Shown here one piece after another: positions 1 through 64,000 of a stretch of 64,000 bases of DNA. The translations under genes and the position numbers were made by a program. The notes beneath the pieces were generated by a model. That model was not told where the DNA came from. It saw only the letters and a program-made list of their open reading frames with translations, and did not search any database. This DNA comes from Chiridota heheva (lineage: Eukaryota; Echinodermata; Holothuroidea; Apodida; Chiridotidae): contig JAIGNY010000690.1 in the NCBI GenBank assembly GCA_020152595.1, positions 1,042,001-1,106,000 on the forward strand, in the 5' to 3' direction. Each line of letters starts with the position of its first letter. The stretch's first letter is position 1.

Positions 1-1985
1 TTATGATGCAATTCAGAGCTTAGCTGGATTGAAACTTCATTTGAAAATAAATCGGCTTAAATATTATCCAGAAGATTTAGATGGGATTTTCCTGGTTAAT
101 TAATAACATCCTTTGCCAGTACATTAGATCACTTTGATGTTACAGAAATAGCTCAGTGCTGGAAACTTTCACACCGTGTAAATTGCTGATAACATCTTCT
201 TTCACCGTGTTCTCTATGTTTGTGGCTTTAAGGTATATGGACGTGTAGCACCAACTTATGCTTAATTGCTATAAAATCCACGACAAATTATGAAAATAGC
301 AACAAATTTAATCCAAATCTGGTAAAAATGGCCGTTTTAGAGAATTTTGAATTTTCAGGCCAAACTATGCAAAGTTCCTCTTGTGACGTCTGTCAGGACG
401 GTCGTTTCTATTTCCTTATGTAATATTTTTTTTTTTTTTAATTGCTAGTCACAGGTTTATGAAATAAGGAAAGAAATTTTAACCAGACGTTTATAATTGT
501 TGACCATACCTTAACCAAAATCTAGCAGGAATAGACTTTGTCATCATTTTCAGGAACTGAAATTGAGGAAGGAATTTAAAAAAATTACATAAAGCTTTCC
601 TGCTACCCGCCTGGTATGACATCACAAATTTAATGTAAATTATGCATTCACTGCAGATCACTAAAACTTTAATCAGTCATAATTCAAAAACTATACGTGC
701 TGTTAACAAGATTTAAAGACTCTTGTGTTTAGAATTTAATGCTCTTTTTTGTGAGCTAAAAATCTCTAGGCGTCCATAGACCTTTAAGTGGTGGAGTTAA
801 TTAACATAGTAATTAATCTTTAGTGAAGTAGTGTGATTTATATCACAGGTTTGATAGAACTTTAATATTTGAGTGTAATAGTCTTCTGTTGTATAACATA
901 GACTAGAGCCAGGAGCTGGGTTGTTCGTTTTTTGTTTTTGTTTATTATCATCCTTTTTGTGATTCCTTTACATCAACATTGAGATAGGCATAGTCATTAT
1001 TCAGTGTGAACTTAGTGGAGGAACAGTTCCATAACCACAGATTTTAACATTAATGTTTTTGTTGTTTCTTGGACCTTTCCACTGAAGTAGATTTGAAGGT
1101 ATGTATATTTCTTTCGTAGATGCTCTTACCATGGTCAAAGAGCAGACCCCGAACTTGATTTGAAAGGAGCAGGGTGCTAGATTTGTTGAGGGCTCATTAA
1201 TGCATGCGCGAAGCACTTCGCCTTTTCGGCGTGGGGACCCCCATAAGATTTAACTGGTGAAGCTCTGGGATTTTAGCTATAATTATACCTTAAAATGAAA
1301 CTATTCTGACTGATAAGGATCACTCATAAGCCAAACAGGACAATTGCTTACTATGCTATCATTATGTGTTCTGTAGCCATGTAATGTATTTCATGTATGA
1401 GGTTAATTAAGATTATTCAGTTTTTGAATATTGGAAAAAAAAATTAAGCGTCTTTTTTTTAATTTACATTTTTTGTGATGTGAGGCAGGGCGGACTAAAA
1501 GGGGACGGGACGGGCCAATGGAAGGTAGAGGCAATCCGCCTGTTTAAAACCGTAAAGCTATGGCACTAAAGAGCCATTTCAGGCCTGGGGGTATATTGAA
1601 CATACATACCCCTTTGATAAACATAAGTTGATGGATTGCTGGTCAAAGGCTATTTTTGAACACGCATCCTTTTTCTTAATTTGTATTGGACCCTATGGCC
1701 CAAGCCCATAGGACCATGGGGCAGGAGGAAACACCCCCTTAACCCCCTTGTTGGAGGTACTGACCATGGGTGATGATGATTTGTTATTGAAAGTATTTTT
1801 CCTCATAACACTGATGCAATTCACAATCGTGCAGCTAGCTAACAACACTGTTTTTATCCGTCCTCAAATTATTTTCCCAAAAATCAATTGAAAAAGCTGC
1901 TTTATGCCTCCTGCACTTGTAAGTTGCTCATAGGTAATAATAAGATTTCAGACTTGAAACCCTTCCCTAGCACATTAGGGATACA
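1..1985. other. No gene recognised
   Basis: AT-rich sequence with stops in all frames. I see no exon with convincing splice sites and no long repeat. It is probably part of the long IQGAP intron or sequence upstream of it. Confidence 0.4.
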
Positions 1986-1989
1986 GCTC

Positions 1990-3615
1990 ATTTGAAGGAT
2001 AAGTTCAATGGTCAAGAAAGTTCATCTTGTATGAAAGAGGACTTTGGAAGAAACGCAACGCAGAAGAAACATACTTCAATATCTTATTCCGTTACTTGGG
2101 AGACATTCAAGTTTAAAGTTCCATATGTGTAGAAATAGCTGGTGTGGGAAGTCTATCAATTGTTAATGTACTTTTATTATCCTCACCAATGAAGTTTACC
2201 GTCCGTCCGGCGGCGTCTGGCCGGCTGCTGGCCAGACTTGAATAGCAGCAATTAAAGGATTTGTTCTGGGGTGAAATAAAAGTTGAATAATAGAACCACC
2301 GACTGAATGTAATTAAAATGAAGTGTCTTGGGAATGAATGGGGGGAAAAATAGGTTTTGCTAGAATAGAGTGGAAACATAATAGACTTATAATAAACTCT
2401 TAAATTAATCTGCAATGGATTTTCATTCTGACTTGGTACATAGGTCAGCCCTATTTGGTTTATAAGGGGAAAAAGGTGAGCATGTTTCTATTGGAAGTGT
2501 AAGATTTAAGCTATAAGGGAAGGGGGGGGGGGGCTGTAGGGCAATGAAGTGAGTGGAGGTTATAGTGAAGGTTGGAATGATGAGTTGGTTAAGAGTATAT
2601 TTGGTAGATGAGTGGATGGCAAAAGGTGGGTTGGGGTAGTAGGTGGATGGATGATGGTACTGTTGGTGAATGGGAGATGTTAGGTGAACGGGGGATGGTA
2701 GGTGAAGGGGATGTTGAGTTGATAGAAGTGAGGGGATGGGAGTTAAAGGAAAGATTGTTGGGTGGAAGATGGTAGAATGATTGGTGGATGTATGAATAAG
2801 GATGAATGTGGGATGGCATGGGGACAGGATGGGATGAAATGTGGGACAGGGTGGGATGGAATGGCATGTCGGACAGGGTGGCATGTGGGACAGGGTAACA
2901 TGGAATGTGAAACAAGGTAGTGTCATGGCATTTATGACAGGCTGGGATGACATGTGGGACAAGGTGGGATGGCATGGGGACAGAGTGTAATGACATGTGA
3001 AACAGGATTGCATGTTGTCTGGATTTCAGGTGGGATGGGACAGCGTGGGATAGCATGTGGGATAGGATAGAATGGCCTATAGGACAGGGTGGGATGGCAT
3101 GTGGTACATGGAAAGATAGCATGTGGGACAGGATAGGATGGCACATGGTACTCTGGGAGGGATGGGATGTGGGACAAGGTGGCATGGTATATGGGACAGG
3201 GAAGGATGGTATGTGGAACAGGGTGGCCTGATATATGGGACAGGGTGGCAAGGCATATGATGAGATGTGATCTTGATTGCAGGTGTGATGGCATATGGGT
3301 CATGTGGTGGAATGGTATCTGGATTACATGTATGATTTTCTGTATGGAGGGATATAGGATGGGACATGCAGAACAAAGGGTGGGATGGCAGTTATGACAT
3401 AGGGTGGAAAGCATGTTATTAGCAGCAAGGGATATGTATTGTTTGCGATGTCTGGTTAAAATTGATTAAACTTTTTTTACTCATTTAACTTTTTTCACAC
3501 AATTTCTTCAGGTGGCCAATTGTAGCTATTTAAACTTTCCCAACATATCCAATCATTTTTAAACCACATAATCTCAGGATCAATACATAGATTTGAAGAA
3601 TGTGAAGATGAACTT
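1990..3615 (+). mobile_element. TIR element family A, long copy with internal minisatellite
   Basis: The head (GGATAAGTTCAATGGTCAAG... to TTCAAGTTTAAAG) matches the heads at 9776 and 19213. The tail (TTCAGGTGG... CCACATAATCTCAGGA, 3510-3575) matches the middle of those copies. Between them lies a long insert, 2195-3460, that is also present in the copy at 23190-24725. It starts with a shared unique region and continues as a minisatellite of GGGACAGGGTGGGATGGCATG-like units (about 2810-3400). No intact ORF; non-autonomous. Confidence 0.65.
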
Positions 3616-3626
3616 GCGTGTCCTCT

Positions 3627-4955
3627 GAACTATTCGTTAATTACCAGATTGTGGAAGCCTTGGTGAACTATTCGTTAATTACCAGATTGTGGAAGCCTTG
3701 GTGAACTATCCGTTCATCACCGGATTGTGGAAGCCTTGGTGAAATATTTGTTTATCACCAGATTGTGGAAGCCTTGGTGAACTATTCATTATTACCAGAT
3801 TGTGGAAGCCTGGGTGAACTATTCGTTTATCACCAGATTGTGGAAGCCTCGGTGAACTATTCATTTATCACCAGATTGTAGAAGCTTTGGTGAACTATTC
3901 ATTTATCACTAGATTGTGGAAGCCATGGTGAAGTATTCATTTATCACCAGATTGTGGAAGCCTTGGTGAACTATTCATTTATCACCACATTGTAGAAGGC
4001 TTGGTGAACTATTTGTTTATCACCAGATTGTGAAAGCCTTGGTGAAGTATTCCTTTATCACCAGATTGTGGAAGCATTGGTGAACTATTCATTTATCACC
4101 AGATTGTGGAAGCCTTGGTGAACTAGTCATTTATCACCAGATTGTGGAAGCCTTGGTGAACTATTCATTTATCACCAGATTGTGGAAGCCTCAGTGAGGT
4201 ATTCGTTTATCACCAGATTGTGGAAGCCTCGGTGAACTATTCGTTTACCACCAGATTGTGGAAGCCTCGGTGAACTATTCATTTATCACCAGATTGTGGA
4301 AGCCTCAGTGAACTATTGATTTATCACCAGATTGTAGAAGCCTCAGTGAACTATTCGTTTATCACCAGATTGTGAAAGACTCGGTGAACTATTCATTTAT
4401 CACCAGATTGTGGAAGCTGTGGTGAACTATTCATTTATCACCAGATTATAGAAGCCTTGGTGAACTATTCGTTTATCACCAGATTGTGGAAGCCTTGGTG
4501 AACTATTCGTTTATCGCCAGATTGTGGAAGCCTTGGTGAACTATTTATTTATCACCAGATTGTGGAAGCCTTTGTGAACTATTCGTTGATCACTAGATTG
4601 TGAAAGCCTAGGTGAACTCTTCATTTATCACCAGATTGTGGAAGCCTTGTGAACTATTCATTTATCACCAGATTGTGGAAGCCTTGGTGAACTATTCATT
4701 TATCACCAGTTTGTGGAAGCCTTGGTGAACTATCCATTTCTCACCAGATTGTGAAAGCCTTGTGAACTATTCATTTATCACCAGATTGTGGAAGCCTTGG
4801 TGAACTATTCATTTTTCTCTCATTCTCCCCCTGGTCTCTTTCCTTCCTACCTCTAAAATGACCTGACCTCTCAGGCACAATTTGACCTTCGTTGTCGTGG
4901 TGCCGTTAAGACCTCATCAAACAAACAAACATCACCAGATTGTAGAAGCCTTGGA
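3627..4955. repeat. 38-bp tandem array (~31 copies) interrupted by a LINE tail
   Basis: The unit resembles GAACTATTCATTTATCACC followed by AGATTGTGGAAGCCTTGGT. Copies run 3627-4814, are interrupted at 4815-4930 and resume at 4931 exactly where the unit left off. Confidence 0.95.
4815..4930 (+). mobile_element. 5'-truncated LINE 3' end (family RH) inserted in satellite
   Basis: 116 bp matching the 3' end of the LINE at 36755-38395 (TCATTCTCCCCCTG... CACAATTTGACC... CATCAAACAAACAAAC). The (CAAA)n tail abuts the resumed satellite unit. Confidence 0.9.
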
Positions 4956-7900
4956 TAAAGTATGATGGAACTTTATAAAAAGAAAAGAAAATGAGAAATT
5001 TGATCAGGAACAAGCACAGAGCTGAAATAAATTAAAACTGTGCTACCATCAAGACCAAGCTTTTTCTTGTAAAATGACTGTCCTTTATATTTTAGCATTC
5101 GGGATGATGTCAGAATAGCGTGTGAAAAGCTTAACAACCAGTTAAAACAAACTCTTTTAGAATTTTACAACATTACAGCTAGTGTTAAAATCAGTCACCT
5201 TTAAAGGCCAAAATCTGTACCTTCGCTCGGTATTTACCTATGCAGAAAATTGTTGTAAATTTGGTGGAATTATCATAAAAAAGATATTTTTTAAGTTTGA
5301 AAACAATGTATCGTGTGTTTGTAGATTAAAGCTTGTTGTGCATAAATCATTGCAATGTTTCCACAGACAAAGTGTCCCGAATATACAAAATTCCTGGAAG
5401 ACCACAATACTTGAATAACAATGTTCAGTTTGATGGTTTTGGTCAGATTTGTTTTTGTCTCGTGACCCTTGTACAGTCTTTGCCACTTGTCTGCTTGTGG
5501 GATAAGCACTGCCCATATAGGCCTTCAGGGTCGGTAGAGGATTTAATTTTAACTTTTATGGTCGGATAATATGCACAGCATTCTTGTAAGGTGTACGGTG
5601 ATCTATGGTCTATCCGCTACCTGGAGGAATCTACAACTGCTTTCCTTTTCCTTTCATACACTTTTATTTTTTCATTTATTACATGCACTCTCAGTAAGAA
5701 AATGGATGGCTTTGAAGGCCTCCCCGGCTTGTGAGTTAAATGACTATTGCATGGATGGAGTCTCTGCACCCCATCCTCACTACCTACCCCACCCTACCCC
5801 CAGCCCCTAGTTCCATGTTTGATATCTTTGTATGTTATGCATAGTGTGTATATTAGTGCATCAGACATTGCTGAGGAGGCTGGAGCATGTTGCGTAGAGG
5901 GTCCCAGTGTAGTCGAAGAAGCCTGCATATCTTTCATGAATGTTGACCTATGACCCTTGACAAAATTTCATAGTGATAGTGAGGGTGGGGGTAATTATTT
6001 AGCCCATAATGTTGAATGTTTGAAAGTTACAAAACATTTTGGGAGTGAAGTGGAATGGTTTGAAGCTAGTGTAGAGAAATCACATCCAGGAAATTACAAG
6101 CTTCTCTGCCGGGCCTGTCATGTTAAGTGACAGAGAAATTACGAAGGATTTAATTAGGATTTTTTTTAACCATATGTAGTTGATCAGTTTAATTAGGGGA
6201 GAGTGGGATTCCCATTTCCTGAAAATTATTGCAAGAGGTTTAATGTTGAAAATATATACGTTGATTGGATTAGTATGTTTCCTAGACACCTTTCCAGGTG
6301 CAGTGTATAAAGGATAGAAGTGATAGGTGTGGTCAAAGACCTTAAAAGAATGGTCATTATTTTATTTGGGTCATTCTTGTTGCTGTGACGACAACAAGTC
6401 TTTATCATGGGATTAAAGCTGACCAGCCCGGTTTGAAGCCTCTTTTGTAGAGTAATTAAACGATGTTCTTAAAGTGATGTCACTAACATAGTATTCTTGT
6501 AAGAAGCCTTTTGTTGTGTGAAATGCTTGTTTTGACTGCGTCCTGCCTGCTTTCCTTTCCTGATGTGGCGTGTAAGGTTTATTTTATAGGCACCGAAACT
6601 AGTTTCTATTTATGCTGTTCCCATTTAATGATTATATACACAAACAGCTTGTTTAAAGTAGGAAGGTTTTGTTATTGTTTAACTTGATTATTGTTTGTCA
6701 AGTGTAATTTGATTGATATGGTGTTAGCAATGCAAATATGTCCACTTGTCTGTCTGTCTGTCTGTCTGTCTGTACATTTTTCAAGATAAGATTGCTGTCA
6801 TTATATGTTGATTGTGTATGATCTACTGCCCATACATACACCACCTTTCTGTACTCTACAAAAGCATTTGATGTTGTATGGAAGGTTATGACAGGGTCTG
6901 TTTCTGGATATTTAAGTGTTTTCATGACCGAGAAAGTGAGGAGAAGGGGAGGGGGGGGGGTCAATACATGTTCTAATGCCCACACATCCACCATCAGCAC
7001 TTCTAAGCTTTATGGACAGCAATTAATAAACAAAATAAAGTAAAAGTCAACATATACTCCAAAGCTGTTATACATTGGCTGTGCTTTTCTGTCATGTAAA
7101 TGACACCATAAAAATAAAAAATTTACAATTTGCAAATTTCAACATCTTAGCCTTTAATATACAACAGAAATAACCTCTTCTTTTGCATACTGTCTCAAAA
7201 CTCTTAAACCCATACTATGAGATGTATCTTGAAATGATTTTCATCAGCCACCATTCGTAACATCTGTATTTGCTTCCTGTTAAAAATAATTTTGTATTAA
7301 TAAATGTGAACTTTTATCATAAAAACAGAACATAAAACAGAAATAATATATATATTTCTTTTTTAAAAGTTTCATGTGAAACAAAAATGCAGGTGTGATG
7401 TCATTCACTTGGATTAAGGGTGAAACTATAATCATGTATTTTCACAGTTTAACCATAGAAGCTAGGAACTTGAATGAGGGATGCGTGAGGCAAAGCCAAG
7501 TGCATTTATCAATATCCGGTGAACCGTAATACACAATAATTATAGCTCAATCCTGTTCATTTACATATTTGTAATGAAAATAGTTTAATCGCTGAAATAT
7601 GAAAAATTAAGGTTTTGTAGTATATATAAGTAACTAATTAATTTTCTTTTGCAGATTTTTTTACAGGATTACTTCTATCAGCAAATGCCCATTTACATAC
7701 ATTCTCATTGCCATGCAGTGTTATAGATTAACCATGGTCAGCTGACAACTTTTGACCAATCAGCTTCTGATATTCTTACCACGTCTAAACGAACTTAAAA
7801 TACCTTTTATATTTACATGAATTTGATGACAAGATTCACTCTTGCAAAATGCTTTTTTTTGTTTTATTGCAGTCTCAAGTCTGTTTTGATAGTTTAATAT

Positions 7901-8268
7901 TATTGACAAACATGCTTCTGAAAGCTCCAGCAAAAATAAATCAGTTTTTATTTTTAAAATTAGCTCTGTTAGCTTGGTAATTAGGGTTTGAAGGTTGTTG
8001 ATGCTAGATTAAAAAGCTGCATATTTCATACCTTCAACAATTGAACAGGCTTTAATAAGAGAGCACACTAGGGGTTATGGTAAAAGCCTTTATTCCATCA
8101 TTAAAGTAACTGAAAAGTTAAAGATTTGGTGATGATTTTATAAATTATGTTTGAACAATTATAACTGAAAATATTCTGGGGAAATTTTTGTCTTAAAATA
8201 AAATTTCTCTCCATAATATATATTTAAAAAAAAAAAAAAAAAAAAAGTAATAAACTGAGAAGCGTATA
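4956..8268. other. No gene recognised
   Basis: AT-rich non-coding sequence. It contains a (CTGT)n run at 6747-6773, a poly-G run near 6950 and a poly-A run at 8226-8246. A short open stretch after an AG at 5093 was considered and rejected as an exon. Confidence 0.4.
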
Positions 8269-9445
8269 TTAAAGGAATATTCCCATGATTTTATTAAAGG
8301 AATATTTCCATTGTTTTAAAGGAATATTCCCATGTTTTTAAAGGAATATTCCCATGTTTTAAAAGGAATATTCCCATATTTTTAAAGGAATATTCCCATG
8401 TTTTTAAAGGAATATTCCCATGTTTTTAAAGGAATATTCCCATGTTTTAAAGGAATATTCCCATGTTTTTAGAGGAATATTCCCATGTTTTTTAAAGGAA
8501 TATTCTCATGTATTTTTTGTAACCTTTCATAAGAAAGAGAAATTTTTAGAAACAATTTGGTACAAAAATCATGTTGATATGTTATTCCTACCTGGAGATA
8601 TTAAATATAATGTTTACAAAAATTGCAATAAACGAATAGGAAAAGGCTCAGTATGACATCACATCAACACATTCTCCCACAACTTTGATGTATTTCATTC
8701 AAATCTATCATTCTTTTTTATTAGTAAAACCTGCTAGAAAAATAGATTAAAAGTTAGGTATTTATATACATTGCCAAATATACCCTACTTTAATAACGTT
8801 TGGAAAATTGTTTCTAATCATACAGAAACAACCAATTAATATTCAAAGAAATACATAAACATTTGCAATAGAATTGTCTCTATGACATCACCAAACACAA
8901 AATTCATCATACGGTACAACAACTTTAAAATGCAATTGGGAAATCTTTAAAAACCCATTTTCCCTGAATGGAATATGATATCAAGCTAATTTTTTGTATC
9001 ATATTGGCTCTAAAAGTATGCTTTTTCAAACAAAAGTGTTCAAAAAACCATGGGAATATTACAAAAAACCAAGGGAATATTACAAAAAACCATGGAAACA
9101 TTACAAAAAACCATGGGAACATTACAAAAAACCATGGGAACATTACAAAAAACCATGGGAGTATTACAAAAAAACTATGGGAACAATACAACAACAAAAA
9201 ACATGGGAACATTACAAAAACATTACAAAAAAGAATGGGAATATTACAAAAAACCATGGGAATATATTACAAAAAAAAACATGGGAATATTACAAAAAAC
9301 CACAGGAATATTACCCACCCCCCCAAAAAAAAAAAAAAAAACACTGGAACATTACAAAAAATCTTGGGAACATTACAAAAAAAATGGTGGGAACATTACA
9401 CAAAATGGTGGGAACATTACAAAAAACCATGGAATGTTCCTTTAA
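8269..9445. mobile_element. Foldback element whose inverted arms are minisatellites
   Basis: The left arm (8271-8510) is ~11 copies of AAAGGAATATTCCCATGTTTTT. The right arm (9041-9440) is ~19 copies of an AACCATGGGAATATTACAAA unit, whose complement shares the AATATTCCCATG core. Outer ends TTAAAGGAATATTCC and GGAATGTTCCTTTAA mirror each other. The inner flanks (e.g. TTTTAGAAACAATTTGGTAC near 8545, and the complement of 8990-9025) also align as an inverted repeat. Centre near 8850. No ORF. Confidence 0.7.
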
Positions 9446-9532
9446 ACTTAATTCATTCAACTCTATATAGCAATTTACTGTTATACTAGTATTTTTCCAT
9501 AGTGCTGGAGGAGATTTCTTTTGAAAATCATT

Positions 9533-9648
9533 CAGGGGTATGATATCTGTATTGATATCACTCCGGGGTATGATATTTGTATTGATATCACTTCAGGGTA
9601 TGATATCTGTATTGATATCACTCCGGGTTATGATATCTGTAGTGATAA
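9533..9648. repeat. 30-bp tandem repeat, 4 copies
   Basis: The unit is of the type GGGGTATGATATCTGTATTG plus ATATCACTCC, rich in GATATC palindromes. A short ORF runs through it only because the unit is a multiple of three. Confidence 0.85.
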
Positions 9649-9772
9649 GGAAATAATTAATGAGGTGATCTGTAAGAAGCAAAGTCATGGAGCAAAGATT
9701 TCAATACAGTACACAAGACTTGCTAGTATTGTTTACCTTTCTCTGTTTCAAGCAAAATATTTCGTTTACCAT

Positions 9773-10245
9773 AAAGGATTAGTTCAGTGGTTAAGCATGT
9801 CGATTTTATATAAAAGAGGACTTCAAAAGAAATAAAAGTGGTGAAGAAAGTATTTAAGCTTCTTATTTCGTTAAGGAGATATTCAAGTTTAAAGCTCTAT
9901 TTTATGTAGAAATGACTGGTGTAAAAGTCTACTATTGAAAGTTGGTGTCTTCACCCTCACATTCTTAACAATTGTTAATGTGTTTTAAAGAAAGTTTATT
10001 TAATGTTTATTTGAATTTTTTTTCCACGAACTTTTCAGGTGGTATATTATGAATACCTTGTAGATTCAGTTTTACTACTTTTTTGACATATTCCATGGTG
10101 TTCAAGCCACAAAATCACAGGACAAAATATGACAGAATACATAAAGACTTTGAGGAATCTGAGGCTGTGACATCACAACTAGTCTGATTTCAGTCATTTG
10201 TACACAAATGATACCAAACTTTAAACTTACATATCTCCTTTTTTT
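9773..10245 (+). mobile_element. TIR element family A, short copy, right end missing
   Basis: The head AAAGGATTAGTTCAGTGG begins at 9773. The body continues through TTCTTAACAATTGTTAATGTG, TTCAGGTGGTATATTATGAA and GTCTGATTTCAGTCATTT to ACATATCTCC. It parallels 19205-19690 over about 470 bp. The right inverted repeat is absent, replaced by the 26-bp minisatellite. Confidence 0.7.
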
Positions 10246-10246
10246 T

Positions 10247-10590
10247 TTTCCTTGGAGTTGAATGTGGAACCTCCTTTTGGAGTTGAATGTGGAACCTCCA
10301 CTTAGAGTTGAATGTGGAACCCTCACTTTGACTTGATTGTGGAACCTCCACTTGGAGTTAAATGTGGAACCTCCACTTGGAGTTGAATGTGGAACCTCCA
10401 CTTGGAGTTTAATGTATAACCTTCACTTGGAGTTGAATGTGGAACTCTCACTTTGACTTGATTGTGGAACCTCCATTTGGAGTTGAATGTGGAACCTCCA
10501 CTTGGAGTTGAATGTGGAACCTCCACTTGGAGTTGAATGTGGAATCTCCACTTTGAATAGAATGTGGAACCTCCACTTGGGTTGAATGTG
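10247..10590. repeat. 26-bp minisatellite (~13 copies)
   Basis: The unit is CTTGGAGTTGAATGTGGAAC plus CTCCAC. It begins exactly where the family A copy loses homology. A short 22-bp repeat (ATCAATCCAGTGGTTTCAGTG) follows at 10600-10660, about 300 bp before an IQGAP exon. Confidence 0.9.
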
Positions 10591-10961
10591 TGTTTGGCAT
10601 ATCTATCCAGTGGTTTCAGTGTATCAATCCAGTGGTTTCAGTGTATCAATCCAGTTGTTTCAGTGTATTCCTCAAACTATTTCCAAGCTCCTTTGTGTCC
10701 CATCCTTGGTGTATTTGTTGGTGTCGGTCGTTATTTTTGTTTCAGTGTTCTGTGGTCATGTGATATGATATTATAGCTGTTTCAGGTGCTCTTTATTGGA
10801 CATAAGGTAATGTGGCTTCAAGCCGCGGGATTCTTCTACGTATGAAAGTCATTCAGAACTTGAAAGATAGCTCTTCAAAAGTCAAAGTAATCTGTTTCAT
10901 CTATAAAACATAACCCGTGTAATATATGCCATTTATTAGAATTGGATGTATTTATCTTTAG

Positions 10962-11186
10962 CTCCAAGGTTGACAAGATGATGGAGATCGTAACAGGGAA
11001 CCCCATGGTCATCAGAATGGTGGTCACTTTCAACAGAGGTCAAAAGGGTCAGAGTTCACTGAGGGACATTTTACAACCTTTGGTGAAGATGGTGATGGAT
11101 GACAAGAATCTGAATATTAACCTGAGCCCGGTGGATGTGTACAAAGGGTGGATTAATAAGATGGAAACAGAGACAGGAGAGGCTTG
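10962..11186 (+). CDS. IQGAP: IQGAP exon a (GRD: SKVDKMMEIVTGNP...)
   Basis: The acceptor TTTATCTTTAG ends at 10961 and the donor GTAAGA starts at 11187. The exon carries one base of the preceding codon, 74 codons and two bases of a Cys codon completed in the next exon. The peptide has the IQGAP hallmark MVVTFNRGQKGQ followed by VVK-type helix residues and DDKNLNI. After GNP there is Met, where I recall Thr in human IQGAP1. No arginine finger is visible, as expected for a RasGAP-like domain without GAP activity. The exon upstream, which should encode a stretch like YNY...REEYLLLKLF, was not found in 1-10961. Confidence 0.95.
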
Positions 11187-14100
11187 GTAAGAGGGAACTT
11201 TGCTTTATAGTCCTACTGGGATACCTTCTGTAGGTGGTACTGCCGAGGAGATGCACCACCATTCAACCAATTTATTGGCTAACCCAATATCTTGTACAGG
11301 TGAAAGTTATCTATGCTTGCCTAAGGATAGGCCACACCCATTTCTCACACTCATTCTATCTCAATGCCCCTCATCCATCTCTGTCACAACTGCAAGGAAC
11401 AACTCAGCTAAGCATGTCCTTCTAGATTGTCTCCTATTCACCCTCTCGAGATCATTACTCCCTCTTAATTGATCACAGATCTCTCTTTTTTATATTAAAC
11501 TCCCCCCCCCCCTCCCCTCACTCCGCCTGTCCACACACACCCTCATATGTCATATCAACCACAGCATCATCATCTGATACCTCCTCCCTCCAATGGAACA
11601 CTATGCGGTCTCCTTAAATAACCTTTTATACTACTGTTAAAAACTCAGTTCCTGACAGTTTCAAATAATTTAACCTCTATGACCCATTTTGTCGCCATGC
11701 CAACCAACAGAAGTCCCATCAATCAGTCTTATTTGACTTATCATGCATTTTAAAATTTCGAATTTATTGAAATATTTTAAATATCACAATTTGACTTCTT
11801 TATATGTCCAGAAAGTAAATTTTAAACAAGATTATATGACCATTGCAGTTAAAGAATTTTGTTATCTTTTTTCAGAACTTACTTCATTGAATTCCTTGTT
11901 TTTTACCATGACATTTGACATGTCCCTATTTTCCCATAACAGCAAATTGCCATATGATGTGTCAACAGAACAAGCCTTGACACACAAAGAGGTTGTGGAA
12001 GTCATCGGGGAGTCAGCTAAAACGTTGGAAAATGTAGCAGAAAAATTCCTCAATGCCATTATCAATGCCGTGGACATGATTCCGTAAGAATTGATTCATC
12101 TTGACGTTGATTTTTACTTGGGGTAGAAGTTAGTATAAATGTAAAACTGTGTGCCAAATTTAGAAGGATCTTTTTTGAAACGTAATGTGAATGCTATTGA
12201 GAATGTTATTAAGGTACCTAAAATTAGGAACTTATAATTGAGAAATTAAGATAATTGCTTGAAATTGAAGTACTTAAGATTGAGATACTTGAAATTGAGA
12301 TACTTGAAATTGAGATACTTGAAATTGAGATACTTGAAATTGAGATACTTGAAATTGAGATACTTGAAATTGAGATACTTGAAATTGAGATACTTGAAAT
12401 TGAGATACTTGAAATTGAAATACTTGAAATTGAGATACTTGGAATTGAGATACTTGAAATTGAGATACTTAAAATTAAGGTACTTAAAATTGGGGTACTT
12501 AGAATTAAGATACTTGAAATTGAGATACTTGAAATTAAGATACTTAAAATTAAAATACTTCAAATTGAGGTAGTTGAAGTTGAGTCATTAGAAATTGAGA
12601 TACTTAAAATTGAGGTACTTGAAATTGAGGTAGTTGAAATTGAGATACTTAAAATTCAGATACTTGAAATTGAGGTACCTAAAATTGAGATACTTGAAAA
12701 GATACTTAATTGAGATACTTAAAATTGAGATACTTGAAATTGAGATTGACATTGAGGTACATGAAATTGAGGTACTTGAAATTGAGATACTTCAAATTAA
12801 AATACTTCAAATTGAGGTAGTTGAAGTTGAGTCATTAGAAATTGAGATACTTAAAATTGAGGTACTTGAAATTGAGGTAGTTGAAATTGAGATACTTAAA
12901 ATTCAGATACTTGAAATTGAGGTACCTAAAATTGAGATACTTGAAATTGAGATACTTGAAATTGAGATACTTGAAATTGAGATACTTGAAATTGAGATAC
13001 TTGACATTGAGGTACATGAAATTGAGGTACTTGAAATTAAGATACTTAAAATTGAGATACTTAAAATTTAGGTACTTGAAATTGAGGTACTGTACTTGAT
13101 ATTGAGGTACTTGAAATTGAGGTACATGAAATTGAGAATTGAAATTGAGATACTTGAAATTAAGGTTCATGAAATTGAGGTACTTGAAATAAAGATACTT
13201 GAAATTGAGAGACTTAAAATTGAGGTACTTGAAATTGAGGTACTTGAAATTGAGGTAGTTGAAATTGAGGTACTTGAAATTGAGATACTTCAAATTGAGG
13301 TATTTCAAATTAAGATATTTTAAATTTTCTTTACATGTTAACTTTATTTTGGGGTTTGAAGCTCGTTGGATTAATATAATGTCATTCTGGAAGTAGTTTG
13401 ATATAATTGAACGTCTGGCACTATTTGACCTTTGACAAGTGTTGTCATTCAATTATTCTTTTCCATAGGTTTGGTATCAGGTACATTGCAAAAGTGTTGA
13501 AGAAATCGTTGCATGAAAAGTTCCCAGATGAGCCTGAGGAGGACATATTAAAGGTCAGTCACCTTTGGCCTTACTACCACACTGCTGCACATTCATATCT
13601 AATTATGATTTAAATTAATATTGATTCTAATTACACATCAAATGAAAAATTAGGATTATAGAAGGATGAAATTTACTGGTTAAGACATTTTTCTGAGGTC
13701 GATTAAAAGATGAAACTAGACCTGTTATTCACTATTATTTTAAGTGTTTCGCAGAAAGGAAATTTTCCAGCTTGCGTAGTTCTCATGATTTTGTGTAAAT
13801 ACTACACTGTCAGCAATGTGTTTGAGTCGAAATGGTATCCCCCTGTATTCTCAGCCAAGAGTGTGAAATGCCAGATATTGTGTCAACGTGGAGATTAAAA
13901 TACACTAAATTCCTACGTTTCTGATTGGTCAAAATATTTCCACACTCACCAAGAATCCAATCTCAATTACTGCCCGGAAGTGACGTTACTAGTGTGTATA
14001 AGATTTATTGTTGACAGGTCAAGCAGATTTATTGTTGACAGGTCAAGCAGATTTATTGTTGACAGGTCAAGCAGATTTATTGTTGACAGTTTAAGCAGAT

Positions 14101-17100
14101 TTATTGTTGACAGGTCAAACAATTCATCTTGAGCAATTACCACCCGGAAGTAATGTTACTAGTATGTATCAGATTTATTGTTGACAGGTCAAGCAGATTT
14201 ATTGTTGACAGGTCAAGCAGATTTATTGTTGACAGGTCAAGCAGATTTATTGTTCACAGGTCAAGCAGATTTATTGTAGACAGTTTAAGCAGATTTATTG
14301 TTGACAGGTCAAACAATTCATCTTGAGCAATTACCGCCCGGAAGTAAAGTTACAAGTATGTATCAGATTTATTGTTGACAGGTCAAGCAGATTTATTGTT
14401 GACAGGTCAAGCAGATTTATTGTTGACAGGTCAAGCAGATTTATTGTTGACAGGTCAAGCAGATTTATTGTTGACAGGTCAAGCAGATTTATTGTAGACA
14501 GTTTAAGCAGATTTATTGTTGACAGGTCAAACAATTCATCTTGAGCAATTACCGCCCGGAAGTAAAGTTACAAGTATGTATCAGATTTATTGTTGACAGG
14601 TCAAGCAGATTTATTGTTGACAGGTCAAGCAGATTTATTGTTGACAGGTCAAGCAGATTTATTGTTGACAGGTCAAGCAGATTTATTGTTGACAGGTCAA
14701 GCAGATTTATTGTAGACAGTTTAAGCAGATTTATTGTTGACAGGTCAAACAATTCATCTTGAGCAATTACCGCCCGGAAGTAAAGTTACAAGTATGTATC
14801 AGATTTATTGTTGACAGGTCAAGCAGATTTATTGTTGACAGGAAGCAGATTTATTGTTGACAGGTCAAGCAGATTTATTGTTGACAGGTCAAGCAGATTT
14901 ATTGTTGACAGGTCAAGCAGATTTATTGTAGACAGTTTAAGCAGATTTATTGTTGACAGGTCAAACAATTCATCTTGAGCAATTATCGCCCGGAAGTAAA
15001 GTTACAAGTATGTATCAGATTTATTGTTGACAGGTCAAGCAGATTTATTGTTGACAGGTCAAGCAGATTTATTGTTGACAGGTCAAGCAGATTTATTGTT
15101 GACAGGTCAAGCAGATTTATTGTTGACAGGTCAAGCAGATTTATTGTTGACAGGTCAAGCAGATTTATTGTTGACAGGTCAAGCAATTCATCTTGAGCAA
15201 TTACCACCCGGAAGTAATGTTACTAGTATGTATCAGATTTATTGTTGACAGGTCAAGCAGATTTATTGTTGACAGGTCAAGCAGATTTATTGTTGACAGG
15301 TCAAGCAGATTTATTGTTGACAGGTCAAGCAAATTTATTGTTGACAGGTCAAGCAGATTTATTGTTGACAGGTCAAACAATTCATCTGGAAACGAGACTC
15401 CCTCTTTTCTACTCCTGGATAAAATATCATGAAGTTCTTTTGTTTTCAATGGTATCCCTGTTTCAAGTTGTTGTTTCTTTATGTGATTTCTTAAGGTTCC
15501 TATAATGCATGTAATTGGATTTCTTCTTTGCAGATTGTTGGAAATTTGATCTACTACAGATATATGAATCCTGCCATCGTAGCGCCAGACGCCTTCGACA
15601 TTATTGACATCGGTGTCGATAAAGGCATGTCAACTGAACAGAGGAAAAACTTGGGCTCAGTGACAAAGGTGCTTCAGACAGTCGCTTCTGGAAAAGAAGT
15701 AAGAATCTGAATCAATTTGTAGAGTTACAGGAGATATCTTGTGCGTGTGATTAGATTAACCTCAGGTTCTTGGTATTTTATTGCAAATTGTTAATTTTTC
15801 GTTACAAATGTAAAGGTTACTTGTCAGTTACTGATTACCAGTCCGTTACTGGTCACCAGTCCATTACTGGTTACCAGTCCGTTACTGGTTACCAGTTCGT
15901 TACATAATTAAATTCTAAGTCCTTGTGCTCGTTTATAAGTCACTCAATAATTTGGCTCCTATTTATTTAACTGAAATGTTTTATTTGATTAATACCAACT
16001 ACTTCTTGCATTCTCAAAGTAAAATCTCTCTCAAAGTCCCCCAAAGCAAAACAACATTTGGTGATCGCTCCCTGAGTGTTTTTGGCCCTAAGCTCTGGAA
16101 TGCTGCCCTCCATGTATTCAATTTGCCCGTCTCTCAACATTTAAAAATAACAACTCAAGACCAACCTTTTTAAAGAAGCCTTCGATGCACCCAGCAATTT
16201 GTATAAACATTGTTGTTTTCTTGTTTCGTTTCCCCCTACTGCCTTGTTTGTTAAGCGCATATAAATAGTACTTTAACTAGAAAATGCACCATATAAATTC
16301 CATATGTTATTATATTATAGATACCTTCTTGGGAGGTGATTTGCAGAGCGGAACATATTCCCATAGTGGTGTTGGTCCTTAAATAGTCAAACTATTCACA
16401 AGATTGTTTTGAGAACATGGAGTCATGAATTGTTCACTTTCCTTCCTCCAGTTTTTGGCAGAATAATATTATTTTAGCACTTAACACTCATTTGCATTTA
16501 TTTCTTTTTTCAGTTCAGTGGAGAAAATGAACATTTATCATCCTTGAATGCATTTGTAAGGAAGAGTTTTCCAAAATTCAAGTAAGTATTTGATATTTCT
16601 GTACTGTTCTTCATCATGCCTCCCTTTACAACCATATTTTGCCTCCTCTCCCACTCCCCTCTCTACCCTTTTCTACCGATGCACTTTCTCTCTCGATCCC
16701 AGCTTCCTGGCATTTAGTCCCCCCGTATCTCTCAGTCTCCCCCTGTTTTCTTTTCTTCCTACCTCTGGAATGATCTAACCTTTTAGGCACAATTTGACCC
16801 TCGCTGTCGTGGTGCCATTAAGCCCTCTTCAAACAAACAAACAAACATCGTTCTGTTGTTGTATCAAAGGAGCTCCCGGTGGTCAAAAAGTGAGGGCGCT
16901 CTTTTGCTAAGTCAAGGAATTTTAAAATAAACAGTTTTAAGTCAAGAAAATTTTAAAATAACACACTTCAAAGTCAGGGAATTTTAAAATAACACAGTTC
17001 TAAGTCAAGGGAATTTTAAAATAACACAGTTCTAAGTCAAGAAAATTTTAAAATAACACTTCAAAGTCAAGGGAATTTTAAAATAACACAGTTCTAAGTC

Positions 17101-20100
17101 AAGGGAATTTTAAAATAACACAGTTCTAAGTCAAGGGAATTTTAAAATAACACAGTTCTAAGTCAAGGAATTTTAAAATAACACAGTTCAAAGTCAAGGG
17201 AATTTTAAAATAACACAGTTTTAAGTCAAGGGAATTTTAAAATAACACAGTTCTAAGTCAAGAAAATTTTGAAATAACACACTTTAAAGTCAAGGGAATT
17301 TTAAAATAACACAGTTCTAAGTCAAGGGAATTTTAAAATAACACAGTTCTAAGTCAAGGGAATTTTGAAATAACACTGTTCTAAGTCAAGGGAATTTTAA
17401 AATAACACACTTCAAAGTCAAGGGAATTTTAAAATAACACACTTCAAAAAGGGAATTTTAAAAACATTTCTAAGTCAAGGAATTTTAAAATAACACAGTT
17501 CTAAGTCAAGAAAATTTTGAAATAACACAGTTCTAAGTCAAGAAAATTTTGAAATAACACACTTCAAAGTCAAGGGAATTTTAAAATAACACAGTTCTAA
17601 GTCAAGGGAATTTTAAAATAACACAGTTGCATCAAGGGAATTTTAAAATGTTCAGTTCTAAGTCATGGGAATTTTAAAATAACACAGTTTTAAGTCATGG
17701 GAATTTTAAAATAACACAGTTCTAAGTCAAGGGAATTTTAAAATAACACAGTTCTAAGTCAAGGGAATTTTAAAATAACACAGTTCTAAGTCAAGGGAAT
17801 TTTAAAATAACACAGTTTTAAGTCAAGGAAATTTTAAAATAACCCAGTTCTAAGTCATGGGAATTTTAAAATAACCCAGTTCTAAGTCATGGGAATTTTA
17901 AAATAACACAGTTCTATGTCATGGGAATTTTAAAATAACACAGTTCTAAGTCATGGAATTTTAAAATAACACAGTTCTAAGTCATGGGAATTTTAAAATA
18001 ACACAGTTCTAAGTCATGGGAATTTAAAAAAAACACAGTTCTATTTTTTTTTTTTCTCGTGTTGTTAAAAAATTACTCAAGTATTCATAAAAATAATTTA
18101 AATAATTTGAACATTTGTATGAAAGGTGTTTAGTTGCATCACATGCTTGGAAAGTGTTTGAATAATCTGGAGACTCAAGAAATATACGCCCTCACTTTTC
18201 AACATTCTTAGACAAAACTGTTGGAACAATTTCAGCGTTGTGAGAACTACATATGTTATAGTGTTATGTTTCTTTAATGTAATGTTTTTTCTTTAACAGA
18301 GAATAACTTTTCCACCCCCATTTTAATGTTGGATTTTTTTTTTTATTTAATGCTAATAATGTCGACATTGAATGGAGAACTATTCAACGGATGACATCAC
18401 AAATTTGCATATTTTGTTGATTATATAAGCCTGAGATAGTTTGTAATGTTTCTGAAATAGAGGAAAGATTCAACATTAACAATGGTCAACATTGGACTGG
18501 GAAGGGGAAGGGAGGTTGGTTAAGATAATGAGGTAAGGGATGAGGATACTGGTAGTGTCATTGAAATTATAACAATGTTCTTAAAATGATAAAATATTAA
18601 TTACAAATAAAAGAATAGAGATTGAAGAAGCAATAGAAAAAAATTCCAGCAATTATGATTTCTGAATGTGGAATAATTTGCAATAGAAAAGTTGGTTTAT
18701 GAAAAGCATCACATATTTTCATGAAGTCTTTCAACGAGTTTTGTCCGAGATTGTAGGTAAGGATTTACATAGGAAAATGGCTGAAGAGCTATTCAACGGA
18801 TGACAACACAAATTTGCATATTTTGTTGAATAAATAGGCCTGAGTATTACAAAAAATATAAAGTAGTAGATTCTGAAAAAGTTTGACGAGAATATTGACT
18901 ATTATCATGATTCTTATTGGATTTTAAAGTAATTCAGCTAATATTTCCATTTTCTGTCCATTAATCACAGCAATTGTTGCTTAAATCATTTTGGTTGACT
19001 CTAAACTTGCTGTTTTTTCCCAACAGGGAGTTCTGCGTTAGAGTTTGTGACGTTCCTGAGCCAGAGGAAAGATTCAACATTGATGAATATTCTGATTTTG
19101 TCAATCCAACCAAACCCATTGTCCTCATGTCTGTTGCAGAGATCCTTGATACACATGCGGTCAGTCTTACCTAGTCCATTGTATTATTTATTGTTCTTTT
19201 TTACTCAGGAGTGGCTCAGTGGTTCAAGGATTAGTTCACTGGTCAAGCATGTCAATCTTTAATGAAAGAGAGACTTCAAAAGAAACAAAGTGGTGAAGAA
19301 AGTATTCAAGCATCGTATTCCATTTAGAAGATATTTTAGTTTATAGCTCTTGTCTTACCTGTGTAGCGATGACTAGTGTAGTAAGTCTACTATGGAAGTT
19401 GACGTCTCATCCTCACATTCTTAACAATTGTTAATGTATTTTAAAGAAAGTTTATTGATTTTTTTTCACTATTCAAATTATTTTTCCACGAACTTTCCTT
19501 AGGTGGTATATTATAAATACCCTTCCAAGATTCAGTTTGACTACTTTTTTGACATATCCCATGGTTTTTAAGCCACAAAATTGCAGGACAAAATATGAGG
19601 AAATCTGAGGCTATGACATCACTACTGGTCTGATTTAAGTCGTTTCTACACAAACGATACCAATCTTAAAACTTAAATATCTTAATGGAATAAGATTTTT
19701 AAATGCTTTCGTTACCATTGTGTTTCTTTTGAAGTCCTCTTTCATATAAGATGGCCTCTTTCATATAAGATGGACATGCTTGATCTCTAAACTAATCCTT
19801 TAATGGAATAAGATTTTTGAATGCTTTCTTCACTATTTTGTTTTTTTGAAGTCCTCTTTCATATAAGATGGACTTGCTTGACCCTTGAACTAATCCTTTA
19901 AGGAGTCATGGCCATGTGAAAGGTACCGGGTTCGACTCGGGCTACGAGCACTGCATTGTGTCCTTGAGACAGACACTTTACTCTAATTGCTCTCAGTCCA
20001 CTCAGCTGTAAAATACAGAGTACCAGCTTTGCTGGGAATTTGACCTGGGGTTGAAGTTCAGGGGATTCATGTGCTTTCTTAATGCCAAGGAAACAGGAGA

Positions 20101-23100
20101 TAAGCACCGGCCTGATGGGCCTTAACGGCTTGAGTATGTAGTTTACCTTAACCTTTGGACTCAAAAGCAATGGGTCTTAACAGCTCGAGTATGGAGTTTA
20201 CCTTAAGCTTTGGACTCAAAAGCAATGGGTCTTAACGGCTCGAGTATGTAGTTTATCTTAACCTTTGGACTCAAAAGCAATGGGTCTTAACGGCTCGAGT
20301 ATGTAGTTTATCTTAACCTTTGGACTCAAAAGCAATGGGTCTTAACGGCTCGAGTATGTAGTTTATCTTAACCTTTGGACTCAAAAGCAATGGGTCTTAA
20401 CGGCTCGAGTATGGAGTTTACCTTTAACCTTTGAAGTCAAAAGCATTAGGTTGAACGAGGATGGGGTGAGAAAATGTTTGTGTTAATCAACTGGCTGTGA
20501 TTTATTTTTTCTGCATGAGAGATTTTCCTTTTATTTCTTTACAGTACTTTTCAAGCTCATTTCACATCAATACCAGACACAAGATTTTTTTGTTTAAAGA
20601 TCTGAAATCATTTTTTAATGGAATGAAGATATATGATTGAGACGGGGGACACGGCTCTGTAAGTGTGACATAATTGGAAGACTGCGACTATGGATATTGT
20701 ACTTTGGTAGAAAAAGACAAATTGCTCCTAGAAATCTAACTTGAGACATTCACAGTCTTGAGATATTAATTCCTTTTTTTGGAATACTAAAGTAATAATG
20801 ACTGTTTTGTATAGTGGATATACACCTTTGAACAGTCAGGCTCAGATTCTTGCAAATTTGATCTCAGAATCATTTTTCTTTTAACTCTGTGTTTCATATC
20901 AGTTTGATATCTTAGAAGTAATATATGCAAGAGGAGTTTGGTATTTTTTGAGAGAGCGGGGGAAGAAGGGGGGAAGGGTCATATATGAGTCACTCAGGAG
21001 GTAATCTTACTGCCATTTTTGTCTACATTCAACAGCTGCTTGTTGAACACGCAGAGAACATCGCTCCTGAAGCATCGGATCCACTTCATGAGCTCTTGAA
21101 AGATCTGGGAGACGTACCCGGTATAGAAGATATGCTAGGTAAGAAACAAAGCAGGTTTCATGCTTGTAAGTGACAGTGCAACATAACTGCCAATCAAGCT
21201 ATTATATCCCAATCAAAATATTATATCCCAATCAAAATATAGCTTACTCTTACTCTGAATTGACACCAGAATGGGCTATGTATCCCATTGAGGTATCAAA
21301 TATATCCCCATTGGGATATCAACCTGAATATATCAGTGCTTAGAAACTGAATTATTGAAATGGAATTTCGCACAAGTCGGGAAATTTTCTGTACCAAGTT
21401 ATGAATATTAATTAAAGCCCTAGATACTTTTCTTTCATTTCACCAGGGATTAGCAATATCCATCTGCATAGCAACACTGGTGCAAGCAACTGGAAGGTCT
21501 GTAATTGAAAATAGGAATATTGATGGTTAAAACTTTCTGTAAAACTGATTTTGATTAAAATTTGAAAATTTAGTTTGATTTATACATGAATTATGAAAAG
21601 AGATTGCAAAACTTGAAGCCTGAATGAAATGATGACAGTTGTGATATCTTGTTTGGGATATCATATCCCGATGGAGATGTTTCAAACGACATCTTTTTCT
21701 GCACTTATCTTTTTTTTGAGTGACACCCTTAACGAGAATGCCAAGCTCGGTTTGATGTTAAAATGAGCATCATTAAAATTGTTATTCCATATGTAAAAGC
21801 ATTTAATATTGATGCTGGAATTGTAGTTGTTAACAAATGATGATCGGAAATACCACTTGAAAATTAAAAGTAAAAGCTAAATCCATCCGAGCCATTAGGT
21901 GCATTGAGTCGGTGCTTATCCCCGATTTCCATGGCACAAGCGGATGAGAGCACAATGACTCCCCCTGGATGAGACGCCAGTCCATCGCAGATTAACTCCC
22001 CAGGTTTTTACATGCATTATTTTGATGTTGGTTTAGAAACGTTTTGTGATCTTATCTTCAGGTGAAGTGGATGCAAATGAAAACCAAGCAGATAACAGCC
22101 AACTCGTCAAGGAACTGGGCAAGACTGAAATCTCCCTCACCTTGCAGAACAAGTTTGAGATTCAGGAGGATAATGACCAAGACACCAAGAGGTTATTCAT
22201 CAAGACCAAGAGACTGCTGGTAGACGTGATCCGAGTACAGGGAGGAGAAAGTATTCCTCACATACTGAAAACACCTTTTACTCAAGTGCAGGTATCCTGA
22301 ACATTTCCAACAGCATCCACTGCCTTTTTTGCAGTGTACAGTGTGATAGCATAAAGGCAGAAGCAAGACCATGTATTTGTTTTATTTCTTTAAAAGTTAA
22401 TTGCCTCATTCGATATAAGTGGAAACATGCTTTGCCCATCTGTGTATAAACCTTACACTCTAAATAAAAGAAAATAAATTTCCATTTGAAAGAAACACAT
22501 AAAGAATTATCTTGAATCTGCAATGATGACATCATACTTTACAATACAAGTTCACTTTTCAACACACTTGTGACATCTTTGAAAATCAAAAACTTCTTAA
22601 CGGATTAAGATATCATCTGGTTTTGCCCTCATCTGTTTCTTTAATAGTCCTTTATCATATATATCAGCGATTTATAATAGGTGGTCCGTGGGCCAAATCT
22701 GGCCTGCCAGACAATCCAATCTGGCCCATGAAGCAATAGTCATTATATAATGCAATACAGTGCATTGTGTGTAAGATCAATCTGAATGAGATTGGTAAAA
22801 ATTCGCAAAGTGCTTGTTTATTTTGATTTTTCTAGGCAGATCAGCTCACTAAAACATCGCTGCTTATCAAAAAAAAATTGTATCTTTAGTTCAGCTATAA
22901 ATTGGGCTCGTGGCTTGTCAAAGGAAGGTGGATAAGAGAATTGCCGACATCTGGCGTACATTCTTTTAATTGTGCACGCTCTCAACTTGTTTGTATTGAG
23001 GGATTGTTTTGACAGGTTTTGTTTGTCACATCACGCAGGTTTTGCCACGCTATTGGTCCACACACAGCCTGAAGCTGTTGTGAAATAATGGCCCTTCGCA

Positions 23101-26100
23101 AAATTTAATTAAAACTCTTGATATATAAAAAATGAAAGTTTACGGAATATTTTTATTTAAAAGATTCATGTTAGTTCAGTTGTCATACATGTTTGCTGTG
23201 TATCATAGAAGATAAAAGAAAAATTGGGAAGAACTTACTGTGATATGTCATTCCGTTCAAGATAAGTTAGATTTTAAACTTCGACAAACGTGAATAAAAG
23301 TGACTGGTATCAAAGGCTACTATAGAAGAGTGATTTCACACACTCACTTCCTTAATTTTCCCCTCGCCAACGAAGTTGGTGAAGAGGGAATATAGCATCT
23401 TTACAGTCTGTCTGTTCTGTTCATCCGTGTATCCGTTTGTCCTTCCGCCCACATCCATTGTCCGTCCGACCTCATGCATTGTTCAGCTACTGGGGAACAA
23501 TAGATTTTATCCCTCGAAAAGGAATTCGAACTATGTTTATGAAAATCAATTTATATAAAGGAAAATCTTGCTTTGAAAAAACTTGGAATAAATGCATTCC
23601 AAACTTGAATAGCAAGTATTATATTTGTTCTGGGTTGAAAAAAAGTTAAATAATAGAGCTGACGACTGAATGGAATTTATTATGAAGTGTCTTAGGAATG
23701 AATAGGGGAAAAAAAGCAAGTCTTTGCTAGAATAGATTGGAAAAATAATAGACTTATTATAATCTCCAAAATAATCTGTACCAAATTTTCATTCTGATTT
23801 GGTAGATAGATCAGCTCTATCTACTTTATAAGGGAAAAAATGTTAAGCATGTTTTTATTGGGAGTGTCAGATTAAAGTTATGAGGAGGGGGGGGGGAACT
23901 GTGCTGCATTGAATTAAGTGAAGGTTATAGTGGCAGTTATATTGAAGGTTGGAATAGTTAAGTTGGTTACAAGTATATTTGGTAGATGAGAGGATGGCAA
24001 AAGGTGGATTAGGTGAAACAGGGATGGAAAGTGAATGGGGCATGTTGAGGAATAGAGGATGGAGGGATGGTAGGTGAATGGTGACAGGGCGGCACGTGTG
24101 ACAGGGCGGCAAGTGTGACAGGGCGGCACGTGGGACAGGGCGGCACGTGGGACAGGGCGGCACGTGGGACAGGGGGGCATGTGGGACAGGGCGGCACGTG
24201 GGACAGGGCGGCACGTGGGACAGGGCGGCACGTGGGACAGGCCGGCACATGGGACAAGCCGGCACGTGGGACAGGCCGGCACGTGGGACAGGCCGGCTCG
24301 TGGGACAGGCCGGCTCGTGGGACAGGCCGGCACGTGGGACAGGCCGGCACGTGGGACAGGCCGGCACGTGGGACAGGCCGTGGGCAGGGCGCACGTGTGA
24401 CAGGCGTGTGACAGGGGCGGCACGTGGGACAGGCCGGCACGTGGGACAGGCCGGCACGTGGGACAGGGCGGCATTATTTCCTGTAGGAAGAGAAGTAGCT
24501 TGGTATGGCATGTGGAACAAAGGGTGGGATGGCAGTACAGAGTCTGGAAAGCATGTCATTACCAGTGAGGGGATTTGTATCGTTTTCAATGTCTGGGGTT
24601 GTTAATGCATTTCAGTGAATAAAAAAATCTTTTATTGGAATGTGATATCAATTAAAGTCTGATTTCAGTCATTTTCACACAAATTTGGCAGAACTTTATA
24701 CTGAAATATCTCCTTCAGGCTCTTGAAAATAATGAGGTTGATTAACGTGCGTGTACAGTTTTTGTCTGAAGGATTATATTATCCTGTGTCCATTGTTCTG
24801 AACCTTTTAATCCATACTTTATTTCTTCTGCACATATTTATTAGGAAAAGATGTACGATGATTTGTTGGATCTGAGATTAAAGAGGGAAGAGAAACAAGA
24901 TTCCTCCAAACTGACAAGGAATATATCAGCACTGGATGATAGCAAGTAAGCTGTTCACTTTGATCTGACCAATGAGAGGGATTTGTTCACTTTGATCTGA
25001 CCAATGGGAGGGATTTGTTCACTTTGATCTGACCAATGGAGAGGGATTTGTTCAGTTCTAGTATCCAAAGATATTGAATTTCTTCAATTTTTAAATGACT
25101 TCATGTTATTGTGACTAATTGTTTCAGATGGGTTCCTTCAATCTTTGTATCCTCGCATGTGAAAGTCTTTGGAGGAATTTAACAGCATAAGAATGATACC
25201 ACATTAAATACTTGAAATGACAGTTGGTTGAAAGACCTAGAGTTGGAGATATGACACAATCTCAAACTGCAAGTTTTAAACATTTTGTTTTAGCGGAGTG
25301 TAAATGTTTTCAAGAAGACATCTACATTTTCAGAACAATTGTTAACTGGACTGGATTCATGTCAGATGTGGTACACAGATAGCCCATGGTCTGTAGATAT
25401 GCCCGATTGTTTTTGATGGTGATGTTATACATATTAATAAAGTAGGTGGGGTTTGATGTAAAAATCTTGAAATGTATATATTTTGACAACCACATGTCTG
25501 TTTGGTTTCATATTTGTTCTAATTATGATGTTAGCTGGTGTGTACATGTTTATGATGTAAATTCATTATACATAGTGGGCGGGGCTTAGTATGATTTTGC
25601 TGAAAAGAGTTTGTAAACATGATATCCCAAGAACAGTAAACTGGATTCACATCACATGTGGTAAACAGATAACCCATGGCGATATCATGCATATTAATGA
25701 GTAGGAGGGGCTTAATGTAAAAATCTTGAAATGCTCATATTTTAAGAACCGCATTTCTGTTTTGTTTCATATTTGGCATAGATATGTTGTTAGCTGGTAT
25801 GTACATATTTATGACATAAAAATATTAAATTTTATTAATATGCATAGTGGGCGGAGCTTAATCTGATTATGCTGAAAAGAGCTTGTAAACAGTATCTCAC
25901 AAACGGTAAACTGGATTCATGTCATATTTAGTACACAAATAGCTTATGGTCTGTAGATGTGCCCTATTGTTTTTGATCATGATATAATGCATATTAATGA
26001 GTAGGCGGGGCTTAAGTAGAAATCTTGAAATGTTAATTTTTTAACAACATGTCTGTTTTTTTATGTTTGGTATAATCATGATGTTAGCTGGTGTGTACAT

Positions 26101-29100
26101 GTTCATGATGTAAAATGTTGGATTTCATTAATAAGCATAGTGGCAGGGCTTAAAAATGATTTTGCTGAAAAAAGCATGTAAACACGGTATTTCAAGAACA
26201 GTAAACTGGATTAATGTATTATGTGGTACACAGATATCCCATGGTCTGTAGATGTGCCTATTGGTTTTGGTAGTGCTATCATGCATATTAATGAGTAGGC
26301 GGGGCTTAATATAAAAATCTTGAAATGTTCTTATTTTGACAATCACTGTCTGTTTTGTTTAATATTTGTTATAATGATGATGTTAGCTAGTGTGTATGTT
26401 TTATGGTATAAAATGTTGAATTTCATTAATATGCATAGTGGGCGGGGCTTAATATGATTTTGTAAACAAAAAGCACAAGTGAACACTCTCAAAAACTATG
26501 AACTGGTTTCACATCATGTGTGGTATGCAGATAGCTCATGATCTGTTGATATGCATATTAATAAGTGGGTGGGGCTTTAAGTAAAAATTGTGATCAATGA
26601 GCAACTGTATATCCATTTTGTGTCATATTGGGAATGATATTTTTGTTGGTTATTGTGTATATGCTTATGTTATCAACAGATGTCATTAATATGTTTGGTG
26701 GGTGTGGCTGAATATGAAATTGTTAAATGATGTATACACCATAAACAATATATCAGATTTATGCTATATGTGGTACACAAGATGGGTCATGGTCTGTACG
26801 TATGTTCTAATGTGGTGGTAGTGATGTCATGGATGCTAATCAGTAGGCGGGGCTTACTGACAAATTCTTGAAATAGGATAAATGAGCAATTGTTTTTGCA
26901 TCAGACTTGCTTTGATGATGTTGATAATTGTTGTGCTTATGTTGTCATCATTTTGATTGATCTGCAAAGTGGGTGTGGCTTATAAATATCAGGAACAAAT
27001 ATTTCATGATATGCAATGACATGACAGTTAATACAAATTTTGCAAATCATTCAGGTTATGAAAAAGAAGCATCGGAACACAAAAAATTTTGGTTCTGGTT
27101 CTTTTTTGTATTTTAGTCAAGAGGGTCTACTTATCATTTTCATCAATTTTTTAGGTTTTATTTTCATGTTTCTGCAATTATAAGCCAGCAAGGTGAAAAA
27201 AAAAAAAAAGTATTTTTAACAAAACTGATTAGGAAAATGTGAAAGTGCTTATTTCATTGACTTTTTCTTCCATGTAGATTGGGTCTCGAAGCCAAAAAGA
27301 ACAAGATAGACGTGAACCTTGTAAAATTGTGCGAAGCTGAAGTTGTGACTCTTGAGGATAACTACCAGAATTTAGCCAATGCAATTGCACAAGTAAGTTT
27401 TTATGGTACAATATATCACAGACTAATCTATATGTAAACATTGTGCTTGTTTGTTGCATCTGAAGCTAAAGCTTTGGATGAAGCTTATAAGTGCTTGTTT
27501 GCTGCATCTGAAGCAAAAGCTTTGGATGAAGCTTATAAGTGAAAGTTAGATTAAATTAAGTTTCGTTGTTGAACTTCCAAGTTCTTTACTCTTGTACTAT
27601 AGAGTATGTGTACCTCTTGGGTACCGGAAGTAAGTTTTTATGTAATGCCCACTGTACATGAATAACGCTTATTGACAATGTGAAAACAGATAGATACTTT
27701 CAGTAATCAAAGCAAATAACTTTTTTAAATACAAAAAAACTAGAAATGATCTTCTTTATTCAGCAATGTTCAGTTTTGATATGAAAGATGCCAACACGTG
27801 GAGGCAAACCAAGAGTGTATTTTTCTGTACGCTCTTTGTTTAGTATTCCTTACCAGTGATTGGATGATTTCCTGCATTGTGGGCGGATGACGTCAGTGTA
27901 CATACTCTATTGTAATGTTGTAATGACCTCTCTGTTCCTTACGACTTAATGTTAAAAATGATTATGATTCGTGTTGAATATGCATATTATTTTTCACCAT
28001 TATATGTCCACTTTACAATCAAAGGGAGTTATTTTTTTAATTAAGATGATATTTATTATTAACTTTGCTATTTTTTTCTGGTAAAATAAAAGGACATCAG
28101 AAATCAAAGGCGGTACAGGCAAAGAAGAAAGCAGGACATGTTAAAGATGAAGAAGACCCTGGGTGGCCTGGACAGCAAAGCAGACTACTATAAACAGTCC
28201 TCCGATTACTACAACCAATACATCAATACATGCCTGCAGAACCTCGCTGCCAAGTAAGTCAAACCTCGGGGCAAGTTAGCATATTCTTTACTGGGGGCCC
28301 AGAATCTGTTGTTCTTTGGTCCAAGCAGAAGAACAATATCCACCTTAATCCCTGGTCACTATCTCCTCTTCATCATTTTATCCACCTTAATCCCTGGTCA
28401 CTATCTCCTCTTCATCATTTTATTCACCTTAATCCCTGGTCACTATCTCCTCTTCATCATTTTATTCACCTTAATCCCTGGTCACTATCTCCTCTTCATC
28501 ATTTTATCCACCCTAATCCCTGGTCACTATCTCCTCTTCATCATTTTATCCACCTTAATCCCTGGTCACTATCTCCTCTTCATCATTTTACCAGCTAATG
28601 TGGTATCTCCTCTTAATTTTACACCAGCTAATGTGGTCACTATCTCCTCTTCATCATTTTATTCACACTAAGCTGGTCATATGGTACTTCATCATTTTAA
28701 ATCCCTGGTCACTATCTCAGCTTGATCATTTTATCCATTAAATCTCCTCTTCATCATTTTATTCACCAGCCCTGGTCACTATCTCCTCTTCATCATTTCA
28801 TCCAGCTAATCCCTGGTATCTCCTCTTAAACCATCCACTTAATCCCTGGTGGTATCTCCTCTTAAATTTCATCCAGCTTAATCCCTGGTACTATCTCCTC
28901 TTCATCACCAGCTGATCATCTAATCTCTGGCAAACCACACCAGCTGATGTGGTACCTTTAAACTACACCAGCTGATGTGGTACCTTTAAACCACACCAAC
29001 TGATGTAGTAACATTAATTCACACCGGCTGATGTGGTGCCATTAAACTACACCAGCTGATGTGGTACCTTTAAACCACACCAGCTGATGTGGTACCAATA

Positions 29101-31935
29101 AACTACACCAGCTGATGTGGTACCTTTAAACCACACCAGCTGATGTGGTACCTTTAAACTACACCAGCTGATGTGGTACCATTAAACTACACCAGCTGAT
29201 GTGGTACCTTTAAACTACACCAGCTGATGTGGTACCATTAAACTACACCAGCTGATGTGGTACCATTAAACTACACCAGCTGATGTGGTACCATTAAACT
29301 ACACCAGCTGATGTGGTACCATTAAACCACACCAGCTGATGCGGTACCATTAAACCACACCAGCTGATGTGGTACCATTAAACTACACCAGCTGATGTGG
29401 TACCTTTAAACCACACCAACCAATCCCCCTTGAGGAGGCACCAGTCATTTGTTGGTTATGGAAGACTCTGATTAAAAGCTAGGGTGTAATATTCTAGTGT
29501 TCCTAGATTTATTATATCTGATGCTCATTGTTGTTGGCTCAAAAAAATGGATTAATGATAAAGGCCGAATTAACCTTCTAAATTAACCCGAAACACTGTG
29601 CATTGTAGAAAAATGAATGATGTCATTAAAAGTTTTGTCAAGGTATTTTACAAAAGTGCACCTTTCTCATGATTTTGTACAAAAACTTGTATATAGTTTT
29701 TATTTTTGCACACAGAGGTCTTTTTCTCATGCATGCATTCATGGTTTAGACAAGTCAATGAAAATGAAACTTTGAGAAACCTATTATCAAAAAAAGATAA
29801 CAAATGTGGAGATTCAGCAGTGGTGGAGTAGCATGTAAATATGAAAATAGTTCCACAATATCACAAGTTTTCATAATTGACTGTAGACTAGAAGCATGAA
29901 TTTTTTCAGAGATTCTTGCAAATGTTTAAATGCCTGTTTTCATTGAAATATAAAAGAGACCTGAATGTCCAGTGGTCATAGCATCAGCCTAGAGATCCTG
30001 GGTTCCATTCCTAGTGGGTCTTGATTCACCAGTGCTGCTGTGGACATCACTGTAGCTCTTGAGAAATGGATGCAAAATACCCAATCTACCAACCAACCAA
30101 TCTACCAACCAAAATAAGATGCAAAATACCCAATCTACCAAATATAAAATGTGTTTGTCTTAACAGGAGGCACTCTCGAGCAAAACCAACCAAGGGATCT
30201 AAGGAAGGGGTGAAGTACAATGCAGCCAAGCTGAAGGAGAAAGGAGTCATTCTCAATATTGATGGACTTGGGAATTCAGAGTAAGTATGAGGGAGAATTC
30301 TGTTTGGTAGAATTGTTACTGAATCTTTCTTTGGCACTAAGTGGGGACAAAAACCCATTTAGTGCAGTTTAGTAGGAGGAGGTGAATATCTGTACTCCCT
30401 GTTTAAGCTGCAAAGAGGATCTACATGAAAATTTGAAGGGTATTTATTGCCTTTTTCATGACAATCTTATCAGCTTGTTTAATTCAATATAACTTTAATC
30501 ACTTTAACCCCAAAAGCCATTACAAGACTTTCAAAGGTTTTCTAAGAATGAAAATGAATGTTAAATTGGAGCATTGTTTTGTTGGAAGAGATTTTGAAGC
30601 AATTTTGTATGAATATTTTTATTTGGTTGAGTAAAATGTGTTTTAATAGATTGGAGGTCACTCTTAATCATTCTTTTTTTATTTTTGTTGTCCAAGTGCA
30701 ATGTTGTTCATGAATTTTAAACAAAATATTCATTTTGTATACTTGTTTACAGCAGAAATAACAACTATTGAACTTTTAAGTAACCATATTCACATTAACC
30801 CTCCCCAATTCAGGCTGCAAGGTATTTTTGGAAATTTAAAGGAAACTTTTCGCAAAGTTCTGCGAAAATTCTGCAAAATTTTGCGAGTCAGTCCTTTAAA
30901 GCATTAGTTTAGGGGTCAGGCATGTCCATCTTATATGAAAGAGGACTTCAAAAGAAACAAAATGTTGCAAAAAGCATTCAAAAATATTATTCTATTAAAG
31001 GATTAGTTTCAGGGATCAAGCATGTCCATCTTATATGAACGAGGACTTCAAATGAAACTTTGTTTTTTTTAAGTTCTCTTTCATATAAGATGGACTTGCT
31101 TGACCCCTAAAATAATCTTTTAAGTATATCTTGAGCTTCTTGGTAAGACACACAAACAGGATTTTAACCTTCACAATGTTTTTTTTTATTTTTTTAATTT
31201 GTTTTATTTCAGGTTCAAAAATGTCATGTTTGAAATTGCTCCTAGTGAGAAAGCTGGTGTGTTCACCGTCTCTGCCAAATTCCTTGGAGTCAAAATGGAC
31301 TCTGTTGATCTCGTCTTTCAGGTAAATGTTAAACAATATCTGTGACATTGAAAATAACCATGAAGGCAATACATATGACATAATCACCAAGGCAGTTTAT
31401 ATCAAACTTGTAATGTTTGGATAGTGTCATGCTAGTCGTGATTTTTTTGTTCAAGAAATTCATTTTAAGATTGTAATATGTAATATTCTACGTGAGTAAA
31501 TAAATGAGTTTAAAAGTATGTGTAACAATCATAAAGGGTGAAGGCTTCTGCTGATGAAAATTTGAATTCTTCAAATGTTATCACTTTGCTAACTCTTGAT
31601 AAAAACATCAATAGGCCTAAAAGGATTTGAAGACTTCTTGGGAATCTAGAACACATGAACAAGGTTTTCAACATCTCTTTCTAAAATTGCTTTCATTTCT
31701 TAGCTTTCATTCAATTGCAGACATATTGCAAGTTATTCCTCCAGGGACTTGAAGATCATTTTGTTTCTAATTTCATTCTCTCCGAAATGATAAATGAAAT
31801 ATGTATTTTTTAATTTCCCAGGACCTTCTTCAGCTTCAGTATGAAGGTGCGGCAGTCATGGATATGTTTGGCAGGGCCAAGATCAACGTTAACCTTCTCA
31901 TCTTCCTGCTTAACAAGAAATTTTATGGAAAATAA
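10962..31935 (+). CDS. IQGAP: IQGAP-family Ras GTPase-activating-like scaffold, C-terminal 620 aa (14 exons, 5' partial)
   Basis: Joined exons 10962-11186, 11943-12083, 13469-13553, 15534-15698, 16514-16581, 19027-19159, 21036-21138, 22062-22291, 24845-24945, 27278-27392, 28093-28253, 30167-30280, 31213-31321 and 31822-31935 give 1864 bases whose phases all match and end in a natural TAA. The product aligns from memory along its full length with the C-terminus of vertebrate IQGAP1/2. Residues 1-~230 are the later part of the RasGAP-related domain, with the block YYRYMNPAIVAPD near residue 160. Residues ~420-560 are the RasGAP C-terminal region. The tail is LLIFLLNKKFYGK. In the family this domain binds GTP-loaded Cdc42/Rac1 rather than stimulating hydrolysis, and the tail binds cortical partners such as E-cadherin/beta-catenin and CLIP-170. 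The calponin-homology, coiled-coil, WW and IQ parts must lie upstream of the window. Introns run from about 0.6 to 2.6 kb, most of them repeat-filled. Which vertebrate paralogue it is closest to cannot be decided here. Confidence 0.96.
11230..11470 (+). mobile_element. Degenerate non-LTR retrotransposon C-terminal fragment
   Basis: Across two frames it reads RLRIGHTHFSHSF (as LRIGHTHFSHSFYLNAPHPS) and AKHVLLDCLLF. These match the RLRIGHT.(L/F)TH...L and KH(I/V)L(L/I)(D/E)C..F zinc-knuckle-like end of Jockey/I-type ORF2. It lies in an IQGAP intron. Confidence 0.65.
11943..12083 (+). CDS. IQGAP: IQGAP exon b (GRD)
   Basis: Acceptor CCATAACAG, donor GTAAGA; phases 2 in and 2 out. It encodes KLPYDVSTEQALTHKEV and then a helix ending in AVDMIP. 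The KLPYDV..EQAL motif is characteristic of IQGAP proteins. The ORF reading upstream of 11943 is intron. Confidence 0.95.
12250..13325. repeat. 15-bp minisatellite (~70 copies)
   Basis: The unit is GAGATACTTGAAATT with variants (GAGGTA, AAGATA, TAGTTG). A 150-180-bp block is duplicated (about 12545-12690 and 12790-12940). Because 15 is a multiple of three, it stays open in several frames on both strands; these are not genes. Confidence 0.97.
13469..13553 (+). CDS. IQGAP: IQGAP exon c (GRD)
   Basis: Acceptor TTTTCCATAG, donor GTCAGT. The first G completes a Pro codon, then FGIRYIAKVLKKSLHEKFPD and EPEEDILK follow. GxRYIAKVLKxSLHEKFPD is a RasGAP/IQGAP signature helix. The exon ends in phase 0. 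Confidence 0.95.
13975..15388. repeat. 24-bp minisatellite in a ~218-bp higher-order repeat
   Basis: The core unit is TCAAGCAGATTTATTGTTGACAGG-like (24 bp). Runs of units are separated by a ~50-bp spacer (AACAATTCATCTTGAGCAAT... CCGGAAGTAA...GTTAC). Spacers start near 14129, 14323, 14541, ~14757, 14975 and 15193. Spacings are ~218, or shorter by a whole number of 24-bp units. Confidence 0.95.
15534..15698 (+). CDS. IQGAP: IQGAP exon d (RasGAP core block)
   Basis: Acceptor TTCTTTGCAG, donor GTAAGA, exactly 55 codons. It contains IVGNLIYYRYMNPAIVAPDA, the RasGAP core block that corresponds to the FLR...PAI motif of p120GAP. FDIIDIG and RKNLGSVTKVLQ follow. Confidence 0.96.
15905..16290 (+). 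mobile_element. LINE (CR1-like) 3' end fragment, degenerate
   Basis: 15925-16173 reads LVYKSLNNLAPIYLTEM... and FGDRSLSVFGPKLWNAAL, the typical C-terminus of a non-LTR reverse transcriptase. The final LSTFKNN...FLKK part is in another frame. The tail has GTTAAGCGCATATAAATA, the usual 3' end motif of such elements. Confidence 0.75.
16514..16581 (+). CDS. IQGAP: IQGAP exon e (68-bp microexon)
   Basis: Acceptor TTTTTTCAG, donor GTAAGT; 22 codons plus two bases. It encodes FSGENEHLSSLNAFVRKSF, matching the family's F-G-(E/D)-N-x-HLS segment. It is too short to stand out as an ORF, but it links the phases of the exons on either side. Confidence 0.92.
16608..16849 (+). mobile_element. 5'-truncated LINE 3' end (family RH)
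   Basis: CATCATGCCTCCCTTTACAA through CACAATTTGACCCTCG to CTTCAAACAAACAAACAAAC. It matches the 3' end at 38150-38395 and starts only ~25 bp after the donor of the 68-bp IQGAP exon. Confidence 0.88.
16882..18203. mobile_element. TIR element family B carrying a 32-bp minisatellite
   Basis: The left end GTCAAAAAGTGAGGGCG (16882-16898) and the complement of the right end, GTTGAAAAGTGAGGGCG (18187-18203), match at 15 of 17 positions. Inside, 16907-18042 is a minisatellite of AAGTCAAGGGAATTTTAAAA plus TAACACAGTTCT (32 bp, ~35 copies). The unique right part (18060-18190) aligns in reverse with 50350-50480. Confidence 0.8.
18433..18477 (+). pseudogene. IQGAP: Decayed partial copy of IQGAP exon f
   Basis: AGTTTGTAATGTTTCTGAAA onward matches 19037-19081 at roughly four bases in five, with a perfect 19-base core AGAGGAAAGATTCAACATT. 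Translated in the exon frame it reads VCNVSEIEERFNIN against VCDVPEPEERFNID. No splice donor of the real exon is retained, and homology stops after about 45 bp. It is flanked by a ~70-bp duplicated intron segment (18380-18435 and 18790-18845). Confidence 0.55.
19027..19159 (+). CDS. IQGAP: IQGAP exon f (VPEPEERFNIDEYSD)
   Basis: Acceptor TTCCCAACAG, donor GTCAGT. The first base completes Lys, then 44 codons follow including VCDVPEPEERFNIDEYSDFV and TKPIVLMSVAEILDTHA. A decayed copy of part of this exon lies about 600 bp upstream (18433-18477). Confidence 0.95.
19205..19895 (+). mobile_element. TIR element family A, short copy with both inverted ends
   Basis: The left arm (GGATTAGTTCACTGGTCAAG, 19216 on) is mirrored at 19683-19765 and again at 19798-19895 (complement AAAGGATTAGTTCAAGGGTC). 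Arms are ~100 bp. The middle shares TTCTTAACAATTGTTAATGT and GGTGGTATATTATAAATACC with the copy at 9773. The duplicated right arm is unusual. Confidence 0.75.
19898..20150 (+). mobile_element. tRNA-derived SINE (family S1), 5' truncated
   Basis: It contains a B box (GGTTCGACTC), TGTGTCCTTGAGACAGACAC and the tail GATAAGCACCGGCCTGATGG. It corresponds to the full copy at 56352-56607 but lacks the A-box end, which is replaced by the abutting family A element. Confidence 0.8.
20130..20445. repeat. 55-bp tandem repeat seeded from a SINE tail
   Basis: The unit is CTTAACGGCTCGAGTATGTA plus GTTTATCTTAACCTTTGGAC plus TCAAAAGCAATGGGT; five to six copies. The first copy is the 3' tail of the SINE itself (GGGCCTTAACGGCTTGAGTA at about 20117). 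Confidence 0.9.
21036..21138 (+). CDS. IQGAP: IQGAP exon g
   Basis: Acceptor CATTCAACAG, donor GTAAGA; phase 0 in, 1 out. It encodes LLVEHAENIAPEASDPLHEL and LKDLGDVPGIEDMLG, matching the family motif LL.H...IAPE..DP..ELL..LG.VP..E..(I/L)G. Confidence 0.95.
21873..22003 (-). mobile_element. SINE S1 3' fragment
   Basis: AAAGCTAAATCCATCCGAGC ... AGTCCATCGCAGATTAACTC matches 56352-56465 on the minus strand. The tRNA-related half is absent. It ends ~58 bp before an IQGAP exon. Confidence 0.85.
22062..22291 (+). CDS. IQGAP: IQGAP exon h (linker between GRD and RasGAP_C)
   Basis: Acceptor CTTATCTTCAG, donor GTATCC. It completes a Gly and adds 76 codons, including KTEISLTLQNKFEI and TKRLLVDVIRVQGGESIPHI. 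These match the conserved KTE(I/V)SL.L.(N/S)K(F/Y) and TK(R/K)L(I/L)(V/I)DVIR motifs. Confidence 0.95.
22665..23120. mobile_element. Non-autonomous hAT-like element
   Basis: It starts CAGCGATTTATAATAGGTGG, followed by TCCGTGGGCCAAATCTGGCC, a GC-rich subterminal motif typical of hAT elements. It ends GGCCCTTCGCAAAATTTAAT...ACTCTTG. The ends are loosely inverted. Flanks ATATATAT and ATATATAA could be an 8-bp target duplication, but that sequence is low-complexity. Confidence 0.55.
23190..24725 (+). mobile_element. TIR element family A, long copy with GC-rich minisatellite
   Basis: 23230-23360 matches family A (ACTGGTATCAAAGGCTACTA). 23590-24010 matches 2230-2640 base for base over long stretches. 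24069-24475 is a ~18-bp minisatellite, GGCACGTGGGACAGGGC. 24500-24600 matches 3365-3465. 24650-24715 matches the family A tail (GTCTGATTTCAGTCATTT...ATATCTCC). All ORFs inside are artefacts of the repeat. Confidence 0.7.
24845..24945 (+). CDS. IQGAP: IQGAP exon i
   Basis: Acceptor TATTTATTAG, donor GTAAGC; phase 0 in, 2 out. It encodes EKMYDDLLDLRLKREEKQDS followed by SKLTRNISALDDSK, a charged helical region that is poorly conserved in the family. Length and phase fit between its neighbours. Confidence 0.87.
24953..25052. repeat. ~34-bp repeat, 3 copies, next to a splice donor
   Basis: TTCACTTTGATCTGACCAAT plus (G)GGAGGGATTTG repeats three times, starting 7 bp after the donor of IQGAP exon i. 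Confidence 0.9.
25270..27000. repeat. ~140-bp satellite in ~285-bp dimers (~12 monomers)
   Basis: A TAGTGGGCGGGGCTTAATAT-type box recurs near 25441, 25574, 25699, 25844, 26001, 26139, 26293, 26439, 26564, 26697, 26843 and 26967, spaced 124-157 bp. Alternate monomers are of two types: one has AGTAAACTGGATTCA...TGGTACACAGAT, the other AATCTTGAAATG...GATGTTAGCTGGTGTGTACAT. The two types are distantly alignable to each other. It fills most of one IQGAP intron. Confidence 0.85.
27278..27392 (+). CDS. IQGAP: IQGAP exon j (start of RasGAP_C)
   Basis: Acceptor TTCCATGTAG, donor GTAAGT. It completes Lys and encodes LGLEAKKNKIDVNLVKLCEA and then EVVTLEDNYQNLANAIAQ. This corresponds to the family's EKK.KI...L..LE..G.V...N.YQ.(I/L)...IA segment. 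Confidence 0.93.
27446..27541. repeat. 48-bp direct duplication
   Basis: GTGCTTGTTTG(C/T)TGCATCTG to GATGAAGCTTATAA occurs twice in tandem, shortly after an IQGAP exon. Confidence 0.9.
28093..28253 (+). CDS. IQGAP: IQGAP exon k (RasGAP_C: DIRNQRRYRQRR)
   Basis: The acceptor ends AAAATAAAAG and is purine-rich, weaker than the others; donor GTAAGT. It encodes DIRNQRRYRQRRKQDMLKMK, then a helix and YYNQYINTCLQNLAAK. DIRNQR.YR..RK and YYK.YI.TCLDNL are strongly conserved across IQGAPs. Confidence 0.95.
28330..28915. repeat. 42-bp minisatellite with degenerate tail
   Basis: The unit is TCCACCTTAATCCCTGGTCA plus CTATCTCCTCTTCATCATTT plus TA. Six good copies run to 28590, then fragments mixed with CAGCTAATGTGGT pieces lead into the next array. 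Confidence 0.92.
28925..29420. repeat. 28-bp array of self-complementary units (~17 copies)
   Basis: The unit is CCACACCAGCTGATGTGGTA plus CC(T/A)TTAAA. CCACA...AGCT...TGTGG is an inverted repeat, so each unit can form its own hairpin. Confidence 0.93.
29957..30112 (+). mobile_element. tRNA-derived SINE (family S2) fragment
   Basis: An A-box-like TGTCCAGTGGTCATAGCA and a B-box GGGTTCCATTCC are ~35 bp apart, as in a tRNA-type promoter. A tail with ATCTACCAACCAACCAATCT follows. It lies ~55 bp before IQGAP exon l. Confidence 0.6.
30167..30280 (+). CDS. IQGAP: IQGAP exon l
   Basis: Acceptor TGTCTTAACAG, donor GTAAGT; phase 2 in and out. It encodes a basic linker and VKYNAAKLKEKGVILNIDGL, matching the family's (L/V)KYTAA(R/K)LHEKGVLL.I.DL. 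A tRNA-derived SINE fragment ends close upstream. Confidence 0.95.
30890..31125. mobile_element. Family A arms only: two direct and one inverted copy (foldback)
   Basis: Heads at ~30893 and ~31000 (GTCCATCTTATATGAA(A/C)GAGG) are followed by the inverted copy at 31070-31122 (CTTTCATATAAGATGGACTT). No element body lies between them. The structure can fold on itself ~90 bp upstream of IQGAP exon m. Confidence 0.75.
31213..31321 (+). CDS. IQGAP: IQGAP exon m
   Basis: Acceptor TTTTATTTCAG, donor GTAAAT. It completes Glu and encodes FKNVMFEIAPSEKAGVFTVS and AKFLGVKMDSVDLVFQ, matching FKNV.F(D/E)I.(A/P)(T/S)E.VG.F.V..KF(L/M)GV. A foldback repeat ends about 90 bp upstream of it. Confidence 0.96.
31822..31935 (+). 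CDS. IQGAP: IQGAP terminal coding exon
   Basis: Acceptor AATTTCCCAG; 37 codons and TAA. It encodes DLLQLQYEGAAVMDMFGRAK, then INVNLLIFLLNKKFYGK. This is nearly identical to the vertebrate C-terminus, so the stop is the true one. Confidence 0.97.
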   Translation, partial: DLLQLQYEGAAVMDMFGRAKINVNLLIFLLNKKFYGK

Positions 31936-32908
31936 AGAAAAACTACATCGCCTAGTCAGCAGCTTTAATGTTCATATTTAAGATCAGGACATAAATATGC
32001 ATCACAGAGATGAATCTGAATGATCATGAATATGCATTAAGATCAGGACATAAATATGCATCACAGTGACAAATGGCATGAATATGCATCACAGAGATGA
32101 ATGATCATGAATATGCATCACAGAGATGAATCTAAATGATCATGAATATGCATCAAAAGATGAAGTATCCATAATCTTTGCATTAAGGACTATTTCCCCT
32201 AAAATGGATTTATCTAGAAAGTTGAATTGAAGAATATGAGGCAGTGACAGCTATCTCCCCCATTGAGTCATTGTCGGACTAGTGTTAAAAATAACTTTAT
32301 GAAGTTTGCAAGATGGGGGTTTTGGTTGACACCTATCAAAAGATGTTATTTTTTTGTTGACACCTATCAAAAAATGGGTGTTTTGATTGACACCTATCAA
32401 AAGATGGGGTATTAGTTGACACCTATCAAAAGATGGGAGTTTTGATTGACACCTATCAAAAGATGGCTTTAAGTGATGAATGAGTGAAAGAACAAATATG
32501 AATGGACAACATTTGTTGGGTCTTGTATGCTGATAATTGAGCAGCTAAAAGGTGTCTTGTAACACTAGCTCTTTTAGTGGATATAACAATTTGCAGTAAC
32601 TTGATGAGGCTATCATAGCTTTACCATTTGCTTTGTAGTTCAGATTATTTTGTAACTAGATACTATAACAAAAAGGCCATCAGGGTTGTCAATTTGATTT
32701 AACATTGAAGGAAATCTTGTTTTGCAGTTCATTTTTTACATTGGTTTGAAACAATAGATCTTTATTTAGTTGAGGATTGTGGTGAGTAGTTTGAACCTGT
32801 GTAGGGTCATGACTGTTGCTAGCTGAGATCACTGACCAGTGAATCAAAAGATTAATTGATTGATGATGAAGATAACAATTAGGGTGATTTGTTTGTTTGA
32901 GGATTTCA

Positions 32909-33193
32909 ACATCCCGACAGACCTCTATTGTAGTATGTACATCAACATCCCGACAGACCTCTATTGTAGTATGTACATCAACATCCCGACAGACCTATAT
33001 TGTAGTGTGTACATCAACATCCCGACAGACCTCTATTGTAGTGTGTACATCAACATCCCGACAGACCTCTATTGTAGTGTGTACATCAACATCCCGACAG
33101 ACCTCTATTGTAGTGTGTACATCAACATCCCGACAGACCTCTATTGTAGTGTGTACATCAACATCCCGACAGACCTCTATTGTAGTATTTACA
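32909..33193. repeat. 36-bp minisatellite (8 copies)
   Basis: The unit is ATCAACATCCCGACAGACCT plus CTATTGTAGTGTGTAC. It is open in two frames because 36 is a multiple of three. Confidence 0.95.
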
Positions 33194-33205
33194 TCCCAAT
33201 TGCTT

Positions 33206-33729
33206 TATAGACCTTTTCAAATCTGAATCAGCAATTCTGAAAAGTAATTTTGATCATGTTACATGGCCAAAATTCATGTGTCCATAATGGACCAATCGTA
33301 CACTGGGGGAATCTTATTGACCAATCAAATACTGGGGTATTGACTGTCCGCATATTTCATGCAAGATATGGGACCATGCGTATGAAACAGTGATTTCAAA
33401 TGCTACTCATAAATGTTATACCTGAAGGTAACACGCTCACGAATTGTTGGTTACAATTGTTCCTCCAGTGACTGCAGCAACCAATGTTGGGTAGCAAAGG
33501 GAAAATTCCTCCAGCAGTTGATTGGTTGGGTAGCAAAGGGAAAATCCCCCCAACAGTTGATTGGTTGGGTAACAAAGGGAAAATACCTCCAGCAGTTGAT
33601 TGGTTGGGTAACCACGGGGGAAATACCCTCAGCAGTTGATCACTTGGGTAACAAAGGGAAAATTCCCCAGCAGTTGATTGGTTTTAGAGTGATCATGTTT
33701 GTCTAAATTCGGTTTGAAACGGTCTATTA
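33206..33729. mobile_element. TIR element family C with internal 39-bp minisatellite
   Basis: The left end TATAGACCTTTTCAAATCTG is mirrored by the right end (complement TAATAGACCGTTTCAAACCG). GATCATGTT motifs are mirrored further in. Between them, 33470-33690 is five copies of a unit like GTTGATTGGTTGGGTAACAA plus AGGGAAAATACCTCCAGCA. Confidence 0.65.
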
Positions 33730-34674
33730 ATTGATTTTATGGTACAAATGACTATCAATAGTGCCATTTATTCTCTAACAACGAGCCATGCAAGGTGATG
33801 TAACGTTTTATTATATAATAAAGTGCATTTGCTTGTCTTTAAAGCTTTTCTATATGATGATTTCAGCTAAGGGCCAAAGTGTCACAAAAGTCAGGAGTTT
33901 TGGGAAGGAATTTATAGACAGAATGCTAATTTATTTGTTGTTTTTGTTTCAAACCATGCTGATAACCTTTTCACATGTATCATTGATTTGGTTGATTTTT
34001 GAGTGTGTGTTTATTTTTACTGATGCACTTTTAGTTTCATGTGAAGAAAGTTTGATGAAGCTGTGGTGAAGGATTGTATTTACAATGTATATAATATCAT
34101 TTGATGCCTTGTCTTGGTAACAGTAGTAAGTTTTTGTTATTGCTAAGTGCCAGTAGTAATTCTAAAAAATTCATGGCCACAATTCATGACCAATGTAGCT
34201 ATGCATCAAATATTATAAAAGTTGTTGCTATGGCAATGGGTGCTTTACTGTGAGGGAGTCAGTTCATGGTGGAGTCAGTTTATGGTGGAATCAGTTAAAA
34301 TACTGTACAAAGGAAATAGTTTGTCTGGGATTGTAAAACAGTTTTAGTGCAAGGGTGTGGATTTGTGAAATTTGAACACACTGCCGACTAACAAGAAATA
34401 TTTTAGCGAAAGAAATTATATAAGCTGTGAATGAAAGAATATAAACTGCAAATGATTTCTGTTCATATGTTCCTTATGTGTATAATACATTCAAGAAATC
34501 TACACGTTTGTGAATTCGCCCATCACCCACGAATATGTTTTGCCTTATTCAGTATGCAAACTTCATAGATTATAATTGAATATTGTAAATGAGTTAATTT
34601 ACTATTATAGGTTATAAATCATGCTTTGTAATCTTAGTGCCTGGCTTCTCAGATTGTAATTGCTTTTGGTTGCT

Positions 34675-35060
34675 AGAAAATGATCAGACTAGATGGAAAA
34701 TGATCAGATTAGATGGAAAATGATCAGAATAGGAAAATGACTTGATGGAAAGATTAGATGGAAAAATGATCAGATGGGAAATAGATAGAGGAAATGATCT
34801 AGATGGGAAATGATCAGACTAAATGGGAAATGGTCAGACTAGATGGAAAAATGAGACTAGATGGAAAATGATCAGACTAGATGGAAAATGATCAGATTAG
34901 ATGGAAAATGATCAGACTAGATGGGAAATGATCAGACTAGATGGAAAAATGATCAGACTAGATGGGAAATGATCAGACTAGATGGGAAATGATCAGACTA
35001 GATGGGAAATAATTAGACTAGATTGAAAATGATCAGAGATCAGACTAGATGGAAAAATGA
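34675..35060. repeat. 20-bp minisatellite (~18 copies)
   Basis: The unit is GATCAGACTAGATGGGAAAT with indels. It lies downstream of IQGAP. Confidence 0.93.
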
Positions 35061-35159
35061 ACATTCCTGCATGATGAACTGTGGGATAGACATGTGCCTT
35101 TATGATTATGACTTATCTGTAAACTACATGTATATATAAACTGTATAAAAGATAATCAC

Positions 35160-35258
35160 CATTAAGCTTACATCCCATTAAGCTTACACCCATTAAGCTT
35201 ACATCCCATTAAGCTTACATCCCATTAAGCTTACATCCCATTAAGCTTACATCCCATA
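35160..35258. repeat. 18-bp tandem repeat
   Basis: CATCCCATTAAGCTTACA repeated about six times, one copy shortened. Confidence 0.93.
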
Positions 35259-36750
35259 AACAACTTAGTAATATGAGTTTGAGTCTTAGGTTGTGTTTCT
35301 CAACAAAGCCAGACAAATTGTTAAGATGCATCTGATCCTTTTTCTATTACAATTTTTCTAGGAATCTTGATTACTTCCCTTGATTTATTATTCTTAGCTG
35401 ATAATCTTTTACTGTTTTCTGCATTTATTACAAACTTGCAGTCATTTCAGATATACAGAGAAAAATCAAGACACGATTATTTTCAGGTCTGGAAGATACA
35501 TTCCTGTTCATAAAAAATAGTTTGTACGTTTCAATCAATTACCTTCACAAATTGTTTGTTTTAATTTCTGTGTGTTAGACAAGTGTCTTATTTACATTAA
35601 TTAATGTAAACAGTGCATCTATATTAACAATAGTGTGATTCAGTATTAACACAGAAGGTACCAAGGAAGGAGTTGTACAACTTAGAGGACCCGTTACAAA
35701 TCAAAACCTGCTGGTTCCAAAATAACATTGTGGCTTAAAAAAAGAACTGAAAAATATTCACATTTGTATTTATTTACAACCTTCTATGTGTAAGCAGCAG
35801 CTATTTATTGATCATTTGAATTCACACAGTGATGGATGTAATATGTTATTTATATATGGTAATAATTATATATATTATAATATAATTTTGACAGGTGATA
35901 TTTATGCAAAGTATGCATTGTACCCTAACCCTTGTCAGGGGTCTCCACTTTTTCTCAATTTCAGCCAACAACTTTCATACAGAATACAATTCCTTTGCTT
36001 GGTGCTAACATACTTTGATCACTTATGAAAGATTAACAGTTTGGAAAGATGAAGGATTTAAAGTTAAGATACAGGATTAAAAGTTGAAATGCAGCTTAAA
36101 ACGAGTTATCTTAAAATTGTTAGATTATCTAGTAAATGATTTAAATTCACTCTTATGCCTTATGTGATATTTGCCTTCTTGAACATGTTAAATTAAGAAT
36201 ACCTGTTGAATGCCAAATTTACAAAAAACTTGAATTTACAAAAAACTTGAATTTACAAAATCAGCTTGAAATATATTATATACCTTTACAAACTGGTCTT
36301 ATGACAACAGAAATTCCCCTTTTCACCTTAAATTTTACTCCTTAGCTTCGCACTTTCAATTTAAGATTAACAAAAGATGGTTTCCATTATCATTCTGACA
36401 AATGTCAACCTTTCATCTTTACATTTTGAACAAATGTAACCTTTCATTTTGCATAACAAAGTATAGTATTTTGATTTATGTTCAAGGTTTGGCTTAATCT
36501 GAATATATGTTTAAAGTCTGTAGATGCATATTTATCTGTATTAGCAAAATTCCATTAGAAATTATCTGTTTAATAACAAGGGTTGAATTTGATATAGAAT
36601 GCAATTGAAATTATTTGAATGCTTTTTTCTGTTAGATATAAGAAGTGTTTTGTTTTATAGGAAGTTGGGTAAGAAGAGAAAAGATACAAAATAGAACAAT
36701 CAAAATGCATATGCTTATATACACTGTGTATTGTGTTTCTCTGTAGAGGT
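35259..36750. other. No gene recognised
   Basis: AT-rich intergenic sequence between the IQGAP 3' flank and a LINE. It contains a threefold CTTGAATTTACAAAAAA near 36230-36260. No coding signal was seen. Confidence 0.4.
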
Positions 36751-36754
36751 CTCC

Positions 36755-38395
36755 TGGGTTTAACTCGAACCCCAAGCTCTCCAACAAGCAACAAACACAT
36801 CACCAACCTGAAAACCTAAAATGCAACAGCTCCCTCAACATTCTCCGCAGCCTCTTCAACACCACTTGGGGTGCGAACCGCCATGCTCTCCTCAAAATCT
36901 TCAGGCTCACCATTCGTGCCAAGCTTGACTATGGCAATATTGTCTACTGTGTCGCTCACAACTCGTACCTCAACCACATCAACACCATCCAAAATGAAAC
37001 CCTCCTCGAGCTTTGTCTAGCTGCCTACAGATCTCCCTAATCACCAGCCTTCATGTTGAAGCCAAGGAACCCCCCTTTCTACTTAGATGTAGAAAGCTTA
37101 GCCTCCTCTCCTATGCTTTTTTCCTCACCAACACCCAGAACCCTGTTTACCTCATTAGGTACCCCAATTTCTCCACCCCCTTTGATAGGACTAAAACCCT
37201 ATCCCCTCCCTAGCTTATGCATTAAATCAGACCTCTTCCAACTCGGCATTAACCCCGCCACTATTGGCACCTTCTCCCGGCCCACTTTTTTCCTCCTTGG
37301 GCCACCCCCCTCCCTTCTATCCACCTGGGCCTCTCCACTCATCACAAAACCCAAACCCACCCTAACCTCTTCATCAATCTCCACAACCAAATCAAAGACC
37401 AACTCTCAAATTACACCGCCATCAATACTGATGGCTCCAAGGAAGGCAAAAAGACAGCTGCTGCTGCCGTCATTCAAGATATCACCCTCAGTAGCAGACT
37501 TCCCAACTAAACTCGTCCATCTTTTCAGCCAAGGCAAAGGCCATTCTCCTCACCCTCAACTCTCCGCTCAACCACTTTGCCATTTTCTCCGACTCAAAGG
37601 CTGTTCTTACTTCTTTACTCAACCTTAAATGGGATAACTTTACATCCCACCTCCTCCGGAAACTCTTTTTGCCCACCCTCTGCAGGAAAAGTGTTCTTTT
37701 CTTCTGGATACCCAGCCATGCTGGCATCCCTTGCAATTACAGGGCTGATGCAGCCGCTGAGCTTGCCCTCAACCTCCCCCCTATCTCTTTTCCCAAAACC
37801 CTCTCTGACATCAAACCGCTTGTCGCTTCCCTTGTTCGTGACCACTGGCAAACCTCATGGAACTCCCAAATTGATAACTAATTCCACGTCATCCAGCCCA
37901 CCATTCCGATCAAACCCACCATCAACAACCTCTCTCGTATCGACAACGTTCATATTACCCGTCTTGGAATAGGTTACACCCACCTCCTTATTGGCTCACA
38001 ACCCCTCTGCAACAATTGCCATTGCACCCTCACAGTCCATCACGTTCTCCTTGCTTGCCCCCTGTACAACCTTCCAAGAGCTTCCCTCGCTCCCCACAAC
38101 TCAATTGCTCAATTCTTTCAGGAAAATCTTCCAGATAAAATTATCTCCTTCCTTCATCATGCTTCCCTCTACAACCATATTTAATTCTCCTCTCTTACCC
38201 CCCTTTCTCCTCATTGTTTTTGTTTCAACCATGCACCTCTTTCTCGATCACAGCTTTCTGACTTTCTGTTTTTGAATTTCTCTCATTCTCCCCCTGTTTC
38301 CTTTCCTTCCTACCTCTAAAATGATCTGACCTCTCAGGCACAATATGACCTTTGTTGTCATGGTGCTGTTAAGCCCTCATCAAACAATCAAATCT
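36755..38395 (+). mobile_element. 5'-truncated LINE (family RH) with RNase H domain, frameshifted
   Basis: Pieced across frames it shows the end of a reverse transcriptase (ILRSLFNTTWGANRHALLKI, RAKLDYGNIVY). A ribonuclease H domain follows (AINTDGSK, then FSDSKAVLTSLL, then WIPSHAGIPCNYRADAAAEL). A C-terminal knuckle CNNCHCTLTVHHVLLACPLY and SLYNHI-stop come next. The tail ends CATCAAACAATCAAA. The APE/RT/RNase H layout suits the I/Jockey-like groups. Several stops and frameshifts: dead. Confidence 0.88.
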
Positions 38396-39170
38396 GGGAT
38401 TTCATCATGTGACTCTTAATTCGACCAAAAGCCACTTTGCAGGTCAGAGCGTCGTTGCGTTTCACGCATTTTTACACAGCTTCACACAGCTCAAGTCACA
38501 CACTGCATGCTAACCTATACCAGTTCAGCAAATTTGACTGATTGCAGTTATTCATTTGCTTCCTATTTTACTTCATAGTTTCTTTTTTAAGTTTATTATA
38601 TTCACTGGGAATACGAAGAGTAACTTTTACGTGAACACCATCTGATTGTAAAGCCTTCATAGGGCCTACCTAATACAAAGTGCTCCCTGCAAATTCTAGT
38701 GTGAACCATAGATTGAAAGCCATCACATCGTACAGTACAAACAATTATCGATCAGGATTAGATGGAAATCAAGAACAATTTTTTTCATTTCCCGGCACAT
38801 GTCTATTAGTGCAACCAATGGCACAGGAAGATTCCGGCTTCATTATTTTACAAAAATAATTTTATTTAACTACATGCAAACGTATGTAAATCTAAGTGTA
38901 CAGCAGATGACAGTGTTCCTATCCTACAAAATGGCGATGTAAACAATCATATGACCTTATGACGTCAAGTGAAACACCCTCATATCATTTTTATGAAATT
39001 TTAAGAATACATGTCAACTGGTTAAATGCGTTGTTATTTGAATAAGGAATAAAATGGAGCACCAAATTCAACTGAAAGTTAATTAAAGTAAAATAAAAGT
39101 TATCAATAATTGAAAATTCAAGCAATTATTCAAGTCTTCATGCCCCAAATCACAGCAACCTAAATTCTCT
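38396..39170. other. No gene recognised
   Basis: Intergenic, without long repeats or coding signal that I can see. Confidence 0.4.
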
Positions 39171-39171
39171 A

Positions 39172-40335
39172 GACTTAATAATAATACCTAAATCTATATA
39201 GCGCTAATTTTGTAAAACATTCAAAAGCGCTTTACATACAAGGAAATTAAGATACAAAAACAAAAATAAGAATGCAGAAATGACAACATAAATAGAAATA
39301 CAATGGATCAAGCTGCACATTGGATTAAAGTCTTTTTAAAGAAAAAAGTTTTAAGCTTAGTTTTGAAGGAGGTCAGGGATACATTATCAAAACATTTGAG
39401 TTCAGTTGGGAGAAAATTCCACAACCAAGGACCTTTATAAGCAAAGGCCCTTTCGCCAAGAGTGTTATGCTTAATACAGGGAACAAATAGGGACTTGAAA
39501 CGAAAGTCATAGCGGGATGGTTTTTCAACTACCATTTCACATAAATATTTTGGAGCAAGGCCTTTATACACTTGAAAACTTGTAAAATAATTTTATAATC
39601 AATTCTATGTTAGACTGGTAACCAGTGAAGGGACTTCAAAACTGCATTATTGTGAGAAAATTTTGGTAGTCTGAAAATCAAGCAAGCAGCACCATTAAGT
39701 ATTCTTTGAATTCTGTAAAGTTGATAATCAGGTAGTCCAACAAGAAGTGAATTACAATAATCAATGTGACTTATAACAAAAGCATTAATAAGGGTTTTCA
39801 TGGAATCTACATCAAGATATTTGGCAATCTGACGAATGTTATAAAGACCATGATAAGCTTTGGAACAAACTTTCCCAATATTAATATTAATAGACATGTG
39901 ATTGTCTAAATAAACACCCAAATTTTGTACACTTAACAGATGGTTTTATTTCAGCATCACCAACTTTGATGGATGGGACTTCAGCTTTAGCTAATTGCTG
40001 ACGAGTGCCAATTAGAAGAAATTTAGTCTTGAAGTCATTGATCATGAGATTATTCTTAACCATCCAAGACCTTATTTCAGCAATAAGAGATTGCATTGCC
40101 CTGACTGCCTCTTTCTCTGAGATAGAGCCGGCAGTGAATGGGCAGTAAAGCTGAGTATCATCAGCATAGCTATAGGCTTGTGGGATATGCTTTGACACAA
40201 TCCTGAAGAGTTGAGAAACATAACACAAGAATAATATGGGACCCAAGCAGCTGCCTTGAGGTACCCCACAGATTTAGGCCAGGTGTGTGTACAAAATGTG
40301 CTTTCACACGTTGATGCAAAAATCAACAGACTATT
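39172..40335 (-). mobile_element. 5'-truncated CR1/L2-type LINE, degenerate
   Basis: Minus strand, transcript order: GPILFLCYVSQLF, AYSYADDTQLY (the catalytic YADD box), WMVKNNLMINDFKTKFLLIG, then in another frame LINAFVISHIDYCNSLLVGL and LKSLHWLPV, then GPWLWNFLPTEL and FKTKLKTFFFKK. The 3' end has AAGCGCTTTTGAATG and TAGCGCTATATAG. At least two frameshifts. Confidence 0.88.
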
Positions 40336-40344
40336 AAAACCATA

Positions 40345-40505
40345 CAGTTTGTGCTACAATGTGGCCCTCTGCTACAATGTGGCCCTCTGCTACAATGTGG
40401 CCCTCTGCTACAATGTGGCCCTCTGCTACAATGTGGCCCTCTGCTACAATGTGGCCCTCTGCTACAATGTGGCCCTCTGCTACAATGTAGCCCTCTCCCA
40501 CAATC
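40345..40505. repeat. 18-bp minisatellite (9 copies)
   Basis: CTGCTACAATGTGGCCCT repeated at the 5' border of the LINE fragment. Open in all forward frames because 18 is a multiple of three. Confidence 0.95.
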
Positions 40506-42084
40506 TAAACCAATGAAGACGCAACCATACCATATTTTCCGTATTTGCTAATAATTTAAATATTTTAATTTTTTAATAGAAATGGCATAATAACAATACA
40601 ATAATGAAACAAAGTAACTGTTAAGTCTGAAAATCTGTCTGCAACTGCAATGGCTTGAAAATTCTTAATAGCTGAGAGAAAAGTATGTTTGTTTGTTGAG
40701 GATAGCAGCACTGTGACAGTCGGTCAAATTGCCAAGAGGGTATCAGAGAATCATGGTGCTAGAAGAACACGATAACTAACTCATTATTTCTTCATATGCA
40801 CCAAACAAAAGGAGAAAAGCAATTTTGTAGACAAAAAGGATGAAAACTTGAGGTAATAATATGATGAACACAAGGATGAAATACATAGATAACTTTTATT
40901 TTAAGTTCAAAGAGTGAACTAGCAGTTCAAAGTTACAGTGCCAGGCCACTAGCGGGCCAAACTACCCACCAGGGCCATAATTCTCCTTCACAAAGTGGGG
41001 GAAATGGGGCCATAGTTTTCTTCCTCGATAGGCAGGACAGTGTTTTTGAAAACCGTATGTATTTAAACAAAATTATGTCATAAACTGGGGGGGACAAGTA
41101 CCACCCCCCCCTCCCCAGCCAAACCCTTGAGCAGATGCAGCGATTGTCCAATGGATCATCAATCCAGTCGGCAACAAATTTCATGGGGCAAAAGATCCTT
41201 GTTTGGTTTCTAATTGTTGAATGGCACCTCAACAAGGAAAGTCATGTGTCCTAGAAGGGTTACAGAAAAAAATGTTTAACGGAGGGAGGTCGAGATTAAT
41301 CAAAAATTTGTGAACATTAAAAAAAGAAAAAAAGATTTAGGGTTTCACAAATAAAATGCTTCACCATCATAATATAAAATGGGATTTCTGCTCCTACACA
41401 GCTATCAGATTATCATGAATGTCATCATGTGATACAAGTGTAGAATAAATCAGGTCTTTTTTAGCTGTATCTATGTTGACTGTAATGGAGAAGTACCCCC
41501 TCATAGACTGAAATCTAAAATATAATTTATCACATGTAATGTAAGTTAATCAAATATCTGCCATTTATAGTATGAAACTTTGAAGAGGATTTTTGCCAAC
41601 AAAAACATCCTCCAAAGTCATTCTTGCTACCAAAAAATGTGACTGTTGAGAAAACTTTTTAGAGTCAAGAGGTCTGGTTGACTAATAACTGGCACCTGGA
41701 CTCTAGGGTAGGCAGCCAGAGCCTCACCCTGGCATAACAGGCTCAAGCCTTTGTTCACCAGGGGTTTGGAACCTCAATAGCCTCAATGTTACACCAATTA
41801 TACCATCTTAAATTGAACAATTGTGCATTCTGTATGATCAAATCAGAACTTGATTTTAAAGAATGCACAAAAGGTTTCTAAGAAGGTCACTGAAACTTTC
41901 TTCAAACTTTTTTTTTATTAGTTTTACATCTATAATAATATGATGTCATGGTAATATGCCAATTAAATCAATATTTTTTTCATTAAAATTTCAAAATGAA
42001 TTTCTTGCTTTGAATATTATTTCATTTTGTGACAATTACTTTAAAAAGGATGTTGAAAAACAAGGGAGCCAACATTTTAGTATG
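40506..42084. other. No gene recognised
   Basis: Non-coding and AT-rich, apart from a GC-richer part at 40940-41130 with homopolymer C and G runs. No element was recognised. Confidence 0.4.
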
Positions 42085-43078
42085 GCAGGCAAGATCTAAC
42101 ACCAGATCCCTGGAACTATCCCAGTTTTCACCCAGCAGAAAGTGGAATAGTGGCACTTAGCAAACTTGAACTATGTACAACAAGCATAAAGTCTTGGATG
42201 ACGAACAACATGCTCAAACTTAACGAGTGCAAGACAGAAGCTATGCTTGTAGGACCAAAGTCCAGACTGCTCAACACAGACATCAGTCATATCTCGGTTT
42301 GTCTCACCTCAATCCCATTCTCTAAATCAGTGAAAAATCTGGGTGTTTTTCTTCAACCGGAACTGACCATGGAGAAGCATATCACAGAGCTTTGCAGGAT
42401 CTGCAACTACCACTTGCACAATATTGGCAGCATCAGACACCTTCTGACTCAAGAGACGGCTTCAGCATTGGCAAGGTCATTAATCCTGTCACGCCTTGAT
42501 TATTGCAACAGTCTGCTTGTGGGTGCGTCACATGAGAACATCAAACGATTGCAGAGGATACAAAACAAAGCTGCACGTATTGTCACTAAAACATCAAAAC
42601 GTGACAGTATTACAGCGGCGTTAAAGCTTTTGCACTGGCTACCAGTTGAAGCTAGAATCGAGTATAAAATATTGTGTTTAGCCTACCAGTGTATAGACGG
42701 ATCAGCACCAGAATACCTCTGTGAGCTTCTGTCCATCTATCAGCCAAAAAGGTGTCTCAGGTCTAGTGACAAGCAATTGCTGGATATACCAAAGTGGAGA
42801 CTAAAATCTTTGGGTACAGGTCTTTCACAGTGGCAGCCGCCAGAAAATGGAATGATATTCGAAATCCATGAAAGACATTAAATTTTTGAATACGTTTAAA
42901 TCTCAGCTCAAAACATATTTGTTTAAGAAGTATTTTTGATTTTTATTATAATTTAATTTATTCATTTATTTACATTAACCTATCATTTGTATTGTATAAG
43001 CGCTTTGAGCATACTCCACAGTGTGGATTAAGCGCTATATAAATGTTCCTATTATTTATTATTTATTAAGTAAATGTA
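42085..43078 (+). mobile_element. 5'-truncated CR1-like LINE with a long open RT remnant
   Basis: 42150-42881 is open for 243 codons: KSWMTNNMLKLNECKTEAML, LSRLDYCNSLLVGASHENIK, ALKLLHWLPVEARIEYKILC. It frameshifts near 42830, then FLNTFKSQLKTYLFKKYF in another frame. The 3' end is GCGCTTTGAGCAT...AGCGCTATATAAATG with ATTT repeats. The YADD box is missing (truncated). Confidence 0.9.
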
Positions 43079-43319
43079 CATACTTCACCATTTTGGTACA
43101 TTTCAACACTTCAACATTATGGTACATTTCAACTTGTAGCAGTAAATATCTCCATTTATTTCATTTTTAAGAGAATTCAAAACTTAATTGTCCTTCCATT
43201 GAAATTTTCTTCTATCCATCAAAACTAACAAACAAATCATAGAAAAACATCAAAACCTGTAAGTCTAGAGCACTCTATACCGGCTAAATAAGATCAAACG
43301 AAAATATTTGTGTAATAAA

Positions 43320-44100
43320 GTCTGCCGATGATACTGCTATTTCATGTAAAATTGGAAATGTAAATGAGGATCAAGTGGAGTACCAGTCATTTGTTGATGA
43401 GTCTGTGTCAAAATGTGATGAAAAGAAGTTGTTGCTGAACCCAAAGAAAATGTGCTTTGTAAACAAAAACGTTAAACATACAGGGCTTTTGAAATCAAAA
43501 TCAGACAACATATTCATTCAAGGTTCAGAGGTTGCAAAATGTGTAAAAACTGATTATCTTGGTGTATGTATTGATGATAAACTGACTTTTTCCCATCATG
43601 TGTCCAAAATTTAAAGTAAAGTTTACTATATTGTTTCGAATTTATCATACATTTTATCTTTTTGTAGTTTTAATGCTAGAATTAATCTTTTTAAATCAGT
43701 TAGTTTATCACAGGTTTTTTATGCTGTACCCGTTTGGTATCATTTAATCTTACAGAAAGACCAAGACAAAATCAGGAAATTTTTTAAGTATACTTCAAAG
43801 ATTCTTAACCTACATTATCCCATGCTTATTAAAATTTTAAATGACAGGGCAAAATTGGAATTCATTGCAATGGCAACAAAAATCAACAAAGAACAAAACC
43901 ATCCTTTACACAATACATTACAAAGTCATCTAGCACATTCAAAAAGAAACCTTCGAAACCCTAACATATTGCCAAAATATAGAATGAACGTCTACAAAAA
44001 TTTATTCATTTACCGTGCGGCAATTTACTTACAGACAGGAGAGTTAGAATTACTGTTTAAAACCTTTTATCTTTAAATTTTCTCCTTATTTATTTATTTA
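43320..44100 (+). mobile_element. Non-LTR retrotransposon fragment (different family)
   Basis: It reads SADDTAISCKIGNVN (RT active-site region), DYLGVCIDDKLTFSHHVSKI-stop, then SKVYYIVSNLSY, SLSQVFYAVPVWYHLILQ and NILPKYRMNVYKNLFIYRAA. One stop at 43612 interrupts it. It differs in sequence from the CR1-like copies nearby. It ends ~230 bp past the WHAMM/JMY-like stop codon. Confidence 0.8.
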
Positions 44101-44329
44101 TATTCTATTATTTTCTGCTGTGGAATATATAATAATAATGGAATTTAAATAAAGTGACTAAAATGTTGTTATCGTTACAGTCAATGAGGAAATGGTGACT
44201 TATAGGTGACTCAGGTCAATACATGTTCGCTTCACTCAGTGATCGAGTTCAGCATTTTTCATTACCTCTAAATCTATGGTTCCTTTTCATTTTGCTATCA
44301 CATCAGACAGACATGTCTACACTTGAAGA

Positions 44330-44544
44330 TCAATCCGCATTCTTCCACTGATCCGCATCGTTGTCCTCCTCATCAGACACCTCGTCAAAAGCGACCTGCT
44401 TCCTCACTTTACTGATGATACTGAAGAGTTCCGAGTTCTCCCAATGAGTTGAGTTTAATCTGTCTTCTTCTTGTTTGACGTGGGTCTTCTTGAGATGGAC
44501 CCCTTCTCTGATCAGCTTGAGGGCGTCCATCATTGGGTCCTCAT
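44330..44544 (-). CDS. WHAMM/JMY: WHAMM/JMY-like terminal exon (WH2-connector-acidic)
   Basis: Acceptor TCTGTTTAAAG, then 70 codons and TGA. The WH2 motif is MMDALKLIREGVHLKKTHVK (actin-binding helix plus LKKT). A connector helix follows, LFSIISKVRKQVAF, and then the acidic tail DEVSDEEDNDADQWKNAD with Trp near the end, the Arp2/3-binding signature. On the minus strand AATAAA motifs at about 44088-44101 are a possible polyadenylation site, within or next to an old LINE tail. Confidence 0.93.
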
Positions 44545-47500
44545 CTTTAAACAGAATGTCATAAGTATGTTAGGTAAGATACCTTTATTATGTTAGTGCA
44601 CAGTCAAAACATAAGCGCCCGTGGTGCTTATGAAAATAGAAATGCATCACTTTTTAGCCCTGAACTTCAGTGTTATTGGAACTGCATTGTGTGATCTGGT
44701 TTCCCTGACAACCACCACTAAAACATAGTGAGCATCAGAGACAAAATAAGCAAATAATGTAACAAAAGTTATTTGAAGTCTTCAGATTAATCAGATGAAT
44801 TTTTTCAAAACTTACCATGTTCTGTGAGCAGGGTAGTTTCATTGTTACCTTACACACTATTCTGATAAGCTTTGTCTTCCTAACCTTAAGATTAACTATA
44901 TCCCAATTAACTATATCCCAAGATGATGTTCGTTTCTAAGGTCCAAAGATGTGGAACTCTTTCCCTTCAAATATTAAGATCCCTATTTTGAAGTCCTCAT
45001 CACAAAACATTTAAACCCTTCATAATTTCAAATTATATTTCATATCACATGCATTATTTTCAATTGTATTTGCTCGTTAACAAGTTATAACTATTATTAC
45101 TAATGTTGTTATGATTATTATTGTCTTTAACAAATATATATTTTCCCAGGTTTGTTAAAGACCATCCATTTGTTTATGTGCCTATTTCATCCTATTATGT
45201 GTCTACTTTTTTCTATTTGTTGTTTTGTGACTTAATTGTTTCGTTTTATTTTTTTATTGGTACTACAATATTTGTAAAGGGAGCACATGTCTGAAAGCTA
45301 ACTTCATAGCTTCTTGTGTGCTTGCCAAAGTCTCTCTTCTCTTCTTATATGGATCCATGGTATATACTTATCTTTGTTTTCTTAATGTTACCATAAGAAG
45401 ACTTAAATGTTTGTGGAATTGATCAATGCATCATCACATGTTGACTTAAGTTTATTATATGTCAAAGTAGTTGTTTGTTTGTTTTGATGAGGGCTTAACG
45501 GCACCACGACAACGAGGGTCAAATTGTGCCTGAGAGGTTAGATCATTCTAGAGGTAGGAAGGAAGGAAGACAGGGGGAGATTGAGAGAAATACGAGAAGT
45601 AAAAGTCAGAAAGCTGGGATTATGAGAGGAGGTAAATGGGTGAAAAAAAACAAAGTAGAGAGAGGGATGTGGGAGAAGAGCACTAAATATGGTTGTAGAG
45701 GGAAGCATGATGAAGGAGATAATTTCATCTGGAGAATTGAGTTGTGGGGAGTGAGGGAAGCTCTGGGAAGGTTGTTTAGGGGGCAAGCAAGGAGAACGTG
45801 ATGGACTGTAAGGGTGCAATGGCAATTGTTGCGGAGGTGTTGGGGGAGCCAATAAGGAGGTGGGAGTGAGTGAGGTGGGTGTGACCTATTCCAAGATGGG
45901 CAATATGAATCTTGTTGACATGAGAGAGGTTGTGGATGATGGATTTGATCTGAATGGTGGGCTGGATGACGTGGAGTTTCTTATCAATTTGGGAGTCCCA
46001 TGAGGTTTGTCAGCGGTCACGAACAAGGGAAGCGATAAGCGGTTTGATGGCAGAAAGGGTTTTGGGAAATGGGGTAGGGGGAGGTTGAAGGCAAGCTAAA
46101 GTAGTTGTAAAGTTGGGTATATTTACAGGACCACAGGTCAAAATGTTTTGTTTCTACTTGAATTTTGCATTTAACCAGATTGAGAGATGATCTAAAATTT
46201 GATTTGAGTGATTTCCTCCTGTGAATAGGTTATTGTCAAAACCTGGTTGAACTGTTTTGACAAGCTCACAAAGTTTGTAAACTCTATCCCTGTAAGATCT
46301 GATTGAATGGTTTGCTTTCGTTCGTTCGTTCCTTCATCTTATTTATTTATTCATTTATCACTTAACAAAATATTAACATACAGTTTAATATCAATATAAA
46401 TGTAAAAGTTGCAACAATAATACTTTACGAAGATGAAAACAATATATATATACACACATAAATATATATATAAATATATATATACATATATACATACATA
46501 TACACACATACATATATCCATACATACATATATACACATATGTACATATAAACATAATTACATAATCAGTATAAATGGAGTGAATGGTGAACTGGGGGAA
46601 GGGTTAAACTTTTGCTAGTCAGTTCACCATCAAAGAAAAAACATACAGCACAAGGCCATAAGCAGCACACACCCTCCTTTCCTAGCAATCCACCATTCAC
46701 ATCCGACGCACCTTGCACTATCTACCTGACCCCACTCTTACCTATCCCTCAACCTTCCCATAATAACGTTTTGAGAATTCGGAACTCAAATTAAATTAGC
46801 TAGACTCAATCAGCCGTTTTTGCAGAGGCACAAAGTCTGAGATTTTGGGAGTGATCCCCGTGCTGTGGGGTGCAATTTGGGCTGATTACACCCAGAAATA
46901 TCAATTTTTCACGAATTTTTTTTCCCTGAGGGACAGAGGGTTATTAGACTGTTATCTGCCCACTCATACAATTGTACAAGAAAAAACAAAACAAAAGCAG
47001 AAAGGAAAAGAAAAAATTATGAAAGAGAATGGAAGAGAATCAATCAGTTGTAAAAGAACAAGAATAATATAAATTATGGAACAAGAATAATATTAGTTAC
47101 GGAACATTGAAAAACATACTTTTTGCTGGCTTGTCCTTTGTGTGGTCTCTCTTAACTAGGGTTTTCCTCGCATTTATGATGTCCATAGGGTTGAAGCCTG
47201 CCGTTGGTGCCGGGGCCTTTGGTGCTGGGGCCTTTAAGTCTGCTTTCTTTGGAATGAAAAGCCTTGGCAGCCCTGGTGGTGGGGGAGGTCCTAGTGGTGG
47301 GGGAGGACCAGGTGGAGGTGGAGGAGGTGGTGGCGGTGGGGTGGTGGAGCAGCTAATGGTGGAGGAGGGGGAGGGGTCGGCGGAGCATCCCCTTGTCCTG
47401 TCTGAGGTTGTGGTGCTTTTACTAAAACGAAAAAATATATAAATTAAACATTTGATTGAAAAATCGGAAAATATTCTTTCACAAAAAATAACGGGTGTCA

Positions 47501-50500
47501 GACTTAAATGTGACATCATAGATTCACATCCTGCAAAATCTGTGTATATTTTTGTTGTTTTCAAAATTTATGACTCAATACCACTGGGTATGTGAGAAGG
47601 TTAGAAAAACAGTCAAGTGATGTAACTCAGATCTACTATTTAAGAAGAAACTAAAGGAAGTGTTTTAACCAGGAAAACCTGAGTTAATAACCTGATTAAT
47701 TTTCATAAAAATAATGGATAAAAGGTGATTTTGTCTATACCTTCTACACCAGTCATAAATAACTAAACAAACTTTATATCCCGTGTCCAAATATCAACAT
47801 TTTTTCTTTACTATGCTGTTTTGATCTTCTTCTCCACTAAAACTCTTTAAGACTTATGACTTCTAGACCTGCTTTACCTGATGAAGATGTTGCTGGTCTG
47901 GATGTTGATGAGGACCTTGACCGGGGTTTGGTACTTTTCTTGGCTGAAGTCTTACTTCCTGCTTTCTTAACTGGAGGTTGATACTTCTGTGGTTGAATTG
48001 TTTTGGGGCTCGGATATTTCTATGAAAGCAAAACAAAAGCAGAATGTAAAGCAAGATGATATTGAATTGAGACAAGACTTTAAGAATTGACTTCAAGAAT
48101 CTTCACACTAGAAATAATCAATTTTTGCCAAAAATCCACGTAATCATTTAGAACACTATTTACTACAACTTTTTGAACAACTTTTTATGACAACACAGAC
48201 ACCTGTGTTAACAATGATTATGAAATTCTTTTGAGTATTTGCATTGTCATAACCCGTGCATTAAATCCTGGTAATGCACAACCTTGAGTAATTGGCTTAG
48301 TCCATTTTTACAATGGGTGAATATCTTAACCCTTACTCTACCACGCGGCGATATTATTACTGTTTTTGGGTGCCCCATCTTTGACCCCGCCTCCCAAGCG
48401 CATTTTCAAAAAAAAGCTGGTAGAGTAAGGGTTAATCAACCAGCGACAAGTGTGCCAACTTGGAAATATATGCAGCATGATCCCAATGGGTGACTGAAGT
48501 GGGCGACTGAAGCAGAACGAGCCCGACTCTGCTGCTTAAAAGACAATAATCAGCCCTTGATTAACTCTTACTCTACCACGTGGCAATATTATCACCCTTT
48601 GTGTGCCCCATCTTTGACTTTTCAAAACAGTGCAGGTAGAGTAAAGGTTAATAGAGCAAAAAAAAAGGTATGTACAATTTCTCGTTTTTCATTCTTTTTA
48701 GTTGTTTTTCTATGTATTTTAAACAATCTAACACAGAATTTTAATAAAAAGATATTTTGGCATTGTGTTTATTTACACATTTAATGCTCTGTTCAAAGGA
48801 CTTTACACTCGCAAATGGCCCTCCTATAGTCAAAGTTAAGTCCACGTGAGCCAAATTCCTTTGGCCCAGCGCATTGAACAGTATTTTTCTAATGCTACTG
48901 TTAAAACCAAGTTAAATTCTAAAGCAAAGGTATTAATGAATACTATATATATTTTGACAACTGAGATATTAAACCATGTCGTCAGTCATCCTTGCACTAA
49001 TTTGACAATACCAAACGTCTTCGCTTGATTGGCTACTAAATGGGCTGTCAAATTCCTAAGCACATGTCGGAAGGTGATCAACCATGCACATCATGTGACT
49101 GACAACAATTACACAAAGTACTATTAAGGAAATTTCATAGCTTTTCGCCGCTTTGTTCTAAAGGTTGATGGGTGCATAGAATCGGGTACTGTGTTGTACT
49201 CTAAGAGAGAACACTTTGTTTTATACATGTGTATTAATTTTCAAATTTCTATACTCATGCAGTATACTATTTCAACCAAATTAAAGAAAACACAAAACAC
49301 ATCCAGCAAAATGTATTAGCAATTAAGAATTTTCCTATGTATTTTGATCTCAAGGGGCTAGGTCACAAACATAAAACCATCAATCTTACCAGCTGGTAAC
49401 TCCTGAGTCTCTCCATTGTTTTCCTGCGTTCCTCCTCTAGGTGGGCTTTCTTGCGTTCCTCTTCAGCAGCTTTCTCATCTCTTCTCTGTTTTTCGTGAAA
49501 GAAAAGATGCAGAATATAAGATCGAGCTTTACAAATTGAGCTTAACAAGATCAAGCTTTAAAAGATCGAGATTAGTCATGATTAGCTGTTTTGTACCACA
49601 TGAGTATTAACTTGGCACGTCGTTTTTTCACTAAACCACTAAGATAACTACAAAATTAAAATAAACCACTAACTTAACTACAGAAATAAATTAAACCACT
49701 AAGATAACTACAAAATTAAAATAAACCACTAACTTAACTACAGAAATAAACTAAACCACTAAGATAACTACAAAATTAAAATAAACCACTTACGTAACTA
49801 CAGAAATAAACTAAACCACTAATGTAACTACAAAAATAAAATAAACCACTAAAGTAACTACAGAAATAAAATAAACCACTAATGTAACTACAAAAATAAA
49901 ATAAACCACTAAAGTAACTACAGAAATAAAGTCTGTTCAGCTTTCTTTCTTGATAATATACCGTACAATCTGGGTAAAAAGGGTGATGCTAACACCTGTT
50001 GAAATAGTTTGTTTCTTTCTTTGTTTAATGAGGGCTTAATGGCACCACAACAACGAGGGTCAAATTGTGCCCAGAGGTTAGATCATTCTAGAGGTAGGAA
50101 GGAAAGAAAACAGGGGGAGAATGAGAGAAATACAAGAACTAAAATGTTGAAATAGTGAAATATAACTACATGCATAATTAATTTGTCAAGCAAAAACCTT
50201 TTGTTCAATATTGCAGCATGTGTACAGTGGTCAAAGTATTTAACTGCACAGCTGAAAAATTAAAGTAAACCTAAACTTGCATTTAAAAAACATGTTGTCA
50301 TTAAAACATAAGATAAAGAGAAATATTAAAACAGCTGGCGGCCTAAAAATGAGGGGGTACTTTTCTTGAGCCTCAAGAATATTCCAACACATTTTTCATG
50401 CATGTAATGGGAATCTAAAATTTGGTATATGAATGTTGAAATCAACCATAATTATTTCTTATTGGAATTCAAATAATTTTTCAACGATACAAGTATCAAA

Positions 50501-53500
50501 AATTATTTCAAATGCCCTAACTTTTCGACCTTTCACACATTATTCCCTGCAACCAAATAATAACTATCAATTGACCTCTCTGAGCTAGTTGATTGACAGT
50601 TTTTTCAACAAAACACCACACTAATTTGCCTAGCAATAAAATATGTGTAACCAAGAAGGGCAAAAATCATACGGGATACTGGTACAGTACATCTAGCCGG
50701 CGGCGCATGCTATGCAGTCAATGCTATATACTACACAAAACAAATTTCTGCACACACAGACTGAGTGACGACAAGATGGTGAACAAAAATTGCACCTACA
50801 GGCTTTGTAAATTCAATTTCGGTTACCCAAAATGGTTTGCAAACAGATTTTTGTTTATTACTTTTGCTAAAAATTCTAAAGATCTGATGAAGTGCCATAA
50901 ATGGATCAAAACTTGCAGCAGGCCACAAGATCATCTAAATGTCAACGCATTGGTCATGCATGATCGCGGGTTTGAGGTTTGTTTGCCCCACGTAAATACC
51001 GCGTTGCTATGGTGGGCGTGGCCTATTCTGTACTCAGAGAGGTTAATTACAGCAAGCAAGACTATACATTACCTGTTGCACTCTATGATGGTTTTCAAAA
51101 TCTTCTTTTTCTTTCTTCTTGTTTCTGACATCTTTTTTATACTGATTAATGCACGATTGCTGTGAATATGAACAGGATTTGAACTTTTCTTAAAACAGAT
51201 CATTTTTCAAATTAGTACTATGACAGTATGTTGATAATCGCGATCTCGTGATATTGCTTTATCCAGGATATCAAAATCACTCTGAACAACATATTTACAT
51301 CTACACTGCATAAAAAAACATATTTACATCTACACTGCATATTATAACAACAATTTGTGAAACACAATTTCAGAAACATTTTCAAGTGAATAAAATTTTA
51401 ACAGAATATTTGCAGCAAATCGGATTCTTTTATGCTTCCATTCCTCAGATCTTCACGATATGGTGATATATCGCGATTTTGTGCTCGAAAATCGATATAT
51501 CTAATTTAGTTCTATTAGATATATCTAATTTAGTTTAGAAATAGTTCTCATGGATAGCTATTGGACGTTTTATCTTTTTGCAAAAAGTTGTTAATGAGTG
51601 GAATGGTTTGCCTGAGTGGGTAGTTAGCTCCAATTCTGTTCACTGAATTGCATATTGTGAAGTTCACAATCGGTCCTGTATGTCAAAGATGAATATGAAT
51701 ATTCATGTCCAAAATAATTTGTTAGGAAAATGATTGCCCCACTTTGCAGTGCAGTGTTCATGTAACAATTTAAAAAAGATTAAAAGAATCTAATGGACTG
51801 TGTTGTTTATGGCTGTGATTTGAGAATATGTAATGTCTCAGTGCCTTGTAACACAGGTTTACAGGCTTCAAAGAAGAACAGGTGGGCGGAGATGGACAAC
51901 ATTGGTCTCTTGATCCTCCTTTATACTTTCTCATCTTTAAAAAGCACAGTGCACTTTAAATAATCCATCAACAACTTTGCTTCCAAATGTGTGTACATCG
52001 TAGCATCTATTGGACAAAGTGCATCAGCAGCATTCGATAAACTCACTGAAACGACAAGCCAGACCCCACCCCAAGCATAATTCAGCAATAGAAACCACTC
52101 TTGACTGGTTTCAAATCAATTTCGAATTAAATAAGCAGCTCAGGGAAAATATACTGATGTTATTTTTTCCTTATTTCATCTTTCGAACTCTTCACTTCAT
52201 CTTATACTGGTCCTGCCTTGCTGCTCCTTAGTTGAAGCAGCCATAGTTTCCGAGTTAAAGTGGACCAAAGTTTGAAGAAGTTTTAATGTAAAACTACTCA
52301 CATTATCTTATACTACATACCTTGTTCCCTTTGAGTTGGATAGTCCCTAAATTACATCAAAAACAGCCATAGCTTCCAAGATAAGCTAACAAAGCTTAAA
52401 GAAGTTTTAATGTAAAACTCTTCATGCCATCTTATACTAGTCAAACCTTGTTCCCTCTGAGTTGGATAGTCCCTAAATTACTTCAAAAACAGCCATAGCT
52501 TCCAAGATAAGCTAACCAAAGTTTAGAGAAGTTATAATGTAAAACTCTTCATGCCATCTTATACTGGTCATACCTTGTTCCCTCTGAGTTGGATAGTCTC
52601 TAAATTACATCAAAAACAGCCATAGCTTCCAAGATAAGCTAACCAAGGTTTGAAGAAGTTTTATTGTAAAACTACTCACACCATCTTATACTGGTCCTAC
52701 CTTGTTGCTTTTGAGTTGAATAGTCCCTAAATTACATCAAAAGCAGCCATGGTTTCCAAGATAAGCTAACCAAAGTTTGAAAAAGTTTTAATGTAAAACT
52801 CTTCATGCCATCTTATACTGGTCATACCTTGTTCCCTCTGAGTTGGATAGTCTCTAAATTACATCAAAAACAGCCATAGCTTCCAAGATAAGCTAACCAA
52901 AGTTTAGAGAAGTTATAATGTAAAACTCTTCATGCCATCTTATACTGGTCATACCTTGTTCCCTCTGAGTTGGATAGTCTCTAAATTACATCAAAAACAG
53001 CCATAGCTTCCAAGATAAGCTAACCAAGGTTTAAAGAAGTTTTAATGTAAAACTCTTCATGCCATCTTATACTGATCCTGCCCTGCTGCTCCTTAGTTGA
53101 AGCAGCCATAGTTTCCGACTTAAAGTGGACCAAAGTTTGAAGAAGTTTTGATGTAAAACTCTTCATGCCATCTTATACTGGTCATACCTTGTTCCCTTTG
53201 AGTTGGATAGTTTCTAAATTACATCAAAACAGCCATAGTTTCCAAGATAAGCTAACCAAGGTTTAAAGAAGTTTTAATGTAAAACTCTTCATGCCATCTT
53301 ATACTGGTCATACCTTGTTCCCTAAATTACATCAAAACAGCCATAGCTTCCAAGATAAGCTAACCAAAGTTTGAAGAAGTTTGAATGTAAAACTCTTCAT
53401 GCCATCTTTTACTAGTCATACCTTGCTGCTTCGGAGTTGGGCCTTCTTCTTGTTGATGCGAGTCAGTTTGGACGAGAGCTCCTGAATCCTTTTCTTCTTC

Positions 53501-56184
53501 TGTTGCTCTTCCTTCGGGATGGCTGATGACTCCTCCCCAAAATCCTCCTCCTCTAACTCACTAGGACTTTCATATGCGTCAAAGAATTCATCAATATCCT
53601 GCAGATCTGGGAAAAATCAAGTAAACTTTGTTCAAATTCAACACATTCTGTAAAGGATGTCTACATCTATCATTCTAAAGAGTTCTATCAACTGCTTTGA
53701 TGTTTTAGGTGGTCGATATCTGAATTGCATCCATGACATGGTATTATCTGAATAGCATCCATGACATGGTAAAATCTGAATTGTATCCATAACATGGTAA
53801 TATCTGAATTGCATCTATGACATGGTATTATCTGAATAGCATCCATGACATGGTAATATCTGAATTGCATCCATGACATGGTAATATCTGAATTGCATCC
53901 ATAACATGGTAATATCTTAATTGCATCCATGACATGGTAATATCTTAATTGCATCCATGACATGGTAATATCTTAATTGCATCCATGACATGTAACATCT
54001 GAATTGCATCCATGATATGGTAATATCTGAATAGCATCCATGACATGGTAACATCTGAATTGCATCCATGACATGGTAATATCTGAATAGCATCCATGAC
54101 ATGGTAATATCTGAATTGCATCCATGACATGGTAATATCTTAATTGCATCCTAACATGGTAATATCTGAATTGCATCCATGACATGGTAATATCTGAATA
54201 GCATCCATGACATGGTAATATCTGAATAGCATCCATGACATGGTAATATCTGAATTGCATCCATGACATGGTAATATCTGAATAGCATCCATGACATGGT
54301 AATATCTGAATTGTATCCATGACATGGTAATATTCTAATTGCATCTATGACATGGTAATATCTGAATTGTATCCATGACATGGTAACATCTAAAATGCAT
54401 CCATGACATGGTAATATCTTAATTGCATCCTAACATGGTAATATCTAAATTGCATCCATGACATGGTAATATCTGAATTGCATCCATAACATGGTAATAT
54501 CTTAATTGCATCCATGACATGGTAATATCTTAATTGCATCCATGACATGGTAATATCTTAATTGCATCCATGACATGTAACATCTGAATTGCATCCATGA
54601 TATGGTAATATCTTAATTGCATCCATGACATGGTAATATCTTAATTGCATCCATGACATGGTAATATCTGAATTGCATCCATGACATGGTAATATCTTAA
54701 TTGCATCCATGACATGGTAATATCTGAATTGCATTCATGACATGGTAATATCTGAATTGTATCCATGACATGGTAATATATGAATTGCATCCATGACATG
54801 GTAATACCTTAATTGTATCCATGACATGGTAATATCTGAATTGCATCCATGACATGGTAATATCTTAATTGCATCCATGACATGGTAATATCTGAATTGC
54901 ATTCATGACATGGTAATATCTGAATTGCATCCATGACATGGTAATATCTGAATTGCATCCATGACATGGTAATATCTAAATTGCATCCATGCCATGGTCA
55001 TATCTGAATTGTATCCATGACATGGTAATATCTGAATTCCATCCATGACATGGCTGTATAACATTTGAAGGAAACCTGGTCCACTTCATCATTAATAACA
55101 ATAGTCATTTGTGTGGCTATTATTGGTACTGTTCATGCTTTGTTTTCATTTTTTCATCCATCGAATGATTTCTAGAATCAGTTTTGTTGATTATTTTGAG
55201 GCCAGAAAACAATTGACCTCTCTGAGTTACTTGATTGACAGCTTTTTTCAACCGATTACTGCACAAATTTGCCGAGCAACAAAATTTGCGAAACTATGTG
55301 GGGGAAAAAATCCTACATGGTACTGGTACAGCACAGCTAACTAGCAGTCAATGCAATATACTGCACAAAACAAATTTCTGCATACACAGAATGAGTGACA
55401 ACAAGATGGTGAACAAAACTTGCGCCTACGGGGCCCACTACAAGCTTTGTAAATCCGATATCCCTTACCCAGAATGCTTAGCAAACAGAATTTTGTTTAT
55501 TACTTTTGCTAAAATCTCTAAAGATCCGGAGAAGTGCCATAAATGGATCAAAACTTGCGGCAGGTCACATGAACATCTAAATGTCAATGCATTGGTCATG
55601 CATGATTGCACATTTGAGGTTTGTTTGTTCCACCTAGTTACCACATTGCTATAATGGGCGTGGCCTATTTCTGTACTCAGAGAGGTCAATTGTATAGAGT
55701 TCTTTTCATGCCAGAAAGTCATTGTACCTCCATGCAATAGTTTTCCATGGGTTTAACACTCCATTTAAACTCCACACTCCACCATACTCATCCTTCCTTC
55801 ATTCCAGATTTCCGCCAAACTTTTTGTTGCCTGATGGGTAACCAGTCCTCAAAATGTACATTTAGCCAAGTTTCATACATTACAACAATTCCGTAGATCA
55901 TTGACTACAACGCAAGAAAATGCATAATTCTTATTATAGCTCAACAATAAACAAAAGCGCTTTCATCGAATGACAACAAAATTTCAAATAATTGATCAAT
56001 CTTTGTGAGCTTGCGTACCTGCAAGTTCTGCTTTCACTGCAAGCAGCTTCTGATGGACGTTCTGTTCCTGCTCCTGCAAGATGTTCAGCTGTGTGTCGTA
56101 AAGCTTCTGCTGCAGCTCAAACGTCTCTTCCTGTAATCTGGCTACCTCCCTCTGGAATGACGAGCCCTCATCTAAGCACGCAAG
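44330..56184 (-). CDS. WHAMM/JMY: WHAMM/JMY-like actin nucleation-promoting factor, C-terminal ~397 aa (7 exons, 5' partial)
   Basis: Minus-strand exons, in transcript order, are 56184-56019, 53606-53422, 51159-51073, 49485-49390, 48019-47878, 47421-47120 and 44544-44330. All have AG/GT borders and matching phases except for one missing base in the polyproline exon. Domain order is a long coiled coil (ELQQKLYDTQLNILQEQEQN), EFFDAYESPSELEEE (the family's EFYDAYE-type junction), a second Lys/Glu-rich coiled coil ending ERRKTMERLRSYQL, a basic Ser-rich linker starting KYPSPK, polyproline, one clear WH2 motif, a connector helix and an acidic tail with a Trp five residues from the end. Known WHAMM/JMY proteins activate Arp2/3 through WH2-connector-acidic modules and act on membranes and, for JMY, in transcription. 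The N-terminal part was not found, so WHAMM cannot be told from JMY; invertebrates may have one ancestral gene. Confidence 0.88.
45475..46105 (-). mobile_element. 5'-truncated LINE 3' end (family RH)
   Basis: The complement reads FPKTLSAIKPLIASLVRDRW, QTSWDSQIDKKLHVIQPTIQ, IGHTHLTHSHLLIGSP and SLYNHI, matching 37790-38180. It then continues with the shared tail to (CAAA)n at 45475-45485. It sits in the last WHAMM/JMY-like intron, in sense orientation. Confidence 0.9.
46430..46560. repeat. TA/CATA-rich microsatellite
   Basis: Imperfect (TATACA)n and (ATAT)n. ORFs through it are artefacts. Confidence 0.9.
47120..47421 (-). CDS. WHAMM/JMY: WHAMM/JMY-like exon 6 (polyproline), frameshifted
   Basis: Acceptor TCGTTTTAG, donor GTATGT. 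Entering in phase, it reads VKAPQPQTGQGDAPPTPPPP then PPLAAPP. The polyproline run then continues only in another frame, to GLPRLFIPKKADLKAPAPKA and GFNPMDIINARKTLVKRDHT. The switch sits in an imperfect CCA-repeat near 47339-47341, where one base is missing. With 302 bases the downstream phase fails; with one more it fits the WH2 exon exactly. Profilin-binding polyproline is expected before the WH2 in this family. Confidence 0.82.
47878..48019 (-). CDS. WHAMM/JMY: WHAMM/JMY-like exon 5 (basic Ser/Lys linker)
   Basis: Acceptor GCTTTCATAG, donor GTAAAG; 47 codons plus one base. It begins KYPSPKTIQPQKYQPP and continues as a Lys/Arg/Ser-rich low-complexity linker ending RPATSSS. The correct frame differs from the longer ORF in the same place; it is set by phase 0 from the previous exon. 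An alternative donor a little downstream would keep the same phase. Confidence 0.82.
48326..48435. mobile_element. piggyBac-like MITE, copy 1
   Basis: TTAA-CCCTTACTCTACC ... GGTAGAGTAAGGG-TTAA, 110 bp including both TTAA target copies. The TIRs are perfect. Confidence 0.88.
48561..48651. mobile_element. piggyBac-like MITE, copy 2
   Basis: TTAA-CTCTTACTCTACC ... GGTAGAGTAAAGG-TTAA, 91 bp. The interior shares TGCCCCATCTTTGAC with copy 1, 125 bp away. Confidence 0.86.
49390..49485 (-). CDS. WHAMM/JMY: WHAMM/JMY-like exon 4 (ERRKTMERLRSYQL)
   Basis: Acceptor ACGAAAAACAG, donor GTAAGA, 32 codons in phase 0. RRDEKAAEEERKKAHLEEER then RKTMERLRSYQL resembles the family's E..R.KTL.RLR.(F/Y) end of the coiled coil. 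A 30-bp array of acceptor-like motifs lies about 145 bp upstream. Confidence 0.9.
49631..49932. repeat. 30-bp minisatellite (10 copies) upstream of a WHAMM/JMY-like exon
   Basis: The unit is TAAACCACTAAGATAACTAC plus AAAATTAAAA, with two alternating variants in the first part. On the minus (gene) strand each unit offers TTTTAATTTTGTAG or TTTATTTCTGTAG, which look like 3' splice sites. Confidence 0.93.
50008..50150 (-). mobile_element. 5'-truncated LINE 3' end (family RH)
   Basis: GAGGGCTTAATGGCACCACA ... CAAATTGTGCCCAGAGG ... GTAGGAAGGAAAGAAAACAG is the complement of the tail shared with the four other family RH copies. Confidence 0.88.
50340..50530. mobile_element. TIR element family B, short copy without minisatellite
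   Basis: The left end GGCCTAAAAATGAGGGGG and the complement of the right end GGTCGAAAAGTTAGGGC are related to the ends at 16882 and 18203. The interior TTCTTGAGCCTCAAGAATAT...GCATGTAATG aligns with the complement of 18120-18185. Confidence 0.65.
50568..51049 (+). mobile_element. THAP-domain TIR element, copy 1
   Basis: The left TIR CAATTGACCTCTCTGAG and right TIR CTCAGAGAGGTTAATTA bound a 482-bp element ~75% identical to 55210-55692. From the ATG at 50776 it encodes MVNKNCTYRLCKFNFGYPKW, then KCHKWIKTCSRPQDHLNVNA and FEVCLPH. The C-x4-C, central W and C-x2-H fit a THAP zinc finger. No catalytic transposase domain is present. The open frame runs on past the element into the antisense of a WHAMM/JMY-like exon, which is fortuitous. 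Confidence 0.78.
51073..51159 (-). CDS. WHAMM/JMY: WHAMM/JMY-like exon 3 (coiled coil)
   Basis: Acceptor CATATTCACAG, donor GTAATG, 29 codons in phase 0: QSCINQYKKDVRNKKKEKED then FENHHRVQQ. A Cys near the start followed by a Lys-rich helix suits the family. A THAP-coding transposable element ends about 24 bp past the donor. Confidence 0.85.
52190..53445 (-). repeat. ~126-bp tandem array of an exon-intron junction (~10 copies)
   Basis: Units contain, on the minus strand, CCAACTCAGAGGGAACAAG|GTATGACCAGTATAAGATGG. This matches the end of exon 53422-53606, CCCAACTCCGAAGCAGCAAG|GTATGACTAGTAAAAGATGG. CCATCTTATACT recurs near 52199, 52430, 52553, 52681, 52807, 52935, 53061, 53169 and 53295. The array starts at the exon itself and fills 1.2 kb of the following intron. 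Confidence 0.9.
53422..53606 (-). CDS. WHAMM/JMY: WHAMM/JMY-like exon 2 (EFFDAYESPSEL)
   Basis: Acceptor ATTTTTCCCAG, donor GTATGA. It encodes DLQDIDEFFDAYESPSELEE, an acidic stretch, then KKKRIQELSSKLTRINKKKA and QLRSSK. The EFYDAYE-like motif followed by a basic coiled coil is the most diagnostic WHAMM/JMY segment here. The donor and the last ~20 exon bases are the start of the homology with the ~126-bp tandem array that lies immediately downstream. Confidence 0.92.
53705..55060. repeat. 28-bp minisatellite (~48 copies)
   Basis: The unit is CATCCATGACATGGTAATAT plus CTGAATTG. Variants include TTAATTG and AATAG. It begins ~100 bp upstream of a WHAMM/JMY-like exon. ORFs on the minus strand are artefacts. 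Confidence 0.96.
55210..55692 (+). mobile_element. THAP-domain TIR element, copy 2
   Basis: The 18-bp TIRs are perfect: CAATTGACCTCTCTGAGT and ACTCAGAGAGGTCAATTG. From the ATG at 55404 it encodes MVNKTCAYGAHYKLCKSDIP, then CHKWIKTCGRSHEHLNVNAL and FEVCLFH. A 12-nt in-frame insertion relative to copy 1 widens the first Cys pair. The coding part matches the C-x-x-G..CKSD...RWIK.CGR.H..LNV pattern of invertebrate THAP proteins as I recall it. No transposase core is present, so it is non-autonomous. Confidence 0.82.
56019..56184 (-). CDS. WHAMM/JMY: WHAMM/JMY-like exon 1 of window (coiled coil)
   Basis: On the minus strand the acceptor CTTTCTCTGTAG precedes 56184 and the donor GTACGC follows 56019. 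It has 55 codons plus one base. LACLDEGSSFQREVARLQEE is followed by TFELQQKLYDTQLNILQEQE and QNVHQKLLAVKAELA, a continuous amphipathic coiled coil. The final G joins AT of the next exon to give Asp. Confidence 0.88.
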
Positions 56185-56351
56185 CTACAGAGAAAGGATG
56201 ACCAATGGTCACTTTTCAAGACACATTCAGAGTATGTTTTAAAGGTCTATAGTAAGCTTAGTCTATAGACATGTAGCAATATCTACAATGGTTGAAAGAA
56301 CATTAAAATCTGAGCAGATTAATTCTGAATTTTGATAAAAGCACTTCTTAA

Positions 56352-56607
56352 AAGCTAAATCCATCCGAGCCATTAGGCTCATTGAGCCAGTGCTTATCCC
56401 CGGTTTCCATGACGCAAGTGGATGAGAGTACGGGACGCCAGTCCATCGCAGATTAACTCCCCAGCAGTGCTGGTACTCACTTTACAGCTGAAGCAAGTAG
56501 AGTAAAGTGTCTTGCTCAAGGACACAATGCAGCACTCATGACGGGAATTGAACTCGGTACCTCTCGAATATGAGTATGACTCCTTAACCACTGAGCCACA
56601 GCACCTC
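56352..56607 (-). mobile_element. tRNA-derived SINE (family S1), apparently full length
   Basis: The minus strand reads GAGGTGCTGTGGCTCAGTGG (A box), GTACCGAGTTCAATTCCCG (B box), TGTGTCCTTGAGCAAGACAC, and GGATAAGCACTGGCTCAATG near the 3' end. About 256 bp. It is the reference copy for the fragments at 19898 and 21873. Confidence 0.9.
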
Positions 56608-57039
56608 TTTATAATATCACTTTTATTAATGTGAATTTTGTGGTGTATGACAAGGCAGACAGCTTAAAACCTTTTTTATCCTTTTCTTTCCTTAATCTTA
56701 GCCACTAAGATTCATGGGAAAGAATTTTTTTAATGAGGGCATGGCAAAGACTCAAACCATTGTGTTAGAATTTGCTGCCACCACTTCAAAGAATCTTGAC
56801 AGACATTTGAAAAACAAAGGATTTACAAATGAAAATACCACAGTTGCTCTGGCAATACATGTGCAACACAAATTTTGCATAGAATATTCAAATTGATGCC
56901 TGTAATTTAAAAAATGGTCGGTGTTTAACCAATTGTGATGTAATATTTTGCTGCTGTATTGGTTTACTGTATTTGACCTAAAACTGCCTCTACACATCAA
57001 TAAACTTTTAATGGAAGACTTTTCCATCATATTCCTTAA

Positions 57040-57115
57040 TCTTACCACCTGACATATTTAACTCAATCTTACCACCTGACATATTTAACTCAATTTTACC
57101 ACCTGACATATTTAA
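57040..57115. repeat. 27-bp repeat, 3 copies
   Basis: CTTACCACCTGACATATTTAACTCAAT repeats, with a minor change in the third copy. Confidence 0.9.
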
Positions 57116-57314
57116 TGAATCAGAGCTTAGCAAGTCTTCCATCAATAAAAAGTCACAGAATCAAAATCTGGCCAAACACCTTTTTCTTTTTATAAAATCT
57201 GCTACCCTAGGCCTCTTGTTCACCATAAAAAATTAACACAGGCTAACTTATACCCTAGTACACTGTCTAACTTATACCCTAGTAGCCACAGGGAAAGTTT
57301 GAATTGCTGCAATA

Positions 57315-57432
57315 GTTTGTCTGTCGGCCAGTCAGTCGGCCGGCCTGTCGGTCGGTCGATCGATCTTCGGTCGGCCGGTCGACCAGCCGGTTGGTCGGTC
57401 GGTCGGTCAGTCAGGCAGGCAGTCAGTCAGGC
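57315..57432. repeat. GGTC/GGCC-rich simple repeat
   Basis: Degenerate (GGTC)n, (GGCC) and (AGTC)n run with local palindromes such as CGATCGATC. Confidence 0.9.
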
Positions 57433-57867
57433 ATTTAGGTAAATCAAATTGCACCACTTTTTAGCCCCAAAGTTTCTTCCTAATAAGCGCCCATGCTAGG
57501 GGACTGCATACAGTGTATTCGAACTGCATTGTTCATATAAGGGAGCTGGTTATTTCGTAGCTTTGCTATAACCAACACCAAAACACTGTGAGCGTCACAC
57601 GCAAGATAAGCAAAGAATGTAACAAAACCTAAATATTTTTAGTCTTAAAATAATCAAATGATTTATGTTATCAGTCAAAAAATGTTGGGTGGCGCTAACT
57701 ATAGCAGGGGCGCTAAATACGTGAATACAGTATATGGATGGAAAGATACAAAATTACCTTAATTGCTTTAGAATTGATTAAAACCACAAAAGTAGAAAAA
57801 AAAATTCATCTAAATCGGTTAAACATTGACAATTTTACAGCATTTTTCAATCTCAGACATCAATATG

Positions 57868-57962
57868 AAAATGTATGCAAATTTGTGATATATGCAAATT
57901 TGAGATGTATGCAAATTTGTGATGTATGCAAATTTGTGATGTATGCAAATTTGTGATGTATT
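57868..57962. repeat. 18-bp tandem repeat
   Basis: ATGCAAATTTGTGATGT(A) repeated about five times. It contains ATGCAAAT, an octamer motif on this strand, probably by chance. Confidence 0.9.
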
Positions 57963-58414
57963 ACAGAGTGCATGGGATTTTCTTGTGTAATGTCTATCAT
58001 TAGTGCTGCAAAAATTTCTTCATTTCCAGACTTTCCAAACATTTTCAGTTACTGAGAATTACAGAAGAAAAGAAATTGAAAAAATTACATCAAGATCTTG
58101 AGCTGTCTGTCCAATCACAAAATCAGCATACCGTATTCAATGTATTAAGCACCTGGTGCACTTACGAAAATAGAATTGCACCACTTATTAGACCCAAAGT
58201 TACTTCCTAAAGTTTCTTCCATGCTCTGGGCAGCGTACAGTGTGCTATTTGAACTGCATTGTGTGAAATGGATATACCAGCCCCACAATGACCACCATAA
58301 AAACATTGTGAACGTGAGATGCAAAATAAGCAATGGAACAAAACTTATTTTAAGTGGGCACTTATTAGAGCAGGGGTGCTTAATACATGGAATACAGTAA
58401 ATTTATGATTGATC

Positions 58415-59030
58415 CAACTTTCATCAGCCATAACTTTGATCGGCCATAACTTTGATCTGCCATAACTTTGATCGGCCATAACTTTGATCTGCCATAACTT
58501 TGATCGGCCATAACTTTGATCAGCCATAACTTTGATCGGCCATAACTTTGATCAGTCAAAACTTTGATCAGCCATAACTTTGATCGGCCATAACTTTGAT
58601 CGGCCATGACTTTGATCAGCCTGACTTTGATCAGCCATAACTTTGATCAGCCATAACTTTGATCAGCCATAACTTTGATCGGCCATAACTTTGATCGGTC
58701 ATAAATTGATTGGCCATAACTTTGATCAGCCATAACTTTGATCAGCCATACTGTAACTTTGATCAGCCCTAACTTTGATCGGCCATAACTTTGATCAGCC
58801 ATAACTTTGATCGACCATAACTTTGATCGGCCATAACTTTAATCGGCCATAACTTTGATCCGCCATAACTTTGATCGGCCATAACTCTGATCGGCCATAA
58901 CTTTAATCGGCCATAACTTTGATCCGCCATAACTTTGAACGGCCACAACTTTGAATGGCCATAACTTTGATCGGCCATAACTTTGATCGGCCATAACTTT
59001 GATCGGCCATAACTTTGATCAGTCATAACG
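58415..59030. repeat. 17-bp minisatellite (~35 copies)
   Basis: The unit is GGCCATAACTTTGATC, with CAGCC and CTGCC variants. Since 16-17 is not a multiple of three, a three-unit peptide repeat appears on the minus strand; it is an artefact. Confidence 0.95.
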
Positions 59031-59584
59031 GAAAAACTAAAAGTACTCTTTCCCAAATTCAAAAACTGACCTGCTCAGATTATTACCCTCTGTTTGCTAT
59101 GGCAGCACAGATCCATGTACTTTTAACAAAATCAAAATGTGTAAGGTATCCTTTAAAATGAATCCTAATATCCAAATATCCTTGTACTTTTTTTTGATAA
59201 AGATGTCGTACTTACAGTACTCTGAGCAAATATATTTGAGATTGGATTTCCAAGTTCCATGTGAAGTTAGAGAGGTGTAGAGTTTCATTTCTTTCCTACC
59301 AGAATGAGTATTTTTTAAACAATGTTTCACTATATGCTAAAGATACAGTATGTATTGGAGTTACAATTCGTACAAGTGTTTTACTTAAGAAGTTATTTTC
59401 AAAACAGGTTACTAAAGAAGTTATTTTCAAAACAGGTTACTAAAGAAATTATTTTGAGTTGTAATATTCAAACCAGTTACTTTCAAATGGCCTACTGTAA
59501 TGTTTTATTGACATGCTTCATTTGTTCCAACATAGTCGATCAATAGTTCATGTATGTACTTTTCTATTTATCTGAGTAATCTGG

Positions 59585-59992
59585 AGCACTGCCCAATTTG
59601 ACATAGAGTAACTCACATCTGCCCAATTTGACATAGAGTAACTCACATCTGCCCAATTTGACATAGAGAAACTCACATCTGCCCAATTTGAAATAGAGTA
59701 ACCCACATCTGCACAATTTGACATAAAGTGACTCACATCTGCCCAATTTGACATAGAGAAACTCACATCTGCCCAATTTGAAATAGAGTAACTCACATCT
59801 GCCCAATTTGACATAGAGTAACTCACATCTGCCCAATTTGACATAGAGTGACTCACATCTGCCCAATTTGACATAGAGTAACTCACATCTGCCCAATTTG
59901 ACATAGAGTAACTCACATCTGCCCAATTTGACATAGAGTAACTCACATCTGCCCAATTTGACATGGAGTAACTCACATCTGCCCAATTTGGG
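59585..59992. repeat. 30-bp minisatellite (~13 copies)
   Basis: The unit is CTGCCCAATTTGACATAGAG plus TAACTCACAT. Minus-strand ORFs of 140 codons exist only because the unit is a multiple of three. Confidence 0.96.
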
Positions 59993-59999
59993 GAGATAA

Positions 60000-61070
60000 C
60001 GGACAGCCTAGTATCTGTAGATTCTGGACATCTTACAATTTTCCTATTCTACAGTGCTTTTGAATAACTAATATGAAAATCATTCTCTATACATTATTAT
60101 GTCCAAACATATCCTTTTCTTTTCTTGATTTTGCTTTATTTACAAAAGTATCTACATAATGTAACTACAGTAACATGTAATTAAATTGAGATAGTGCTAC
60201 TTTATACATACACCCAATGTGCCACACAGAAACTCTTAACTTGACAGTTGGTCAAAAAATGTACGTGATCTAGCCGCCGCATTGAAAAGTTGTCCAAACT
60301 GGGGGTATACCTGTCTAATGATGCATGCAGCAACCCACCTACACTAATTGGAAAAACCCACAAACGTAATATCGCCTTTCAAGCATAGCCGGATAATTTC
60401 CTGACACGATTGCATGCATAAAACTACTCATATTGAGTTGAAACACTCATGCGTGGATCACATCGCGGAGCATGGAAACTGTATCCTATGATTTAATGGG
60501 TGAGTAAGCAAGCAATGCAAATCGGACGCGGGAGGAGGGAACGTAATTTGATCGCACAAAAAGTTTTTTAATAATGACTGGGTGTTTAGGACACAATTTT
60601 AATGCACCTTCTTGATCGTAATGTATCTAATTACTTTTTAAGTGCATGCAAGTGATTTTGCAGATTGTTCATTACAACACGTCAAATCAATTTCCAAATC
60701 AAAACAATTAATACAAAAGCAAACACTTTTCAGTAAAATAAATATATTGAATATTCTTGCGCAATAGATTTCAATTTGAAAATTGCTCGTTTCACTGAAA
60801 TGTCAGACTGTAAATCATGTCGGTATGATGCTTGTTCTGACTGTAACATTATAAAACGGGTGACCATGTGCAGAAAAGACTCTTTGTTACTTCTATCCAT
60901 TTCATTCTAAAAAACAACCTTCTACCGTGTGGGCAGGAATCTGCTTAACCTTCAGCCTCAAATCTCCCACTTGTCTACAATTTCCCGACTAGACACTAAA
61001 GGCAAAAAAAATATTTTCAAATAAGTCTCAGTATCATCTTCGCAGCATCGGCAAGCTCGCCGCCAGTTTC
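60000..61070. other. No gene firmly recognised
   Basis: Mostly AT-rich. A minus-strand stretch at 60920-60967 reads QVGDLRLKVKQIPAHT between an AG and a GT and could be a small upstream WHAMM/JMY-like exon, but the evidence is too thin to annotate. Confidence 0.3.
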
Positions 61071-61071
61071 T

Positions 61072-61285
61072 ATCCACCCAGTCTTGCAAGCTCGCCAGTT
61101 TCTGTCCACCCAGTCTTGCAAGCTCGCCAGTTTTTGTCCACCCAGTCTTGCAAGCTTGCCAGTTTCTGTCCACCCAGTCTTGCAAGCTTGCCAGTTTCTG
61201 TCCACCCAGTCTTGCAAGCTCGCCAGTTTCTGTCCACCCAGTCTTGCAAGCTTGCCAGTTTCTGTCCACCCAGTCTTGCAGACAG
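61072..61285. repeat. 32-bp minisatellite (~6.5 copies)
   Basis: The unit is CACCCAGTCTTGCAAGCTCG plus CCAGTTTCTGTC. Nearly perfect copies alternate AAGCTCG and AAGCTTG. Confidence 0.96.
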
Positions 61286-61737
61286 CCATCCAATCAATTG
61301 TTACTTCAAACTTGATAACTTTTTACAGGCATCTCTCAAACATAAATTAAATGTCTTCAATTTGGGTTGTTCCTAAGCAACACTCATGTTCATCACATTT
61401 CATCACTGACTTGTATTGGCTACTGTGTCATCTTAAGAGTACACTTTCACCTTCTGACCTATATATTTAAATGTTTCCACAAAGTTTGCACCATATTACC
61501 TTCAGAACATATTCACAATTTATCAGCCCTATGACACCTACCTACATGTACCTTTAAGATAATTCAACTTTCCTTCAAAAAAGACAATGGAGAATCAAGC
61601 TTTGTATCATGCCAGCCCAACAATGTGGCAGATCCCTAGCTTGATTTAACTAGAACGGTAAATACCATCATGGTTCACATGCCCATGCATACTCTCATAT
61701 CATATGACCCGGCCAATTATAAAAATGGCATTTCACA

Positions 61738-62395
61738 CTAAGTCCCACATAGCATCCCATGTCACACATAGCATTCCACCCCATGTCCCACATAACATCC
61801 CATTCCATCCCTTGTCCCACATGGAATTTCCACCATATCTCCCACATGGCATCCTACCCCATGTCCCACATGAAATCCCATCCCATTCCTTGTCCCACAT
61901 GGCATTCCACCATATCTCTTACATGGCATCCACCATACTGTATGTCATTGCATTCCACCATGACATCTCATCCCATGGCATCCCACCCCATGTCCCATAT
62001 GACATCCCATCCCATGTCCCACATGGCATTCCACCAAATCTCCTACATGGCATTCCACCATATGTCCCACATTGCACTCCACCATATGTCCCACATGGCA
62101 TTCCACCATATGTCCCACATGACATCCCACCCCATGTCCACATAACATCCCATCCCATGTCCCACATGGCATTCCACTATATCTCCCACATGGCATTCCA
62201 CCATGCAGTATGTCCCACATGGCATTCCAGCAAATGTCCCACATGGCATCCAACCCTATGTCCCAAATGATCCCATCCTATGTGCCACATTAATCCAACC
62301 ATATGTCCCACACGGCATCCCCCCTTACATCCCACATGGCATCCTTCCCTGTGTCCCACATGGCATCATTTAGTATGTCCCCCATGGCAACAAGA
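61738..62395 (-). repeat. Minisatellite related to family A long-copy core, inverted
   Basis: Units of the type CCCATGTCCCACATGGCATT; the complement matches the GGCATGTGGGACAGGGTGGG units at 2810-3400. The unique flanks of family A were not found, so it may be an independent or eroded copy. Confidence 0.85.
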
Positions 62396-62409
62396 CAACC
62401 AGGGAATAC

Positions 62410-62969
62410 TATTGTCAACAGACGGTATTCCTGAGAAAGTAAACATGGTAAAGTCGGTAAATTTCATGTCGCTATGACAACATTTAGGAGTCCCATTTAA
62501 TCAAGTAGCAGCAGGAGCGGTACTTTACATTGTGGTATGAGAGAGATTTTATTGGTACTTCATAGTTTATCAAAGTCAGAGACAGTTTCCATGGTAACTT
62601 ATTATTTGATTAATGCCTACATGTCTGAGTTGACAGTAATTAATAAGGTTTTTGAAGCTCTTCTAAAAATGAGAAAATAAGTGAATTGTTTTACAAATTA
62701 CAAAACACATTTTTGACATTCAAATATAGGCATAAGTGTTTGTTTCATTCTTTCATTAACTTAATAATATTCCATCAATGTCTTAAAAAATAAAAGAATA
62801 AATCAATTCTTTTTGAAAGTTATTTGGAAGACAGATGGTTTCAAAAAATTCATGAAAAGCAATAATGAGAATTGCATAAAAACATTTCTACTGTAAGACT
62901 ATTTGAAGATTAAAGTGCTTAAGAGCCCTATACATATACAGTACTATTACAAAGCCCTCATAAAAAAAG

Positions 62970-63000
<31 letters not shown>
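62410..63000. other. No gene recognised
   Basis: AT-rich non-coding sequence ending in (TA)n at 62970-63003. A GC-rich segment starting CAGGGTTCTAGC at 63006 could be a DNA transposon end but has no visible partner. Confidence 0.35.
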
Positions 63001-63002
<2 letters not shown>

Positions 63003-63344
63003 CATCAGGGTTCTAGCTACGGTGGGTGGCGCTGGGCGGGACCGCCCAGGACTCACAATTCCCGCCCACCACTCGGCTCTAAGATTCACTCTTCCACCCA
63101 GCACTCAAAAGTTCAATTCGGTTAAATAATTGAGTTTAAACAAATCTGCTTTTAATCTCCCTCTATTTATGTCATCCGCTGATTTACACACATAACATAA
63201 CATACATTACGCACATTAAATTCCGATCAAAACAACTGAAGTATAGGAATTTAACGCAATTGAACATACATATTATCATAAAATCACCCATACACGAAGC
63301 TCTTTGCATATACATACGTACATGCACACACTTCAGGTTCGTGT

Positions 63345-64000
63345 TTAATCCTTGTGAATCACTGCTGGCAGCTTGTTGAGGAAATAATGGTCAGTGGTTT
63401 TCAAGAAGATTTCTTGTAGGCAGAAGACGACCGGGTTGAAGGTGGCGGCCAGAAGGTCAGTTTCTTCAGATTTGGCCTTAAGGCTCCTTATGTTCCATTG
63501 TATAATGTTGTCAATGTTATTGTTATTGTTTATGTTGCATGCATAAGGAGGCAAGGGGTTATCTTGAGGAAGATCTGTTGGGTCTGAGTTGGCTTATTTG
63601 TTCTTTGGATCTGTCCGTTTCTTTGGGAATGGTTGTTTTTGAAAGTTGGATGAGAAGAATGTTTGTAATCGAACAATCCATGTTCTCTTCCATGTCATAT
63701 GTGTATGTTTCGATGGTGGACTGTTTGTTGATTGGTTGTTTCTTGGTTTGTTATTTGTTGATTGTTAGCCAGGTTGGCTTGAGTTTGATGTTTGATGGCA
63801 TTAGAGGTGTTGGGGTAGGGGATTGCAGGAGTCTTAGAGGAAAGAAGGTTGGAAGAGAAGTGGTGGGGAGGTGGTTTGGGTAATGGGTGTGGTTGGGTTG
63901 TTGGCAATGATGATGGGCTTAGGACTGGGTATGAAGAGCCAGTTGAGGTCTGTTTGAGTATGTGAGTCAGTTTTAGTTGTATTAGGGGCGATATTGGTAT
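63345..64000 (-). mobile_element. 5' part of a LINE: ORF1 end and endonuclease start
   Basis: The minus strand at 63345-63500 reads IIQWNIRSLKAKSEETDLLA then FNPVVFCLQEIFLKTTD, the start of an APE-type endonuclease (N and E active-site regions). It is cut off after about 60 residues. Upstream, 63695-64000 is Pro/Gln/Asn-rich and may be the end of ORF1. It could be the 5' portion of family RH, which is otherwise seen only as 3' ends. Confidence 0.7.

Follow-up and report, generated by a model that had tools for sequence, protein, structure and literature searches.

We confirm that the end of one exon of an actin-regulating, JMY-family gene in the sea cucumber Chiridota heheva, together with the splice signal behind it, has been copied ten times in tandem into the intron that follows. 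The array lies in a stretch of 64,000 nucleotides that we analysed as a whole and refer to as the window (G000:C686:1042001-1106000; the genome assembly has 3,744 contigs and totals 1.10 Gb).

The JMY-family gene and the studied exon

A genome-wide profile search detected the Pfam JMY family at one genomic place only, the gene of the studied exon, where both genome matches (2 of 2) are two further JMY exons on the same strand just upstream of the window (C686:1110980-1111378 and 1107025-1107180). The in-window upstream exon alone scores 17.4 bits over Pfam JMY positions 193 to 247, which falls short of the cut-off of 27, and when joined to the next two exons it reaches 27 bits, just at the cut-off, over profile positions 193 to 262. 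This joined match extends into the studied exon (53422 to 53606, minus strand, 185 nt), which is supported by it and by an open reading frame; its first codon is split with the previous exon (G|AT), and its last codon is whole. The exon ends in AAG|GTATGA, and we predict the true 5' splice site (last exon base plus GTATGA; 53416 to 53422, minus strand) at a point where the intron continues in frame as GTA TGA, i.e., valine and stop. This 3' end was placed by reading frame and donor score, and a second GT within the exon (53562, CTA|GTGAGT) scores nearly the same (7.09 versus 7.98). The next exon (51073 to 51159, minus strand, acceptor AG at 51161-51160) continues in phase with 29 codons. Downstream, the gene has a proline-rich exon and then an acidic C-terminal exon, neither of which has a Pfam match; presumably, these fit the WHAMM/JMY layout. 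The joined JMY exons found nothing useful in the PDB (best E 0.47). For a tektin exon of the same genome, the closest solved tektin is chain 8snb, which we take to be a sea urchin sperm tektin (283 bits versus 175 for the second, 118 of 143 residues identical), and no lancelet tektin is among the matches. On this evidence alone, the source is likely an echinoderm. A COX1 search aimed at the species had no match; a search for mollusc haemocyanin had none either, and since no control gave a signal it is uninformative.

Ten boundary copies directly behind the true splice site

The donor-bearing minisatellite (52186 to 53421, minus strand) comprises the true donor and ten copies spaced 104 to 127 bp apart, and the similarity of the last copy fades around 52186. 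A preliminary description of this DNA had proposed that the exon's own 5' splice site is repeated about ten times in its intron, in an array that begins at the exon and runs downstream, and this is what we find directly behind the true boundary at 53422. Its units of about 126 bp do form a tandem array, though the spacing is really 127 bp in five of ten cases and 104 to 126 bp in the others (in order: 108, 126, 106, five times 127, 126, and 104). Tandem Repeats Finder (TRF) reports one array in three rows (52238-53440 with period 254, 52238-53439 with period 381, and 52238-53074 with period 127), and the 11 boundaries, true and copied, are in register. The array has one full-length match in the assembly.

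All copies are on the minus strand and are given here in order from the exon, each with its last "exon" base. Copy 1 (53308 to 53316; 53314) reads AAG|GTATGA and lacks the exon-tail part, copy 2 (53182 to 53206; 53188) has exon tail and GTATGA, and copy 3 (53076 to 53100; 53082), which follows a short unit, joins the exon tail to a GC donor, GCAGGA. Exon tail and GTATGA recur in copies 4 (52949 to 52973; 52955), 5 (52822 to 52846; 52828), and 7 (52568 to 52592; 52574), and between 5 and 7 stands copy 6 (52695 to 52719; 52701) with GTAGGA, which scores above the true donor; the sequence CAACTC..AAGCAACAAG|GTAGGAC, previously noted near 52695, is indeed present at 52701. The exon tail is followed by a weak GTTTGA in copy 8 (52441 to 52465; 52447), by GTATGT with the top matrix score in copy 9 (52315 to 52339; 52321), and again by GCAGGA in copy 10 (52211 to 52235; 52217), which also follows a short unit and just behind which the array stops. 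In total, the ten copies carry GTATGA five times, GCAGGA twice, and GTATGT, GTAGGA, and GTTTGA once each. The earlier picture of every unit holding the last 20 or so exon bases plus GTATGA thus needs trimming: about 19 bases recur in nine of ten copies, copy 1 has no exon part, and GTATGA is exact in half of them.

Copies 1 to 9 are mutually 75% to 98% identical. The highest value, 98%, links the units of copies 4 and 7, which lie 381 bp apart, and the resulting 381-bp higher-order repeat points to several units having been exchanged together.

The match reaches beyond the donor consensus into the exon

The similarity to the exon tail covers about 19 bases, with 14 to 15 of 20 positions identical in nine of ten copies (7 of 20 in copy 1), and drops to only 4 to 7 of 20 in the 20 bases farther upstream. 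Several alignments in a self-comparison of the locus likewise extend 18 to 19 bases into the exon, and even copies 3 and 10, despite their GC donors, have AGCAGCA in common with it. Could this similarity be nothing but the donor consensus, next to an unrelated minisatellite? Copy 1, with only a donor and an intron part, would suit such a reading, but the alignment of the units with the exon boundary, a check that the preliminary description had called for, goes well beyond a bare consensus: among the 16 bases before AAG, 11 to 12 are identical to the exon in nine copies (4 in copy 1), whereas none of 186 AGG[TC]A sites on both strands of the rest of the window exceeds 8 of 16. Of all other positions, 3 of 125,182 reach 12 of 16. 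Register and length of the match already refute the consensus-only reading, to which we attach next to no credence, and the register control rules out chance donor resemblance.

Make-up of the repeat unit

The common unit consists of about 19 nt of exon tail, about 19 nt of donor and intron start, and about 88 nt of an element fragment. From about 19 nt past the donor onward, it aligns to a dispersed repeat, a fragment of which thus accounts for most of its length. Nearly all genome matches of the unit core (24 of 25) lie elsewhere, at 75% to 85% identity (a lower bound), and 7 of these 24 were aligned. These aligned loci (L002-L008, around 1380-1720) represent a dispersed family from which the unit's core derives; some family members carry an inverted ATTACATC/GATGTAAT motif, and the family is perhaps a fold-back element. 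An origin of the exon tail itself from the element was rejected, given that the unit there agrees with the element consensus at 8 of 19 bases but with the exon at 15 of 19, in 19-base strings chosen by eye. Locus L008 and the array units have CTCAGA in common, so the duplication may have been joined at a short stretch of microhomology.

Boundary-spanning arrays in the gene and the genome

Of the 13 splice edges predicted for the JMY-family gene, a single one is duplicated (a count that leaves out a 14th row, the stop codon, and includes some acceptors placed to within a base or two). Beyond this gene, we surveyed 51 tektin and kinase loci (all 21 tektin matches, one of them below the family cut-off, and 30 of 134 kinase matches) as well as 80 of 120 kinesin matches. 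This survey covered the match ends and about 400 or 1,500 nt of their flanks, and it may therefore have overlooked cases. The survey's self-comparison detects the studied array, and among the 131 other exon matches it revealed no clear boundary-spanning array, seven of the eight flagged loci (all but L055) having been inspected. It flagged 3 of the 51 loci (L018, L055, and L057) and 5 of the 80 (L068, L069, L070, L077, and L104). L069 and L077 proved to be AT-type simple repeats and L104 AAG-type repeats past the exon, the 28-bp array of L070 adjoins its exon rather than lying inside it, and the duplication in L018 is about 20 nt outside the match. In L057 (1941-2564), a kinase-like reading frame has a perfect 314-bp tandem duplication at its 3' end with no repeated donor; this duplication may be recent or an assembly artefact. 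L055 has a second stretch at 57.9%, perhaps a neighbouring kinase.

TRF arrays come within 40 nt of the match end at 5 of the 80 kinesin loci (L061, L068, L081, L124, and L130), and none of these repeats the exon edge. Read by eye, the minisatellites of L068 (648-1051, 42 bp), L130 (574-664, 15 bp), and L124 (552-921, 35 bp) begin close behind a donor that is not itself repeated, at distances of about 5, 8, and 20 nt, and the array of L061 leaves about 6 nt free in front of the acceptor. In the window, 25.7% of the sequence lies in arrays with a period of at least 7, compared with 9.4% in the 80 kinesin-exon loci. The arrays of the window include 3626-4814 (38 bp), 12258-13326 (15 bp), 14001-15376 (24/218 bp), 16907-18043 (32 bp), and a 28-bp minisatellite of about 48 copies (53716-55053) in the intron just upstream of the studied exon, which ends about 110 nt before the acceptor and does not repeat this acceptor edge. 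Because arrays cover these shares of the sequence and the 131 matches gave no clear boundary-spanning case, arrays near exons are common and the capture of a boundary is rare.

Relation to known boundary minisatellites

Two amphioxus studies describe "mirage" minisatellites, i.e., tandem duplications of exon-intron boundaries for which normal splicing is reported, in Adh3, the globin genes BflGb6 and BflGb9, and TnC, with PGBD5 likened to them (PMC3087553, PMC3902484). Many of their units carry splice signals, either exon end can be affected, and unit lengths are 10 to 72 bp (Adh3), 60 and 108 bp (PGBD5), or 150 to 160 bp (globins) (PMC3087553, PMC3902484). Three structural criteria of mirages apply to the JMY array: it is a tandem minisatellite (TRF periods 127, 254, and 381; 11 boundaries in register), its unit spans an exon-intron boundary (nine of ten copies include about 19 exon bases, a match backed by the controls above), and many units keep AG/GT signals (GT in eight of ten, a score no lower than that of the true donor in seven of ten). 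Mirages are further described as leaving regular splicing undisturbed and as unstable in length between haplotypes or in somatic tissue; their described hosts are cephalochordates, which records where they occur and is no structural trait. Judged by its sequence, the JMY array is a real example of this little-known kind of repeat. As in the amphioxus mirages, a tandem unit spans the exon-intron boundary and many units carry splice signals; unlike them, the JMY array sits in a JMY-family gene of an echinoderm host, has ten copies, and is mostly made of a dispersed repeat.

The human gene 6-16/IFI6 reportedly has a donor minisatellite with a unit of about 12 bp, some repeat donors of which are said to be really used. 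Like the JMY array, it consists of minisatellite units each with a donor at an exon end, though its unit is about 12 bp compared to about 127 bp for the JMY array. Human duplicated genes also have variable internal tandem repeats at exon-intron boundaries, and these minisatellites at exon edges resemble the JMY array and can change splicing; they differ by an average unit of 30 bp, recent paralogs, and transcript support (PMC2812944). Donor copies are not described in passages on an earthworm metallothionein intron array (PMC12783039) and on intronic minisatellites of C. elegans (PMC4039745). Among the titles listed in literature searches, none reports a donor-duplicating minisatellite in an echinoderm, and the JMY array appears to extend such minisatellites to this phylum.

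Donor strength and the consequence of decoy use

We scored the GT sites with a 5' splice-site position matrix, in which the true donor reaches 7.98, five copies the same value, GTAGGA 8.24, and GTATGT 9.60, and the remaining three copies 3.95, 1.89, and -0.43. Seven of ten copies are thus at least as strong as the true donor and eight of ten have GT, so part of the proposed row of about ten strong decoys is real; the number was overstated because two copies have GC and one GTTTGA. Of the 6,891 GTs in the window, array included, 1.0% score at least 7.98. Among five other donors of the gene, four score lower (6.26 to 7.93) and one higher (8.93). U1 duplex energies are -5.7 kcal/mol for the true donor and for the five copies identical to it, -9.2 for GTAGGA, -8.4 for GTATGT, and -4.7 to -4.9 for the three weak copies; at four of the gene's five other donors (-7.1 to -9.4), U1 pairing is stronger than at the true donor. 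Sea urchin donors are reported to have a consensus A at +3 (PMC2721852), as found in GTATGA.

Because the exon closes in phase 0 and the intron opens with GTA TGA, retention up to any of the copies (10 of 10) adds one valine and a stop. The suggestion that the array drives alternative 3' exon ends therefore fails, at least for coding: with a stop at the second codon for every decoy, useful alternative coding ends are excluded, and a truncated protein or decay is left. Titration of U1 by one locus, also suggested earlier, seems unlikely on stoichiometric grounds.

A tolerated expansion or a functional element?

The uniform stop at the second codon, together with seven decoys that score at or above the real donor, would suit a regulator in which use of the copies, at a regulated rate, puts a premature stop into JMY mRNA and thereby sets the protein level. 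Yet the stop is already present in the GTATGA of the true donor and needs no selection, and the lancelet cases are reported to splice normally (PMC3087553, PMC3902484); we regard such poison splicing as unlikely. The array might instead be the source of a future intron or microexon, as most units have an AG (GTAATTTAG) before exon tail and donor, comparable to the intron-gain model proposed for lancelet globins (PMC3087553). Seven of the eight ATTTAG sites in the array sit 26 nt before the GT of an exon-like tail by coordinates, and with pyrimidines at 11 to 12 of 19 positions these AGs are no worse than the real acceptor (12 of 19), but a 26-nt piece is out of frame and we find this role very improbable.

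A third function would pair U1-binding donors with poly(A) signals. An A(A/T)TAAA hexamer stands 33 to 35 nt behind the donor in six of ten copies (52186-53421), and there is none within 70 nt of the true donor or in the other 1,031 nt of the intron. If the array were a U1-gated intronic polyadenylation switch, limiting U1 would make transcripts end in the array and yield JMY without its C-terminal actin-nucleating region, with the stop supplied by GTATGA. The hexamers represent few independent events because they belong to the element fragment and were multiplied along with it, and the odds of such a switch seem to us slimmer still.

We consider it probable that the array is a passive mirage expansion of the boundary segment that is tolerated without a dedicated function, with the exon-proximal donor normally used. 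Beyond the observed homology, tandem array, and mixed unit, we infer an order of events in which a segment reaching from about 19 bases inside the exon over the 5' splice site into a fragment of the dispersed repeat was duplicated in tandem and afterwards expanded, through unequal exchange or slippage, into ten further donor copies. Splicing would normally pick the exon-proximal donor through exon definition, and the array would be tolerated because this donor wins; decoys would cause at most a little mRNA with an immediate stop that is removed by decay. Passive expansion is favoured by the recurrence of exon tail and donor in register in nine of ten copies, by a unit core from a dispersed family in a minisatellite-rich genome, by the 381-bp higher-order repeat, by the single affected splice edge among 13, and by the normal splicing reported for amphioxus genes of this structure. 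Against it stands that seven of ten donors are at or above the full matrix score despite unit identities of 75% to 98%, and recent homogenisation may account for these kept scores as well as selection does.

The locus offers a clean natural test of how the spliceosome chooses among near-identical donors in a row: seven full-score decoys follow the true site at distances of 108 to 1,101 nt. If the true donor is used almost exclusively, as reported in lancelets, position and exon definition would decide, not donor sequence.
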